Positions 1-64,000 of a stretch of DNA of 64,000 bases are shown one piece after another (position 1 is the first letter of the stretch; the number at the start of each line of letters is the position of its first letter). Location of the stretch: the NCBI RefSeq assembly GCF_027925305.1, contig NZ_BSDR01000001.1, positions 4,048,501 to 4,112,500 on the forward strand, in the 5' to 3' direction. The DNA is from Desulforhabdus amnigena (GTDB taxonomy: Bacteria > Desulfobacterota > Syntrophobacteria > Syntrophobacterales > Syntrophobacteraceae). Position numbers and translations under genes: made by a program. Below the pieces are notes generated by a model that did no database searches, was not told where the DNA came from, and was given only the letters and a program-made list of their open reading frames with translations.

Positions 1-2
1 GC

Positions 3-143
3 AAGGAAGGGAAGGGCGTTCGCAATTTCGCCTGTCAAAACTACGATGCGTGTTTGGACAAGGCCGCCAAGGCAATGTGGAGCGGCTTTACATGCAGGGA
101 ATGTTGCTTCTACTGTCAAAAAGAGGAAGACGGCTTATTGTAG
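3..143 (+). CDS. C-terminal end of a small Cys-rich protein (partial)
   Basis: The reading frame is open from the window edge and stops at TAG 141-143, so only the last 46 residues are visible. They hold five Cys, in FACQNYDACL and FTCRECCFYCQ, which suggests a metal-binding tail. The gene converges on rplQ, and a two-way terminator lies between them. I do not recognise the family; the N-terminus is outside the window. Confidence 0.55.
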   Translation, partial: KEGKGVRNFACQNYDACLDKAAKAMWSGFTCRECCFYCQKEEDGLL

Positions 144-171
144 GATATGCATGGCCTTTCCGACGGAAGTG

Positions 172-209
172 AAAAAAAATAACCCGCATTGGCGGGTTAT
201 TTTTTTTCA
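172..209. terminator. Bidirectional Rho-independent terminator
   Basis: A 10-bp perfect stem (AATAACCCGC / GCGGGTTATT) with loop ATTG, flanked by an A-run on the left and a T-run on the right. It can end both the rightward Cys-rich gene and the leftward alpha operon after rplQ. Confidence 0.9.
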
Positions 210-218
210 GGACCGTTC

Positions 219-695
219 TTATTCTGCCTGGCTTGCCGATTGGCCTGCCGGTTCGGATGCCGCTGCGGCGGGCTCTGCCGAAGGAACCGTTTTCTGTTGA
301 GGTCCCTCTGTGATTTTAGATTTCTTGGGAGGCCGACCGGAATCCGTGACGAGTTCGATGATGCACATTGGTGATGCATCGCCTCGGCGAAATCCTACCT
401 TAATGATACGAGTATAACCTCCAGGGCGACTTTGGTATCGAGGCGCAAGATCCTCAAAGAGCTTATACACGGTGCTCTTTTCCTGGATGAACGACAACGC
501 CTGACGTTTTGAGTGAAGATCGCCCCGCTTGCCAAGGGTGATCATCCAGTCCGTCCATCTCCGCAACTCTTTGGCTTTGGGTACCGTGGTATAGATTCTC
601 TCGTGCCGCAGCAGGGAAGTCACCATGTTTCGGAACATGGCCAATCGGTGACTTGTCACACGATTTAATTTTCTACCAGAAACTCCGTGGCGCAT
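219..695 (-). CDS. rplQ: 50S ribosomal protein L17
   Basis: Large-subunit protein bL17, 158 residues. The N-terminus [12 protein letters not shown] and the segment [18 protein letters not shown] are the usual family blocks. Residues after about 125 form an Ala/Ser/Pro/Gln-rich tail that the shortest L17 proteins lack. It is the last gene of the alpha operon. Its start lies 2 bp after the rpoA stop, implying translational coupling, and the terminator at 172-209 follows. Confidence 0.97.
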
Positions 696-697
696 GG

Positions 698-1705
698 CTA
701 TTCCTGTTCCTTTCTTCGCTCTTCAATTTCCTCCCGACTGGGGAAATTTTCGAGTTTTACACCCAAGGAAAGCCCCATCTCGCTCAGGATTTCCTTGATT
801 TCGTTTAGAGACTTACGACCGAAATTCTTCGTTTTCAACATTTCCGCTTCTGACTTTTGAACAAGTTCCCCGATATATCGAATATCAGCATTTTTCAGAC
901 AGTTGGCCGATCGAACGGAAAGCTCCAGTTCATCCACACTGCGAAAAAGATTATCGTTGAACGCTGGTTCAATACGGATTTCTTCCTCATGCGTCTCAAC
1001 TTCTTCTTCAAAATTGATGAAAATCGTCAGCTGATCTTTGAGGATTTTCGCAGCGAAGGCGAGGGCATCCTCCGGTTTGATGCTGCCATCCGTCCAGATC
1101 TCCATGGTCAACTTGTCGTAGTCGGTAATCTGGCCTACACGAGCCTGCGTTACCGTATAGCTCACCTTGCGCATGGGAGAAAAAATAGCATCAATGGGAA
1201 TCGTGCCAATAGGCTGGTTCTCGTCCGCATTCCGATCTGCGGGCATATAACCTTTACCTTGTTTGACAGTAAGCTCCATGCGCAGCTTGGCATCTTTGGC
1301 AAGAGTGCACACATGTTGATCAGGGTTTAACACTTCAACCTGCGCGGTGCCTTGGATGTCTTTAGATGTTACCTCTCCTTCGCCATCCTTTTCCAAAATG
1401 AGCACGACTGGACCCTCTGTCATCATCTTGAATCTCACCTCCTTGAGATTCAAGATAACATCAGTGACATCTTCCAGTACGCCGGGAATAGTGGAAAATT
1501 CGTGAAGAACACCGTCAATTTTGACGCTGGTAATGGCCGAACCTTGTAGGGAGGATAAAAGCACTCTTCTAAGGGCATTACCCAGCGTGATTCCGAAGCC
1601 CCGTTCTAAAGGCTCACAAACGAACTTCCCGTAAACATCAGGGTGCTCGTTTGTTTCAATTTCCAAGCGCTTGGGTTTGATCAGTTCGCGCCAGTTCCTT
1701 TGCAT
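698..1705 (-). CDS. rpoA: RNA polymerase subunit alpha
   Basis: Scaffold subunit of RNA polymerase, 335 residues, a normal length. The N-terminal assembly domain includes [16 protein letters not shown]. The C-terminal domain carries the helix-hairpin-helix region ([27 protein letters not shown]) that contacts UP elements and activators in the family. It sits in the standard order rpsD-rpoA-rplQ. The 135-bp gap upstream holds a hairpin (1771-1813) and a palindrome (1823-1840), so its dosage relative to rpsD may be tuned post-transcriptionally. Confidence 0.98.
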
Positions 1706-1766
1706 AATGTTTCCTCATCAAGAGATGTCGCCAAGGGGGCTTTCCAACTTTCCGTGAGGGAAAGGG

Positions 1767-1813
1767 AAAAACCGGATATGGAGTCGGCCGTTTGACAGAA
1801 CTCTATATCCGGT
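1767..1813 (-). terminator. Hairpin plus T-run in the rpsD-rpoA gap
   Basis: ACCGGATATGGAGT (1771-1784) pairs with ACTCTATATCCGGT (1800-1813) with one wobble position. On the transcribed strand the stem is followed by TTTT. It looks like an attenuator or partial terminator between rpsD and rpoA. Function is inferred from shape only. Confidence 0.6.
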
Positions 1814-1822
1814 AGGGATGGC

Positions 1823-1840
1823 CGTGAGGAATTCCTCACG
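1823..1840. repeat. 18-bp perfect palindrome after rpsD
   Basis: CGTGAGGAATTCCTCACG is self-complementary over all 18 bases and abuts the rpsD stop codon. With no loop it is more likely a protein or processing site than a standard terminator. Confidence 0.6.
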
Positions 1841-2467
1841 CTATTTCGAATAGAATTCAACCACAAGCTGTTCTTGTACCGGCAAATTCATCTCTTCTCT
1901 GGTTGGAATGGTCTTGAAAATCCCCTCATACTTCGCTTTGTCAAGTTCCAGCCAGGAAGGAAGGCCACGGCGAGGGAGTGCCTCGAGAGCGTCATTGATG
2001 ATTGAAATTTGACGACTGCCTTCAGCAATGGTTACGGTATCCCCCGGACGAAGAAGGTAAGAGGGAACATTGACCTTCTTTCCGTTCACCAGTACATGGT
2101 TGTGTCGGACAACCTGACGCGCTTGTGACCGAGAATCTGCAAAGCCGAATCGGTAAACCGCGTTGTCCAGGCGCCGTTCGAGAAGGATGAGGAAGTTGGT
2201 TCCTGTCACACCTTTTTGCCGGTCTGCATGTTTGAAGTAGGTTTTGAATTGTTTCTCGACAAGCCCGTACATGCGCTTGATCTTCTGCTTTTCGCGCAAC
2301 TGCAAGCCATAGTCGGAAAACTTGCCACGGCTTTGCCCGTGTTGTCCGGGGGGGTAGTTGCGGCGCTCCACGGCGCATTTGTCAGAATAACAACGGTCGC
2401 CTTTCAAGTAGAGCTTCATGGTTTCTCGGCGGCAAAGCCGGCAGACTGAACCCGTATAGCGAGCCAA
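1841..2467 (-). CDS. rpsD: 30S ribosomal protein S4
   Basis: Primary 16S rRNA binder uS4, 208 residues. The N-terminus holds four Cys (CRLCRRE, then CYSDKC), the zinc-binding form of S4. The S4 RNA-binding domain follows (about 98-160, [19 protein letters not shown]). In other bacteria S4 represses the alpha operon; no leader could be assigned here. It lies between rpsK (64 bp) and rpoA. Confidence 0.97.
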
Positions 2468-2531
2468 GGTTAAATCCTCCTCTTCTCGTTTTTAATAAAC
2501 CTATCTAAAGTGTAACAACCGATGGACTCCA

Positions 2532-2924
2532 TCAGACTCGGCGTCGCTTGGGAGGACGGCAGCCGTTGTGGGGAATGGGAGTCACATCTTTGATGACTGT
2601 GATGTTGAAGCCAGAGGCTTGAAGTGCGCGAAGCGCAGCTTCACGACCCGACCCGGGTCCCTTTACATAGACCTCCAGGTTTTGAAGGCCATGCTCCATA
2701 GCCTTTTTACCCGCAATTTCCGCTGCAACCTGAGCGGCAAAAGGGGTGCTCTTACGAGATCCCTTGAAGCCCTGACTCCCGGCACTGGACCAGGAAATTG
2801 CATTGCCGCTCATGTCCGTAATCGTGACAATCGTGTTGTTGAAGGTCGAACGGATGTGAGCGACACCATTTTGTATGTTCTTGCGCTCTTTTTTCTTGCG
2901 CGAGACGCCTTTCTCCCTTGCCAT
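2532..2924 (-). CDS. rpsK: 30S ribosomal protein S11
   Basis: uS11, 130 residues, platform protein of the small subunit. Recognised from [18 protein letters not shown] and the basic C-terminus ending CRPPKRRRV. It has a Lys/Arg-rich N-terminus and normal length. The spacer from rpsM is 12 bp, consistent with co-translation in the alpha operon. Confidence 0.97.
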
Positions 2925-2936
2925 AGTTCCTCCGAA

Positions 2937-3308
2937 TTATTTCTTGCGCTTGCCCATGACGGATCGGCGTGGTCCCTTGCGGGTACGTGCATTCGTATGA
3001 GTCCGCTGACCATGAACGGGAAGACCGCGCCGATGCCTCAGACCGCGATAGCAACCAAGGTCCATCAAGCGCTTGATGTTCATGGAAACCTCTGTACGAA
3101 GATCACCTTCGACCTTGTACTGGGAATCTATGATCTGCCGGATCGTGTTGATCTGGTTGTCATCCAAATCATCGCTTTTCGTATCCCAAGAAATGTTCGC
3201 CTGGTCGAGAATCTTTTGAGAAGTGGACCGCCCGATACCATAAATGTAAGTCAAGGCAATCTCGATTCGCTTGTTCTTGGGTAGGTCAATGCCTGCAATT
3301 CGTGCCAA
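2937..3308 (-). CDS. rpsM: 30S ribosomal protein S13
   Basis: uS13, 123 residues, small-subunit head protein contacting the large subunit and P-site tRNA. Recognised from [19 protein letters not shown], a helix-turn-helix region and [20 protein letters not shown], with a basic tail ending MGKRKK. It is preceded by rpmJ (15 bp) and followed by rpsK. Confidence 0.97.
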
Positions 3309-3323
3309 TGCCCGTTCCTCCCA

Positions 3324-3437
3324 TTACCCTTGTCGTTGCTTATGCCTGGGGTTTTCACAAATAACGCGTACTGCTCCATGTCGGCGTATGATCTTACATT
3401 TGCGGCAAATACGCTTGACTGACGCTCGTACTTTCAT
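3324..3437 (-). CDS. rpmJ: 50S ribosomal protein L36 (zinc form)
   Basis: A 37-residue bL36 read directly from the minus strand, from ATG at 3437 to TAA at 3324-3326. It begins [19 protein letters not shown] and ends [14 protein letters not shown], a later Cys and a His give the four zinc ligands of the Cys-containing form. It occupies the usual place between infA and rpsM. Confidence 0.95.
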
Positions 3438-3476
3438 GCCATCTTCTCCCTTCTACAAGACACTGGCAAAGAGGCG

Positions 3477-3698
3477 CTAGGACTTCGATCGGTAGGTGAT
3501 GCGGCCCCGGTTCAGGTCATAGGGAGAGAGTTCTACCGTTACCTTGTCTCCTGGAAGTATGCGGATAAAATGCATACGCATCTTGCCGGATATATGAGCC
3601 AGAATCCGATGACCGTTCGGCAACTCCACGCGAAACATGGCATTTGGAAGGGTTTCTACAACCGTACCTTCCACTTCTATGGAATCCTCTTTAGCCAT
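3477..3698 (-). CDS. infA: Translation initiation factor IF-1
   Basis: OB-fold initiation factor that binds the 30S A site, 73 residues from the chosen start [11 protein letters not shown]. An in-frame ATG 12 bases upstream (MKKG-) is possible, but it would directly abut the AAGGAG ribosome-binding site, so the internal ATG with a 12-base spacer fits better and gives the usual length. Core motifs are [19 protein letters not shown] and the ending [10 protein letters not shown]. It lies between map and rpmJ. Confidence 0.95.
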
Positions 3699-3785
3699 GC
3701 CTTTTTTCATCTCCTTGCAATGCGCTTTTGAGTGTTTGAAAATTTAGAATTATAGCGCCAGAAAATAATATTGTAAACAAAATTT

Positions 3786-4535
3786 TTAAAGGCGCGTTAA
3801 AATATCCGGACCATTGTCCGTAACAGCTACCGTATGCTCGAAGTGTGCGGATATTTTCCGATCAACGGTGACTGCTGTCCATTGGTCTTTCAATATCTCT
3901 ACTTCGGGACCGCCAAGATTTATCATGGGTTCTATGGCGAAAACCATTCCAGCCCTAAGTTTAACCCCGCGGCCGGGAGGACCGTAATTAGGGATCTGCG
4001 GACTCTCATGGAGGTGCTGACCGATACCATGGCCTACGAACTCCCTCACTACCGAATATCCACGGGACTCGACATATGACTGGATGGCATGCGAAATGTC
4101 CGAAAGATGATTTCCCACCACGACCTGGCGAATGCCCTCGTAAAGGGATTGTTCGGTGACCTTGCACAGCTGCTCAGCATCCTCGCTGATTTTACCAACG
4201 GCTACAGTAATGGCGGAGTCTCCGTAGTAGCCGTCGATAACCACCCCGAAATCGATACTGATGATATCGCCCTCGTGGAGATGCCGGTGCTTGGAGGGCA
4301 TCCCGTGGACCACCTCTTCGTTTATGGATGTACACAAGGAGTAAGGGTACCCCTGGTATCCCTTGAAGGCTGGTTTGGCTTTCCGCTTCTTGGCGAGTTC
4401 TTCACTGAGCACATTCAGCTCAAGCGTGGTAACTCCAGGCTGGATGTGCTCCTTGATGTGCTGCAAAACCTCGGCGACAATACAACAGGCTTTGCGGATT
4501 TTTTCTATTTCCCTTTGAGAACGAAGGGTAATCAA
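3786..4535 (-). CDS. map: Methionine aminopeptidase type I
   Basis: Removes N-terminal Met from new proteins. The pita-bread metalloprotease ligands are visible: Asp in SIDFGVVIDGYYGDSA, His in GHGIGQHLHESP, and Glu in FAIEPM and FEHTVAV. I place the start at TTG 4535 (MITLRSQREIEKIRKA), 9 bases after an AGAGGA site and 13 bp past the adk stop; this gives 249 residues and the family N-terminus. A longer frame from TTG 4577 would overlap adk and adds unconserved residues. Confidence 0.93.
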   Translation of the reverse strand: MITLRSQREIEKIRKACCIVAEVLQHIKEHIQPGVTTLELNVLSEELAKKRKAKPAFKGYQGYPYSLCTSINEEVVHGMPSKHRHLHEGDIISIDFGVVIDGYYGDSAITVAVGKISEDAEQLCKVTEQSLYEGIRQVVVGNHLSDISHAIQSYVESRGYSVVREFVGHGIGQHLHESPQIPNYGPPGRGVKLRAGMVFAIEPMINLGGPEVEILKDQWTAVTVDRKISAHFEHTVAVTDNGPDILTRL

Positions 4536-4548
4536 CAGCAGAGATCCT

Positions 4549-5229
<681 letters not shown>

Positions 5230-5303
5230 TCACCAAGCTCACTGACGACTACTACAAACCAAATGAAAACCGAGTGATAGTGATACCCCTTTACTTTCAC
5301 GAA

Positions 5304-6611
5304 CTACCTGCGGCCACGAACGCGCCCCTGCTTGAGAAATCCCTCGTAGTGTCTGGAGAGCATATGGGCTTCGATCTGTCCCAATGTATCCATAGCAACA
5401 CCGATAACGATGAGAAGGGCGGTCCCGCCGAAGTAGAAGGGTACGCTGAATTTGCGGATGAGAATGGTCGGCAGAACGCAAACGGCAGAGACATAGACAG
5501 CTCCGCCAAGGGTTATTCTGCTGAGGACCTTATCGATGTAATCTGCCGTCGGTCTTCCGGGCCGGATTCCTGGAATGAAGCCGCCATACTTCTTCATGTT
5601 GTCCGCGACATCGACAGGATTGAACACAATAGCTGTGTAAAAGAAGCAGAAAAAAATGATGAACGCAACATACATGACGGTATAGAGCCAATGCCCGGGA
5701 GTCAGAGACTGCGCGACGGACTTTACCCAGGAGATCTGAATAAAATTGGCTACCGTCGCAGGAAACATGATGATGGACGATGCGAAGATGGGGGGTATGA
5801 CCCCCGCGGTATTGATCTTGAGGGGAATATGGGTGTTTTGCCCTCCATAAACGCGTCTTCCCACAACCCGCTTGGCGTATTGAACAGGGATACGCCTCTG
5901 GCCGCGCTCCATGAAAATAATGGTGCCCACCACGCCAACCATGAGCACAAGGAGCAACAGCACAAAGAAAATGCTCATTTCACCCGTCCTGGTGAGGCGC
6001 ATCGTATTGATCAGAGCGTTGGGAAGGCCGGCCACGATTCCAGCATAAATGATCAATGAAATACCGTTGCCTATCCCGTGTTCGGTGATCTGCTCTCCGA
6101 GCCACATGATAAAGGCCGTACCGGCGGTAAGAGTGATGACGGTCGTTACTCTGAAGCCCCAGCCGGGAAAAAGAACAACCATCTCTCCCCCCGGTCCCGT
6201 CATACCTTCCAGGCCAAAGGCTATGCCAAAGCCCTGGATGATACTGAGGACGACCGTCCCATAACGGGTGTATTGCGTGATTTTCTTGCGACCCGATTCA
6301 CCCTCCTTGCTGAGACGCTCCAGTTGGGGAATCACCACCGTAAGGAGCTGAAGGATGATAGAAGCGCTGATATAGGGCATGATCCCGAGAGCGAACACAG
6401 AAAGCTGGCTAAGAGCGCCACCGGAAAACATATCGAAGAGACCGAGCAGGGTCCCCTGAGCGGCGCGGAAAAAAGCAGCCAATGCCTCGTTGTTGATGCC
6501 CGGAGTGGGAATGTGGGCGCCGATGCGGTAAACCGCAAGAAGGAGAAGGGTCATTCCAATCCGGCGTTTAAGCTCAGGAATTCGACCAATATTCTGAAAA
6601 CCTGTAATCAC
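5304..6611 (-). CDS. secY: Protein translocase subunit SecY
   Basis: Central channel of the Sec translocon, 435 residues, with about ten hydrophobic segments. The N-terminus has [20 protein letters not shown], followed by the plug region (AALAAFFR to [10 protein letters not shown]). The cytoplasmic loop [20 protein letters not shown] is typical, and the C-terminus is basic. It starts 3 bp after the rplO stop, the conserved spc operon arrangement; its partner secE is at 30543-30896. Confidence 0.97.
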
Positions 6612-6614
6612 CCT

Positions 6615-7076
6615 TTAATCCTTTTTTTCGGGAGGAGGGATCAGTTCTACTCGACCACCCGCGGCTTCGATCTTTTGAATGGCGGATGCACTGGCCTTGT
6701 GAACATGTACAGTGAAAGGAGACGACACATCGCCATCAGCAAGAAGCTTTACGCCTTCAAAGAATCTTCTAACGAGACCGGTTTCGAGGAATTGCTGGAC
6801 TCCGATTTCGCTTCCGCTTTCGAAAATCTGGAGATCGCCGACATTCACAACGGCAAACTGCTTTCTAAAAGGGTTTTTGAATCCGCGTTTGGGAATGCGA
6901 CGCTGGAGCGGCATCTGGCCACCTTCAAACCAAGGAGGTGTCCCTCCGCCGGATCGTGCGTTCTGTCCCTTGGATCCGCGAGCCGCTGTCTTGCCAAGGC
7001 CGGAACCCGACCCACGGCCCACACGCTTTCTGCTTTTTTTCGCTCCCGGAGCAGGAGCCAAATCTTCAAGTCTCAT
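6615..7076 (-). CDS. rplO: 50S ribosomal protein L15
   Basis: uL15, 153 residues, early 23S rRNA-binding protein. The start [18 protein letters not shown] at 7076 has AGGTG five bases upstream; a longer frame adds 17 residues unlike the family. The Gly/Arg/Lys-rich stretch [20 protein letters not shown] is characteristic. It couples tightly to secY. Confidence 0.96.
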
Positions 7077-7116
7077 GTGAACACCTGTTGTGTAATGACA
7101 AAAGTAAGGAAAAGGC

Positions 7117-7299
7117 TTATCGCTCACTGACCTCGACGAGGTGAATCACCTTGCGAATGGCGCCGACTATAGTGGGAGTGCTGTAAAGCTCCACGGTCTT
7201 GTTGAGGCGGGTGAGGCCTAAAGCCTGCAAAATTTTTCGGTGTTTTTCCGGCCGGCCTATCGGGCTTCGAACCAGTTTGACTTGGATGGGTTTTGCCAT
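7117..7299 (-). CDS. rpmD: 50S ribosomal protein L30
   Basis: uL30, 60 residues from MAKPIQVKLVRSPIGRPE. The longer open frame (88 codons) contains non-family sequence, so the internal ATG was chosen. The core LVRSPIG...LGLTRLNKTVEL is intact. It lies between rpsE and rplO. Confidence 0.95.
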   Translation of the reverse strand: MAKPIQVKLVRSPIGRPEKHRKILQALGLTRLNKTVELYSTPTIVGAIRKVIHLVEVSER

Positions 7300-7414
7300 A
7301 TCTCGTTCCTCTGATAACCCTTGTCCATGGATCGCATAAGATCGGCCTCCCTGTTTCATTGGGGACAGGGGGCAAACCATCAAAACAGCGATCCCGAGAC
7401 AGCGGGAAATATCT

Positions 7415-7933
7415 CTAGGCTTTTATTTCCTGTGCATCTATACCACGAACCTTGGCTACTGTCTCAAGGCTTCGAAGACACTTCAAACCTTCAAGGGTCG
7501 CCTTGACCACGTTGTGTGGATTCCGGGAGCCAATGCACTTGGTTAGAATGTTGTGAATACCTGCCGCTTCCATGATGGCGCGGACTGCGCCTCCTGCAAT
7601 GACACCCGTACCGGGGGATGCCGGCTTCAGGACAACAGACGCAGCGCCGAAACATCCAAGAACCTCATGAGGAATGGTTCCACCTTCTACCAAAGGGACG
7701 TCGAACATGCCTCTCTTGGCTGATTCCATGCCCTTTCGAATGGCTTCGGGAACTTCGTTGGCTTTGCCCAGGCTGAAGCCGACCCGCCCATTGCCATCTC
7801 CAACCACCACAATGGCGCTAAAAGAAAACCGGCGTCCACCCTTGACGACCTTAGCCACCCGGCTGATGTGGACCACCTTATCAATCAATTGCAGTTGGCT
7901 CGATTCCGCAGCTATCAATTTGTTTGCCTCCAT
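7415..7933 (-). CDS. rpsE: 30S ribosomal protein S5
   Basis: uS5, 172 residues, involved in decoding fidelity and mRNA unwinding. The N-terminal double-stranded RNA-binding domain ([18 protein letters not shown]) is followed by the S5 C-terminal domain ([18 protein letters not shown]). It is complete and co-oriented with rplR (20 bp upstream). Confidence 0.97.
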
Positions 7934-7953
7934 TTGTATATGATCTGGATTTA

Positions 7954-8325
7954 TTAAAAGTCTAAGCCGGCCTGCCGAGCGGCATCAGCGAGGGCTTGAA
8001 CGCGGCCGTGATAAATGAACCCGTTACGGTCGAAAACTACCTTGGAAATGCCCTTTTCTTGAGCCTTGCGCGCAATCATCTCACCTACACGCTTTGCCGC
8101 TCCGACCTTGCCTTCGGGCGATTCCATCCCTTTATATTCCGGCGATAGAGTGGAGGCTGCAACTAACGTAACCCCTTGAATGTCGTCAATAATCTGGGCA
8201 TAAATGTGTTTGTCGCTGCGGAAAATCGATAACCTGGGCCGTTCCTGCGTTCCAGTGATATTTTTGCGTATACGCTTTTTACGTTTGAGGCGTGCTACCT
8301 CACTAGGATTTGTCTTCTTTGCCAT
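7954..8325 (-). CDS. rplR: 50S ribosomal protein L18
   Basis: uL18, 123 residues, 5S rRNA-binding protein. The start [18 protein letters not shown] at 8325 has GGGGAG about 10 bases upstream; the ATG six codons earlier coincides with that site. Core motifs are [20 protein letters not shown] and [20 protein letters not shown]. Confidence 0.96.
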
Positions 8326-8348
8326 CTCTGTGCTTCTCCCCATATTCC

Positions 8349-8891
8349 TTACTTCTTGGAACCCGTTTTGCCGGCCTTGCGATGGATATGTTCGCCAACA
8401 TTGCGAACACCCTTGCCTTTATAAGGTTCGACAGGACGAAGGGCCTTGATGCGAGCAGCGGTTTGCCCAAGGAGTTCCCTGTCGATTCCCTCCAGGTGGA
8501 TAATGTTCTGGCGTTCTACAGCAGCCTGAATTCCATCGGGGAGTGGAAACTGTACGGGGTGAGAGAAGCCAAGGCTGAGGTTCAAAACACCTTTTTGGGC
8601 TTCGGCCCGATAACCCGTCCCCTGGATCTCCAAAGACCGCTTGAAGCCTTCGCTGACTCCAAGAACCATGTTGTTTACCAATGCCCTGGCAAGGCCATGA
8701 AGCGACCTGGACTGGATGGTATCATCCCTGCGCTGGATCTGAATCGTCGCAGTGTCGATTTTTACATCCAAGGTTTCAGGTAACTGGCGGGCCAAAGTGC
8801 CTTTGGGACCCTTAACCGTCAAGACGAGCCCCTCAAGGGTGGCACTGACCCCCTTAGGTATGTTGATGGGCAACTTTCCCACACGTGACAT
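8349..8891 (-). CDS. rplF: 50S ribosomal protein L6
   Basis: uL6, 180 residues, two tandem L6 folds near the factor-binding site. [15 protein letters not shown] at the N-terminus and [18 protein letters not shown] at the C-terminus match the family. Position between rpsH and rplR is standard. Confidence 0.97.
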
Positions 8892-8961
8892 GAGTGTGCT
8901 CCTTATACAACTGACTGTCCTACAATGCGCTTTCGTTTAGAAGCGGGCAGGGTGAAACTTG

Positions 8962-9360
8962 CTACCAAACGGAGCAAAGCAGTTCTCCACCGATGTGCTC
9001 TTTGCGGGCCTGCCGGTCCGTCATGACGCCCTTGGAGGTAGAGAGGATGTTGATACCCATCCCGTTCATTACCTTCGGAATTTCCCCATGCCCCACATAG
9101 ACGCGGCGTCCAGGCCTGCTGATGCGTTTTACACCGGTGATGACCCCTTCACGCGTTTCACCGTACTTGAGCTGGATTCGAAGAATGCCCTGCAAATCGT
9201 CGCGAATGAGCTTAAAATTTTTGATGTAACCCTCGTCCTTGAGGATACGAGCAAGGCTGGCTTTCATGCGGGATGCAGGAATGTCCACCTTATCGAACCG
9301 CGCTTTCTGTCCATTTTTGATGCGATTTAAAAAATCGGCGATAGTATCCGATACGACCAT
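8962..9360 (-). CDS. rpsH: 30S ribosomal protein S8
   Basis: uS8, 132 residues, primary 16S binder; in enterobacteria it also represses the spc operon. Family marks are SDTIADFLNRIKNGQKAR and ILSTSKGVMTDRQARKE. A good ribosome-binding site (AGGAGCGAGTTTT) precedes the ATG. Confidence 0.97.
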   Translation of the reverse strand: MVVSDTIADFLNRIKNGQKARFDKVDIPASRMKASLARILKDEGYIKNFKLIRDDLQGILRIQLKYGETREGVITGVKRISRPGRRVYVGHGEIPKVMNGMGINILSTSKGVMTDRQARKEHIGGELLCSVW

Positions 9361-9387
9361 AAAACTCGCTCCTTTAGATTTCCCGGC

Positions 9388-9573
9388 CTACCAGCTGGAT
9401 TTAACTACGCCAGGAAGCTCGCCCTTGAGGGACATCGTGCGAAAGCAGATCCGACAGATTCCAAACTGGCGAATGAATGCTCTCGGACGCCCGCAAATGG
9501 GGCAGCGATTATAGGCCCTGACCTTGAACTTAGGGGTGCGTTTTGACTTTGCAATCAGAGACTTTTTAGCCAA
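9388..9573 (-). CDS. rpsN: 30S ribosomal protein S14 type Z
   Basis: uS14, 61 residues, the short zinc-binding form. [20 protein letters not shown] supplies two CxxC pairs, and [19 protein letters not shown] is the usual N-terminus. It sits between rplE and rpsH. Confidence 0.97.
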
Positions 9574-9593
9574 TGTTGCCTCCTTGTCTTCCG

Positions 9594-10133
9594 TTAGCGC
9601 TTGAACGGCATGCCCATCAGATCCAGAAGAGTGCGCGCCTCTTCGTCCGTCTGAGCCGTTGTTACGATGGTGATGTTCATGCCCTTGATTTTATCGATTT
9701 TGTCATAGTCGATTTCCGGGAAAATAATGTGCTCTTTGATGCCGAGGGTATAATTGCCCCGTCCATCGAGCGCCTTGGGAGAAATTCCGCGGAAGTCACG
9801 AACGCGAGGAAGCGCGACATTGACCAGCTTGTCGAAAAATTCGTACATACGGTCACCGCGCAAGGTGACCATACAGCCGATAGGCATCCCTTTTCGCAGT
9901 TTAAAGGCAGCGATGCTTTGCCGTGCGCGGGTAATGACAGGTTTCTGGCCCGCTATCTGCGAGAGTTCCTGTGTGGCTGAATCCAGAATCTTTATGTTCT
10001 GAATGGCCTCGCCCAGCCCCATATTGAGTATGATCTTGGTCATTTTGGGGATCTGCATTGGGCTCTTGTAGCGAAACTGCTCCTGAAGCTTGGGCGCAAT
10101 CTCGCTCTGATACTTTTCCAGCATTCTTGACAT
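9594..10133 (-). CDS. rplE: 50S ribosomal protein L5
   Basis: uL5, 179 residues, 5S rRNA-binding protein of the central protuberance. The start [17 protein letters not shown] at 10133 has GGAGG six bases upstream; the open frame runs 23 codons further without family sequence. Conserved blocks are [20 protein letters not shown] and [17 protein letters not shown]. Confidence 0.96.
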
Positions 10134-10171
10134 GAACTGCCTCCACTCCGTAGCCCTTGTAATGGACGTCC

Positions 10172-10501
10172 CTAGTCGATGACTTCGTTGCACTTCTTGC
10201 AATAGCGAACTTTCCGGTTGTCATCGAGAATTTTATAGCCCACTCGGGTCGGGTCGGTACATTTGGAACAAATCAACATGAGGTTAGAAATCTCAATAGG
10301 GGCTTCTCTTTCAAGAATTCCCCCTTGCCGGCTGTGAGCACCCGGGCGCATGTGGCGTTTGACCATGTTCAATTTTTCCACAATTGCCCGGTTCTTCTTG
10401 GGAATAAGCCGCAGAACCTTCCCGCTTTTTCCCTTGTCCTTGCCGGCAATCACCATAACCGTATCGTTTTTCTTTATACGAAATTTTTTCTGAACTTCCA
10501 T
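10172..10501 (-). CDS. rplX: 50S ribosomal protein L24 with zinc-type C-terminus
   Basis: uL24, 109 residues, assembly-initiating 23S binder. The KOW motif is in [20 protein letters not shown]. The C-terminus carries two CxxC pairs (LICSKCTDP and YCKKCNEV), a metal-binding form found in many but not all bacteria. It precedes rplE by 38 bp. Confidence 0.96.
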
Positions 10502-10523
10502 GGGTCCAGTTTCCTTATACTCA

Positions 10524-10892
10524 CTAAAGCACTTCGGGAGCCAGCGAGATAATCTTCATGAACTGTTTGGCGCGCAATTCCCTAGCCACGGGTCCAAAGA
10601 TGCGTGTTCCAATGGGTTCCTTGGCTGGGTTGATGAGAACAGCGGAATTATCGTCGAACTTGATGTAGGAGCCATCAGGGCGACGCACCTCTTTTTTGGT
10701 GCGAACGACTACCGCTTTGAGCACATCGCCTTTCTTAACCTTGGCATTGGGGATGGCTTCCTGCACAGAAACCACGATAATGTCGCCGACTGTAGCGTAG
10801 CGTTTCCGGGTGCCGCCGAGTACCTTAATGCAGTAAAGGCGTTTAGCGCCGGAATTATCCGCGGCGTTGAGCTGAGTTTCCGTCTGAATCAT
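10524..10892 (-). CDS. rplN: 50S ribosomal protein L14
   Basis: uL14, 122 residues, forms an intersubunit bridge. [19 protein letters not shown] and [19 protein letters not shown] are family ends. It is complete, first gene of the classical spc block after rpsQ. Confidence 0.97.
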
Positions 10893-10963
10893 GGTTTACT
10901 CCGTTTTTGCATTGCTGTCCAGAACAACCCCGCTTTCATAGGGGTCAAAGATGCAACGCAGGG

Positions 10964-11227
10964 CTATATGGCCGCTTTTTCCAAGACCTTGACGACCACC
11001 CATCGCTTGTCCTTGCTGAGCGGGCGGCTCTCCTCGATGAGAACACGATCGCCTATCTGACATGCATTGAGTGCATCATGGGCTTTGAACTTGTTTTGGC
11101 GGCGAATAAATTTACGATACTTTTGGTGATGCACAAGACGGGCAACTGATACCACAACAGTTTTGTCCATTTTATTGCTTGTCACCACGCCGACGCGTGT
11201 CTTTCTCGCTGACTTCTGCTCTTCCAT
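10964..11227 (-). CDS. rpsQ: 30S ribosomal protein S17
   Basis: uS17, 87 residues from MEEQKSARKTRVGVVTS, with GAGGG about eight bases upstream. An alternative ATG at 11242 overlaps the rpmC stop as ATGA but has no clear ribosome-binding site. The OB-fold core reads KMDKTVVVSVARLVHHQKY and CQIGDRVLIEESRPLSKDKR. Confidence 0.94.
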   Translation of the reverse strand: MEEQKSARKTRVGVVTSNKMDKTVVVSVARLVHHQKYRKFIRRQNKFKAHDALNACQIGDRVLIEESRPLSKDKRWVVVKVLEKAAI

Positions 11228-11238
11228 AAGTCGTACCC

Positions 11239-11439
11239 TCATGCCGCAGTTTTATGTTCCATCTCACGCAAGACCGTCAGGATCTGAGCAATATTCCTTC
11301 GTGTCTTGGGGAGTTGAGCGGTGTTTTCCAGCTGTCCGGTGACATGCTGAAATTTAAGATTGAAAAGAGCTTCGCGAAGCTCGGCGAGCTTCTGAAGAAG
11401 TTCGTCTTTTGTCATATCACGTAAAGAACTGGCTTTCAT
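11239..11439 (-). CDS. rpmC: 50S ribosomal protein L29
   Basis: uL29, 66 residues, helical hairpin at the tunnel exit where trigger factor and SRP dock in the family. [20 protein letters not shown] and [11 protein letters not shown]-type segments are visible. Its ATG overlaps the rplP stop (ATGA), so the pair is translationally coupled. Confidence 0.96.
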
Positions 11440-11852
11440 AGGATATCCTGTCTTGATACGAAACGCAGAGGAATAGGAAGCTTGTGAGACGCCAGGCTCA
11501 GAGCTTCCCGGGCGACAGATTCAGGAACTCCCTTGATTTCGTAAAGGATGCGGCCCGGCTTGATAACGGCCACCCAACCTTCCGGAGATCCTTTTCCTTT
11601 ACCCATACGTGTTTCCGCAGGCTTCTTCGTAAAGGGTTTGTCCGGAAAAATGCGAATCCAGACTTTCCCACCGCGCTTGACGTGGCGCGTAATGGCGATA
11701 CGTGCGGCCTCAATCTGTCGCGAAGTGAGATAACCACAGCCGAGCGCCTTGAGGCCAAAATCGCCGAAGCTGATATCGCTTCCGCGAAAGGCGGTGCCTT
11801 TCATGCGGCCTTTTTGTTGTTTACGAAATTTAACTCTTTTAGGTGCTAACAT
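11436..11852 (-). CDS. rplP: 50S ribosomal protein L16
   Basis: uL16, 138 residues, helps position A-site t[22 protein letters not shown] and [19 protein letters not shown] are diagnostic. It overlaps rpmC by 4 bases. The 174-bp gap before it (towards rpsC) holds the inverted 7-bp-period repeats. Confidence 0.97.
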
Positions 11853-11908
11853 CAGAATTACTCCTGTTCTTCACCGTTCGGACGCTGTAGCTAAAGAGCG
11901 CATGGCCG

Positions 11909-12007
11909 ATAGCTCATGGCTCATGGCTGATAGTCGCTGACGCCGGTTTCTTCCTGAGTAGCTCACGCCTATTCCTCATGAACTACAAGCTATGAGCTAT
12001 GAGCTAT
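11909..12007. repeat. Inverted 7-bp-period repeat in the rpsC-rplP gap
   Basis: ATAGCTCATGGCTCATGG (11909-11926) is inversely repeated as CTATGAGCTATGAGCTAT (11990-12007) with two mismatches, and each arm is built from 7-bp units (GCTCATG / GCTATGA). The transcript could fold into a long stem. A second copy lies at 13424-13545. Confidence 0.75.
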
Positions 12008-12026
12008 CCCGCCTAGGGAGGCGTGA

Positions 12027-12653
12027 TCAGGGGAGAACCTCGCCCTTAAAAATCCAAACTTTGACTCCAATAATGCCATAGGTCGTCTTGGCGAGGGCGG
12101 TGCCATAGTCGATATCTGCCCTGAGAGTATGAAGAGGCACCCTGCCTTCGCGGTACCATTCACGTCGAGCCATTTCGGCGCCACCCAGCCTCCCGGAGGA
12201 TGCAACCCGGACACCCTTGGCTCCAAACTTGAGAGCGGATGTCACTGCACGCTTCATTGCCCGGCGAAAAGCGACGCGGCGAACAAGTTGAAGAGCGATG
12301 TTTTCCCCCACCAGCGTGCTGTCCAGTTCCGGCCGACGGACCTCCTGGATGTCGATGAGGATCTCTCTTTTGAATTTTTTCTCGAGATCTTTGCGAAGTG
12401 CTTCAATCTCGGAGCCTTTCTTCCCGATGACGATGCCGGGGCGCGCCGTAAAAATACGGATCTTTACCTTATTGGCTGCGCGTTCGATTTCCACCTTAGC
12501 GATGCCGGCGTGGAAGAGACGCCCCTTGATATAATCACGGATCTTACGATCTTCGTAAACTAGCTTGGCATAGTCTTTGGTCGCAAACCATTTCGAATCC
12601 CAAGTCTTAATAACGCCCAGACGAAATCCCGTCGGATGTACCTTTTGTCCCAA
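12027..12653 (-). CDS. rpsC: 30S ribosomal protein S3
   Basis: uS3, 208 residues, mRNA entry-channel protein. [20 protein letters not shown] and the KH-domain GxxG region ([19 protein letters not shown]) are clear; the C-terminal domain ends with [16 protein letters not shown]. Upstream rplV is unusually far, at 135 bp. Confidence 0.97.
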
Positions 12654-12788
12654 ACTTCACCTCCGCACCTTACGGCAGGCACCTTCCCTGAGCCCGATTC
12701 GGCAAAAAAGGAAGCGCCCAGTCACCTGATCTATTGGTATGTTTAAGATTTCTCATGCTGCAACGGATACTGGTGCAGACAAACGACC

Positions 12789-13121
12789 CTATTTTTCAGA
12801 CAAAACCACGGTAATGTGGCTGCTGCCTTTGAGGATCCTGGTTGCACGCCCCATGGCCCGAGGCCTGAAACGCTTCAAACGCGGCCCCTCATCAATATAA
12901 ATGCTCTTCACAAAAAGGTTGTCGATGTCCATGGTCTGAGTGTTTTCAGCATTGGCGACTGCAGATCGTAAAGTCTTATTGATAAGACGGCCACTCTTTT
13001 TCGGCGTGTACTTGAGAATCGTCAAGGCTTCCCCCACTTTTTTGCCGCGCACCAAGTTTGCCACCAGGCGCGCTTTGTGGGGAGAAATGCGCAGGTATTT
13101 GCTAACGGCTCTCACTTCCAT
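12789..13121 (-). CDS. rplV: 50S ribosomal protein L22
   Basis: uL22, 110 residues, lines the exit tunnel. [20 protein letters not shown] and FRPRAMGRATRILKGSSHIT match; the beta-hairpin lies in the latter region. Its start overlaps the rpsS stop by one base (TAATG). Confidence 0.97.
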   Translation of the reverse strand: MEVRAVSKYLRISPHKARLVANLVRGKKVGEALTILKYTPKKSGRLINKTLRSAVANAENTQTMDIDNLFVKSIYIDEGPRLKRFRPRAMGRATRILKGSSHITVVLSEK

Positions 13122-13408
13122 TACTTCTTCCCTTTCACTTTAGACTTCTTGTCACCAGCATGGCCGTAGAAGGTCCTGGTAGGAGCGAATTCTCCAAGTT
13201 TGTGACCCACCATATTTTCTGAAATGAAAACAGGAATAAATTTCTTGCCGTTGTGGACGGCAAGGGTGATGCCGACAAACTCGGGTAGGATGGTGGATCT
13301 CCTCGACCAAGTCTTGATGACCTTACGATCACCCGTATCCTTGGCCTTAGAAACTTTGTCGAACAAATGACCATCAACAAATGGTCCCTTTTTTAAAGAG
13401 CGAGGCAT
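13121..13408 (-). CDS. rpsS: 30S ribosomal protein S19
   Basis: uS19, 95 residues, small-subunit head. [19 protein letters not shown] and [20 protein letters not shown] are diagnostic. One-base stop/start overlap with rplV. The 146-bp gap to rplB contains the second inverted repeat. Confidence 0.97.
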
Positions 13409-13423
13409 CTTTTACTCCTTAGA

Positions 13424-13545
13424 AGCTCATGGCTCATAGCGCATGGTTCAGATTTTTCGGCTTAGGGGTCATAGCGTTCGGTTTACGAAGTGCTCTTCGT
13501 TGTATCCTTTTGTGAGCCATCAGCTATGAGCTATGAGCCATCAGC
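13424..13545. repeat. Second inverted 7-bp-period repeat, rplB-rpsS gap
   Basis: GCTCATGGCTCATAG near 13424 is inversely matched by AGCTATGAGCTATGAGCC near 13520-13545, again from GCTCATG / GCTATGA units. Same repeat family as at 11909-12007, in another long gap of the same ribosomal operon. Confidence 0.7.
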
Positions 13546-13554
13546 CACTGCCGA

Positions 13555-14376
13555 CTACTTACGGCGATGTACAATGAGTTTGTCGCTGTGTTTGGATTTC
13601 CTTGTACGGTAGCCCTTTGTGGGAATACCCCAAGGGGTACAGGGATGTCGACCACCGGAGCTTCTTCCCTCACCGCCACCCATGGGATGGTCCACCGGGT
13701 TCATGGCGACGCCGCGGACATGGGGCCTCTTGCCCTGCCAACGCTTCCGACCGGCTTTGCCAAGAGAGAGGTTCTCATGGTCGATGTTCCCCACCTGACC
13801 GATCGAGGCTTTGCATTCCAGGGGCACCATGCGCATCTCACTGGAGGGGAGGCGCAAAATTGCGTTCTTGCCCTCCTTGGCAATGAGCTGCGTACTGGAA
13901 CCTGCAGAACGTGCAAGCTGTCCGCCCTTGCCGGGTCTGAGCTCGATATTGTGCAAGATAGTGCCGAGCGGAATATTTGCAAGGCGCAAGCAGTTGCCGG
14001 GCTTGATATCGGCTTCGGGACCTGCAAGTACGGTGTCGCCCACAGTCAGCCCAACGGGTGCCAGAATATAGCGTTTCTCACCATCTGCATAGTGAAGGAG
14101 CGCAATATTGGCGGACCGGTTGGGATCGTACTCTATGCTAGCGACTTTAGCGGGAATATTTTCTTTGTTCCGTTTGAAGTCGATGATTCGATATTGACGC
14201 TTGTGCCCACCACCCCGATGCCATGCCGTAACCCGACCCGTATTGTTGCGGCCGCCACTTTTCTTGAGGGGCTGCAACAGGCTCTTTTCCGGTTGGGTGC
14301 AAGTGATTTCATCAAACGTGGCATGTGTCTGAAACCGACGGCCAGGGGAGGTCGGATTCACTTTTCTAATGCCCAT
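13555..14376 (-). CDS. rplB: 50S ribosomal protein L2
   Basis: uL2, 273 residues, required for subunit joining and peptidyl-transferase structure. [20 protein letters not shown] and the near-invariant [20 protein letters not shown] are present. Standard place between rplW and rpsS. Confidence 0.98.
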
Positions 14377-14393
14377 GGATAACCCTCTCTAAC

Positions 14394-14687
14394 TTAGACG
14401 CCTTCGAAGAATTCAACGCGTTGGCCAGCCTTGATGGTGACCAGGGCCTTCTTCCAGTCAGGACGTTTGGTGAAGAAGCGACCTACACGCTTCTTTTTGC
14501 CTTTCATAGTGATGGTGGTGACATCCAGCACATTCACCTTGAAGATCTGTTCAACGGCTTCCTTGATTTCGATCTTATTGGCGCGGCGATCGACTTCGAA
14601 ATAAAGCTTGTTGCGATCCTCTTTCTCAATGGTACTCTTCTCAGTGACCAGAGGCCGTTTGAGAATCTGATATGATTTATGGTTCAT
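14394..14687 (-). CDS. rplW: 50S ribosomal protein L23
   Basis: uL23, 97 residues, docking site at the tunnel exit. [15 protein letters not shown] and [20 protein letters not shown] are typical. Its start overlaps the end of rplD by 4 bases. Confidence 0.97.
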
Positions 14688-15307
14688 GATCCTAAGGACT
14701 CCTCTATTCTCCCAACTGTTTCCTGGGTAAGGAGAACGTTGTGGTAATTGAGCAAGTCGTAAACATTCAACCCTTCAGATCGCAAAACCTTGACATTGGG
14801 AATATTGCGTGCTGATCTTTCAACGGTATCGTCCGGTTGAGCGATCACCACGAGCGTCTTGCGAAGCTGGAAGCGGTCGAGGATGGCAGCAAAATCCTTG
14901 GTTTTGATACGCTCCAGCTGGAGCTGGTCGAGTACCGTCAGTTCCTGATCGATGAGCTTCTGTGAAAGGGCCATCTTGACGGCGAGCTTACGCACCTTTT
15001 TGGGAACCTTCATGTCATAGGAACGCGGTTGAGGTCCGTGAATGGTTCCACCGCCGCGCCAAACCGGGGATCGGCTGGTCCCCGCCCGCGCCCGTCCGGT
15101 GCCTTTCTGGCGCCAGGGCTTTTTGCCGCCCCCTGCCACTTCACTGCGTCCTTTGACTTTTGCTGTTCCCGCGCGACGCTTTGCAAGTTGATAAAGCACC
15201 ACCTCATGCATGACATGGGGCTTCACCGTGACGCCAAAAACGGTGTCATCCAGCTCAAGCTGTCCTACTACATCACGATTGGTATTGTAAACATCCACAG
15301 TTGGCAT
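14684..15307 (-). CDS. rplD: 50S ribosomal protein L4
   Basis: uL4, 207 residues; in E. coli it also represses the S10 operon. The start [17 protein letters not shown] at 15307 has GAGG six bases upstream. The tunnel loop region [20 protein letters not shown] is intact. Confidence 0.97.
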
Positions 15308-15350
15308 GGTGATCCTCAAATTCTCCCGGGTCCCTTACGTGGTCGTTGCA

Positions 15351-15980
15351 TCAGACCCGGTTGGTTTTCCGGATAAATACGATTCCATTTCTGGCGCCCG
15401 GAATTGCCCCTTTAACCAAAAGCAAATTGTCTTCAGGGCGTACGTCTATGATCTTAAGGCCCATGGTGGTAACGCGCTTGTTGCCCTTTTGGCCGGGCAT
15501 CTTTTTCCCCTTGATGACTCGACCGGGGAAAGTGGCGTTACCCGTTGAACCGGGCTCCCTAACATTCTTGGAACCATGGCCGTCTGGACCCCTTTGAAAA
15601 CCCCAGCGCTTGATGGTCCCGGCATAACCTTTGCCCTTGCTGGTGCCGATCACGTCAATACGTTCACCGATCTGAAAATTCTCAACGGTAACGTCTTGAC
15701 CCAATTCGTATTGGCTCACATCGTCCATGCGGACTTCACGAAGGACCTTGAAATAGCCTTTGCCGACCTTATCAAGGTGTCCCTTCAAGGGCTTGTTGAT
15801 ATTTTTGGGTTTACAGGTTTCGAACGCAATTTGCAGCGCTGAGTAGCCGTCCCTCTCCACCGTCTTGATCTGGGAGATGGTGCAGGGACCGACCTGCACC
15901 AGAGTAACGGGAACGTTCGTGCCGTCCTCGGTGAAAACCTGGGTCATTTCCAATTTGCGTCCAATTATAGCTTTGATCAT
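15351..15980 (-). CDS. rplC: 50S ribosomal protein L3
   Basis: uL3, 209 residues, an assembly-nucleating protein. MIKAIIGRKLEMTQVFTEDG at the N-terminus and KRWGFQRGPDGHGSKNVREP in the peptidyl-transferase-facing loop identify it. Follows rpsJ by 41 bp. Confidence 0.97.
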   Translation of the reverse strand: MIKAIIGRKLEMTQVFTEDGTNVPVTLVQVGPCTISQIKTVERDGYSALQIAFETCKPKNINKPLKGHLDKVGKGYFKVLREVRMDDVSQYELGQDVTVENFQIGERIDVIGTSKGKGYAGTIKRWGFQRGPDGHGSKNVREPGSTGNATFPGRVIKGKKMPGQKGNKRVTTMGLKIIDVRPEDNLLLVKGAIPGARNGIVFIRKTNRV

Positions 15981-16021
15981 GGTGGCCTGCTCTCTTTCGG
16001 TATAACCGCCCGCTTGAAGTA

Positions 16022-16333
16022 CTAGAGCTTGATCTCTACGTCGACTCCCGCAGAAAGATCCAGTTTCATGAGCGAATCTACGGTCTGCTGTGTCGGTTCC
16101 AAGATGTCGATGAGTCGTTTATGGACGCGAATTTCGAATTGCTCACGCGACTTTTTGTCCACGTGTGGAGATCGCAGGACCGTGTACTTGTGAATCTTCG
16201 TTGGAAGGGGAATGGGTCCCGCCACCCGCGCGCCAGTCTTCTTGGCCGTCATGACGATTTCATTCGTTGACTGGTCAAGTAACTTGTGATCGTATGCCTT
16301 CAAGCGGATGCGAATTCTTTGATTCGTCATCAT
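16022..16333 (-). CDS. rpsJ: 30S ribosomal protein S10
   Basis: uS10, 103 residues; in the NusE role it also contacts NusG/NusB in antitermination. [20 protein letters not shown] and [20 protein letters not shown] are diagnostic. Two adjacent ATG codons leave the exact first residue open. First gene of the S10 block, 74 bp after tuf copy 1. Confidence 0.97.
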
Positions 16334-16407
16334 AATTTGTCGTTCCTATGTAAATTGAGCGACCGGAGCGCTCAGTGACGCCCCGGCCGATATGCCACGT
16401 TGGACAA

Positions 16408-17601
16408 TTACTCGATGATTTCAGTGATGACGCCAGCGCCCACAGTACGTCCGCCTTCGCGAATGGCGAAACGGAGTTCCTTTTCGAGGGCAACGGGAGT
16501 GATCAGTGCGACTTCCGTGCTGATGTTGTCACCGGGCATAACCATTTCAACGCCTTCGGGAAGGGTCATGATGCCGGTCACGTCAGTGGTGCGAAAATAG
16601 AACTGAGGCCGGTAGCCTGGGAAGAAGGGGGTATGGCGCCCACCTTCTTCCTTTTTGAGTACGTAGACCTCGGCTTTGAATTTGGTGTGTGGCGTGATGC
16701 TGCCGGGCTTGGCCACTACCTGGCCGCGCTCCACTTCGTCGCGCTTGGTGCCGCGCATGAGCACACCGATATTGTCACCCGCCTGACCCATGTCGAGGGT
16801 CTTGCGGAACATTTCCACGCCGGTGCACACCGTTTTGAAAGTGGGTTTGAATCCTACGATTTCCACTTCCTCACCCACCTTGATGACCCCGCGTTCCACA
16901 CGGCCGGTCACAACGGTGCCGCGGCCGCTGATGGAGAAGACGTCTTCGATGGGCATGAGGAAAGGCTTGTCCACGTCGCGCACCGGGTCGGGGATGTAGG
17001 CGTCGATGGCATCCATGAGGTCGAAGATGCACTTTGCATTGGGATCGTCTGGGCTTTCGGCTTCCAGGGCCTTCAGGGCCGAACCCGGGATGATGGGAAT
17101 ATCGTCGCCCGGGAACCCGTACTTGCTCAGGAGTTCACGGAGCTCGAGTTCCACGAGTTCGATCAGTTCGGGATCGTCCACCATATCCACCTTGTTCAGG
17201 AAGACGACGATGTAGGGAACGCCGACCTGACGGGAAAGCAAGATGTGCTCCCGTGTCTGAGGCATGGGACCGTCATCTGCCGCCACGACGAGAATGGCGC
17301 CGTCCATTTGAGCGGCTCCGGTGATCATGTTCTTGATATAGTCCGCGTGGCCCGGGCAGTCCACATGGGCGTAGTGCCGTTTGTCCGTTTCATATTCCAC
17401 GTGCGCGGTAGCGATGGTGATACCGCGTTCACGTTCCTCGGGCGCCTTGTCGATCTGATCGAACGGAACGAAATCCGCCTTGCCGCGCTTGGCCAACTGC
17501 TTGGTGATCGCAGCCGTCAAGGTCGTTTTGCCATGGTCGATGTGTCCAATCGTCCCCACATTCACGTGCGGCTTGGTCCGCTCAAACTTCTTCTTCGCCA
17601 T
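16408..17601 (-). CDS. tuf: Elongation factor Tu, copy 1
   Basis: GTPase that delivers aminoacyl-tRNA, 397 residues. G-motifs: [17 protein letters not shown] and NKVD; domains 2 and 3 are complete. The protein is identical to copy 2 at 31258-32451, and the matching DNA runs beyond the gene (16407-17614 against 31257-32464). It sits between rpsG and rpsJ, where most str operons have fusA followed by tuf; fusA is absent. Confidence 0.98.
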
Positions 17602-17822
17602 CGTACTTCCTCCTTGCCGATATTGTCAAAACCGTGCTTCGTAGATCCAGCATTTCAACCAGTTGTATATGGTGCTGACCTTTCCCAGTTGCCTCTTGCG
17701 TTATTCGTGCTTGCACACAAGGTCATTGTGCGGAGCACAGCTAAGAAGCCAGTATATCTTTCCGCTTCGCTGAACTCGCAATGAACCGTTCCTGCAGGTG
17801 GCCAGATCCGATTTCAGGTAGG

Positions 17823-18293
17823 TTACCACCTATAGTGAGCAAAGGCCTTGTTCGCTTCTGCCATGCGATGCGTGTCTTCCCGTTTTTTGACCGATCCACC
17901 CCGACCCTGTGCTGCGTCCTGCAATTCACCGGCAAGCCTTTGGACCATCGTCTTTTCCGAGCGCTGATTGGCGTAGTTGATGATCCAGCGCATGGCCAAA
18001 GCGTCTCTTCTTTCATGACGCACTTCCACGGGAACCTGGTATGTGGCGCCACCCACACGTCTGGACTTGACCTCGATAATGGGCCGGACATTGTCCAGGG
18101 CTTTGTTGAACAGCTCCAGAGGATCCTGCTTGGACCTTTGCTCGATCAGATCGAGCGCTCCATAGAAAATGTTTTCAGCAACACTCTTCTTGCCCTTGAG
18201 CATCACATTGTTGATAAACTTTGCCGCCAGCTTGCTATTGTATTTTGGGTCCGGCAAGACATAACGTTTTGGAACTTCTCTTCTTCTTGGCAT
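17823..18293 (-). CDS. rpsG: 30S ribosomal protein S7
   Basis: uS7, 156 residues, organises the 16S head domain. [20 protein letters not shown] and [15 protein letters not shown] are family ends. Second gene of the str operon. The next gene is tuf, with a 221-bp gap in place of fusA. Confidence 0.97.
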
Positions 18294-18384
18294 CCGCTTC
18301 CTCGACCGTCTAATTAATCAGGAGAAAAGAGAGGCCATGACGGGTGTGTACGAGTCATGGCCCCCAAAGATAACCTATGCTTCA

Positions 18385-18756
18385 CTATTTTGGTTTCTTG
18401 GCGCCGTACTTGGAACGTCCCTGCTTTCGATTCGCCACTCCGAGAGCATCCAGGGTGCCACGAATAATATGATAACGCACACCGGGCAAGTCCTTCACAC
18501 GACCCCCTCGAATCAGTACAACGGAGTGTTCCTGCAAATTATGCCCGATGCCGGGGATGTATGAGGTTACCTCGATGCCGTTTGTCAATCGAACACGGGC
18601 GATTTTTCGCAATGCCGAATTCGGCTTTTTGGGAGTAGTGGTGTAAACGCGTACACATACTCCACGCTTCTGGGGACAGTTCTGAAGAGCCGGTGTAGTG
18701 GACTTCTTCTTGATCTCTTCTCTGCCTTTTCGCACCAACTGGTTGATAGTGGGCAT
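18385..18756 (-). CDS. rpsL: 30S ribosomal protein S12
   Basis: uS12, 123 residues, decoding-centre protein. [39 protein letters not shown] and the loop [12 protein letters not shown] are canonical. The Lys in KKPNS and the conserved loop give no sign of streptomycin-resistance substitutions. A promoter candidate is at 18828-18857. Confidence 0.98.
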
Positions 18757-18827
18757 TTCTCTTTTACTCCGCTTTGTTCGGAAATCTCTTGTAAAAGGCC
18801 AAGACTCTTGGCTTCCAAATCTCCTCT

Positions 18828-18857
18828 ATTTACAAAATGGGGACCTTCTATGTCAAG
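18828..18857 (-). promoter_or_regulatory. Sigma70-like promoter before rpsL
   Basis: On the minus strand TTGACA (18857-18852) and TAAATA (18833-18828) are separated by 18 bases, about 75 bases before the rpsL start. It would let the str-S10-spc-alpha run be transcribed independently of rpoBC. Confidence 0.55.
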
Positions 18858-19028
18858 CCCTTTTGTGGGCTGATCATCTATTCCTGCATGACAATCTTCA
18901 TAAATGAGATTCCTTTACGCCCCAACCGCCGACGATTCACTCGTTTCGCGGCAGGGGTGGATGTTCTCACAGTGCAATCTCACCCGGATCCGAATGCATG
19001 CAAAATGTCCGGGAACTTGGGGCAGGCA

Positions 19029-23084
<4,056 letters not shown>

Positions 23085-23148
23085 AGGATACTCCTTGTCA
23101 GTGGGCAGGGCCAACGGTAAAAGGGCCAATGATATGATAGCGCCAGCA

Positions 23149-23228
23149 CTCAGTTGTTGAGGACCACTGGTCACTGTTGACGCGGCCCCTTAAAGTACCG
23201 ACCACTGAACACTGAAAACTGACCACTG
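23149..23228. repeat. 7-bp-period repeats in the rpoB-rpoC gap
   Basis: Degenerate 7-bp units GACCACT, GAACACT, GAAAACT, GACCACT run in tandem at 23199-23226, and related sequence (ACCACTGGTCACTG) lies about 45 bp to the left. The unit differs from the GCTCATG repeats in the S10 operon but has the same period and placement in a transcribed gap. Confidence 0.65.
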
Positions 23229-26200
23229 TTAATTCCCTTCTTCTTCTTCCAGCAATCTGACATCCAGGGCCAGCGCCTGAAGCTCTTTCACGAGAACGTT
23301 AAAAGATTCCGGCAACCCGGCTTCCAGGGTGTTGTCTCCCTTGACAATCTTTTCATACATTCGCGTACGGCCTGCAACATCGTCGGATTTGACCGTGAGG
23401 AATTCCTGAAGCGCATGGGCGGCTCCATAGGCTTCCATGGTCCAGACTTCCATTTCTCCGAGACGCTGCCCGCCGAACTGGGCCTTGCCGCCGAGGGGCT
23501 GCTGTGTCACGAGAGAATAAGGCCCGATGGAGCGCGCATGAATTTTGTCGTCGACTAGGTGGTGTAATTTGAGCATGTACATCATGCCGACCGTCACCGG
23601 CTGGTCAAAACGTTCGCCGGTGCGTCCATCATAAAGCGTTGTCTGCCCGGTTGCCGAAGCTCCACCCTCCTCGAGGAATTCCTGGATTTCAGCCTCCTCG
23701 GCTCCATCAAAGACAGGGGTCGCCACATGAACGCCTTCCTGAAAATCCTTCAGCAGGGCCTTGAGATGCCTGTCATCGGCGTCTTCAAAGTATTCGCTGA
23801 ATTCCAGCTGGTTATAGATGCGTTTGAGTTTCTCCTTGATCGTCTCTTTTTCCTTGTGCTTTTCAATCATCGCGGCAAGCTGTTGCCCAAGGGCTTTTGC
23901 GGCCCATCCCAGGTGGATTTCGAGCACCTGCCCGACGTTCATACGGGAAGGAACACCCAAAGGGTTCAAAACGATGTCAACGGGAGTCCCGTCGGGGAAA
24001 TAGGGCATGTCCTCGATGGGAAGAATTCGAGAAACGACGCCTTTGTTCCCGTGGCGCCCGGCCATTTTGTCCCCCACCTGCAGTTTGCGTTTGACGGCCA
24101 CATAAATCTTGACCATCTTGATCACTCCGGGAGGAAGTTCATCGCCCCGCCGCACCTTGTTGATCTTTTCCTCAAAAAGGGCTCTCACCAGCTGAACCTG
24201 TTCCCTGTAGCCTTCGGAGATGGTCTCGATTTCCATGGAAACCGCCGGGTCCTTCGCAACGCTCAGCTGATCCCACAAGCCGCTCGGCAGGTTCAAGAGG
24301 AACTCTTCGGTGATTTCATCACCCTTCTTGATATAGACCTTCTTGCCGTCCTTGATCGTGCTGTCGCTCACTTTTCCCTGCAGGAGCTGAACGAGACGCT
24401 TGGCGGTGGTCTTGCGAATGATCTCGAGTTCGTCCCGCTGGTCCTTCATGAGGCGCGAGATTTCCATTTCTTCGATCGTGATGGTGCGTTCGTCTTTTTC
24501 AACACCCTTGCGGGAGAAAACCTTGGCGTCAATGACGATGCCTTCGACGCCCGGAGGAACACGCAGGGAAGTGTCCTTCACATCGCTCGCCTTTTCCCCG
24601 AAAATGGCGCGCAGCAATTTTTCTTCCGGCGTCAGTTGCGATTCACCCTTGGGGGTCACTTTGCCCACCAGAATATCGTTGGGTTTGATGTATGCGCCCA
24701 CCCGGATGATTCCGCTTTCATCCAGATTTTTCAGAGCTTCATCGCCGACGTTGGGAATGTCGCGCGTGATGTCTTCTTTTCCCAGTTTGGTGTCGCGGGC
24801 GACCACTTCAAACTCTTCAATGTGGATGGAAGTGAACACATCCTCTTTCCCGATGCGCTCGCTCACAAGTATGGAGTCTTCAAAGTTGTATCCACCCCAG
24901 CTCATGAATGCGACCATAACGTTCCGGCCCAGAGCCAATTCGCCATGATCCGTCGATGGGCCGTCGGCGATGATCTGGCCCCTGCGGACATAGTCCCCCT
25001 GGTTCACGAGAGGCTTTTGATTGATGCACGTATTTTGGTTGGACCTCTGGAATTTGATCAGCTTGTAGATGTGAACTCCAGTTCCCTGATTCACGTCGTC
25101 TTCGGTGGAACGGACCACAATACGGGTGGCGTCCACGTATTCGACGATCCCCGACCGTTTGGCAACAATCGTCACTCCGCTGTCTTTGGCCACGATGCGT
25201 TCAATGCCGGTTCCCACCAGCGGCGCGCGTGTCTGGATGAGTGGAACGGCCTGCCGCTGCATGTTGGACCCCATGAGGGCGCGGTTGGCGTCGTCGTGTT
25301 CGAGAAATGGAATCAGGGACGCTGAAACACTCACCAGCTGATTTGGGGAAACGTCCATGTACCGAATCTCTTCGGGGGGGACCATCACGAATTCACCGGC
25401 CTTACGAGCCGATACCTGTTCCCGGAGGAAATGCCCATTTTCATCGAGGGGAGCATTGGCCTGCGCAATGGGATAATCTTTTTCGTCCATGGCGGTGAGG
25501 TAGCTGACCTGTTTTTCCACCGTACCGTCGAGGGCTTTTCGATAGGGAGTCTCGATAAACCCGTAGGAATTGACTCGAGCATAGGTCGAAAGAGAGACAA
25601 TCAGCCCGATGTTGGGACCTTCAGGAGTCTCGATGGGACAGATGCGGCCGTAGTGTGTCGGATGCACGTCACGAACTTCAAAGCCCGCGCGCTCACGGGT
25701 GAGACCGCCGGGACCCAGAGCGCTCAAACGGCGTTTATGAGTGATTTCCGAAAGCGGATTGGTCTGATCCATGAACTGTGAAAGCTGGCTTGTGCCAAAA
25801 AACTCCTTGACTACCGCTGAAACGGGCTTGGCGTTGATCAAGTCGTGGGGCATGAGAGCCTCCACTTCCTGCAGCGTCATACGCTCTTTGATGGCTCTTT
25901 CCATCCGTACCAGGCCGATACGGTATTGGTTCTCGAGCAGTTCGCCAACAGCACGGACGCGTCGATTCCCGAGGTTGTCGATGTCGTCTACGGGACCTTG
26001 AGAATCCTTCAGGCGGATGAGCTGTCTTACCGCCATGAGAATGTCTTCTTTCCGCAGGGTTCTATAATCCAATGGAATATCGAGCCCCAACTGGAGATTG
26101 AGTTTCAAACGCCCCACTTCGGAAAGGTCGTAATGGTCGGCATTGAAAAAGAGATTGTTGAAAAATTCCGTCGCCACTTCAAGAGTGGGAGGATTGCTCG

Positions 26201-27341
26201 GCCGCAAACGCCGGTAGATCTCGATGAGAGCGTCTTCCGGATTGTTGACCTTATCCATCAAAAGCGTATTTCTAAAAGATGGGCTGACGTCCACACCTTC
26301 CAGGTGAAGCAGTTCGAACTTTTGGACTCCACGTTCGATGAAATCGGAGAGCATGTTTTCGGTGATGCTGTCGTTACACTCGGCAATGATTTCACCGGTG
26401 CTGTAGTCTATGACATCTTGAGCGAGCACCTGACCGAGAAGGTCTGTGGTTTTTACGGGTAAACGCTTTATGCCCAGTTCCTGAAGGCGTTTGAGGGTTT
26501 GTTTGCCAAGCTTCCTGTTTTTCTTGATGAGAACCTCGCCGGATTCCGGGTGAAGAATGTCTTCGGGGGCGCGGCTTCCCAAAAGAATGTCCACATTGAG
26601 CTCTTTTTCCGACTGCATTTCGTCTCCCAGATGGATGGTTTCACTGGGATAAAAATAGTTGAGAAGCTCCTCCGTGGAATATCCGAGAGCCTTCAAAAGC
26701 ACCGTTACTGGAAACTTCCTGCGCCGGTCGATGCGGATGTACAAAATGTCTTTAGGGTCGAATTCAAGGTCAAGCCACGAGCCGCGCAACGGGATGATGC
26801 GCGAAGAATAGAGGATTTTTCCGCTCGAATGTGTCTTGCCTCTGTCATGGTCAAAGAAAATTCCGGGAGAACGATGCAACTGGCTGACGATAACACGCTC
26901 CGTACCGTTGACGATAAACGTTCCGTTTTCGGTCATGAGTGGCAATGTGCCAAAATAGATTTCCTGTTCTTTGATGTCGCGGATAGACCGGATGTCCGCC
27001 TCCTTGTCCACATCGTAGACCACGAGGCGTACCACGATTTTCAGAGGAGCTTCGTAGGTCATTCCCCGTGCGAGGCATTCTTCCACTTCATATTTCACTT
27101 CCCCAAAACTGTACTGCACAAATTCCAACGAAGCCGTTCCACTGAAATCTTCGATGGGAAAAACGCTTTTGAAAACTTCCTGCAGTCCTTTTTCGCTCCT
27201 GGCTTCAGGGGGGACATCCCGCTGCAGAAATTGTTCGTAGCTTTCCTTCTGCATTTGGATGAGATTGGGAATGTCAATAATCTTTTGGATTTTTCCAAAA
27301 TTCTTCCGCACCCGATATTCATGGGTCAAAGCCGTCGCCAT
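23229..27341 (-). CDS. rpoB: RNA polymerase subunit beta
   Basis: Catalytic subunit, 1370 residues, starting [19 protein letters not shown]. The rifampicin region reads [20 protein letters not shown] and [20 protein letters not shown], the wild-type pattern. The C-terminal clamp region includes [20 protein letters not shown]. An attenuator-like hairpin precedes it. Confidence 0.98.
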
Positions 27342-27452
27342 GCTCTCTCCTGCAACTTAAAAGAGCCTTGTGCTCCCGAAACCGACAAGGTTATACGCTT
27401 GCACTTCAAAGCGTATTTCCCGGGATACACATGACTCCCATATTAAGGTGCT

Positions 27453-27507
27453 ATAAAATCGAAAATCGGAAGCAAGCCGCACGCAATACCGGCAGCCAGC
27501 TTCCGAT
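27453..27507 (-). terminator. Attenuator-like hairpin between rplL and rpoB
   Basis: ATCGGAAGC (27465-27473) pairs with GCTTCCGAT (27499-27507). On the transcribed strand the stem is followed by TTTTCGATTTT. The rplL-rpoB gap is a known attenuation point in other bacteria and would explain lower RNA polymerase than L7/L12 synthesis. Confidence 0.7.
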
Positions 27508-27528
27508 GTCCTGATCAAAAAAAAGATC

Positions 27529-27915
27529 TTACTTTATTTCAACTGTGGCGCCCGCTTCTGTCAGTTGTTTTGCAATTGCTTCCGCTTCCTCTTTGGGGAT
27601 GCCTTCCTTTACAACGCCGGGAGAACTTTCTACCAGCTCTTTGGCTTCCTTCAAGCCGAGGTTCGTGATGGCGCGTACTTCCTTGATGACCTGGATCTTC
27701 TTGTCACCAGGGCTTGTGATGACAACGGTGAATTCCGTTTTTTCTTCAGCAGGAGCAGCTTCGCCGCCGGCTACACCGGGCATTGCGGCAACAGCTACGG
27801 GAGCGGCAGCACTGACACCGAAACGTTCTTCCAGTTCCTTGACGAGTTCGCTCAGTTCAAGAACGGTCATATTCTCAATAAATTTGACGACATCTTCTTT
27901 GCTGATATCAGACAT
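27529..27915 (-). CDS. rplL: 50S ribosomal protein L7/L12
   Basis: Stalk protein bL12, 128 residues, recruits translation GTPases. An N-terminal dimerisation helix, an Ala/Pro-rich hinge ([20 protein letters not shown]) and the C-terminal domain ([20 protein letters not shown]) are all visible. 25 bp after rplJ. Confidence 0.98.
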
Positions 27916-27940
27916 TTTTTGATTCCTCCCTCAGGGTATA

Positions 27941-28462
27941 TTAAGCTTCTTCTCTTTGACGTTGAATGGCCGCCAGCACACCTACAAAGGCTCTCGGAAC
28001 TCCGCTCAAGACAGTGACCAGGCTGGTCGGCACTGCGTTGAGAGTTCCCAATAGCTTGGCCAAAAGTTCTTCCCGCGGTGGCAACTCCGCCAGAGCAGCG
28101 ACTTGTTCTGCATTGAGAATGCGCTGTCCCAGCGATGCAGCTTTGATTTGCAGCTTTTCATTGGCCTTGCTGAACTTCTTGATGATTTTGGCCGGAACTG
28201 CCGGGTCTCCGTAGCCGATGGCAACAGCACAGGTCCCTTTAATGTGTGGTTCCAGCACCGTCGCGTTGGTGTCATGGCTGGCAAGACGCATCAGGGTGTT
28301 TTTCACGACCTGATAGTCTACGTTTTCTGCAGCCAGGGCATCGCGCAACGCAGTCATTTCCGCGACGGAAAGTCCCCTGAAATCTGTCAAGATAGTTGCA
28401 CTGGCACGCTGGAACTTGTCGTGCAAATCCGCAACAATTTGCTCCTTTTGGGCTCGCTCCAA
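27941..28462 (-). CDS. rplJ: 50S ribosomal protein L10
   Basis: uL10, 173 residues, base of the L12 stalk. [20 protein letters not shown] and the C-terminal L12-binding helix ([20 protein letters not shown]) are seen. In the family the L10-L12 complex represses its own mRNA; a matching leader is upstream. Confidence 0.97.
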
Positions 28463-28580
28463 AGTATATCAACCCTCCTTTCCTCTGCCGGTGTGCTTTC
28501 GACTGTATATCCCGTCAATCCCTCTCCGAAAGAAGCGGGCATGGAGGACTCATATCGTAAGTCAGTGAGCCGGATTGGTT

Positions 28581-28652
28581 CCTTTGTACATCTCGGCAGG
28601 TTCCCCGAACACCGGGGTTTAAACACCTCTTGGATGTCCCTACGGTCTCAGA
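28581..28652 (-). promoter_or_regulatory. Ribosomal protein L10 leader
   Basis: The 276-bp gap between rplA and rplJ carries, on the transcribed strand, TCTGAGACCGTAGGGACATC, then a CCCCGGTGTTCGGGG hairpin, then CCTGCCGAGATG. This order resembles the conserved kink-turn region of L10 leaders, which bind L10-L12 for autoregulation. Assigned from memory of the motif, not by a covariance model. Confidence 0.7.
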
Positions 28653-28738
28653 CGACTGGAAAACACCAAACGGCAGTTAGTCCATTCCATAATGGAATGA
28701 TTGTTCCGATGGCTTAGAGAGCAAGCTGAGCCATCGAA

Positions 28739-29443
28739 TTATCCCATAACACTCTTGACCGCCAGGGGATCGACCTGAATACCGGGACCCATCGTGGTGG
28801 ATATGGCAATACCCTTCAGATACGTGCCTTTGGCAGCCGTGGGTTTGAGGCGGACGATCGTATCCATAAAGGCAGAAATGTTCTCGATGAGCTTCTCTTC
28901 GCCAAAAGAGATCTTGCCCATGGGAGCGTGAACGATTCCCGTCTTTTCTACACGAAAATCCACCTTACCCGCTTTGATTTCCTTGACCACCTTCTGAATA
29001 TCGAAAGTGACCGTGCCAAGCTTTGCATTGGGCATGAGGCCTCTAGGGCCGAGCACCTTTCCGATCCTACCTACAGCACCCATCATGTCGGGGGTGGCAA
29101 CCGTCTTATCGAATTCAAGCCACCCATCCTTGATCTGATCGACCAGTTCGTCGCCGCCTGCATAGTCGGCCCCTGCATCCAGAGCTTCCTTTACCTTTTC
29201 TCCCTTGGCGAAAACCAGCACACGAACAGGCTTGCCGAGCCCATTGGGGAGCACCACTGTGCCACGGACCATCTGGTCCGCATGGCGGGGATCGACACCC
29301 AATCGAACCGCGATATCAAGCGTTTCATCGAACTTTGAAAATGCACATTCTTTGGCCAGCTGCAAAGCTTCTTGAAAGGTGTAGCGCTTGGCTGGATCTA
29401 TTTTTTCGCGCGCCGCGCGATATTTTTTCCCATGTGTTGCCAT
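28739..29443 (-). CDS. rplA: 50S ribosomal protein L1
   Basis: uL1, 234 residues, forms the mobile L1 stalk; represses the L11 operon in E. coli. [35 protein letters not shown] and [17 protein letters not shown] are diagnostic. Confidence 0.98.
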
Positions 29444-29492
29444 CTTAAACTCTCCAGAAACTGACTAAGCATTCATCCACGATGGCCGATTC

Positions 29493-29915
29493 TTATTCAA
29501 CCTCAATCCCCATGCTGCGGGCGGTTCCTTCAATGATAAGAACGGCAGCCTCCAAATCCCGAGCATTCAAGTCCGGCATTTTGAGCTTTGCGATTTCCTC
29601 GACTTGCTGCTTGGTCACCTTTGCGACTTTAACCCGGTTGGGTTCGCTGGAACCTTTCGCAATTTGCGCCGTCTTCTTGAGAAGCACGGAGGCCGGTGGG
29701 GTCTTCGTAATGAAGGTGAACGATCTGTCAGCATAGACAGTGATGACAACCGGAATGATCATCCCGTCCTGGCCCTGCGTTTTCGCGTTGAAGGCCTTGC
29801 AGAATTCCATGATATTCACGCCGTGCTGCCCCAAAGCAGGGCCTATGGGAGGCGATGGATTCGCTTGTCCGGCAGGGACCTGTAATTTTATATTTGTTAC
29901 AACCTTTTTTGCCAT
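29493..29915 (-). CDS. rplK: 50S ribosomal protein L11
   Basis: uL11, 140 residues, GTPase-associated centre. [20 protein letters not shown] and the C-terminal domain with [13 protein letters not shown] match. 41 bp after nusG. Confidence 0.98.
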
Positions 29916-29956
29916 CCTTGGTTAAACTCCTCAATCCTGACCCGTTGCCAGTAAAA

Positions 29957-30487
29957 TTAGATACGGTTGACTTGAACAAAATCAAGTTCGACCGGTGTCG
30001 ATCGACCAAATATACTGACGAGTACGCGGACTTTGCCTTTGTCGGCCATCACTTCGTCGATGACTCCGTTGAAGTTGGCGAAAGGACCATCCACAACGCG
30101 GACTTCGTCGCCTTTTTCGAACCGATATCTGGGACGTGGTTTTTCCGCCCCTTCCTGCATCTGCTGGATAATGGCTTCAGCTTCTTCGTCCGATAGGGGA
30201 ATGGGGCGTTCCTGACTGCCAATGAACCCCGTGACTTTGGGCGTATGTCGCACCAGGTGCCAGGTGTCGTCATTGAGCTCCATCTGCACCAGAATGTATC
30301 CCGGATAGAACTTGCGAGATGAAGCCTTCCTCTGCCCCTTTACCAGTTCGATGACTTTTTCCGTCGGCACCAGAATCTGGCCAAATAGGGATTCTTTATG
30401 ATCGGCTTTGATGCGTTCCTCAAGGGCTGACTTGACCTTATGCTCAAAACCGGAATATGTGTGCACGATATACCAATATTTCGCCAC
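29957..30487 (-). CDS. nusG: Transcription elongation factor NusG
   Basis: Bridges RNA polymerase to ribosome or Rho, 176 residues. The NGN domain (YWYIVHTYSGFEHKVKSALE, KFYPGYILVQMEL) and the C-terminal KOW (FEKGDEVRVVDGPFANFNG) are complete. Follows secE by 55 bp. Confidence 0.98.
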   Translation of the reverse strand: MAKYWYIVHTYSGFEHKVKSALEERIKADHKESLFGQILVPTEKVIELVKGQRKASSRKFYPGYILVQMELNDDTWHLVRHTPKVTGFIGSQERPIPLSDEEAEAIIQQMQEGAEKPRPRYRFEKGDEVRVVDGPFANFNGVIDEVMADKGKVRVLVSIFGRSTPVELDFVQVNRI

Positions 30488-30542
30488 GAACCCACCCCGC
30501 TTGTGCCTGTATTCGACTCGTTCCCGGTTCAGGGAAATCCTT

Positions 30543-30896
30543 TCATTCGATGATCAATCGCACAAGACGACTCAAAATCAAATCCACGATCCCCAGAAAT
30601 ATCCCGGAGAGGATCACGATGATCAAGACAACCGACGTCGACCCAACGGTTTCTTTGCGTGAAGGCCAGACGACCTTGCGCAATTCATGCGATACCTCTC
30701 TGAGATACTGGCGGAAGTGTTCCCACCAGCCCAAACCGGTCTCTTCGGACTTTTTGGCGGTCTTTTTTGAAGCCTCCGTCTTCTTCACCTTGAGAGGCTT
30801 CTGACTGTTTTTCTTCGATAACTCCGCCTTTTGTGCCTTACCGGACCGTTCTTCGTCTGTTTCATTCTTTTTAGGGAGTTGCTTTGGCAGATTCAT
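30543..30896 (-). CDS. secE: Protein translocase subunit SecE
   Basis: SecYEG clamp subunit, 117 residues. An unusually long Lys/Glu-rich N-terminal region (about 1-55) precedes the conserved amphipathic helix (REVSHELRKVVWPSRKET) and a single membrane segment (STSVVLIIVILSGIFLGIVD). The core is the short one-helix form; the charged extension is the odd feature. Confidence 0.95.
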   Translation of the reverse strand: MNLPKQLPKKNETDEERSGKAQKAELSKKNSQKPLKVKKTEASKKTAKKSEETGLGWWEHFRQYLREVSHELRKVVWPSRKETVGSTSVVLIIVILSGIFLGIVDLILSRLVRLIIE

Positions 30897-30968
30897 TTAG
30901 ATCTCATTTGTGTCAACATCAAATTGTAGCGTTTAGCCTGTGAGCCGAAAAGGGCAGGCGATCGAGGG

Positions 30969-31001
30969 GCTAAAACAAAACGATGGCCGTTTTGCTTTAG
31001 C
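30969..31001 (-). other. 14-bp stem hairpin in the rpmG-secE gap
   Basis: GCTAAAACAAAACG pairs with CGTTTTGCTTTAGC with one wobble and a 5-base loop. It lies in the 187-bp gap between rpmG and secE, without a clear T-run after it. A processing or attenuation site is possible. I found no tRNA-Trp in this gap, although one occurs nearby in some bacteria. Confidence 0.6.
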
Positions 31002-31083
31002 TCTGAACTTCTGCCCATTGGCCTCCGCGATACCACAAGAGATCCTGTCTCGGGTTGAAACGTTCTCCAGCCCGAACAAAATC

Positions 31084-31233
31084 CTACTTTGTCTCTTTAT
31101 GCTCACGATGCGCATTGCAAAACTTGCAATATTTATTGAAGCTCAACTTTTCAGGTGTCGTACGCTTGTTCTTTGTCGTTGTGTAGTTGCGGCGTTTGCA
31201 TTCGGAACAAGCCAAGGTCACAATGACTCGCAT
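31084..31233 (-). CDS. rpmG: 50S ribosomal protein L33 (zinc form)
   Basis: bL33, 49 residues, read from the minus strand: ATG at 31233, TAG at 31084-31086. [20 protein letters not shown] and [16 protein letters not shown] give two CxxC pairs. Conserved position tuf-rpmG-secE-nusG. Confidence 0.95.
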
Positions 31234-31257
31234 AGTCGTTTACCTTATCTGTCTGGA

Positions 31258-32451
31258 TTACTCGATGATTTCAGTGATGACGCCAGCGCCCACAGTACGT
31301 CCGCCTTCGCGAATGGCGAAACGGAGTTCCTTTTCGAGGGCAACGGGAGTGATCAGTGCGACTTCCGTGCTGATGTTGTCACCGGGCATAACCATTTCAA
31401 CGCCTTCGGGAAGGGTCATGATGCCGGTCACGTCAGTGGTGCGAAAATAGAACTGAGGCCGGTAGCCTGGGAAGAAGGGGGTATGGCGCCCACCTTCTTC
31501 CTTTTTGAGTACGTAGACCTCGGCTTTGAATTTGGTGTGTGGCGTGATGCTGCCGGGCTTGGCCACTACCTGGCCGCGCTCCACTTCGTCGCGCTTGGTG
31601 CCGCGCATGAGCACACCGATATTGTCACCCGCCTGACCCATGTCGAGGGTCTTGCGGAACATTTCCACGCCGGTGCACACCGTTTTGAAAGTGGGTTTGA
31701 ATCCTACGATTTCCACTTCCTCACCCACCTTGATGACCCCGCGTTCCACACGGCCGGTCACAACGGTGCCGCGGCCGCTGATGGAGAAGACGTCTTCGAT
31801 GGGCATGAGGAAAGGCTTGTCCACGTCGCGCACCGGGTCGGGGATGTAGGCGTCGATGGCATCCATGAGGTCGAAGATGCACTTTGCATTGGGATCGTCT
31901 GGGCTTTCGGCTTCCAGGGCCTTCAGGGCCGAACCCGGGATGATGGGAATATCGTCGCCCGGGAACCCGTACTTGCTCAGGAGTTCACGGAGCTCGAGTT
32001 CCACGAGTTCGATCAGTTCGGGATCGTCCACCATATCCACCTTGTTCAGGAAGACGACGATGTAGGGAACGCCGACCTGACGGGAAAGCAAGATGTGCTC
32101 CCGTGTCTGAGGCATGGGACCGTCATCTGCCGCCACGACGAGAATGGCGCCGTCCATTTGAGCGGCTCCGGTGATCATGTTCTTGATATAGTCCGCGTGG
32201 CCCGGGCAGTCCACATGGGCGTAGTGCCGTTTGTCCGTTTCATATTCCACGTGCGCGGTAGCGATGGTGATACCGCGTTCACGTTCCTCGGGCGCCTTGT
32301 CGATCTGATCGAACGGAACGAAATCCGCCTTGCCGCGCTTGGCCAACTGCTTGGTGATCGCAGCCGTCAAGGTCGTTTTGCCATGGTCGATGTGTCCAAT
32401 CGTCCCCACATTCACGTGCGGCTTGGTCCGCTCAAACTTCTTCTTCGCCAT
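31258..32451 (-). CDS. tuf: Elongation factor Tu, copy 2
   Basis: 397 residues, identical in protein to copy 1. The DNA match extends a few bases past both ends of the gene, including the AGGAGGAAGTACG leader, and then stops abruptly, the pattern expected of gene conversion. It is the first protein gene after tRNA-Tyr and tRNA-Thr, with rpmG 24 bp downstream. Confidence 0.98.
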
Positions 32452-32610
32452 CGTACTTCCTCCTAATGATATGATTCTATTTCCAGTCTAGCGCATTTAT
32501 ACGTATCACTCGAAAGTCGGAATGATCTGGATGATGGTAGTAGATACTTGGCGGGAGAATCTGAAAAACGACATTGTGGCTGGCCTGGAATCTCGTTTCG
32601 AGAGAAAAAA

Positions 32611-32687
32611 TGGAGCCCACGACCGGGATCGAACCGGTGAACCTCTTCCTTACCAAGGAAGTGCTCTACCTACTGAGCTACGTGGGC
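32611..32687 (-). tRNA. tRNA-Thr (GGT)
   Basis: 77 bases including encoded CCA. The acceptor stem GCCCACG / CGTGGGC, anticodon stem CTTCC / GGAAG with loop TTGGTAA (anticodon GGT) and T-arm ACCGG-TTCGATC-CCGGT are all paired. Located upstream of tuf, as in the classical tRNA-tufB operon. Confidence 0.96.
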
Positions 32688-32874
32688 CTGCAAGAGAACA
32701 GGCTGAATGCATGACTGGAAAGATGCACCGCATTGAGAATTGAAACCCCGGCGAAAGTACATCCGCAACAAGGGGAAAAAGCTCCGTATGGCTGCAAGGT
32801 TTCCATCTCATGTAGTTCCAACGACAATGATCTGCGCTTAAGCCGCCACTATCTCCTACATGGATATTAAAATA

Positions 32875-32960
<86 letters not shown>

Positions 32961-33416
32961 CATTGCTACCTGGTTCTGTTCATTCTTACTGAGAATCCTG
33001 AACCAAAAGAGCTTCTTTATGTAGCACACAAAAAAAGAGAAGGCAATGACTTTTTTGCCACTTCGCTTTTTTTATCCTGCACCTCAACTCCGGTCAGGCA
33101 GGGAAAGCCTCCATCGCCAGGGAAACCCGCGGAGCGATCCTTCCTCCAACCCGATGGGGTTGCTCTTTAACACATTCGTTTTCTTGCTGTCAAGCTTCGA
33201 CACGGCAATGATTGAAATAAAAAGCATCAAAAACAGTACCGAAGGGTTTATATAGTATAAACGGCTGAGCTTTGAACATTCAAAAACGAAAAGATAAACA
33301 TTCCTGCAGAGGGTCTGGGTCTCAGCCGTTTGAGGCATATATTGTGAAATTTGCAGGAACGGGTGGGGCGTGTTTTCCCCTTTGCTTTGAAAGTGATCCT
33401 TATGGAGATTCTGCTC
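32961..33416. other. Divergent promoter region, 456 bp, no gene seen
   Basis: Lies between the leftward tRNA-tuf operon and the rightward transglutaminase-like gene. It holds the promoter candidate at 33164-33193 and a roughly 200-base leader before tRNA-Tyr. I saw no convincing small gene, terminator or repeat. Confidence 0.5.
33164..33193 (-). promoter_or_regulatory. Sigma70-like promoter candidate for tRNA-tuf operon
   Basis: Minus strand: TTGACA (33193-33188), 18 bases, TAAAGA (33169-33164). The -35 is perfect, the -10 is weak. Confidence 0.4.
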
Positions 33417-34139
33417 ATGGATAATAAGAAAGAAACAAATCCGGAACATCTTTCATTTTTGGCGGCCACTGCGATGATCGATAAGGACCATCCTGAAATC
33501 AGAGCCTACGCTCAACGGGTGGTTCAGAGGACGGAAGATCCCGTCGAGCAGGCCGTAAGGCTTTATCTCGCCGTTCGGGATGAGATTCGGTATGATCCCT
33601 ATACTCCATTCCATCGTCCCGTTCATTACAGGGCCAGTTCCATTCTAAAACGAAAACGTGGATTCTGTATCCCCAAGGCTTCGCTCCTGTGCGCTTTGTC
33701 GAGAGCTTGCCATATTCCCTGCAGGCTTGGATTTGCCAGTGTGAAAAATCACTTGGCAACGCCTCAGTTGCTGGATTTCCTGGGAAGCGATCTCTTTGTT
33801 TATCATGCCTTTGTGGAATTTTATCTGGAGGGCAAGTGGGTCAAAGCGACTCCCGCTTTCAATCGTGAACTGTGCGAACTCCATAAAGTGCCCCCCCTCG
33901 AATTCAATGGCCGTGAGGATTCGCTTTTTCAGCCTTATAACCTTGAAAATCAGAAGTACATGGAATATGTGGAAGTTATCGGAAGCTATGCTGACGTTCC
34001 CCTGCAGGAAATCCTATCGGCATGGGAAAGCACTTATGGAAAAGAGCGCGTTCAACAATGGATCAAAATGTACGAAGAAAAGGACTCCGATTTTTATCAG
34101 GATTTTTACGAGGAAAGCATCCTGCGATATGGGCCTTGA
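33417..34139 (+). CDS. Transglutaminase-like superfamily protein
   Basis: 240 residues from MDNKKETNPEHLSFL; GGAG nine bases upstream favours this ATG over two earlier ones. The core shows the nucleophile Cys in KRKRGFCIPKASLLCALSRA and the His in YHAFVEFYLEGKWVKATPAF. The third position, usually Asp, falls in ATPAFN, so an Asn may take its place. No signal peptide or membrane segment, so probably cytoplasmic. Substrate unknown; family members are cysteine proteases, amidases or transglutaminases. It is followed closely by a small ORF and an RmlD-like gene. Confidence 0.8.
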   Translation: MDNKKETNPEHLSFLAATAMIDKDHPEIRAYAQRVVQRTEDPVEQAVRLYLAVRDEIRYDPYTPFHRPVHYRASSILKRKRGFCIPKASLLCALSRACHIPCRLGFASVKNHLATPQLLDFLGSDLFVYHAFVEFYLEGKWVKATPAFNRELCELHKVPPLEFNGREDSLFQPYNLENQKYMEYVEVIGSYADVPLQEILSAWESTYGKERVQQWIKMYEEKDSDFYQDFYEESILRYGP

Positions 34140-34167
34140 TTTCAGTTAACGTTCCAAAGGAGAATGC

Positions 34168-34332
34168 ATGACCGGCTGGGTCTTCTTTCTTTCCGGGTTC
34201 CGGAAAATCCCCATCGTTCAAAGGCCGAAAGTCGGACTCCGTGCGAAGGGGATTCCCATGAAAGGAAAACGATGTTGCGGCTGCATCCTTTATTGTGTGG
34301 ATTTTCCGCCACAGGAAAGTCATGAGCCATGA
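34168..34332 (+). CDS. Small Cys-containing protein, 54 residues
   Basis: Read directly: ATG at 34168, TGA at 34330-34332. Two facts support it as a gene: AAAGGAG five bases before the ATG, and a stop that overlaps the next gene's start as ATGA, the usual sign of translational coupling. The C-terminal half holds RCCGCILYCVDFP, four Cys in nine residues. No family recognised. It could be a small regulatory or metal-binding protein, or a leader peptide for the downstream gene. Confidence 0.55.
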   Translation: MTGWVFFLSGFRKIPIVQRPKVGLRAKGIPMKGKRCCGCILYCVDFPPQESHEP

Positions 34333-35249
34333 AAAAAATGCTTCTCACGGGGGCGAGCGGGTTTCTGGGCTGGAATATTTGCCGGTGGGCCGGCAAAGGC
34401 TGGGAAATATACGGAACCGTATTCTCTCACCCGATCCAAATTCCCGGTGTGAAAATCGTTCAGGTCGATCTCAGAGATTTCAGGGAAGTGAAGAAGATTT
34501 TCGATGTGGTTCGGCCCGATGCTGTTGTGCACACTGCTGCCGCCGCAAATATCAATTTTTGTCAGACCCATCCGAAAGAGTCTCATCAAATCAATGTCGA
34601 TGTTTCTATGGATATTGCCGGTTTGTGTGCGGATCGATCCATCGCATGCGTATTCACTTCGTCGGATCTCGTGTTCGACGGGCAGTGTGCCCCCTATTGC
34701 GAAGAAGATCCCGTTTCTCCGGTCAATGTCTATGGCGAACAAAAAATACTGGCAGAGGAAGGGATGCTGAAGCGCTATCCGGATGTGATCATTTGCCGCA
34801 TGTCTTTGATGTTTGGAGATCCCGGCCCCGTAGCGAGCAGCTTCGTTCAGCCCATGATTGCGGCGATGCGGGAGGCGAGGCCTTTAAAACTCTTCGTGGA
34901 TGAGTTCAGGACTCCCTTGAGTGGGAGAGATGCCGCAGCAGGTATTTTTTTGGCTCTAAAGAAGGCAAAAGGGATTTTGCATCTGGGAGGAAGGGAGCGG
35001 ATCTCGCGCTACGAAATCGGTGTTTTGTTAAGAGATATCTTGGGATTCACTGAAAAAAAGGCCGCTCTGATTTCCTGCCGGCAAAGGGATGTTCATATGC
35101 CGGCGCCGAGAGCTGCGGATGTCTCTTTTGATATCACAAAGGCCCAGACCCTGGGGTTTCATCCCGTTTCCCTACCCGAAGCCTTGAAGGATTTCACATC
35201 GTTTGAGAACCGGCTCCCTTCAGCGACAGCCGAGACTGCCATCTTTTGA
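34329..35249 (+). CDS. RmlD-like NAD(P)-dependent sugar epimerase/reductase
   Basis: Extended short-chain dehydrogenase, 306 residues. The Rossmann motif GASGFLG is at 7-13; HTAAAANINFC fits the RmlD nucleotide-binding region; the catalytic YGEQK (YxxxK) is near 136-140, with a Ser in FTSSDLVFDG. RmlD homologues reduce dTDP-4-keto-rhamnose, but no rml partners are near, so the substrate is open. The start overlaps the small ORF stop; the end overlaps the convergent M3 peptidase gene by 56 bp. Confidence 0.82.
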   Translation: MKKMLLTGASGFLGWNICRWAGKGWEIYGTVFSHPIQIPGVKIVQVDLRDFREVKKIFDVVRPDAVVHTAAAANINFCQTHPKESHQINVDVSMDIAGLCADRSIACVFTSSDLVFDGQCAPYCEEDPVSPVNVYGEQKILAEEGMLKRYPDVIICRMSLMFGDPGPVASSFVQPMIAAMREARPLKLFVDEFRTPLSGRDAAAGIFLALKKAKGILHLGGRERISRYEIGVLLRDILGFTEKKAALISCRQRDVHMPAPRAADVSFDITKAQTLGFHPVSLPEALKDFTSFENRLPSATAETAIF

Positions 35250-36723
35250 GGATTTCGCCGGGGTCGATCGTTCCAAGCCCGTATGTCTTGAAAAACTCTT
35301 CCAGTTCAAACCTGTTTCCCGGCAACCACCAGTTCCTCAATGTGTCACCCGCTTCATGCCTGTACATCCAGTTTGCTCCAAGCGTCTCTACGAGGTTTTT
35401 CTCCAGCACCGCTTCGGCCATCCACGAAATGACATAATCCAGGGCATAGAACTCTGGAACCAGATCGAAGAGATGACTTTCAGAACGGTAGGAAAACCCG
35501 GTGTATTTCTTTAAAAGAGTCGCATAGATCTCTCCGTCCGAAAGTGATCCCGTTTTGAACATTTCATGCTCGGCAAGGAATTTTGCGGCATATCTTCTGA
35601 AGAAGGACATGTCCTTTAGAGTTTTATAATAGATCATTTTATCGATATCTTTGGGCTTGAGCTTCAGTTCGCGTTCGAGGAAAAGAGGGGTGAAAATCAT
35701 GTTTTGCAGGAGAAAAGCATAGGTTTCCGAGAGCGTGTTCGAAGGATGAAAATCCTTCTCCACCGGAGAAAGCTCCCGGGATGTGAAAATATTGCTCAGG
35801 GCGTGGCCCATTTCATGGAAAAGCGTTTCCAGATCGATCCACCCCCCCTGTGGATTCATGACGAGGTAAACTTCGTCGGGGATTCTCGCAGCGAAGCTCA
35901 TCGCTTGTGAGCCCTTCCTGGGAGAATATTCCATATCCAGGTGAAGCCCCGGCAGCTTGTCTGGGGGCATCTGCCAATGATCGAAAAAACGCAAATGTTT
36001 GGAAAGAGGTATATGAGAGGGAAAGAGCCCGTTCAGTTTTCCCAGTCCCAACAGGTAGATCCCATCAAAACGGTTCAATTCGGAGAGTGATGTCCCCAGA
36101 TCCGCTCGGGTCCAGTCTTCCATGGAAGCGAAATACAGCTCCTCCGTCTGGGTCAGCAGCCTTTCCAGTTTTGTGGTATAGGCCGAATAATCGATTTCTT
36201 TCTTGTTCGAGCAAAATGTGACGTAATCTTTGTAACCGAATTCTTCCCTCAGAAGTTCGAGAACGAACTCCCAGGGACTGAGGGCGAATGGTTTTAAAAA
36301 CCTGGAAAGGCTGATCGTCTCCTTTTCCATGATGCGGCGTTTCGCCAAATCACTCCGCTTCTGACACCATGCGATGATGTCTTTGAAATAAATCTTTTCC
36401 CCTTCAACATCGGCCGAAGCACCTCGCATCCACATGGACAATTCATTTTCGAAAGGCAGGCTGCGATACTGAAGATAATGGCCCAGGAGAGAATGGAATA
36501 TCCTGTGTTTTACCTGCCGGGGCAAGTTGAGGTCGCGTGTCTTTTGGATCGTATCGGCATTCAGAATCTCCTGGAAGCCGTCGTAGAGGCTGTGCTCGGT
36601 GGCATGAGATGTGATCCCCCTCCATGCATTGGCTCCCCTGAGAGCCAATCGATAGTTGAGGGTCAGGAGATCTCCTTCGATCCTTTTCACTTGGTTGATT
36701 TCATTTGTGGATGTCATTTTCAT
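35194..36723 (-). CDS. M3-family oligoendopeptidase
   Basis: Zinc metallopeptidase, 509 residues from MKMTSTNEINQVKRIEG. The HEMGH motif is at about 303-307, with a downstream SETYAF Glu as the likely third ligand; GPLH-type residues (PGLHLDMEYSPRKG) precede it. It degrades short peptides in the cytoplasm in the family. The start is uncertain because no strong ribosome-binding site is seen. The open frame continues 89 codons upstream into sequence that looks like a transposase remnant, so I exclude it. The 3' end overlaps the convergent RmlD-like gene. Confidence 0.8.
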   Translation of the reverse strand: MKMTSTNEINQVKRIEGDLLTLNYRLALRGANAWRGITSHATEHSLYDGFQEILNADTIQKTRDLNLPRQVKHRIFHSLLGHYLQYRSLPFENELSMWMRGASADVEGEKIYFKDIIAWCQKRSDLAKRRIMEKETISLSRFLKPFALSPWEFVLELLREEFGYKDYVTFCSNKKEIDYSAYTTKLERLLTQTEELYFASMEDWTRADLGTSLSELNRFDGIYLLGLGKLNGLFPSHIPLSKHLRFFDHWQMPPDKLPGLHLDMEYSPRKGSQAMSFAARIPDEVYLVMNPQGGWIDLETLFHEMGHALSNIFTSRELSPVEKDFHPSNTLSETYAFLLQNMIFTPLFLERELKLKPKDIDKMIYYKTLKDMSFFRRYAAKFLAEHEMFKTGSLSDGEIYATLLKKYTGFSYRSESHLFDLVPEFYALDYVISWMAEAVLEKNLVETLGANWMYRHEAGDTLRNWWLPGNRFELEEFFKTYGLGTIDPGEILKRWQSRLSLKGAGSQTM

Positions 36724-36990
36724 TGAAAAGATCTTTCTGCGGGAACATACCCGGATTCTTAAGAATTGCAAGGAGCCAGCAAGGGCGGCTATGAATCTGC
36801 GCTCTTTGCTCTGCTGTGAACGGTTACCCTCTTTATCAGAGTTATGCTGGTACTTGATGCAGTAGCGCTTCATGCATGTCCTCATGAAAGCGGTGGCGCC
36901 GAGGAGTTCATCTCGGCTGATGTAGCCTTCCCGGAAAGTATGCCAAAAAGAGAAGATGTGTTCCACTTCCTTGAGTACGTTCCTCATCAA
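36724..36990 (-). pseudogene. Possible IS66-type transposase remnant
   Basis: The frame fused in phase to the start of the M3 peptidase reads VEHIFSFWHTFREGYISRDE and MKRYCIKYQHNSDKE, which recalls the C-terminal part of IS66-like transposases. The resemblance then fades. A solitary IS3-type end lies next to it at 37024-37075. Both suggest debris of past insertions. The assignment is from memory and is weak. Confidence 0.35.
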
Positions 36991-37023
36991 TGTTTGATGT
37001 TTTGAGCTTCCGTTAGGCTCTCT

Positions 37024-37075
37024 CCCTTCCGTGCCAATATGCTTGAGACATTCTCTCCCAAGTAAATTAGAGTAT
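37024..37075 (+). repeat. Solitary IS3-type terminal repeat
   Basis: GTGCCAATATGCTTGAGACA at about 37031-37050 matches the inverted right end of the IS3 element at 42288-43905, and similarity continues with a few mismatches through the AAATTA stretch near 37066. No transposase of that element follows, so this is a lone end or deletion scar. Confidence 0.75.
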
Positions 37076-37193
37076 TTGACCGTATGGGTCGAATCTTCAT
37101 GCTGAGTGACGGACGGTGGATACCCAGGAATTTTCTGGAGACTGAAAGACCGCTCCCGGTTCCGAAGAGCTGTGTCTCATCGTGAGTGTACGA

Positions 37194-37207
37194 TTGACCT
37201 AAGTCAA
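37194..37207 (+). promoter_or_regulatory. FNR/HcpR-type operator before rubredoxin operon
   Basis: TTGACCTAAGTCAA has perfect inverted half-sites TTGAC / GTCAA with four bases between, the layout of CRP/FNR-family sites. A -10-like TAGTAT follows at 37227-37232, so the box would be centred near -40 from a start at about 37239, a class II activator position. Confidence 0.6.
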
Positions 37208-37289
37208 AGACCTTTGGGGCTGCCTGTAGTATTCATGGTGCCCACGAAAGAGACGGAAACCGAATAACTCCTGAAGGAAAGGACATGAA

Positions 37290-37454
37290 ATGGAAGAAGA
37301 TGCCTGCACCATCTGTGACCGGGTGTACGACCCCGCTGAAGGAGACCCTGAGAACGGAATAACTTTCGGGACCAAGTTTGAAGATCTGCTTGATGATTGG
37401 GTCTGCCCTCCCTGTGGCGCCCCAAAGAGCGATTTCGAGAAAGAGAATGGGTGA
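37290..37454 (+). CDS. Rubredoxin
   Basis: One-iron electron carrier, 54 residues. Cys6-x2-Cys9 (CTIC) and Cys39-x2-Cys42 (CPPCG) bind the iron. The fold residues [12 protein letters not shown] and DDWVCP match. AAGGA is just upstream. First gene of an operon with a CBS protein and an HPP membrane protein. Rubredoxins in sulfate reducers feed oxygen and peroxide reductases. Confidence 0.93.
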
Positions 37455-37544
37455 TTGGACAAAACACTCCAGACCGAAGAGGAAGATCCCGGCCGTTACC
37501 CATCTTTTTAGCGGACAAGAGATCTTCTCGTTGAGGATGCAAAA

Positions 37545-38186
37545 ATGGTCGAAAAGGAAAAGGCTTCCACTCTGCCTGCTGGCGATGTGGGGCTAACCGA
37601 TCAGGATGTCTATGAAGCCATGAAGTCCATTCCTGGCTACCTCGACATCACCCCTAGGGACTTCAAGGAACTCTACTGCCATGCCTACCGGCAGGCGGTG
37701 GAACGGATTTCAAGGTCCGTGCTCGCTCGGGATATGATGACAAAAGAGGTGGTCTTCGTCTCGCGTGATACGCCGCTTGACGAGGTGGCCAGCCTCATGG
37801 GCGACCGGGGTATTTCAGGCCTTCCCGTAACGGATGATACGGGAAGGGTTTTAGGAGTCATCTCGGAAAAGGACTTTCTTTTCAGGATGGGTGAGGCAGG
37901 CCCCAAGAACTTCATGACCGTTATTGCCAACTGCCTGAAGGCCAAAGGCTGCATCGCTCTTCCCATTCGAGCGAAGAAAGCCGGGGACATCATGAGCTCA
38001 CCGGCAGTGACGGTTCATGAGAGCTCCTCTTATTTCGAAGTGGCTGACATCATGGCAAGAAGGGGTATCAACAGAGTGCCGGTTATCGACACAGAAAGCC
38101 GCCTTATGGGCATCATTACACGAAACGACCTCATCAGGGCTTCTTCAAGGAACGCAACATGCGAAGCGATTATCTCTCAAAGATGA
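37545..38186 (+). CDS. CBS-domain pair protein
   Basis: 213 residues. A short N-terminal part is followed by two CBS motifs: MMTKEVVFVSRDTPLDEVAS to GVISEKDFLF (about 64-115) and DIMSSPAVTVHESSS to GIITRNDLIR (about 147-202). CBS pairs bind adenine nucleotides and often regulate a partner. Its coding end overlaps the HPP gene by 28 bp, so the HPP transporter-like protein is the obvious partner. GAGG lies eight bases before the ATG. Confidence 0.85.
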   Translation: MVEKEKASTLPAGDVGLTDQDVYEAMKSIPGYLDITPRDFKELYCHAYRQAVERISRSVLARDMMTKEVVFVSRDTPLDEVASLMGDRGISGLPVTDDTGRVLGVISEKDFLFRMGEAGPKNFMTVIANCLKAKGCIALPIRAKKAGDIMSSPAVTVHESSSYFEVADIMARRGINRVPVIDTESRLMGIITRNDLIRASSRNATCEAIISQR

Positions 38187-38701
38187 AAGGAACCACTCAG
38201 AGCCCACCTCGGGTGAACTTCCCTGAGATCCTCTGGTCATGGGTGGGGAGTTTTCTGGGAATTGCAGCGGTGGGGTTTCTCGATTGCCATTATTGCACGG
38301 GCACAGAGCTTGTCCTCATCATCGGTTCATTCGGAGCTTCGGCTGTTCTCATCTTCGGGGCCATAAAAAGCCCGCTTGCCCAGCCGAGGAATCTCCTTGG
38401 TGGACATGTTCTTTCTGCACTGGTAGGTGTTTCCGCCTACAATCTCTTCCCGACAACCATCTGGCTTGCAGCCGCCCTTGCGGTGGCAACCGCCATAGCC
38501 CTTATGCATGCAACGAAAACGCTTCACCCGCCGGGAGGGGCTACAGCTCTTATTGCGGTCATAGGCGGAGCAAAAATTCATAGCCTGGGGTACCTCTATG
38601 CCTTTGTGCCCGTAGGGGCTGGAGCTGCGATCATGCTGGCTGTAGCATTACTGGTGAACAATATTCCAAAGACCAGAAGATATCCCGAGTTCTGGCTTTA
38701 A
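38159..38701 (+). CDS. HPP-family integral membrane protein
   Basis: 180 residues with about four hydrophobic segments and the name-giving motif LHPPGGATALIAVIGG (HPP at 123-125). AAGGA seven bases upstream supports the ATG at 38159; an internal ATG at 38183 overlaps the CBS stop as ATGA. Plant HPP proteins have been linked to nitrite transport; the bacterial role is not settled. Position after the CBS gene suggests a nucleotide-gated transporter. Confidence 0.82.
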   Translation: MRSDYLSKMKGTTQSPPRVNFPEILWSWVGSFLGIAAVGFLDCHYCTGTELVLIIGSFGASAVLIFGAIKSPLAQPRNLLGGHVLSALVGVSAYNLFPTTIWLAAALAVATAIALMHATKTLHPPGGATALIAVIGGAKIHSLGYLYAFVPVGAGAAIMLAVALLVNNIPKTRRYPEFWL

Positions 38702-38788
38702 CTGCCGGCAAGCCATTGTTGAAAGGCAAATAATTGGAGTAACGATACACTCTTCCCCAAAAAAATAAACAGAAGAAAGGAGAGAAAT

Positions 38789-38806
38789 ATGTTCTGTTTT
38801 CAATAG
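38789..38806 (+). pseudogene. hcp: hcp 5' stub truncated by IS element
   Basis: After AAAGGAG and six bases, the reading is ATG TTC TGT TTT CAA TAG, that is MFCFQ-stop. MFCFQ is the usual start of hybrid cluster protein (Hcp), where the next residue is the first cluster Cys. The IS5-type terminal repeat begins at 38808, and no hcp sequence resumes on the far side of the element (after 39918). So the gene appears lost by insertion plus deletion. Only five codons support the name, but strand, spacing after the HPP gene and the upstream FNR/HcpR-type box agree. Confidence 0.6.
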
Positions 38807-38807
38807 T

Positions 38808-39918
38808 GTTCATTCCGATTTAAGTCATTGGTTGCCAAGCAGACCAACAGACGCGGAAGTTATGCAGGGCACAGCACACTTCCATCACGAGGTCACGTAC
38901 TCCCTTTTTTGTGAGGCGAATGACTTCTTTGGCCATGCGACAACGCTTGACGCTGCTGTTGACATGCTCGATTCGGACTCGACGTTGAGAGATCAGGCGA
39001 TTTTCTGCTTTCTGCTCGGCCGTGAGTTCACCAGATCGAGGCTTTTTCGTGGGCATGATGGTTTCTACTCCTTTGAGGGTGAAAGCCTGGAAGCCCAGAT
39101 TCTGCAATAGTTGACTGCCGGCCGGCAGAGAATAGGGAGTACTGTCGGCGATTTTCTTATCATGCCTTTTTCCCTCAACCGTGTCGCTCAGAAAGAGGAT
39201 GGTGAGCATGGTATCGATCAGGAGCACGTTTTTGATGGTGTGTTTCTTTTTCTTACCGCTGTAATAGAGCTTCTGATCATCCGGGTCTTGGGGGCGCGGG
39301 ATGGCTCGCTCGGTGCCATCGTGACAAAAAGGGGGCCACCTTCTGACGGTGATGTGCTTGTTTTACTGGTTTTTTGGTCCTCCTGTTGCGGCTCAACCGA
39401 ATGGGCAGAGTCCTCAAGCACCTGAGCAGCTTGATCCAAAGGCACATTCAGTTTCTGAGCGAGTTCACCCAGGGAGCGACATAGAGCATGCTCAAGATGA
39501 CGGAATGTATTTTGAAGCACCGGCAGGAGCACATGTATCCAGACGTTAGCTTTGCACTGGGGCAGTCCGAAGGTGCACCCGTGCAGGGTCTGCAAGGGAT
39601 TGTTCTTCAGATAAGCCAGGATGAAGAGCAACCGATCCTCCGGGGTGGGCAGCGGGCAGTTCTTGTAGGTGGAGTAACCTCGCTTGGTTCGTGGCAATCT
39701 GTCCAGCCGCCATTTCGTCATATGGGCCTGGAACTCCTCCTCGAAGGGCTCAACCAACGCCCGAAACTCTTCCACTACCAGGCTCGTCATATCAAGAACC
39801 ACAAAGGGTTTGGATTCGATGTCTGTGAAACGTAAACCTCTCATTGTTCGTTGCTACTCCCTCTCTATGATGTTTAGAAAGTATAGCTTATCACATGAGA
39901 TCGTAAATCGGAATGAAC
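38808..39918 (-). mobile_element. IS5-type insertion sequence, 1.1 kb
   Basis: Bounded by a perfect 15-bp inverted repeat GTTCATTCCGATTTA (38808-38822) and TAAATCGGAATGAAC (39904-39918). It contains a single transposase split over two frames. No target duplication could be seen. It interrupts the operon at the hcp stub. Confidence 0.85.
38820..39844 (-). pseudogene. IS5-family transposase, two frames
   Basis: The 5' part (39844 to about 39330) has an HTH_Tnp_4-like N-terminus (LPRTKRGYSTYKNCPLPTPE, LLFILAYLKNNPLQTLHG). The 3' part supplies the DDE catalytic region: HDGTERAIPRPQDP, YYSGKKKKHTIKNVLL, then SDTVEGKRHDKKI. The frames are related by -1 at a C5T5 run (39326-39335). Programmed frameshifting is known in some IS5-family groups, so this may be functional or a mutation. 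The stop codon lies inside the terminal repeat. Confidence 0.8.
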
Positions 39919-39986
39919 TTTACTTTCTTGCTTCCTTCTTGCTTACATTTCCATCATCTCGGATTTTACCTTTATTCTGGAGAGCC

Positions 39987-40277
39987 TCAAAAAAGACCCA
40001 TCCTGACATAATCTTCCTCATCCCTGGGAAATCGATCTTGATCGGTCCATCCTTCCTCCTTTAAGTCAGAGATTATATGCTGTCTGGCAGCTTTGCCGGC
40101 CAGATCCCCGAAGAGTATAATAACTTCTTGAATGCCTTCTTCGTGATGACGTCTTCGTCGGTGGCGCATCCCGTACTCCTTCGAACCGGCGAAAGCGTCG
40201 AGCCATAAATGGACCTCTTTGAAACGGGCTCCAAAGAGTCTCTCCGATTCCTCACAATGTTTTTCGATGCTCGGCAT
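39987..40277 (-). CDS. DUF6915-like small protein
   Basis: 96 residues. HLWLDAFAGSKEYGMRHRRR followed by HHEEGI and an end with HIISDLKEEG resembles small proteins I know as DUF6915, in which a helix with several His/Arg precedes a HVxxDL-type end. Function unknown. GGAAAG lies about 12 bases upstream. It sits alone between the IS element and a secreted protein gene. Confidence 0.55.
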   Translation of the reverse strand: MPSIEKHCEESERLFGARFKEVHLWLDAFAGSKEYGMRHRRRRHHEEGIQEVIILFGDLAGKAARQHIISDLKEEGWTDQDRFPRDEEDYVRMGLF

Positions 40278-40442
40278 TACCGTGATTCTTTCCGCGGAAA
40301 TTCATGCTTCTCATTGCGTGTCCGCTTCATGGCATATGGTCCACGACAGATGCACGTCGGGCGCACAGGCCGACATCCCTTGTGTCGTAAATAATTCCCG
40401 ACCTGCATCCATACATTTGACTGCCAACACCCCTGGTGACAA

Positions 40443-40742
40443 TTATTTGTGCTTGCAACCGGGCAACAAGGGGAGGTAGCCGTCGCACTCCCCGGTCTTC
40501 CTGCCATTTTTGTCGTAAAAGATGGTCTTTCCGTTTCTTATTCTGGTCGCCCCCTTCTTGAAGCCTTTCTCATCACGATAGATGACGGAGCCGTCGTCCT
40601 CGACCGTCGCCGAACCGGTTTTGAAACCCTTCGCATCCCTGCACTCGATGATCTGTTTGCCGTAGGACGGCGGCGTCTGCAACAGGAGGAGCACGCCTGC
40701 GACCCCGACGACCGTCAGGGTCGTCTTCATGTTCATCTTCAT
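40443..40742 (-). CDS. Secreted small repeat protein
   Basis: 99 residues with strong AAGGAGG. Residues 1-28 form a signal peptide (MKTTLTVVGVAGVLLLLQTP, Ala-less cleavage near SYG-KQ). The mature part has three related units, DAKGFKTGSATV, DEKGFKKGATRI and DKNGRKTGE, separated by short beta-like turns, and Cys in IECRDAK, GECDGYLP and GCKHK. This resembles short MORN-like or toxin_YwqK-like repeats, but I do not assign a family. Probably periplasmic or exported. Confidence 0.6.
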   Translation of the reverse strand: MKMNMKTTLTVVGVAGVLLLLQTPPSYGKQIIECRDAKGFKTGSATVEDDGSVIYRDEKGFKKGATRIRNGKTIFYDKNGRKTGECDGYLPLLPGCKHK

Positions 40743-40772
40743 CTCTTTCCTCCTTATCCCTTTTCTCCCTTG

Positions 40773-41758
40773 TCAGAAGCCCACAGCCTTCCTGCCGGTA
40801 TGGAGATACTTCAGCCGAGCCTCATGAACCAGGGCTTCCAAGAGCATTTCGTGGTTGAGCTCATGCCGTGGGTGAAAGGCGAACCGGTCGCGCACCGCCT
40901 TGAAATCACTCGGGCAGAGATTCGTGAGGCCGCGAAGGGTTCTTGCTGCGTCCTCGGGCAGTGGACCGGAAGCGAGCGGGCCGAGCAGCCTCTCATAAAA
41001 CAGGATATTGCCTTCGGGTTCCAGCGCCAGGAAACCGATCTTGTGGCTGAATCGGCGCAGAGAAGCCTCGTCCAGGTCCGAAAGGCGGTTGGTAGTGCAG
41101 ATGAGAATCCCGCAGAATTTCTCCATCTGTGTCAAGAATTCATTGGTGAAGCTGATTTCCCACGAATGGCGGACGCGATCGCGGCTGAACAGCAGGGAGT
41201 CCGCTTCATCGATGATCAGGATGGCCTCGCCGGCTTCGGCCGCGGAAAAAGCTTCCTTGATCTTTTCCGATATCCGACATAGTGGCTTTGCAGGTCGCTC
41301 ACCCGCCGCCACAGAACTTCACGGTCCAGGTGCTTGGCCAGGAACCGGGCGAGCTCGCTCTTCCCGCTGCCGGGAGGACCGTAAAAGAGGAGGTTCATGT
41401 TCATGACGCCCTTCTGCTTTCCCTGGCGAAGGTGCTGATCCAAACGTTCGAGCCCACCGATCATGGAGTGGAGGTCCCCTTCGATGTTCAATCCCTTGAC
41501 GGAGTAGCTCTTCTCGATGCCGTTCTTGTCGATGCGATTTTCACCCGCATTCAAAAGAGTCTGGTGGGCCTCCAGGAGCATCTCCACTATGCTTCGAAAA
41601 TCCCTTGCGGATTTCAGGTTCGCCTCCATCGCTTTTTTTACGGCCAGGTCGATAGCTCCCGCGCCGGCATCGTGCCTGGAGGCCATCTCCTCGATGACCG
41701 TCCTGCCTAGCAGCCTGTCGGAGAGGAAAGTCCGAAAAGACGGTCTCTCTCCCGGCAC
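40773..41758 (-). pseudogene. AAA+ ATPase fragment with frameshift
   Basis: The 5' part has Walker A GPPGSGKSEL and an upstream helical region (LLGRTVIEEMASRHDAGAGA). The 3' part has Walker B ILIIDEADSLL, sensor 1 ICTTNRL and an Arg finger (SLRRFSHKIGF). The two are in different frames: around 41270 the reading GTC GGA TA TCG GAA AAG lacks one base compared with the expected VG-x-SEK. Family members are much longer, so the N-terminus is also missing. Upstream sequence runs into the IS110 region. Confidence 0.75.
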
Positions 41759-42147
41759 AGTATGAATTTCGGTCGTAAAAATAAGTGTATACTATGTTGA
41801 ACCTTCATTTTAGAGACGACTGCACGCTTTTCAACAGATTCAGGGTATTTTTCTCCTGTTGCACTGTGTATCGGAGGAATTTGATGCATCTAACGTTCAT
41901 GCCGAGATGTTCGCGGCACCCCTGATGATGAAAGGTGGTATAAAGGGAGCTGGCGAGGGCGAGGTCGCGCAAGTGAATACGTGGCTTGGACCCAGTCAGC
42001 TAACGAGACCCATTGTTTTGCATCGCACCCCGGATTGCTTCTATAGAGAGCGCACGGTAATAGGGCCACGGGTGCCGGGCACCCGCAGGTTGATTCGAAA
42101 CATGTCCTCGCCATCTCAACATACATTTTACAGGAGGAGTCGAGGAC
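41759..42147 (+). other. Putative IS110 left end with bridge-RNA candidate
   Basis: 389 bp without a supported gene, directly 5' of an IS110 transposase. IS110-group elements carry a structured non-coding bridge RNA in this position. The part nearest the gene includes a hairpin CGGGTGC-CGG-GCACCCG (42069-42085) and is GC-rich from about 41950. The left boundary of the element was not found. The RNA itself is inferred. Confidence 0.4.
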
Positions 42148-42327
42148 ATGGAACTGGAGCCGATCCACAAGAGTGCTATAGGCCTTGATGTTCATCAAAA
42201 GCATGTGACGGCCTGTCTGATTGCGGAACAGGAAGACGGATCGATCCACACGGAAACACTGACTTTCGGTACGTTTAAGCGGGATCGCGGAATGTGTCAA
42301 TAACTTTGAGACACCCTTGAGCACAAT

Positions 42328-43341
42328 TTATTGTAACTCTCCATCAGTCGTTACAAGCTTGGGGGGATTGATCCAAGCCGCTGTCGGTAAAGGCTTTGGA
42401 GTCGGCACCTTGTTGACGAATCTTTCTGGGTGATCCTGGTATGCGCGGATCAAGACCCGTTCTCTGGCTTGTAAGACTTCAGGGGCATTTCCAAAGTGAA
42501 CCATCTCGGGGGTGAGCAGGCTGATCCCCGTGTGACGGTGCTCCTGGTTGTACCAGGGAAAGAAATCCTGGCAGAAACTGCGTGCATCCTGGATGGCTCC
42601 AAAGCGTTCGGGAAAATCAGGTCTGTACTTGAGCGTTTTGAACTGGGATTCGGAGTAAGGGTTATCATCACTGGTATAGGGTCTGCTGTGAGTCTTGGTG
42701 ATCCCAAGGTCTGCGAGCAGAAAGGCCACGGGTTTCGATTTCATTGAAGATCCTCTATCCGCATGAATCGTCAACTGTCCCGGAACTATCCCCTGTTTGG
42801 AACAGGTTTCCTGAATGAAGCGTTTTGCGAGCTGCGCCGATTCATGGGTTGCCACCATCCATCCGACGACGTATCGGCTGAAGATGTCAATAATCACATA
42901 GAGATAGAAGTAGGTCCATTTGTCGGGACCAAGAAGCTTCGTGATGTCCCAGGATCAGACCTGGTTGGGTCCCGTTGCCAGAAGCTCGGGTTTTTCATAA
43001 ACAGGATGGCGCAACTGGTTTCTGCGTTCTTTCACCTCCTTTTGATCTTCAAGGATCCGGTACATGGTGCGGATGGAGCAGTGGTATTTTCCCTCATCGA
43101 GCAAGGTCGCATAGACTTCATGAGGAGCCTTGTCGACAAAGCGCTCCGAGTGCAGGATATCGAGCACCGTCTGCTTTTCTTCTGGTTGCAGAGCACGCGG
43201 CGAAGGAGATTTCCCGCCGCACTCCGCAGCCTTCATTTTGCTCCCGGCTCTCCGCCGATACAGGCTGGCCCTCGGAACCACGAGGGCTTCACAGGCACGG
43301 CGGGTGCCTATTTCAAGGGCGAGCGCTTCTGTGGCATCCAT
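42328..43341 (-). pseudogene. IS3 orfB transposase with in-frame TGA
   Basis: 338 codons in one frame, with TGA at 42955-42957 in GPNQV-stop-SWDITK. The family has Trp here, so a TGG to TGA change is likely. The DDE residues are visible (SWDITK, ADRGSS, and a Glu after QEHRHTG-type sequence is less clear). The start overlaps the orfA stop as TGATG, suggesting reinitiation. The element is probably no longer autonomous. Confidence 0.85.
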
Positions 43342-43832
43342 CAGTCTTTCCCGCTCTGCACCTGGGTTTCGAGTGTTATGCCCAATATCTGAGAGATTTT
43401 TTTTTGAGCATCGATGATGAGCTCCGCCTGCTTGAGGCGTTTTTGAAGCCGTTCGTTTTCCTGGCGCAGTCTGCCCATCTCGATCACCAGAGGATCGGGT
43501 TCTTTGGCTTTTGGTCCCCGTTTTCTTGGCTCCAAAGCCTCCAGGGTGCCCGCATTCCGTTGCCGTCGCCAGGTGGCGAGGTTTGAGTGATACAATCCTT
43601 CGCGGCGCAGCAAGGCGCCAAGACTACCGGGGGTCTTACAAGCGTCGGCTAGACCAAGGATATTCAGTTTGTATTCGGCCGTGAACTTACGGCGTGTCGG
43701 ATTCTCCAACACTTCGGGATCCGGCCGCCCGAGTGCCCTTACAGCTCCATCGGGCTCGCTCTGCTCCCCCGATTCCGCCTCCAGGGCACTCACCTTGACC
43801 AACCGCTTTTCCATATTTGAACCTTTTTCCAT
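43341..43832 (-). CDS. IS3 orfA
   Basis: 163 residues. The HTH segment RRKFTAEYKLNILGLADAC is followed by a C-terminal leucine-zipper-like coil (LRQENERLQKRLKQAELIID). It is intact, with GGAGG 12 bases upstream. In IS3 elements OrfA binds the ends and OrfB catalyses. Confidence 0.85.
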   Translation of the reverse strand: MEKGSNMEKRLVKVSALEAESGEQSEPDGAVRALGRPDPEVLENPTRRKFTAEYKLNILGLADACKTPGSLGALLRREGLYHSNLATWRRQRNAGTLEALEPRKRGPKAKEPDPLVIEMGRLRQENERLQKRLKQAELIIDAQKKISQILGITLETQVQSGKD

Positions 43833-45053
43833 GATTAGTCTCTTCCTCCACCCTCTACTTTAATTTATTTGGGGGAGGATGTCTCAAGCATATTGGCACA
43901 GAGGGTCGGCGAGCTTTGGCCAGGTGGGCCGGAGACGCCAACCCCGAAATTGTGGTCGTAGAGAGCACGGGCATCTACTGGAAGAGCATCTACTCGGCCT
44001 TGGAACGCGAGGGAATTGTTGCCGCCGTTGTCAATGCTCGACACGTCAAGCAGGTTCCCGGTCGCAAAACGGATGTGGCCGACAGTCGCTGGCTGGCCCG
44101 TTGCGGCCTGCTTTGCGGGAGCTTCATTCCTCCAGAAGAATTGGGAAACCTCCGTCTGATTTCCCGTGAGAGACAGAAGCTGGTTGGGATGCTTGCCAGT
44201 GAAAAGAACAGGCTCCATAAAGTCCTTACGGATGGCGGAATACGTCTTTCCGTGGTGGTCAGTGATATTCACGGTCAAGCCGCCCGGCATATGATCGTTT
44301 GATCGAGGGCGGAACACCCCTGCAGGCGCTGGAGTTTGCCAACTCCAGGCTCAAAGCCACTCCCGAGGAGTTGCTCGACGCACTCGATGGTGATTTGACT
44401 CCCGCCCATCGATTCGTCCTGCGCGAAATCCTCCAGCACATCCGTGAGCTCGAGGCCTGTATCGCTCGATTCGACACCCAATTGCTGGCTGAACTGGAGT
44501 CTCACCGCTGGGCTCTGGACCTTCTCCAGACCATACCTGGAATCGATGCCGTGGGTGCGGCTATGTTGATCGTCGAGATCGGACTGGACATGGAGGCCTT
44601 CGGCTCCCCACAGCGTCTGGCCTCGTGGGCCGGGGTCTGCCCTGGCAATAACGAATCCGCCGGAAAGCGAAAAAGCGGTCGCATTCGCAAGGGCAATCCA
44701 TATGTACGACGACTGTTGTGCGAAATGGCTAATGCCGTACGTCGTACCAAAAGCATGTTCCAAAGCAAGTATTCGGGGCTTGTCATACGCCGGGGACACA
44801 AGCGCGCCATTATTGCTTTGGCTCATAAGATTCTGAAAATCGTTTTCATTCTGCTCAGTCGCAAGGCTCCTTATCGAGATTCACAGGTGGATTACAAAGA
44901 GCTGATGGTTCAGCGCAATGCTCCTCGATGGATCGCTGCTTTGCGCCAGTACCACATGCTGCCCACTGCGATCTGAACAAACCCTACCACAACTCAGGTT
45001 TTTTTCAATCCGCCCAAAAGCGGAGATGGTGAACTGTTCCCGAGAGCTCATAG

Positions 45054-45401
45054 TACTTTCACGGTAATGTCTATGATGCTGTCTTTCATCCTCTTATTGA
45101 GCAGTTTGATGAAAAAATGGTCATCCTTACCGACACGGCTTTTCATTCCAAAGAAGGTGACCCTGCAAATATGAAACCCTGTCAGAGGGGAACATGGAAT
45201 GTACGGATGGTTCTCGAAACCGTACTTTCGATGCTCACTGTAATCTCCCATTTCAAGAAAGTTGGCCACCGGGTATGGGATTATTTCCGGGCAAGACTTG
45301 CCTTCACCATGGCTCTGTTCGATGTTCTTGTTCAATGGGATGGGCTTGAACCCGATGAAAATGGATTCATTCCTCTTTCTATTGTGGAGTTCAGCCTTTA
45401 A
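45054..45401 (+). pseudogene. C-terminal remnant of a DDE transposase
   Basis: About 115 residues with no start. VILTDTAFHSKEGDPANMK, CQRGTWNVRMVLETVLSMLT and HRVWDYFRARLAFTMALFDV resemble the C-terminal third of a DDE transposase common in deltaproteobacteria. A stop (TAG 45051-45053) precedes it, near where the IS110 right end should be, so the 5' part was probably cut off by that insertion. Confidence 0.65.
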
Positions 45402-45417
45402 AACTAGCACCATTGGT

Positions 45418-45559
45418 CTAGGTTCTGTTGACATTTGACGGATTGACTGTGTTTTCAATTGGATAGCAGAGTGTTTATCTTTGATGGACTATCCGCCAAA
45501 ATCTTTCACCAGCAAGCTTTCACGACGATGCTCGGACGTGAAATGTCAACAGAACCTAG
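45418..45559. mobile_element. MITE-like element with 19-bp perfect inverted repeats
   Basis: CTAGGTTCTGTTGACATTT (45418-45436) and its exact inverse AAATGTCAACAGAACCTAG (45541-45559) enclose 104 bp with no transposase. CTAG at both outer ends may be the target site. It looks like a non-autonomous derivative of an IS with GGTTCTGTTGACATTT ends. Confidence 0.75.
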
Positions 45560-45629
45560 CCTTCGCTATTTTTTTGTCCTGAAGTGTGGATTTCTTTGCG
45601 AAAAGTTACCTATGTGTTACCTACAAAAG

Positions 45630-45661
45630 CAAAAAGGGATCAGCCTAAGGGCTGATCCCTT
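45630..45661 (-). terminator. Terminator of tRNA-Gly
   Basis: A 12-bp perfect stem AAGGGATCAGCC / GGCTGATCCCTT with loop TAAG, followed on the minus strand by TTTTTGCTTTTG, eight bases past the tRNA 3' end. Confidence 0.9.
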
Positions 45662-45669
45662 GAAATTAC

Positions 45670-45746
45670 TGGAGCGGGAGACGGGCTTCGAACCCGCGAC
45701 CCTCAGCTTGGAAGGCTGATGCTCTAGCCAGCTGAGCTACTCCCGC
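45670..45746 (-). tRNA. tRNA-Gly (TCC)
   Basis: 77 bases with encoded CCA. The acceptor GCGGGAG pairs with CTCCCGC, and the anticodon stem TCAGC / GCTGA encloses CTTCCAA (anticodon TCC). It marks the right border of the mobile-element region; such tRNA 3' ends are common integration sites. Confidence 0.95.
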
Positions 45747-46019
45747 TCAAAGTGCTAATGTGTTTAGCACGACTTCCCAAGCTTTTCAAACGAAAAATGA
45801 ACAGTCCCGTTTTTATAGCCTCCTTCTTTCCTTTCCCGTTGCCGTTTGCTGCGACATCTCCTGGCTCAAAAACGATTTCTAGTATATGATCATGCCAATG
45901 ATCTGGACCAGTGGATCGCGTGTGGATTCTCATAAAAAAGGGCAGAGTGGATTGATAAGGAACTCCCGTGACCGGGAAGAAGCATTTTCTTCAAAAGGTC
46001 GGATGAAAAAGGAGGGAAT

Positions 46020-47000
46020 ATGAACCAGCACTATCTCGATTTGCTTTCTCAGGTCAACATGCTGGAGGTCTTCAAGGCGCGACGCATTGTGGAAAACACA
46101 CTCAAACGCACTCATTTGACTTACTATAAAAGGCTTTCCGACGAGTTGGGCGCTTCTATGTATGTCAAACATGAAAATCATCTTCCCACCAACTCCTTCA
46201 AAGTTCGCGGAGCGGTGAATTTCATGGCGCGCATTTCCGACGATATTCAGAAGCGTGGGGTCATCGTCGCCACTCGAGGCAATCATGGATTGGCGGTTGC
46301 CTGGGCAGCGCAGGAGCGGGGGGTCTTCTGCAACGTGGTGGTTCCCGAAGACAATAATCCCGAAATCAATGCAACGATCCTTTCTTACGGAGCGCAGTTG
46401 ATCGAGCAGGGGAGGGATTTTTTTGAAACCCAGGATTATTGCGAGGAACTGGCTGAAAATACTGGACTGTACTACCTGCGGCAGGGAAATGAACCACATC
46501 TCGTTACCGGCATTGCCACGATGGGGCTCGAAATATTCGAAGAGCTTCCCGAAGTGGACGTTGTCATCATGCCCATCGGAGGAGGTACCGGTTGCGCGGC
46601 ACTGGCAAAAGTCATTGAAGGCATCAATCCCGGCGTGGAATTGATAGGCGTTCAGGCGGAACGCATGCCCTCATTTTACGAATCCTGGCGCCAGGGAAAA
46701 AAAGTGATCGTTCCAGGAGCATCCACGATTGCTGAAGGGCTGGCTGCGCGATCGGTTTTCGACATTCCCTATATGATCTTGAAAGAGAGAATCACCGACG
46801 TTGTCCTTCTGACGGAAGATGAACTTCTGGAAGGCGTCCGCCTGGCAGTGCGCTTCACTCAGAACCTTGCAGAAGTAGCCGGGGCAGCATCTTTGGCTGC
46901 CGCTTTCAAAATCAAGGAGCGTTTGGCCGGTAAGAAGGTCGTGACTATAATGACAGGGGGAAATCTGAACCTTCATCACCTGACACAGGCTTTTTGCTGA
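46020..47000 (+). CDS. Threonine dehydratase (PLP-dependent)
   Basis: Fold-type II PLP enzyme, 326 residues. The Schiff-base Lys61 is in TNSFKVRGAV, the phosphate-binding loop is MPIGGGTGCAAL, and RGNHGLAVAWAAQERG binds substrate. The length matches the catabolic, ACT-less form, so feedback control by isoleucine is not expected. It converts threonine (or serine) to the 2-oxo acid and ammonia. Serine racemase is an alternative in this family. AAAGGAGG precedes the ATG. Confidence 0.87.
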   Translation: MNQHYLDLLSQVNMLEVFKARRIVENTLKRTHLTYYKRLSDELGASMYVKHENHLPTNSFKVRGAVNFMARISDDIQKRGVIVATRGNHGLAVAWAAQERGVFCNVVVPEDNNPEINATILSYGAQLIEQGRDFFETQDYCEELAENTGLYYLRQGNEPHLVTGIATMGLEIFEELPEVDVVIMPIGGGTGCAALAKVIEGINPGVELIGVQAERMPSFYESWRQGKKVIVPGASTIAEGLAARSVFDIPYMILKERITDVVLLTEDELLEGVRLAVRFTQNLAEVAGAASLAAAFKIKERLAGKKVVTIMTGGNLNLHHLTQAFC

Positions 47001-47043
47001 GTTGCACCGAGAGGTCTTTCATCCGGGAAAAATCGTGTCGCTT

Positions 47044-47598
47044 TTATGGCGCAGACAGAGGGCTCTCAATGATGACGCGGTCCACACCGTCCTTTTCTTT
47101 CAAGAGAACATTGACCTGTTCTTCCGGCCCGGTTTTGATTTCTAGGCCGATGAATTGACCACAGATGGGCAGCTCCCGGTGCCCACGGTCCACGAGTACC
47201 GCAACCTGGATGTGTTTGGGACGTCCATAATCCATGATCGCATTGAGTGCCGCTCTAATCGTGCGGCCTGTGAAGAGCACATCATCAACCAACACCACCT
47301 CACGGTCATCGATGGGGAAAGGAAATTCTGTGGCACGTACAATCGGTTGAGTGTGTAGCCGTGTCCAATCATCCCGGTAAAGGTTGATATCCAGTGTTCC
47401 AACAGGAATGGAGAGGTGAAATTTATCTGATATGATCCGCTCCAGTCTTTTCGCCAGATAGACTCCGCCCGTATGGATTCCCACGAGCGCCAGCAGGTGG
47501 GGGTCCACGGGTTGTTGAACGATTTCACTGGCAAGTCTTTCCAAAGCCTTTTCAATTTCAACGGCTTCCATTACACAGCGACCGCCAAGTTCCTTCAT
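47044..47598 (-). CDS. pyrR: PyrR bifunctional regulator / uracil phosphoribosyltransferase
   Basis: 184 residues. The PRPP loop is VVLVDDVLFTGRTIRAAL. In the family PyrR binds pyr mRNA leaders and has weak uracil phosphoribosyltransferase activity. The start at 47598 has AGGA nine bases upstream; an internal ATG at 47571 is possible. No pyr genes are adjacent, so its RNA targets lie elsewhere. Confidence 0.9.
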   Translation of the reverse strand: MKELGGRCVMEAVEIEKALERLASEIVQQPVDPHLLALVGIHTGGVYLAKRLERIISDKFHLSIPVGTLDINLYRDDWTRLHTQPIVRATEFPFPIDDREVVLVDDVLFTGRTIRAALNAIMDYGRPKHIQVAVLVDRGHRELPICGQFIGLEIKTGPEEQVNVLLKEKDGVDRVIIESPLSAP

Positions 47599-47698
47599 GA
47601 TCTTTTATCCTGTCATTTGAGTATTCAGTGTCGGTGGCCATGGAGAAAGAAGGGGTAATATCTCCGATAGCGCCGGAGGACTTCATTGGGTTTCCATC

Positions 47699-47738
47699 AA
47701 AAAGATCAGGGCAGAAGGTCCCTGGCAACCTTCTACCC
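47699..47738 (-). terminator. Terminator downstream of the 47826-48221 gene
   Basis: An 11-bp stem GGGTAGAAGGT / ACCTTCTGCCC (one wobble) with an 8-base loop, followed on the minus strand by TGATCTTTTT. It lies 110 bp before pyrR and could also act as a pyrR attenuator. Confidence 0.6.
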
Positions 47739-47825
47739 TGGTTGTATTTTAATGCAAGCTTTGCCACGGGAGGTCAGTCTGATTGAGATGATTCTTCAGC
47801 GAGGAGTCAAAAAATCATCCGTACC

Positions 47826-48221
47826 TCAGAAAAGCCTTTTCACCCACACCAGACTCAGGTGAGTATTGATGTCGTATTTGCAAAAGCGCTCCATTATGTT
47901 CATCTCCGCTGTCTGTTTGAGATCCAGAAGCCGGTCGAAGTCTTTTTCAATGACTATGTTGCAGAAATCTACAGGAATGGAGCGAACGAAATCCAGCTCT
48001 TCTTCGTTCCAAAGTTCTCCTGCAATGTCGCCGACCCCTGTTTCCAAGGCATGATTTCCACAGACCTTGTAGCATGCGCCACACGTGCATCGATGTATGG
48101 AATCAAAATCGTTCGGAACAGGATGCCCATTTTCACAAAAAGGGCAAATGATGATATGAGTATTCATTGGCCGTTTTCCACCCAGGAACCTGTTGCTGTT
48201 TGTTTTGAAGATTCGCCTCAT
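47826..48221 (-). CDS. Small Cys-rich protein with zinc-ribbon-like N-terminus
   Basis: 131 residues from ATG 48221 (GAGG five bases upstream); a later ATG at 48167 would give 113. THIIICPFCENGHPVPN and HRCTCGACYKVCGNH supply two CxxC-like pairs near the N-terminus. The rest is charged and has no membrane segment. No family recognised. Monocistronic by position. Confidence 0.6.
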   Translation of the reverse strand: MRRIFKTNSNRFLGGKRPMNTHIIICPFCENGHPVPNDFDSIHRCTCGACYKVCGNHALETGVGDIAGELWNEEELDFVRSIPVDFCNIVIEKDFDRLLDLKQTAEMNIMERFCKYDINTHLSLVWVKRLF

Positions 48222-48595
48222 CTTTTCCTCATTCCCTAAAAGATTCATCGAGGTATAGCTGCCGACCGAACGTCTCATGTTTCCATCTATCATGTTTTCA
48301 AGATCCCTGTCTCTTCAATGCCTTATTTAAACCGCTTTTATATGAATTTTCCTCTCAGGGTTTAGAATCTGTCTTAAAATTCCCCCTCACGGGGAATCGA
48401 AACAGAAACGGCTCCCAAGCAGAAGAACTTTCAGACAGTCTCTTAGCTCGACATTGTCTCATTATGATGTTTATCAAATATAAAATGTTTTTCCTTGAAA
48501 TCCAATGATAACTTTGACATATAAAAACAGCAAATGTGTTGGACAATAATAAGCGTTTACTTACTAACTTATCATAAATACTAGAAATATAATAA
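48222..48595. other. AT-rich divergent region, 374 bp
   Basis: No gene seen. It holds a small hairpin ATTCCCC-CTCAC-GGGGAAT (48379-48397) and a strongly AT-rich stretch from about 48460 to the nth start. nth has no visible ribosome-binding site here, so its mRNA may be nearly leaderless. Confidence 0.5.
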
Positions 48596-49306
48596 ATGCC
48601 CAAAAAGAAGACAAGCAAATCCCACCTTTCTTTACCTCCTTTGGAAAAGAGGATCGGTCCGATTCTCGATCTCCTGGACCGGCTTTATCCGGATGCAGGA
48701 TGTACTCTCAATTACGAAAACCCATTACAGCTCCTGATTTCCACTATCCTTTCGGCCCAGTGCACCGATGAACGCGTCAACCAGGTAACACCGGCTTTGT
48801 TTAAGAAGTATGCTTCTGCAAGAGACTTCGCGCAGGCGCCTCTGGAAGAGCTGGAAAATGACATCAAGTCCACAGGGTTTTACAGGAATAAAGCGAAAAA
48901 TATTCAGGCCTGCTGCCATATTTTGGACGAACGCTTTGGAGGAGAGGTGCCGCCGGATCTGGAGATCCTGGTCACTTTGCCGGGAATTGGACGTAAAACG
49001 GCCAACGTGGTCCTGGGGAATGTTTTTCAGATTCCCGGTATCGTCGTGGATACCCATGTCGGGCGCGTGTCACAACGGCTGGGACTCACGGCCCACAAGG
49101 ATCCCTTGAAGATAGAACAGGACTTGATGGCTCTCATTCCCCGGGAACGTTGGATTCTCTTTTGCCATCAACTGATTCAGCATGGAAGAAAAATCTGTCT
49201 GGCCAGAAAGCCTAAAACCTCTATCTGTCCGCTGAGTCCCTACTGCGAATATGCAGCAGAGCATTCCGATGAAGAAGCGCGGGAGATTACAGCAGATACG
49301 GTTTGA
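48596..49306 (+). CDS. nth: Endonuclease III with altered Fe-S ligand set
   Basis: Base-excision glycosylase/AP lyase, 236 residues. The helix-hairpin-helix LPGIGRKTANVVLGN includes the catalytic Lys134; Asp152 is in VVDTHVGR. The cluster loop normally reads C-x6-C-x2-C-x5-C. Here it is C201-LARKPK-T208-SI-C211-PLSPY-C217, so the second ligand is Thr (codon ACC). The cluster may be three-ligand, use another residue, or be missing. The 3' end overlaps the convergent PP-loop gene by 20 bp. Confidence 0.92.
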   Translation: MPKKKTSKSHLSLPPLEKRIGPILDLLDRLYPDAGCTLNYENPLQLLISTILSAQCTDERVNQVTPALFKKYASARDFAQAPLEELENDIKSTGFYRNKAKNIQACCHILDERFGGEVPPDLEILVTLPGIGRKTANVVLGNVFQIPGIVVDTHVGRVSQRLGLTAHKDPLKIEQDLMALIPRERWILFCHQLIQHGRKICLARKPKTSICPLSPYCEYAAEHSDEEAREITADTV

Positions 49307-50279
49307 TCTCTTCCCGGCGGATACGATTCTCTTCGGTGAGAATTCCTGAATTTCCGGCGTGTTTCCATTCCACGCGCACGGCGCCCGCCTCCGGCGCGTC
49401 GCTGTAGGAGATCAGCACCATGGCGGCAAGGGAAAGGATGCCTTCTGCCCGCGGAGAGTGTAACAATACGCCCAAAGGACTCGGATAATCCATGACCCGA
49501 AGCACGGTCTCGTCATGGCTGGCAAGGGATGCCAGTTTTTCATTGTCCATTCTCTGGCGCCCTACCGCCAAAAGCGTTCCTTCCGGCAATAGAAAATGTC
49601 GGCCCCATTTGAGCAATTCGATTTCCCTGCCACCCGCCTTCGGCTGCAGGATCAGCAGCTGCTTGAGCTTATTGGCGAATCCTTCCTTGGTGAGCATGCA
49701 CCCGCCGCCGGGCTGTGGGTAGTCCGTGATTCCGTAGTGCCTGGCAAGTTCCATCTGCCTTTTGCGGCCGCGGCCGCTGATATCCAGGAGCTTTTCCCGG
49801 TCCACCAGCCCTTCATTCTCGACGATGGTGGGAGGCAGCAGCTTGGCGCTGAGAGGCCTCAGGATGCGACCGAGATAGCCGGAGAGTTTTTCCACGCTTC
49901 TCAAAGAATCCCGCCTCTGGCTCATGGGGCGTTGCCCCAGGACTTCCCCGGTAAAGAGAAAATCGCCCTGGATCTGCTCCATGAAGTGTCCCGCCTCCCG
50001 AAGCATGAGAGCGTGGCAGTCGATACAGGGATTCATTTGACTGCCAAAGCCGTAGACGGGTTTTTTCAGCATTTCCAAATACTTTTCTGTGAGGTCGATT
50101 GCCTGGACCTCAATGCCCGCTTTGCGGCCCGCATCGATACCTGGCTGGGCTTCAAAAAAGGGTGTAGTGAAGGTGATGCCCAAGAGTTCCAGACCCTGAT
50201 CCTGCAGGATTTTGACGGCTAAAATACTGTCCAATCCCCCCGAGAGGAGCCCGATTCCTTTTGCCTTCTTTTTGATCAT
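49287..50279 (-). CDS. PP-loop sulfurtransferase, MnmA/ThiI-like
   Basis: 330 residues. The ATP-PP motif SGGLDS is at 13-18. Cys85-x2-Cys88 (NPCIDCHAL) and Cys194 (PGGGCMLTKEG) form a CxxC plus Cys set, as in PP-loop thiolases that hold a [4Fe-4S] cluster. A tRNA thiolation role is the usual guess for this family; the true substrate is unknown. Third gene of an operon with the DUF39 protein and LarE; 18 bp after larE. Confidence 0.78.
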   Translation of the reverse strand: MIKKKAKGIGLLSGGLDSILAVKILQDQGLELLGITFTTPFFEAQPGIDAGRKAGIEVQAIDLTEKYLEMLKKPVYGFGSQMNPCIDCHALMLREAGHFMEQIQGDFLFTGEVLGQRPMSQRRDSLRSVEKLSGYLGRILRPLSAKLLPPTIVENEGLVDREKLLDISGRGRKRQMELARHYGITDYPQPGGGCMLTKEGFANKLKQLLILQPKAGGREIELLKWGRHFLLPEGTLLAVGRQRMDNEKLASLASHDETVLRVMDYPSPLGVLLHSPRAEGILSLAAMVLISYSDAPEAGAVRVEWKHAGNSGILTEENRIRREEIKPYLL

Positions 50280-50297
50280 GAACCAATTACTCTTTGA

Positions 50298-51128
50298 TTA
50301 AGGGTTGATTTTGTCCCCACTGCCGCTTCGATATCCTGCCAGATCCAGGCTGACGAAAGCGAAATTCAGTTCCTTGAATCTTCTCAGGAGCTTTTCCCGG
50401 GTGTTTTTCTCCATAAAGAGCGGGAAGTCTTCCGGCGTGACTTCGATTCGGGCCAGGTTCTCATGGATACGGACCCGTACCTGCCTGCATCCAACCTCCC
50501 ACAGGTATGACTCGGCTTCCTCTATCCTGGATAAGAGGTCTGAAGTGATGGCGGTCCCGTACGGGATGCGAGTGGCGAGGCAGGATTGGGAAGGCAGATC
50601 CCAGTTGGAGAGGCCCGCGAGGCGACTCACTTCCCGGATTTCACTCTTTTCAAATCCCGCCGTTGCCAGTGGACTCAATATATGCAATTCCTTCAGGGCC
50701 CTGCGGCCAGGCCGGTAGCTCCGGGAATCTCCCGCGTGCGACCCCTCCAGGACTGCAGCATACCCCAGAGTGTGGGCACGTTCTTTGATAGCCGTCATGC
50801 TTTCCTTCTTGCAAAAATAACAGCGTAGGGAGGAATTTTCACGGATGGAGGGCACTGCAATGGGGTCACCAAAAAGGGTCTCGAGAGAGAAGCCGATTTC
50901 GCGAGCCAGGGATTGTGCCCTTTCCCTTTCCCGCCTTCCGAGAAAGGGCGACTGCACAAGAAAAGCATGCAGCCTTTTGCCCAGGACTTTTTGAACATAC
51001 CAGGCCAGAAAGGTGCTGTCCACTCCACCTGAATAAGCCACAGCAAAGGAAGGATAAGGTGACAGCAGTGCTTCCAGGGTCTTGAATTTTAGTTCAAGGT
51101 CCAAAGGAATGATGAAGGGGTAAGTCAT
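50298..51128 (-). CDS. larE: LarE, sulfur transferase for nickel-pincer cofactor
   Basis: 276 residues. The PP-loop SGGVDS is at 33-38. The sulfur-donor Cys183 lies in PSQSCLATRIPYG, and Cys103-x2-Cys106 (LRCYFCKKE) adds a CxxC. This is the three-Cys version, for which cluster-based sulfur transfer has been described, instead of the single sacrificial Cys of lactobacilli. LarB and LarC are not in the window. 14 bp after the DUF39 gene, so co-transcribed. Confidence 0.85.
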   Translation of the reverse strand: MTYPFIIPLDLELKFKTLEALLSPYPSFAVAYSGGVDSTFLAWYVQKVLGKRLHAFLVQSPFLGRRERERAQSLAREIGFSLETLFGDPIAVPSIRENSSLRCYFCKKESMTAIKERAHTLGYAAVLEGSHAGDSRSYRPGRRALKELHILSPLATAGFEKSEIREVSRLAGLSNWDLPSQSCLATRIPYGTAITSDLLSRIEEAESYLWEVGCRQVRVRIHENLARIEVTPEDFPLFMEKNTREKLLRRFKELNFAFVSLDLAGYRSGSGDKINP

Positions 51129-51142
51129 AATGCTAAAACCGT

Positions 51143-52351
51143 CTAAAACTTTTTTTCGAGACCCTGGATGATCGATTCGGTGATTTCCTGCTGTTCGTCC
51201 GAAGCGGTCGGAAGAAGGTGTTGGGGTTCACCCAGAAGAAAACTTCCGTTTCCTATCCATTCTTTCAAAATCCCGGCAATTTCCTTGGCGCGAACATAAC
51301 TCGACAGGGGCACTGTGGGCACCTCCTTGCCTTCCACCATGATGCTGCCGGACCTCAACTGCGCGTACGTCACTTCACACAAGGGCTCGGATTGGGTAAA
51401 GCTGTAATCCTTGACCTGTGTGACGATATCTTCGTCGGATACCCCGGTATAAAAGGCCATCTCTTCGTTGAGAATCGGAATGGGAATTCCGACTCCGAGG
51501 GAGAGAGAACAGCCGTATCCCTGCATGCTGACACCCATGAGCCAGCGAGGCTTCATCTGTTTGAGATCTCCCATGACCATGAGCGTTCCCGCCGGGCTCC
51601 TGGGAACACCGTTGGGAAGCCGCGGTGCGTTGGGATTGTGCTGTGACCCGTGCCAGGTGATGTATCCCTGCGCCCCCCCCAGGAAGATGCGGGTTCCAAG
51701 GCCCAATGTCTTGTAATATGGGTCGTTGAGAAGAGGGCTGAGCTGGCCGGAGGTAGAATAGTTCGCATTGCCCAAACGGGGTTTGAGTGTTCCCATGTAC
51801 GTGAAGATGGTTTTCTGAGACAGATTGACGGCGCAATTGTAGTTTTGGTAAGCATTGCGGGGATTGCAGAGCACTGCGTAGGGTAGGTCCGCCAGGGTCA
51901 CGGTCATGTCGGCCTGGCGGTTGGGATAGCAATCGGTGCCGTATCCCTCTGCACGCAGGCGGACGGGCTTTCCGCTCACCAGATCGTGGAGAACATGGCC
52001 GCCGCCATAGTCGAAAGATCCCGGGCGAATCTTGTTGAGAGGATCGTCAAATGCCGGTTCCGTAGCCCCGATAAAAATATCGACAGCTGCCACGCCTCCG
52101 TAGGCTGGAACATCGTTGAGCCATACCTTGCTCGCCTTGATGGGGGGCTGTGTGTGGCCAAAGTTGATGAATGCGCCTGAAGAACACATGGGAGCAAAAG
52201 TTCCGGTCGTTACTACATCCACCTCTCGGGCTGCTTGAACAGGACCTTTCTTCTTGACCACTCCGACCATTTCTTCCGCTGTAAGTACGACAGCCTGTCC
52301 TTTTCTGATTTTTTCGTTGATCTCTTGATAAGTCTTCTGCACTACTCCCAT
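51143..52351 (-). CDS. COG1900/DUF39 homocysteine-biosynthesis-type protein
   Basis: 402 residues. TGTFAPMCSSGAFINFGH (Cys56) and EGYGTDCYPNR (Cys141) are the two conserved Cys regions. In methanogens, relatives insert sulfide into aspartate semialdehyde to make homocysteine, helped by a NIL-domain ferredoxin. No such ferredoxin is adjacent here and there is no C-terminal CBS pair; instead two PP-loop enzymes follow. Cytoplasmic. Confidence 0.85.
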   Translation of the reverse strand: MGVVQKTYQEINEKIRKGQAVVLTAEEMVGVVKKKGPVQAAREVDVVTTGTFAPMCSSGAFINFGHTQPPIKASKVWLNDVPAYGGVAAVDIFIGATEPAFDDPLNKIRPGSFDYGGGHVLHDLVSGKPVRLRAEGYGTDCYPNRQADMTVTLADLPYAVLCNPRNAYQNYNCAVNLSQKTIFTYMGTLKPRLGNANYSTSGQLSPLLNDPYYKTLGLGTRIFLGGAQGYITWHGSQHNPNAPRLPNGVPRSPAGTLMVMGDLKQMKPRWLMGVSMQGYGCSLSLGVGIPIPILNEEMAFYTGVSDEDIVTQVKDYSFTQSEPLCEVTYAQLRSGSIMVEGKEVPTVPLSSYVRAKEIAGILKEWIGNGSFLLGEPQHLLPTASDEQQEITESIIQGLEKKF

Positions 52352-52506
52352 GGCTCATTTTACCTTCTTCATTTGTCGAATCTATGCAATTCTCGCGAGT
52401 GATTTTCAGGGATAAATCCATACATATGAAAAATTTTTCGCCTTATCTTTACTCATTTTGTTCCAGAGTCAATAGCGCCGACCTTTTCTTGCGGCAAACC
52501 GCCTTT

Positions 52507-52965
52507 TCACGAATGCTGCAGAGGAGGCACATAAGGCTGAAGAACCTGACGCAGCTCATCGGGCAGACTTCGGGATTGCCAGGATCTATCGATGGCAACA
52601 AGAGTGGCTTCACCGTGAGCGATCAGAGCATCCCCTTCAGATGGGTAGAAATAAAACCCAAAGGTCAGAACCTTGCTTCTTGCCTGCATGATGTACACTG
52701 CGAGCCGCAGGCTTTCCCCATACCGTACCGGTTTATGGAAGCTGCAAGACGCCTCCACGATGGGAAGGCCGAAACCTTCCTCCGTGTTTCGGAATATCTC
52801 TTGCGGGGCTAAACCGAGATGGCGGAAAAATTCCTCGATTCCCTGGTGACAGTACCTGAAGTAAGATGCAAAGTAAACCACACCATAAGGATCCGTATCG
52901 CCGAAACGGACCGTAATGGGGATTTCAACAGATTTCCCAGGAGGTGGTGCAATAGGATTTGTCAT
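52507..52965 (-). CDS. Acyl-CoA thioesterase, hotdog fold (4HBT)
   Basis: 152 residues. VRFGDTDPYGVVYFASYFRY contains the catalytic Asp and Tyr/Asn loop of the YbgC/4-hydroxybenzoyl-CoA thioesterase group; the rest fits one hotdog domain. It hydrolyses an acyl-CoA, substrate unknown. Next gene on the same strand after the Fe-S protein with 50 bp between them. Confidence 0.83.
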   Translation of the reverse strand: MTNPIAPPPGKSVEIPITVRFGDTDPYGVVYFASYFRYCHQGIEEFFRHLGLAPQEIFRNTEEGFGLPIVEASCSFHKPVRYGESLRLAVYIMQARSKVLTFGFYFYPSEGDALIAHGEATLVAIDRSWQSRSLPDELRQVLQPYVPPLQHS

Positions 52966-53015
52966 TGTGTGCTCCTCTCCTTTGGGCAGGTGGCATTTTC
53001 ATGTCCTGTTGCGTC

Positions 53016-54122
53016 TCATTCAAGACGCTCATTGTCCTGTTTGGCTGCTTGCCGCAGACGTGCTATACGCTCTTTGGCGATTCTTTTGTATGTCTCCATG
53101 AAGTGGGCGGGTGGAGTGGCGCGGTCTGCTTCCGGTTTCCTTTGGAGCCGGATGGCCTCTTCAGGGCAGGTGGGCACGCACAGGCCGCAGCCAATGCACC
53201 GGTTTTGAATGATGACAGCCGATGCCCCGTCCATTTGAACCGCATCCATCTGGCATCTTTCGACACAGGTTCCGCAGGCGGTACAGGTCTCCTGATCAAG
53301 GACTGCAAAATAGTTTGAAGCGACATAGTTGGCTGGATCGGGAAGCCTCTTGAGGTTTTTAAGAATCTGGCAGCAGCATCCGCAACAGGTACAAATATTG
53401 ACTACTTTTTGAGCATTGGAGGGTTGAAGCACCAGGCCGCTTTTCTCTGCGCTTTCAAGTATTTTTAGTGCATCTTCCCGGGTGATGGGACGGCCGAGGC
53501 CGTTTTCTTCATAAAATTGGGCCCCGGTCCCGAAGACCAGGCAGGATTCCAGGGGTTTTTCACAGCCCTCTCCGGTGATTCGGTGCTCCTTCCTGCAGAT
53601 GCAGGGAGCCACAACGATCTTTTGCTGTTCCTGGATGATATTGCGGGCCTCTTCATAAGGCATCACAGCCTGTCCTGAGGGGATGGCCCTGGAAATGGGG
53701 ATTGTGCGCAGTTGAGGCGTTTTCAGCCGGTTTGTCTTTCCGAAGAAATAGGGCAGGTATTCGTTCATGTCTCGGATCAGGTCCGCACTGAGGTCATTTA
53801 CATGATATTCCCAAATGCCGATGACGAATTGAGCTGCCATATAAAGAGATGTGTCTTTTTTGCGAATCCTGAAGATAAGCCCTTTTCTGGACATGGCTTC
53901 GAGTCTGGGGGCCAGGGTGTCCACTGTTTCGCCTGCACGTTTTGCAATTTGTTCAGGTGTTTCCGGCCTGAGGGTGAGAAGCTGGGCGAGGGCCGCTTCC
54001 TCAGGAGTGAAAAGCCTCTGAAGGATGCGGATTTCAACGCCCGATGGAGTTCGAGGAAAGCCTGCAGGCAGGCGGTCCAGGTGGGTCGCGAGTGTTTCAT
54101 ATACCTTTTGATTTGATTCCAT
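53016..54122 (-). CDS. Fe-S protein with N-terminal HTH-like region
   Basis: 368 residues from MESNQKVYETLATHL; AAAGGAG precedes it, and the 49 upstream codons are not conserved-looking. About 20-110 resembles a winged helix (LTLRPETPEQIAKRAGETVD, LEAMSRKGLIFRI). A Cys region follows (PCICRKEH, CEKPLESC, NICTCCGCCCQIL), then two [4Fe-4S] ferredoxin motifs (CTACGTCVERCQ and CIGCGLCVPTCP). No membrane segment. It may be a redox sensor or an electron-transfer adaptor. A palindromic TTTGAAATATCAAA site lies 80 bp upstream. Confidence 0.78.
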   Translation of the reverse strand: MESNQKVYETLATHLDRLPAGFPRTPSGVEIRILQRLFTPEEAALAQLLTLRPETPEQIAKRAGETVDTLAPRLEAMSRKGLIFRIRKKDTSLYMAAQFVIGIWEYHVNDLSADLIRDMNEYLPYFFGKTNRLKTPQLRTIPISRAIPSGQAVMPYEEARNIIQEQQKIVVAPCICRKEHRITGEGCEKPLESCLVFGTGAQFYEENGLGRPITREDALKILESAEKSGLVLQPSNAQKVVNICTCCGCCCQILKNLKRLPDPANYVASNYFAVLDQETCTACGTCVERCQMDAVQMDGASAVIIQNRCIGCGLCVPTCPEEAIRLQRKPEADRATPPAHFMETYKRIAKERIARLRQAAKQDNERLE

Positions 54123-54201
54123 TATTTCTCCTTTAAGGCGAGCCGCTGTTCGTCGTGGTCGGACGGTTCTTTTACACAAAGTCGTCAAGGAATTTAATCT
54201 G

Positions 54202-54215
54202 TTTGAAATATCAAA
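54202..54215. promoter_or_regulatory. FNR-like palindrome in divergent gap
   Basis: TTTGAAATATCAAA, half-sites TTTGA / TCAAA with four bases between, lies in the gap between the Fe-S protein gene and the amidase gene. Regulator unknown. Confidence 0.4.
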
Positions 54216-54338
54216 ATCAAATTGTTTGAATAGAAAGCGGTCGGCGTTTAGTCGGGTAATTTGTAGCATATGGAAAAAGAAGGGCTTTTCTGAAGTGCAT
54301 ATGCGTAAATGAATGTGCAGGATTCAAAGGCTTTGACT

Positions 54339-55127
54339 ATGAAAGAACTTGTCGTGGGATGTTCTCAATTGGATGTTCTTCCCGGAAATATCTGGAAGAA
54401 TGTGGAAAAGGCCGAACGCCTGGTTTCTGAAAATGCAGAAAAGGGATGCCGGCTGCTTATTTTTCCTGAAATGTGGTCTTGCAGCTTCGTTTATTCGAGG
54501 CTCAGGGAAATGGCGGAGACAACCCCTCACGTTTTGGAAAGATTTCAGGAATGGGGGCGCCGCAATGAAATGGTTTTGGTTGGGAGTCTGCCGGAGAGGG
54601 ATGGAGATGCCGTTTTCAATAGTTCGTATGTCATAGACCGCACTGGAGAAATTGTTGGGAAATACCGTAAAATCCATTTGTTTTCTTACAATCGTGAGCA
54701 TGAGTATTTCGGCAGGGGCGAAAAGTCCGTTGTCTGTTCTACTTCTGTGGGCCGTCTGGGAATCATGATATGTTATGATTTGCGTTTTCCCGAGCTGGCG
54801 CGCCGCCTGGCTCTGGATGGCGCTGAAATCCTTTGCATATCCGCCCTTTGGCCCACTACGCGTATCAATCACTGGTCCCTCCTGCTTCGAAGCAGGGCTC
54901 TTGAAAATCAAATGTTTGTAATGGGATGCAATGGATGTGGAAAGGAACAAAATCTGCGTTACGGCGGCGCCTCCGCCATTGTATCTCCAACAGGGGAGCT
55001 GCTGGCTGAAGGCAAAGATGGGGAAGAACAGGTGATAACCACTTTGGATCAGGATCTCATGACGGCCTTTCGCCGGCAGATTCCCTGTTTTGAAGACCGT
55101 CTGCCGGGTGCCTATAATATCATATGA
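54339..55127 (+). CDS. Nitrilase-superfamily amidase (Nit2-like)
   Basis: 262 residues from MKELVVGCSQLD; an upstream ATG at 54309 adds ten residues. The catalytic triad is Glu in LIFPEMWS, Lys in KYRKIHLF and Cys in GIMICYDLRFPE, all present. The pattern is closest to omega-amidases and methylthio-compound amidases that hydrolyse alpha-keto-acid amides. Single gene on this strand. Confidence 0.85.
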   Translation: MKELVVGCSQLDVLPGNIWKNVEKAERLVSENAEKGCRLLIFPEMWSCSFVYSRLREMAETTPHVLERFQEWGRRNEMVLVGSLPERDGDAVFNSSYVIDRTGEIVGKYRKIHLFSYNREHEYFGRGEKSVVCSTSVGRLGIMICYDLRFPELARRLALDGAEILCISALWPTTRINHWSLLLRSRALENQMFVMGCNGCGKEQNLRYGGASAIVSPTGELLAEGKDGEEQVITTLDQDLMTAFRRQIPCFEDRLPGAYNII

Positions 55128-55327
55128 TGTTTTGCGAGGATCAGTGTCGTAAGGGGATCAAAAAAAAATGGTTCGGAAAGAGTTGCGATGCTATATTTAA
55201 ATGTTAAGTTAAAAAAATCACAAAAATTGGCTGGGAAAAGCGGTTTTTACAGTCCGTTGATCCGGGGATAATGGCTTGAACGTTGACCCGTTTTATTGAA
55301 AATGCTTTTTAAGAGAGGATGAAAGGG

Positions 55328-55744
55328 ATGTCCCAAAAAGAAACTGAAGCGATGGAGCCCAGAAATGTGGGTTCTGCCGCACCCGTTAGAAATCCGTACA
55401 TTATTAATTTCTGCAAAGTATTAGTGGAAAAAAAAGGCGAAAAGATTGAAGGTGAACCGTTGAAGAAACTTCTGAACGACATGTACCGCCTTTTTGAATG
55501 CATGCTGGGCCAGAACATGGTCGAAGCCCTGCCTGAAAATCATCGTCAAGAATATCTAAAGATCACCGAAGATCTGAGCAAACTCTCCTATGAAAAGATC
55601 GGGGAGATTTTTGATCGGAACCTTCCCAACTATGAAGAGATCATGAAGAATACCATGAGGCAGTTTGCTGAAATTTTTATGAAAAACAAAGATTTTAATG
55701 TGGCGGACTATCCTGTTCCCATTGAAGTTCTCTCTGAGTCTTAG
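55328..55744 (+). CDS. Conserved small helical protein, function unknown
   Basis: 138 residues from MSQKETEAMEPRN, with AGAGG nine bases upstream (an ATG three codons earlier overlaps that site). It looks all-helical: FCKVLVEKKGEKIEGEPLKK, LLNDMYRLFECMLG, EYLKITEDLSKLSYEKIGEI. Two Cys, no membrane segment. No family recognised. Confidence 0.6.
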   Translation: MSQKETEAMEPRNVGSAAPVRNPYIINFCKVLVEKKGEKIEGEPLKKLLNDMYRLFECMLGQNMVEALPENHRQEYLKITEDLSKLSYEKIGEIFDRNLPNYEEIMKNTMRQFAEIFMKNKDFNVADYPVPIEVLSES

Positions 55745-55930
55745 AACCTATCCAAAAACTCGCAGTCTCATCGGAACACCCCCTCATTCCCCCCTTGAGG
55801 GGGAATAAAAGGGGGGTGTCGAGAACAATCCTTCATGTTGGGTTTCGCTCAGCTGTTTCCGGTTGGCGGGTGGATGGCAGACTCGTGGTTAATTTTAAAG
55901 ATCGGTATCAGGGAAGAGAGGAAAAAGAGA

Positions 55931-56197
55931 ATGCAGGAAGATAAGACAATATGTCCTCATTGTGGTAAGAAAATGAGCAAGTGGCGGACTCCCCCTTTTT
56001 CAACCTGGAGTTCAGAGTTTCTTTACGTCTGCTTTAATGACGAGTGCCCCTATTATGTCAGAGGTTGGAAGCACATGGAAGGCAGTATGCAGCACAAATG
56101 TTCCTACCGCCACAGATACGACCCTGTGGCTGGAACGACCGGGCCGCTACCTGTTTGCTCCGACGATGCTGGTAAGATGGACATTATCGAAGAGTGA
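55931..56197 (+). CDS. Small zinc-ribbon protein (Ogr/Delta-like)
   Basis: 88 residues from MQEDKTICPHCGKKMSKW, GAGAGG upstream. CPHC, then FLYVCFNDECPYYVRGW, gives a four-Cys zinc knuckle with the spacing of Ogr/Delta transcription activator-like fingers. The C-terminus has further Cys and His (QHKCSYRHRYDP). Function unknown. A terminator follows. Confidence 0.7.
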   Translation: MQEDKTICPHCGKKMSKWRTPPFSTWSSEFLYVCFNDECPYYVRGWKHMEGSMQHKCSYRHRYDPVAGTTGPLPVCSDDAGKMDIIEE

Positions 56198-56237
56198 TCG
56201 ATAGCATCCAATTTTAAAAAAAATTATATCACGAAAG

Positions 56238-56276
56238 AAAAAATGGGGAACGGACACCGCCTTTCCCCATTTTTTT
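56238..56276. terminator. Bidirectional terminator
   Basis: AAAAAATGGGGAA pairs with TTTCCCCATTTTTTT around CGGACACCGCC. It ends the rightward zinc-ribbon gene and can also stop transcripts arriving from the qmo-YkgJ side. Confidence 0.85.
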
Positions 56277-56391
56277 ATGCCTGAAAGACTTCTTGGATTG
56301 AGAATGAATATGAGCCTACCAATGCCTCAAGGAAAAACTGGTGAGGGGGAGACATTCGTTGTCTAAACAAAGACGTTCCTTATTTTCCCGC

Positions 56392-57183
56392 TCATGAAGC
56401 GTGGTTTCCCACTCCCCGCATCCTCAGCACCGGCTCGTTGCAAAGGGAAAACTTGAGCCAGAGGAAAGCGAGCCTCAAAAGCGCTTCATCGCTTTCCCGT
56501 ACAGCTTCGCTTTCGCCTTCGGGGAGATCGAAGAGTTGCAAAAATCGGCTTCCCAGAACAAAATCCCTGAATTTATCCAGGTTGTAACTGGCCAGGAAAA
56601 ACATCTGTTGCTGTTTTTCAGAAAGGCCGGAACCCTGCATCACTTTGGGGTGGGTGATGATTTCCATCCAGAGATTATTGAATTCGTTATATTTTTCAAG
56701 ACCTTGATCCTGCGTCCATTCCTGGATAGACCATGTCCTGGATTCTTCGAATCCGAGGCAGTGAGGTTCGTGAAGCACGAAAAAGTCTTCCTGGACCGTG
56801 CCGTGGCGGCGATGCATCCGTGATGCTCTGGCCACGGGATAAATCCTGCAGGCAGCGGGACGGTCCTCATAAACCCGGCAGCCTTTGGGAGTCACAAAGG
56901 GGCAGGTCCTGCGCGGGTCTTCCTGCATCTGAAGGTAAATCATGGGTAGATTGCGCCGTGTGTCAAGCTCCGTTTGGGTATATTGATTCAGAAAAGTGCC
57001 TGCATCCAATCCCAAATGGTTCTTGAGGCGCAAAATGTCATATGGAGTCAGGAGCAGTTTCAGCTCACGACAACATTCGGTGAAACAGGGGACATGGGGG
57101 TGGCAGGCAAATTTGAATTGCCCACCTTCCAGAGGCTGTAGCATTTCCTGAATTGCTTCTGGGGCTGTCTTCTCGAGGGACAT
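56392..57183 (-). CDS. YkgJ-family Cys-cluster protein, copy B
   Basis: 263 residues. FACHPHVPCFTECCRELKLL gives CxxxxxCxxxCC near the N-terminus, and a second Cys group appears in TCPFVTPKGCRVYEDRPAAC. YkgJ (UPF0153) proteins are thought to chelate zinc or iron; function unproven. AAGGA upstream of the ATG. It is a diverged paralogue of the next gene and the last gene of the qmo-linked run. Confidence 0.8.
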   Translation of the reverse strand: MSLEKTAPEAIQEMLQPLEGGQFKFACHPHVPCFTECCRELKLLLTPYDILRLKNHLGLDAGTFLNQYTQTELDTRRNLPMIYLQMQEDPRRTCPFVTPKGCRVYEDRPAACRIYPVARASRMHRRHGTVQEDFFVLHEPHCLGFEESRTWSIQEWTQDQGLEKYNEFNNLWMEIITHPKVMQGSGLSEKQQQMFFLASYNLDKFRDFVLGSRFLQLFDLPEGESEAVRESDEALLRLAFLWLKFSLCNEPVLRMRGVGNHAS

Positions 57184-57227
57184 GGTTATTCCTTACGGCT
57201 TTTTCGGCGGCGATCAACAACCGCCTC

Positions 57228-57950
57228 TCAGATCACTTGATAGAGCTCATCCATCTGACTGCGAATATAGCGGAACGCCAGCCTCAGGAGCGCCTCATCG
57301 TCTTCACGTACCTGGCGGAGCAGTTCATCGTCCACCTCATAGAAGGTTTGAAATCGCTTGTCGTTGAGCATCTCGGCAAATCGATCCAAATCGTAAGCGA
57401 GGAAAAGCAGCTTCCCGAGACCTGCGTCCATGGGGGCTCCGGGCTTGAAGGAAGGAGGGAGAACGGAATGAAAAGCGCGCTCCATTTCCACATAAGGAGC
57501 TACTCCCTGGGTGTCCAACCATTCCTGCACAGTCATGGCCGTCGATTCCTTCAAGCCCATACATCGGTCGCTGCCAACGATCATCTGGTATTCCCCTTCC
57601 CTGGAGGCCAGGTCGAGGGGAAACATGCGGCACGCCCATGGGCGATTGTCGTAAACGCTGCAACCGTCTTTGGTGACGAGCTTACAATAGAGGGTTTCCG
57701 GGTCCATATCGAACTGGACCACGGGAATATGGGTGACGCGCGCCAGAAAATGGCGCGTGTATTTTGCGAGAAACTCTCCCGACCCGATTTTGAGGGAGCG
57801 GCGAAGACGCAGCACATCATAGGGCGTGAGATAGATGTTCACGTCCCTGCAGCATTGAGTGAAACACGGAAGGGTGTCTCGACAGGCGAAACGGAATGTG
57901 CTCTCTGAAGTCAGGATGGGGGCTTCCTTGGGTGACGAATTAGGGTGCAT
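57228..57950 (-). CDS. YkgJ-family Cys-cluster protein, copy A
   Basis: 240 residues, same architecture as copy B: FACRDTLPCFTQCCRDVNIY, then CKLVTKDGCSVYDNRPWACR, followed by a helical C-terminal part. GAGGA four bases before the ATG. The 14-bp gap from the Cys-rich protein and the 44-bp gap to copy B imply one transcript. Possible role in Fe-S supply to Apr/Qmo is inference from position. Confidence 0.8.
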   Translation of the reverse strand: MHPNSSPKEAPILTSESTFRFACRDTLPCFTQCCRDVNIYLTPYDVLRLRRSLKIGSGEFLAKYTRHFLARVTHIPVVQFDMDPETLYCKLVTKDGCSVYDNRPWACRMFPLDLASREGEYQMIVGSDRCMGLKESTAMTVQEWLDTQGVAPYVEMERAFHSVLPPSFKPGAPMDAGLGKLLFLAYDLDRFAEMLNDKRFQTFYEVDDELLRQVREDDEALLRLAFRYIRSQMDELYQVI

Positions 57951-57964
57951 GTGTTCCTCGATCT

Positions 57965-58225
57965 TTATTTGTCCAGCAGAGATGCCTGATAATTTTTGAA
58001 GTTCGGATTGCCTTGCAACAGCTTTTCCACAACGGCAAAAGCTTGCGGATCACAGCAGGCAATGAAATTGCAATCGCATTTGCGCTGGCATTCCTGGCAA
58101 AAATAGTCTTCGTCGAGGGGGGTTCCACAGTAGCAGGTGGGTTCCATGACCAACTGACCATTTTCCCACTTCGCGATGAGGTAGTCCTGCTGGTGGGCTT
58201 TCAACATATCCAATGTTACAGTCAT
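57965..58225 (-). CDS. Small Cys-rich protein in the qmo operon
   Basis: 86 residues from MTVTLDMLKAHQQDYLIAK; AAGGAG ten bases upstream. CYCGTPLDEDYFCQEC and QRKCDCNFIACCDP hold eight Cys, enough for two metal sites. No membrane segment. Small proteins of unknown role follow qmoABC in some Desulfovibrio; I cannot say whether this is related. 121 bp after the Hdr-like gene. Confidence 0.65.
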   Translation of the reverse strand: MTVTLDMLKAHQQDYLIAKWENGQLVMEPTCYCGTPLDEDYFCQECQRKCDCNFIACCDPQAFAVVEKLLQGNPNFKNYQASLLDK

Positions 58226-58346
58226 CGGTGAAGTTCTCCTTTTTTCAAAAGAGATGAGCAATGAAGGGTGAGCGGCGGGAAACACATTGGATTTCCCTCG
58301 CTTCATCCCTCATTGCTCATCGTGGTTCTATTCTGTCTTCCGGCGA

Positions 58347-59510
58347 TCAGGGCAGTGCGGCAGCCAGAAGCTCAGAGAGTTCCGTGATTTCAAGATCATC
58401 CTGTTTTTCCAGGCTCTTGCAGGCATCCGTCAACATATTTACACAGTAGGGGCAGGATGTGGTGAGAATCTCGGCTCCGTGCTCTACAGCGTCTTTTATG
58501 CGCAGCTCTCCGAAACGTTCTCCCATGGGAGCTTCGGCCCAGATGCGTCCTCCACCGCCGGCGCAGCAGAGGCTCATTTCGCGGCGGCGGTCCAGTTCCC
58601 GTGCTTCCACTCCGGGAATGCTGTTCAAAAGGTTCCTGGGGGTGTCGTAAATGCCGCTGTGGCGCCCAAGGTAACACGGGTCGTGGTAGGCGACTTTCTT
58701 TTCAAGGCTCTTGGGGAAGGAAAGCTTGCCTTCCGCGAGAAGTTTTTCCAGGAGTTCCGTGTAATGGATCACTTCCCATTCCCCGCCCAGTTCGGGATAT
58801 TCATTCTTGAACGTCCAGAGGCAATGGGGAGAAGTGGTGATGATTTTCTTGACCCCTTTGCCGTTGAAAAGTTCGATATTGGACTGAGCCAGTTTCATGA
58901 AGAGCTCTTCATCTCCCACTTTTCGAACGCTTTCCCCGCAGCAGCTCTCTTCCGCACCGATCACTCCAAAACTCACCCCGGCAGCCTTCAAGAGCTGAGT
59001 GATGCTCCTGGCGATCTTGGTGCTGCGAGGATCGTAACAGGAGTGGCAGCAGACGAAAAGAAAATATTCTGTATCGGGGCCGAATTGCGGCACATCGAGG
59101 CCCTTTTGCCAGTCCGTTCGTTTTTCACGTGGGCCGGACCATGGGTTCCCGTTGGCATGCGCACTGCCAAGGATAGGTCTGAGATTGGCAGGAGCCATGC
59201 CCGCCCCTACAAGGCTCGCCCTCATGCCGCGAACATTGTCCACGATCTTTACGCCGCGTGGGCAATTGGTTTGACACATACTGCAGGTGGAACAGGCGAA
59301 AAGCACCTCTTCGTCTTCAAAACCTTCCATCCCCATTTGGCCCAGACGCTGCATGTGTCGAATGTTGAACGTCTCGCTGGTCTTGCCCGGAACAAGCCGC
59401 CAGGGGCAAAGATTGGTACAAAGGCCGCATTGCATGCACCAGTTGAGGGTTTGCGCGCCCATTTCGGCAAGGTAATCCCTCATTTCCAATGAAACAACTT
59501 TGGGTTCCAT
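58347..59510 (-). CDS. Soluble HdrC-HdrB-like fusion (QmoC position)
   Basis: 387 residues. Two [4Fe-4S] motifs (Cys25-28-31-35 and 73-76-79-83) are followed by two CCG domains: Cys155/158, 190-191 and 230 (the last in TTSPHC, Ser instead of the first Cys), then 279, 315-316, 353 and 356 (complete). This is the HdrD / GlpC-LutA type. QmoC normally joins an HdrC-like part to a membrane haem b part; no membrane helix exists here. AAGGAG upstream. It probably receives or supplies electrons for QmoAB as a thiol/disulfide-type module. Confidence 0.82.
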   Translation of the reverse strand: MEPKVVSLEMRDYLAEMGAQTLNWCMQCGLCTNLCPWRLVPGKTSETFNIRHMQRLGQMGMEGFEDEEVLFACSTCSMCQTNCPRGVKIVDNVRGMRASLVGAGMAPANLRPILGSAHANGNPWSGPREKRTDWQKGLDVPQFGPDTEYFLFVCCHSCYDPRSTKIARSITQLLKAAGVSFGVIGAEESCCGESVRKVGDEELFMKLAQSNIELFNGKGVKKIITTSPHCLWTFKNEYPELGGEWEVIHYTELLEKLLAEGKLSFPKSLEKKVAYHDPCYLGRHSGIYDTPRNLLNSIPGVEARELDRRREMSLCCAGGGGRIWAEAPMGERFGELRIKDAVEHGAEILTTSCPYCVNMLTDACKSLEKQDDLEITELSELLAAALP

Positions 59511-59691
59511 ATGTCATCGCTCCTTCAAATCTGTGGAGAGTCGGCAATTCAAAGAAACAGCTCCTTCCAAACCAGTTTTCATGCAGAAGGTCGGTATCCG
59601 TTCACCAACTTTCCCTGTCCGCAGATGGCACAGAAAGTGAGTATCAAATTTTTTGAACTTCCTTGTGCTCTGTGGTGAACGCATACGAAGA

Positions 59692-61911
59692 TTAAAAACC
59701 TTTGTAGGGATTGGGTCCGACCTCTTCCAATTTGGATGAAAAATCATCCAGAATTTGAGGCAATCGATGATAATCCATGATGGAAATCTGCTCCAGTCGA
59801 ACCCTGTCGGATTCCAGAACAAGACGGTTCAACGTTTCCTGGATTTTGCTCATGCGGATGTTGGCCAGTTCGCTGCCCTTGACGAAATGACACTGGTAAT
59901 CGTCTCCGTGTTTGCAGCCGAGCAGAAGTATGCCGTCTATTCCTTTGGAAAGTGCGTCTGCGATCCATACCAGATTCATGGAACCCAGGCAGCGGACGGG
60001 CAAAATGCGCACCCATGGATTATAGCCCATGCGCCGAATGCCGACCATATCCAAGGCGGGATAGGCATCGTTTTCGCAAGCCAGCACCAGGATGCGAGGT
60101 TTTTCTTCGTATTCGTCAGGCACCTGGATGCTCTTGATCATATTGCCGACCATACCTACGGAATAATTCTTGAACGAGATGATACGTTCCGGGCATGCTC
60201 CCATGCAAACACCGCAACGGCGGCATCGGGTGGGGTTCGGCAGGGGATTGCCCTTTTCGTCTTCATTGATGGCGCCAAAGGGGCATTCTTCCGTACAACG
60301 TTTGCACTGAGTGCAACGCTGCATGAAGAATTCGGGGTAACTGAGATCGCCGGCACGCGGATGAACCGCCTTTCCCTCTGCGACCATTTCCACACATTGG
60401 ATGGCTTTCAGCGCGGCTCCAGTGGCATCGTCGATTGCCCTTGCGTAATCCATGGGAGCTCGAACGGTCCCTGCGGGATAGATGCCGGTTCTCCTCGATT
60501 CGTAGGGAAAGCAGACAAAATGGGAGTCGGGAAAGCCATACTTGAGAGCCGGCAGCTCCGGTCCCTGGCGATACTGGAGGTTCAAGATATTGGATGCGAG
60601 GATGGTATCGGCGGGAACTTCCTGGGCTTCTTCCCCTTCCTTTTGAGCCTGTGCTTTGTAGGGTTCCCCGAACGCCGTGGAAGGAACCATGCCGTTGGCA
60701 AGCACGACCAAATCCAGGGATTCGGACATGATGGGAGAACGCGTGAGAATGTCTTCAGCGAGGATGATGAGACTTCCCGAACCGTCATCTTCAATACCGC
60801 TCACCGTACCCCGAACAAAGATGACTCCATCTTTCTGCAATTGCTTGTAAAGGAGTTCGTAATTTCCGTTGGCACGGATATCTTTGTAAAAAATATAAAC
60901 TGCCGATTCGGGATTGGCCTCTTTGAAGTATTTGGCTTGCTTGAGGGATTCCACACAGCAGGCGGCAGAGCAGTAGGGCAGGTGTTCAGGATCGCGCGAA
61001 CCGGCGCATAAAATGAAAGCGACGGCATTTACAGGTTGACCATTGGACGGCCGCTTGACATCACCCGATTTGAACAGAGGTTCCAGTTGAGAGGCGGTGA
61101 TGACATCGGGAAACTGCCCGTACCCGAGATGTCCCAGTTTCTGGGGATCGTACTCGACGGCCCCTGTGGTCAAAACGATCGATCCCACCCGTTCCTGGAC
61201 CTGGTTGCCGTTTTGAGCGATCTGAACATCGAACATGCAGGGAGCGCCTGAAACCTGCGCCACCTGCGCACCGGTATAGACCGTGACCTTGGGTCGCTCG
61301 GTCACCTCCTGAATGAGGCCCTGCAGGTCGAGTTCCTGAAGCTCTTCATAGGGGGGCTGAGAAGGAGGCAATTTATACACATCCTTCAGATACCCACCCA
61401 GTTGATCCGTTTTTTCGACAAGAATCGTTTCGTAACCCGCCTTGGCCGCTTCATTGGCTGCAGTGATTCCAGCCAGTCCTCCACCCACAACGAGAATGCG
61501 CTTGCTCAGATTTTCCGCCTCGAAGGGTACCGGGGATTCGGATTCCATGGCTTTGGTGATTCCCATGCGGAGAAAATCCTGGGCCATCATCTGAGTATCT
61601 TCATCATTGGCGGGATGAGACCAAACCACCTGCTCCCGGAGATTGACCCTTTCGACGACCTTATCCGGGGAAAAAGCAAAGACATCGGTCATGACCCTGG
61701 GCGAACAGGCCGCTATGACGGCGGTGTCGATTTCGCCGGATTCGAGATCGGACTTGATAAGGGCGACTCCTTCAGGACTGCAGAGAAACGGATGCTGCTT
61801 GCAGACGGGAACATTGTATTCGGATGTGGCCACCCCGGCTAGGGCTTCCATGTCGAGTGCATCACCCAGCCCGCAGCCTGAGCAAATATAGACCCCCATT
61901 TTCTTTTCCAT
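59692..61911 (-). CDS. qmoB: QmoB, quinone-interacting oxidoreductase subunit B
   Basis: 739 residues from MEKKMGVYICSGCG; AGGAGG upstream excludes a longer frame overlapping qmoA. HdrA-like flavoprotein: FAD motif VGGGLAGITAANEAAKAGYE, ferredoxin motifs CTQCKRCTEECP and CRRCGVCMGACP, and a C-terminal MvhD-like domain (LACENDAYPALDMVGIRRMG, RCLGSMN, GCKHGDDYQC). It passes electrons toward Apr in sulfate reducers. Four bases after the qmoA stop. Confidence 0.93.
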   Translation of the reverse strand: MEKKMGVYICSGCGLGDALDMEALAGVATSEYNVPVCKQHPFLCSPEGVALIKSDLESGEIDTAVIAACSPRVMTDVFAFSPDKVVERVNLREQVVWSHPANDEDTQMMAQDFLRMGITKAMESESPVPFEAENLSKRILVVGGGLAGITAANEAAKAGYETILVEKTDQLGGYLKDVYKLPPSQPPYEELQELDLQGLIQEVTERPKVTVYTGAQVAQVSGAPCMFDVQIAQNGNQVQERVGSIVLTTGAVEYDPQKLGHLGYGQFPDVITASQLEPLFKSGDVKRPSNGQPVNAVAFILCAGSRDPEHLPYCSAACCVESLKQAKYFKEANPESAVYIFYKDIRANGNYELLYKQLQKDGVIFVRGTVSGIEDDGSGSLIILAEDILTRSPIMSESLDLVVLANGMVPSTAFGEPYKAQAQKEGEEAQEVPADTILASNILNLQYRQGPELPALKYGFPDSHFVCFPYESRRTGIYPAGTVRAPMDYARAIDDATGAALKAIQCVEMVAEGKAVHPRAGDLSYPEFFMQRCTQCKRCTEECPFGAINEDEKGNPLPNPTRCRRCGVCMGACPERIISFKNYSVGMVGNMIKSIQVPDEYEEKPRILVLACENDAYPALDMVGIRRMGYNPWVRILPVRCLGSMNLVWIADALSKGIDGILLLGCKHGDDYQCHFVKGSELANIRMSKIQETLNRLVLESDRVRLEQISIMDYHRLPQILDDFSSKLEEVGPNPYKGF

Positions 61912-61915
61912 TGAG

Positions 61916-63184
61916 CTACCTCCTGCACGTTGCCTGAATGGCTTTGAGAGCTGCTGCGGTTGCATCCTGAACACTGGATGCAACGTCCACCGGGCTTTTT
62001 ACACATCCTGCGCCAATGATTCCGGCAGTGGGCTGCGCTTTGAGGATAAATCCATTGTCATCGTATGCGGCATCCGCCGGGATTTTAGTGGTGGCGGAGC
62101 TGGGCACCATTCCGGTGGCGAGCACCACGAGGTCGTACTGTTCCTTGAGAATTTTGCCGGTAGCCTGGTCTTCCACCTGCACGGTGACCAGGCCGGTGGC
62201 AGGATCTTCGGTGATTTCTCCAGCCTTTCCCTTGATGAGGGTAACCCGGTCGTCGGATTGAACTTTATTGAAAAAGTCTTCGTACTTTCCAAGAGCGCGG
62301 ATGTCGATATAGTAAATGGCGGCCTGTGCCTGTGGGTTTTGTTCCAAAAGATAGGTCGCCTGCTTGAGAGAAGCCAGGCAGCAGACGCCCGAACAATAGG
62401 GCAGGTGGTTTTCATCGCGGGACCCGGCGCACTGGATGAAAGCGATTTTGTTGACTTGCGTGCCGTCCGAGATGCGGGTGATTTTGCCGTTGGTCGGCCC
62501 GTTGTAGGAAGCGAGGCGCTCCATCATGACATTGGTGATGACATTTCGGTGTTTGCCTGCGCCGTAGTAGATGATTTTTTCCGCCGCGTATGGCTCCCAG
62601 CCCGTTGCCCAAACGATGGCTCCGACCTTCAGGTCGAATTGCTCCGGTTGCATGGTGAGATCAATGGCGTCATAGGGACAGGATGCTTTGATTTTTTCCG
62701 CTTCAGGCGTTCCAATGACTTCCGGAGCCAAAACGTACCGCATGGGAAATGCAAATTCGTGGGGCAAATACGCAGCCTTTACTTTATCCATCCCGTAATT
62801 GAAGTCGTTTGGGATTTCTGTTTCCGCCGCCGCAGCGCAAAGGCCGCATCCGGTGCATTTTTCATTTACGAAGCGAGGACTGGTTTTAATGGTCACGTCA
62901 AAGTCTCCCGCTTGACCTTCGATCTTTTGAACTTCCGCCATAGTGAAAAATCGTATAAGGGGGTTGCTTTTGATGCGGCGAAAGTTGATTTCCAATCCAC
63001 AGTTGGGAGGACATAATTTGGGAAAATACTTGTTCATCCGTGTAACACGTCCGCCCAGATAGGGCTGTTTTTCTACCAGATAGACCTGGCAACCAGCTTC
63101 AGCGGCCTCCAAAGCGGCGCTCAAGCCACTCATGCCGCCTCCCACCACTAGAATGCTCCGGTTTCCGCTCAACGAATCGGCCAT
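61916..63184 (-). CDS. qmoA: QmoA, quinone-interacting oxidoreductase subunit A
   Basis: 422 residues. FAD-binding GGGMSGLSAALEAAEAG near the N-terminus, CPPNCGLEINFRRIKSNP, and CTGCGLCAAAAETEIP carrying Cys. HdrA-like soluble flavoprotein. GGAGGAATTAT precedes the ATG. It pairs with qmoB in all organisms with the complex. The gap to aprA carries a terminator. Confidence 0.93.
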   Translation of the reverse strand: MADSLSGNRSILVVGGGMSGLSAALEAAEAGCQVYLVEKQPYLGGRVTRMNKYFPKLCPPNCGLEINFRRIKSNPLIRFFTMAEVQKIEGQAGDFDVTIKTSPRFVNEKCTGCGLCAAAAETEIPNDFNYGMDKVKAAYLPHEFAFPMRYVLAPEVIGTPEAEKIKASCPYDAIDLTMQPEQFDLKVGAIVWATGWEPYAAEKIIYYGAGKHRNVITNVMMERLASYNGPTNGKITRISDGTQVNKIAFIQCAGSRDENHLPYCSGVCCLASLKQATYLLEQNPQAQAAIYYIDIRALGKYEDFFNKVQSDDRVTLIKGKAGEITEDPATGLVTVQVEDQATGKILKEQYDLVVLATGMVPSSATTKIPADAAYDDNGFILKAQPTAGIIGAGCVKSPVDVASSVQDATAAALKAIQATCRR

Positions 63185-63401
63185 ATAATTCCTCCGTGGT
63201 CTGTGTTTTATCCAGGTTGCATGGATTCATGGAAATGGGCAGGGATGCCTCTTTTGGTGCTGCAGTTCCCGAAAGAACAACAAACAAGAAAGACTAACTC
63301 ACTTGTGAAGACATTTTCAATACAAAAATTCCAGCCGGGTTCACATGAGACGAGCAAGGAGGAAGAGGGGCAGCAAGGGAACGAAGCACAATACGGAAAG
63401 A

Positions 63402-63439
63402 GCAAAAAAAAACCTCCGAGTGTAGAACACACCCGGAGG
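63402..63439 (-). terminator. Terminator between aprA and qmoA
   Basis: Stem CCTCCG-A-GTGT / ACAC-C-CGGAGG (63413-63439) with loop AGAAC and, on the minus strand, nine T residues. It separates the apr and qmo transcripts, or allows partial read-through. Confidence 0.85.
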
Positions 63440-63460
63440 CCAATTATCCAAGGTTCGCTA

Positions 63461-64000
63461 TTACACGATGTTTACAACAGGAACCTTCTTCATCGTCCAC
63501 TCACCGGTCTTGGGATTGTACACTGAGTTGACGAATACCTTCCAGTTCGCTTCATCCATATTGGGATAGTCAGCGCGGAAATAGTAACCGGGCCAACGGC
63601 TTTCCTCACGGAAGAGCACGTGACGCAGATGGCTTTCTGCAATCCACATACGGTGGGTATTTTCCCAGCAACGAAGCAGTTCGTGCAGGCTGGATGCAGC
63701 CAGCTTCTCGGAGTCTTCCTTCAGCATGCCAAGGAGTTCAAGACCTTTTTCCAGGAGAGCCTTGTTGGTGGTGAACTGTGCGCTAACGCCGGCGACATAT
63801 TCATCCATGATCTTCTGGAGGCGGAACATGAACATCTTGGGTTTGATGAAGTTGGGGTTGATGTCGGGATCGCTGGAGAGTGCGCCAAATTTCTCGAAGA
63901 GAGCCAAAGGTGCAAGGATTTTCTCTTTCCATGCAGCGATGGTCGCATCGTCAACCTGAGGAGCAACGTTGTTGTCCAGGATGTATGCGATAGCGCCCTT
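63461..64000 (-). CDS. aprA: Adenylylsulfate reductase subunit alpha (partial)
   Basis: The last 179 residues of AprA; the frame runs off the window edge. ESRWPGYYFRADYPNMDEAN and the ending TGEWTMKKVPVVNIV are characteristic of the C-terminal domain. AprAB reduces adenosine 5'-phosphosulfate to sulfite and AMP in the cytoplasm, with electrons delivered through Qmo. aprB and sat should lie beyond the edge. Confidence 0.95.
   Translation of the reverse strand, partial: KGAIAYILDNNVAPQVDDATIAAWKEKILAPLALFEKFGALSSDPDINPNFIKPKMFMFRLQKIMDEYVAGVSAQFTTNKALLEKGLELLGMLKEDSEKLAASSLHELLRCWENTHRMWIAESHLRHVLFREESRWPGYYFRADYPNMDEANWKVFVNSVYNPKTGEWTMKKVPVVNIV

Follow-up and report, generated by a model that had tools for sequence, protein, structure and literature searches.

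One of the key enzymes in biological sulfate reduction is APS reductase (AprBA). Lysine trimethylation of AprA and AprB has been described in D. vulgaris, along with recovery of MetK and AhcY in an AprA pull-down, and the accessible text of that report names no methylase for the modification (PMC3125180). The only characterised PF03692-like protein that we found is FliB, in which one [4Fe-4S] cluster at a CX4CX3CC motif is essential for SAM-dependent lysine methylation, and whose authors liken that motif to PF03692 (PMC8598068). The D. vulgaris qmo operon itself ends in a small accessory gene directly after qmo, qmoD (DVU0851), which encodes a protein of 25.8 kDa (PMC10920352). Here we compare these systems with three cysteine-rich genes that follow the apr-qmo cluster of Desulforhabdus amnigena, two of which belong to a PF03692 subfamily that probably serves APS reductase specifically, as an enzyme of its modification or maturation.

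Organization and conservation of the locus

The window, by which we mean the whole 64,000-nucleotide stretch of DNA that was analysed, lies in a genome of one 4.54 Mb contig, with Desulforhabdus sp. TSK as its nearest named relative. Downstream of aprBA-qmoAB-hdrCB, all on the minus strand, are Cys86 (57965..58225; 86 aa, 8 Cys), YkgJ1 (57228..57950; 240 aa, 8 Cys) and its paralogue YkgJ2 (56392..57183; 263 aa, 9 Cys), which carries the same motif. The initial annotation, which had described an 86-residue protein with eight cysteines and two YkgJ paralogues in one direction, was exact in this, including the gaps of 14 bp between Cys86 and YkgJ1 and 44 bp between YkgJ1 and YkgJ2. Upstream on the same strand lie an hdrCB-like gene (58347..59510), qmoB (59692..61911; HdrA-like plus FlpD domain) and qmoA (61916..63184; identified by profile matches), with aprBA immediately upstream of qmoA-qmoB. 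The aprA gene crosses the window end, so that only its 3' part (63461..64000, minus strand) falls within it; the remainder and aprB lie beyond (L003), and the full aprA gene (G000:C1:4111964-4113832) matches TIGR02061 with 939 bits. The hdrCB-like gene occupies the qmoC position, where a fused HdrC-HdrB protein of 387 aa without a membrane domain (two CCG domains, PF02754, and a 4Fe-4S Fer4_8 domain) replaces the membrane protein QmoC; against the QmoC model NF038018 it scores 35.8 bits, over its HdrC-like part only and below the cutoff of 300.

The gap between hdrCB and Cys86 measures 121 bp and holds an imperfect (80%) 30-bp inverted repeat (58253..58321, minus strand), of which there is no second copy elsewhere in the window. 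Folding predicts a strong RNA hairpin here (-46.8 kcal/mol, z -5.5), which is absent from the terminator scan output and is not a canonical terminator. From this gap and its hairpin, we consider it likely that the trio and hdrCB share one transcript. Convergent with the trio on the plus strand are an Ogr/Delta-type zinc-finger gene (55835..56197; PF04606) and a DUF5663 gene (55319..55744; PF18908). An Ogr/Delta gene adjoins the trio or qmo in 20 loci and DUF5663 is kept in this neighbourhood in 12; some of these loci have no apr/qmo nearby. A SEC-C motif protein of ~440 aa is also encoded near the trio in L040 (12674-14005), L041 (10281-11582) and L126 (10185-11501), and is conserved in L140 too.

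Because Desulforhabdus sp. TSK has orthologues of the trio that are 78-86% identical and identically ordered, and other families have orthologues that are 30-70% identical, we regard the three ORFs as real genes. The order Cys86-YkgJ1-YkgJ2 after hdrCB is maintained across most of the taxonomic order. In other groups of the class (L040, L041, L050, L051, L126) the trio is rearranged, with its genes on the other strand or Cys86 in last place, and is still several kb or less from apr/qmo, which counts against mere common descent of one operon. Some class members (L042, L043, L046, L048, L049), metagenome bins of which at least one contains runs of N, show no apr/qmo within the locus DNA examined, and G042 and G046 have no clear aprA. 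Outside the class, a YkgJ of the same type is found beside apr/qmo, unaccompanied by Cys86, in many families, either between aprA and qmoA (L145, L146, L152-L154) or a few kb or less from qmoC, aprA or aprB (L131-L133, L140, L144). The genome scan used one peptide pattern, and its loci, at least 19, are not a census.

Relationship to described proteins

YkgJ1 and YkgJ2, which are 34-38% identical to each other, both pass the PF03692 (CxxCxxCC/YkgJ) gathering cutoff of 23 bits, with scores of 38.1 and 39.4. They nevertheless differ from the family as named: instead of CX2CX2CC nearly all subfamily hits read CX5CX3CC (two near-identical hits have an extra Cys after this spacing), their length is ~240-265 aa, and they are tied to aprA. 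Eight cysteines are invariant across 30 homologues, as are many further non-Cys residues over ~150 aa, and in the family tree the orthologues of YkgJ1 and YkgJ2 fall in different, older branches. YkgJ1, modelled by AlphaFold with pLDDT 82 and pTM 0.82, has no match in the PDB by sequence or fold.

The resemblance to FliB lies in an N-terminal cysteine cluster of near-equal spacing (CX4CX3CC in FliB), in eight cysteines that are reported as highly conserved in FliB and are invariant here, in the similarity to the PF03692 motif, and in the lack of a known methyltransferase fold. By contrast, the FliB model NF038110 has 373 positions against the 240-263 aa of YkgJ1 and YkgJ2, the substrate of FliB is flagellin, and activity is known for FliB alone. 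Three of the 30 subfamily members match NF038110 weakly, far below its cutoff of 85 bits, and we do not place the subfamily in FliB; the match inspected (15.5 bits, best E 0.002) is colinear over the cysteine region, with CX5CX3CC at the equivalent place. Among 148 genomes of the phylum, no FliB scored above this cutoff.

The cysteines of Cys86 are arranged as C31-x-C33-G, C43-x2-C46, C50, C52 and C57, and in an alignment of 28 sequences C31, C43, C46 and C57 are invariant and C33 and C50 near-invariant. It matched no Pfam or NCBIfam family, no significant PHROG, and no PDB entry by sequence or fold. AlphaFold predicts a small mixed fold with confidence (pLDDT 93), in which the modelled CxCG...CxxC knuckles resemble a zinc ribbon. 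Cys86 of family f44 has CxxCG as its first cysteine pair and occurs there without nearby YkgJ genes (L110-L112, L115-L117), adjoining an acyl-CoA dehydrogenase-like gene in L110-L112. Like qmoD, Cys86 is a small accessory gene directly after qmo, but its product is far smaller, and we rejected their identity because size and profile both misfit: a 255-aa ORF with 4 Cys that follows a qmoC-like gene in Desulfovibrionaceae (L127 273-1040), our stand-in for DVU0851, is matched by neither the Cys86 nor the YkgJ profiles.

Association with APS reductase

The initial annotation had tied the trio to Apr/Qmo, and co-occurrence with apr was checked in 297 genomes of the phylum; apr also occurs in other phyla (Archaeoglobi, Nitrospirota, Firmicutes). 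The YkgJ subfamily is present in 124 of these genomes and aprA in 119; 114 have both, 10 YkgJ only, 5 aprA only and 168 neither. The subfamily is therefore found in ~96% of aprA-positive genomes (114/119) versus ~6% of aprA-negative ones (10/178), a pattern consistent over 41 families, and the Fisher value of 6e-63 is uncorrected for phylogeny and so overstated by the kinship of the genomes. Three of the five aprA-positive genomes without the subfamily are less than 85% complete. Two Syntrophobacteraceae (G014, G019) are missing both apr and the subfamily, unlike their congeners, as is G266 (100% complete, dsrA kept) compared with its congeners G244 and G287; in G245 and G142 only a divergent YkgJ copy remains. 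Cys86 occurs in 23 of the 297 genomes, 20 of them with aprA (3 with Cys86 only, 99 with aprA only, 175 with neither). We rejected it as the core of the Apr link, since most sulfate reducers lack it and the signal lies with the YkgJ pair. Within the phylum, the trio was not found to be common in non-sulfate-reducers without a link to apr/qmo.

As a predictor of the subfamily dsrA is poorer than aprA (117 genomes with both, 7 with YkgJ only, 27 with dsrA only, 146 with neither), and Dsr was rejected as the primary YkgJ partner on this weaker co-occurrence. Moreover, 23 of the 30 genomes that have dsrA and no aprA are without the subfamily, which argues that it follows apr rather than dsr. Among the 150 YkgJ hits listed, 61 (in 48 genomes) lie within 20 kb of aprA, compared with 18 (in 13 genomes) within 20 kb of dsrA, and several genomes with a copy near dsrA hold aprA in the same cluster.

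Genus g7 of the Syntrophobacteraceae (G018, G007) bears on which part of Apr/Qmo is the partner. Its AprA and AprB are 82-84% identical to those of the distant family f44 (G093) and only 54-67% identical to those of its own family, whereas its QmoA and QmoB are closer to its own family (66-74% identical) than to f44 (55-58%). Both of its YkgJ proteins cluster with the f44 copies with full support (57 and 62% identity), and its two ykgJ genes lie between aprA and qmoA, the same placement as in f44. The simplest reading of these sequences is that an aprBA-ykgJ-ykgJ cassette was transferred, apparently replacing the native aprBA (L152, L153, L154); because qmoAB stayed native, the partner of YkgJ would be APS reductase rather than Qmo. 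The cassette did not include Cys86. Both aprA types are present in genome G022. The proposed link to Apr/Qmo has thus proved strong for the YkgJ pair, with its recurrent linkage, and moderate for Cys86, and it is the Qmo part that the transfer case does not bear out. We hold it highly probable that the YkgJ pair is a dedicated accessory module of AprBA. A limited search, with older subscription papers outside its scope, found no literature joining YkgJ with sulfate reducers; older comparative studies of conserved hypothetical genes near apr or dsr may already include these genes.

Candidate roles of the YkgJ pair

By analogy with FliB, the CX5CX3CC motif of YkgJ would bind one [4Fe-4S] cluster, and the protein would act on AprBA as a lysine methylase dependent on S-adenosylmethionine, with Cys86 as a zinc-ribbon-like helper in some lineages only. 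A possible target is the lysine of the AprA peptide GPVGAWFLLFK, which carries trimethylation in D. vulgaris. This explanation as a whole, an AprBA-dedicated CX5CX3CC subfamily carrying out FliB-like SAM lysine methylation with Cys86 as helper, is a real possibility that we would stop short of calling probable. That the pair methylates AprBA lysines specifically we propose a shade more tentatively, and most tentatively of the three that these are phylum-wide, dedicated Fe-S lysine methyltransferases travelling with APS reductase, and would be the missing writers of the trimethyl-lysines of D. vulgaris AprA and AprB.

The GPVGAWFLLFK lysine of AprA occurs in all apr loci read save that of G213 (L105, L150), where Ala replaces it; this genome, 82% complete, has aprA and is without the YkgJ subfamily, and the coincidence of the two losses in one incomplete genome is suggestive. 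Counting against a methylase, three other aprA-positive genomes without the subfamily (G081, G156, G057) keep the lysine, whose conservation may have other causes. L107 and L145, both with YkgJ, lack the AprB lysine of MWTVKFR, again contrary to a methylase; this lysine shows no clear pattern with YkgJ presence. We also count against it the Desulfovibrionaceae, where methylation was seen and where there is a single divergent full-length YkgJ copy, unlinked, as well as the ten aprA-negative genomes that have the subfamily, the low FliB scores and the lack of a PDB fold match. All 8 Desulfovibrionaceae sampled have a gene of the ykgJ type, so that D. vulgaris Hildenborough probably has one too.

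The serious rival is the metallochaperone or cluster-repair role suggested by the initial annotation, in which the Cys-rich proteins would pass iron or an Fe-S cluster to AprB, with its two [4Fe-4S] clusters, or to AprBA-Qmo. Such a role would agree with the invariant cysteines, the co-occurrence with an Fe-S enzyme, the co-transfer with aprBA and the Pfam description of PF03692 as a putative zinc- or iron-chelating domain. However, the nearest characterised motif, that of FliB, serves catalysis and is not known for delivery (PMC8598068), and eight invariant cysteines together with so many invariant non-Cys residues look more enzyme- than carrier-like. A FliB-like modifying enzyme fits the link at least as well, and we favour an APS-reductase lysine methylase over a metallochaperone, which we consider rather unlikely. 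Less likely again is an electron-transfer or redox-sensing accessory of Apr/Qmo, its cluster acting as a relay or oxygen sensor: the genes do adjoin an electron-transfer complex, but they appear to have been co-transferred with aprBA and not with qmo, and in several lineages YkgJ copies are distant from qmo. Finally, a general marker of sulfur respiration tied to Dsr (DsrC or DsrAB, for example), associated with apr by pathway clustering only, could draw on the copies near dsrA and on DsrC, likewise reported as trimethylated (PMC3125180), but is quite improbable given the more numerous copies near aprA, the aprA genes that share clusters with dsrA, and the dsrA-positive, aprA-negative genomes that are without the subfamily.

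Returning to APS reductase and its methylation, the distribution of the subfamily (~96% versus ~6%) and its co-transfer with aprBA point to an unrecognised step in the making or modifying of this enzyme, and the YkgJ subfamily would provide named candidates for the enzyme that methylates AprA.
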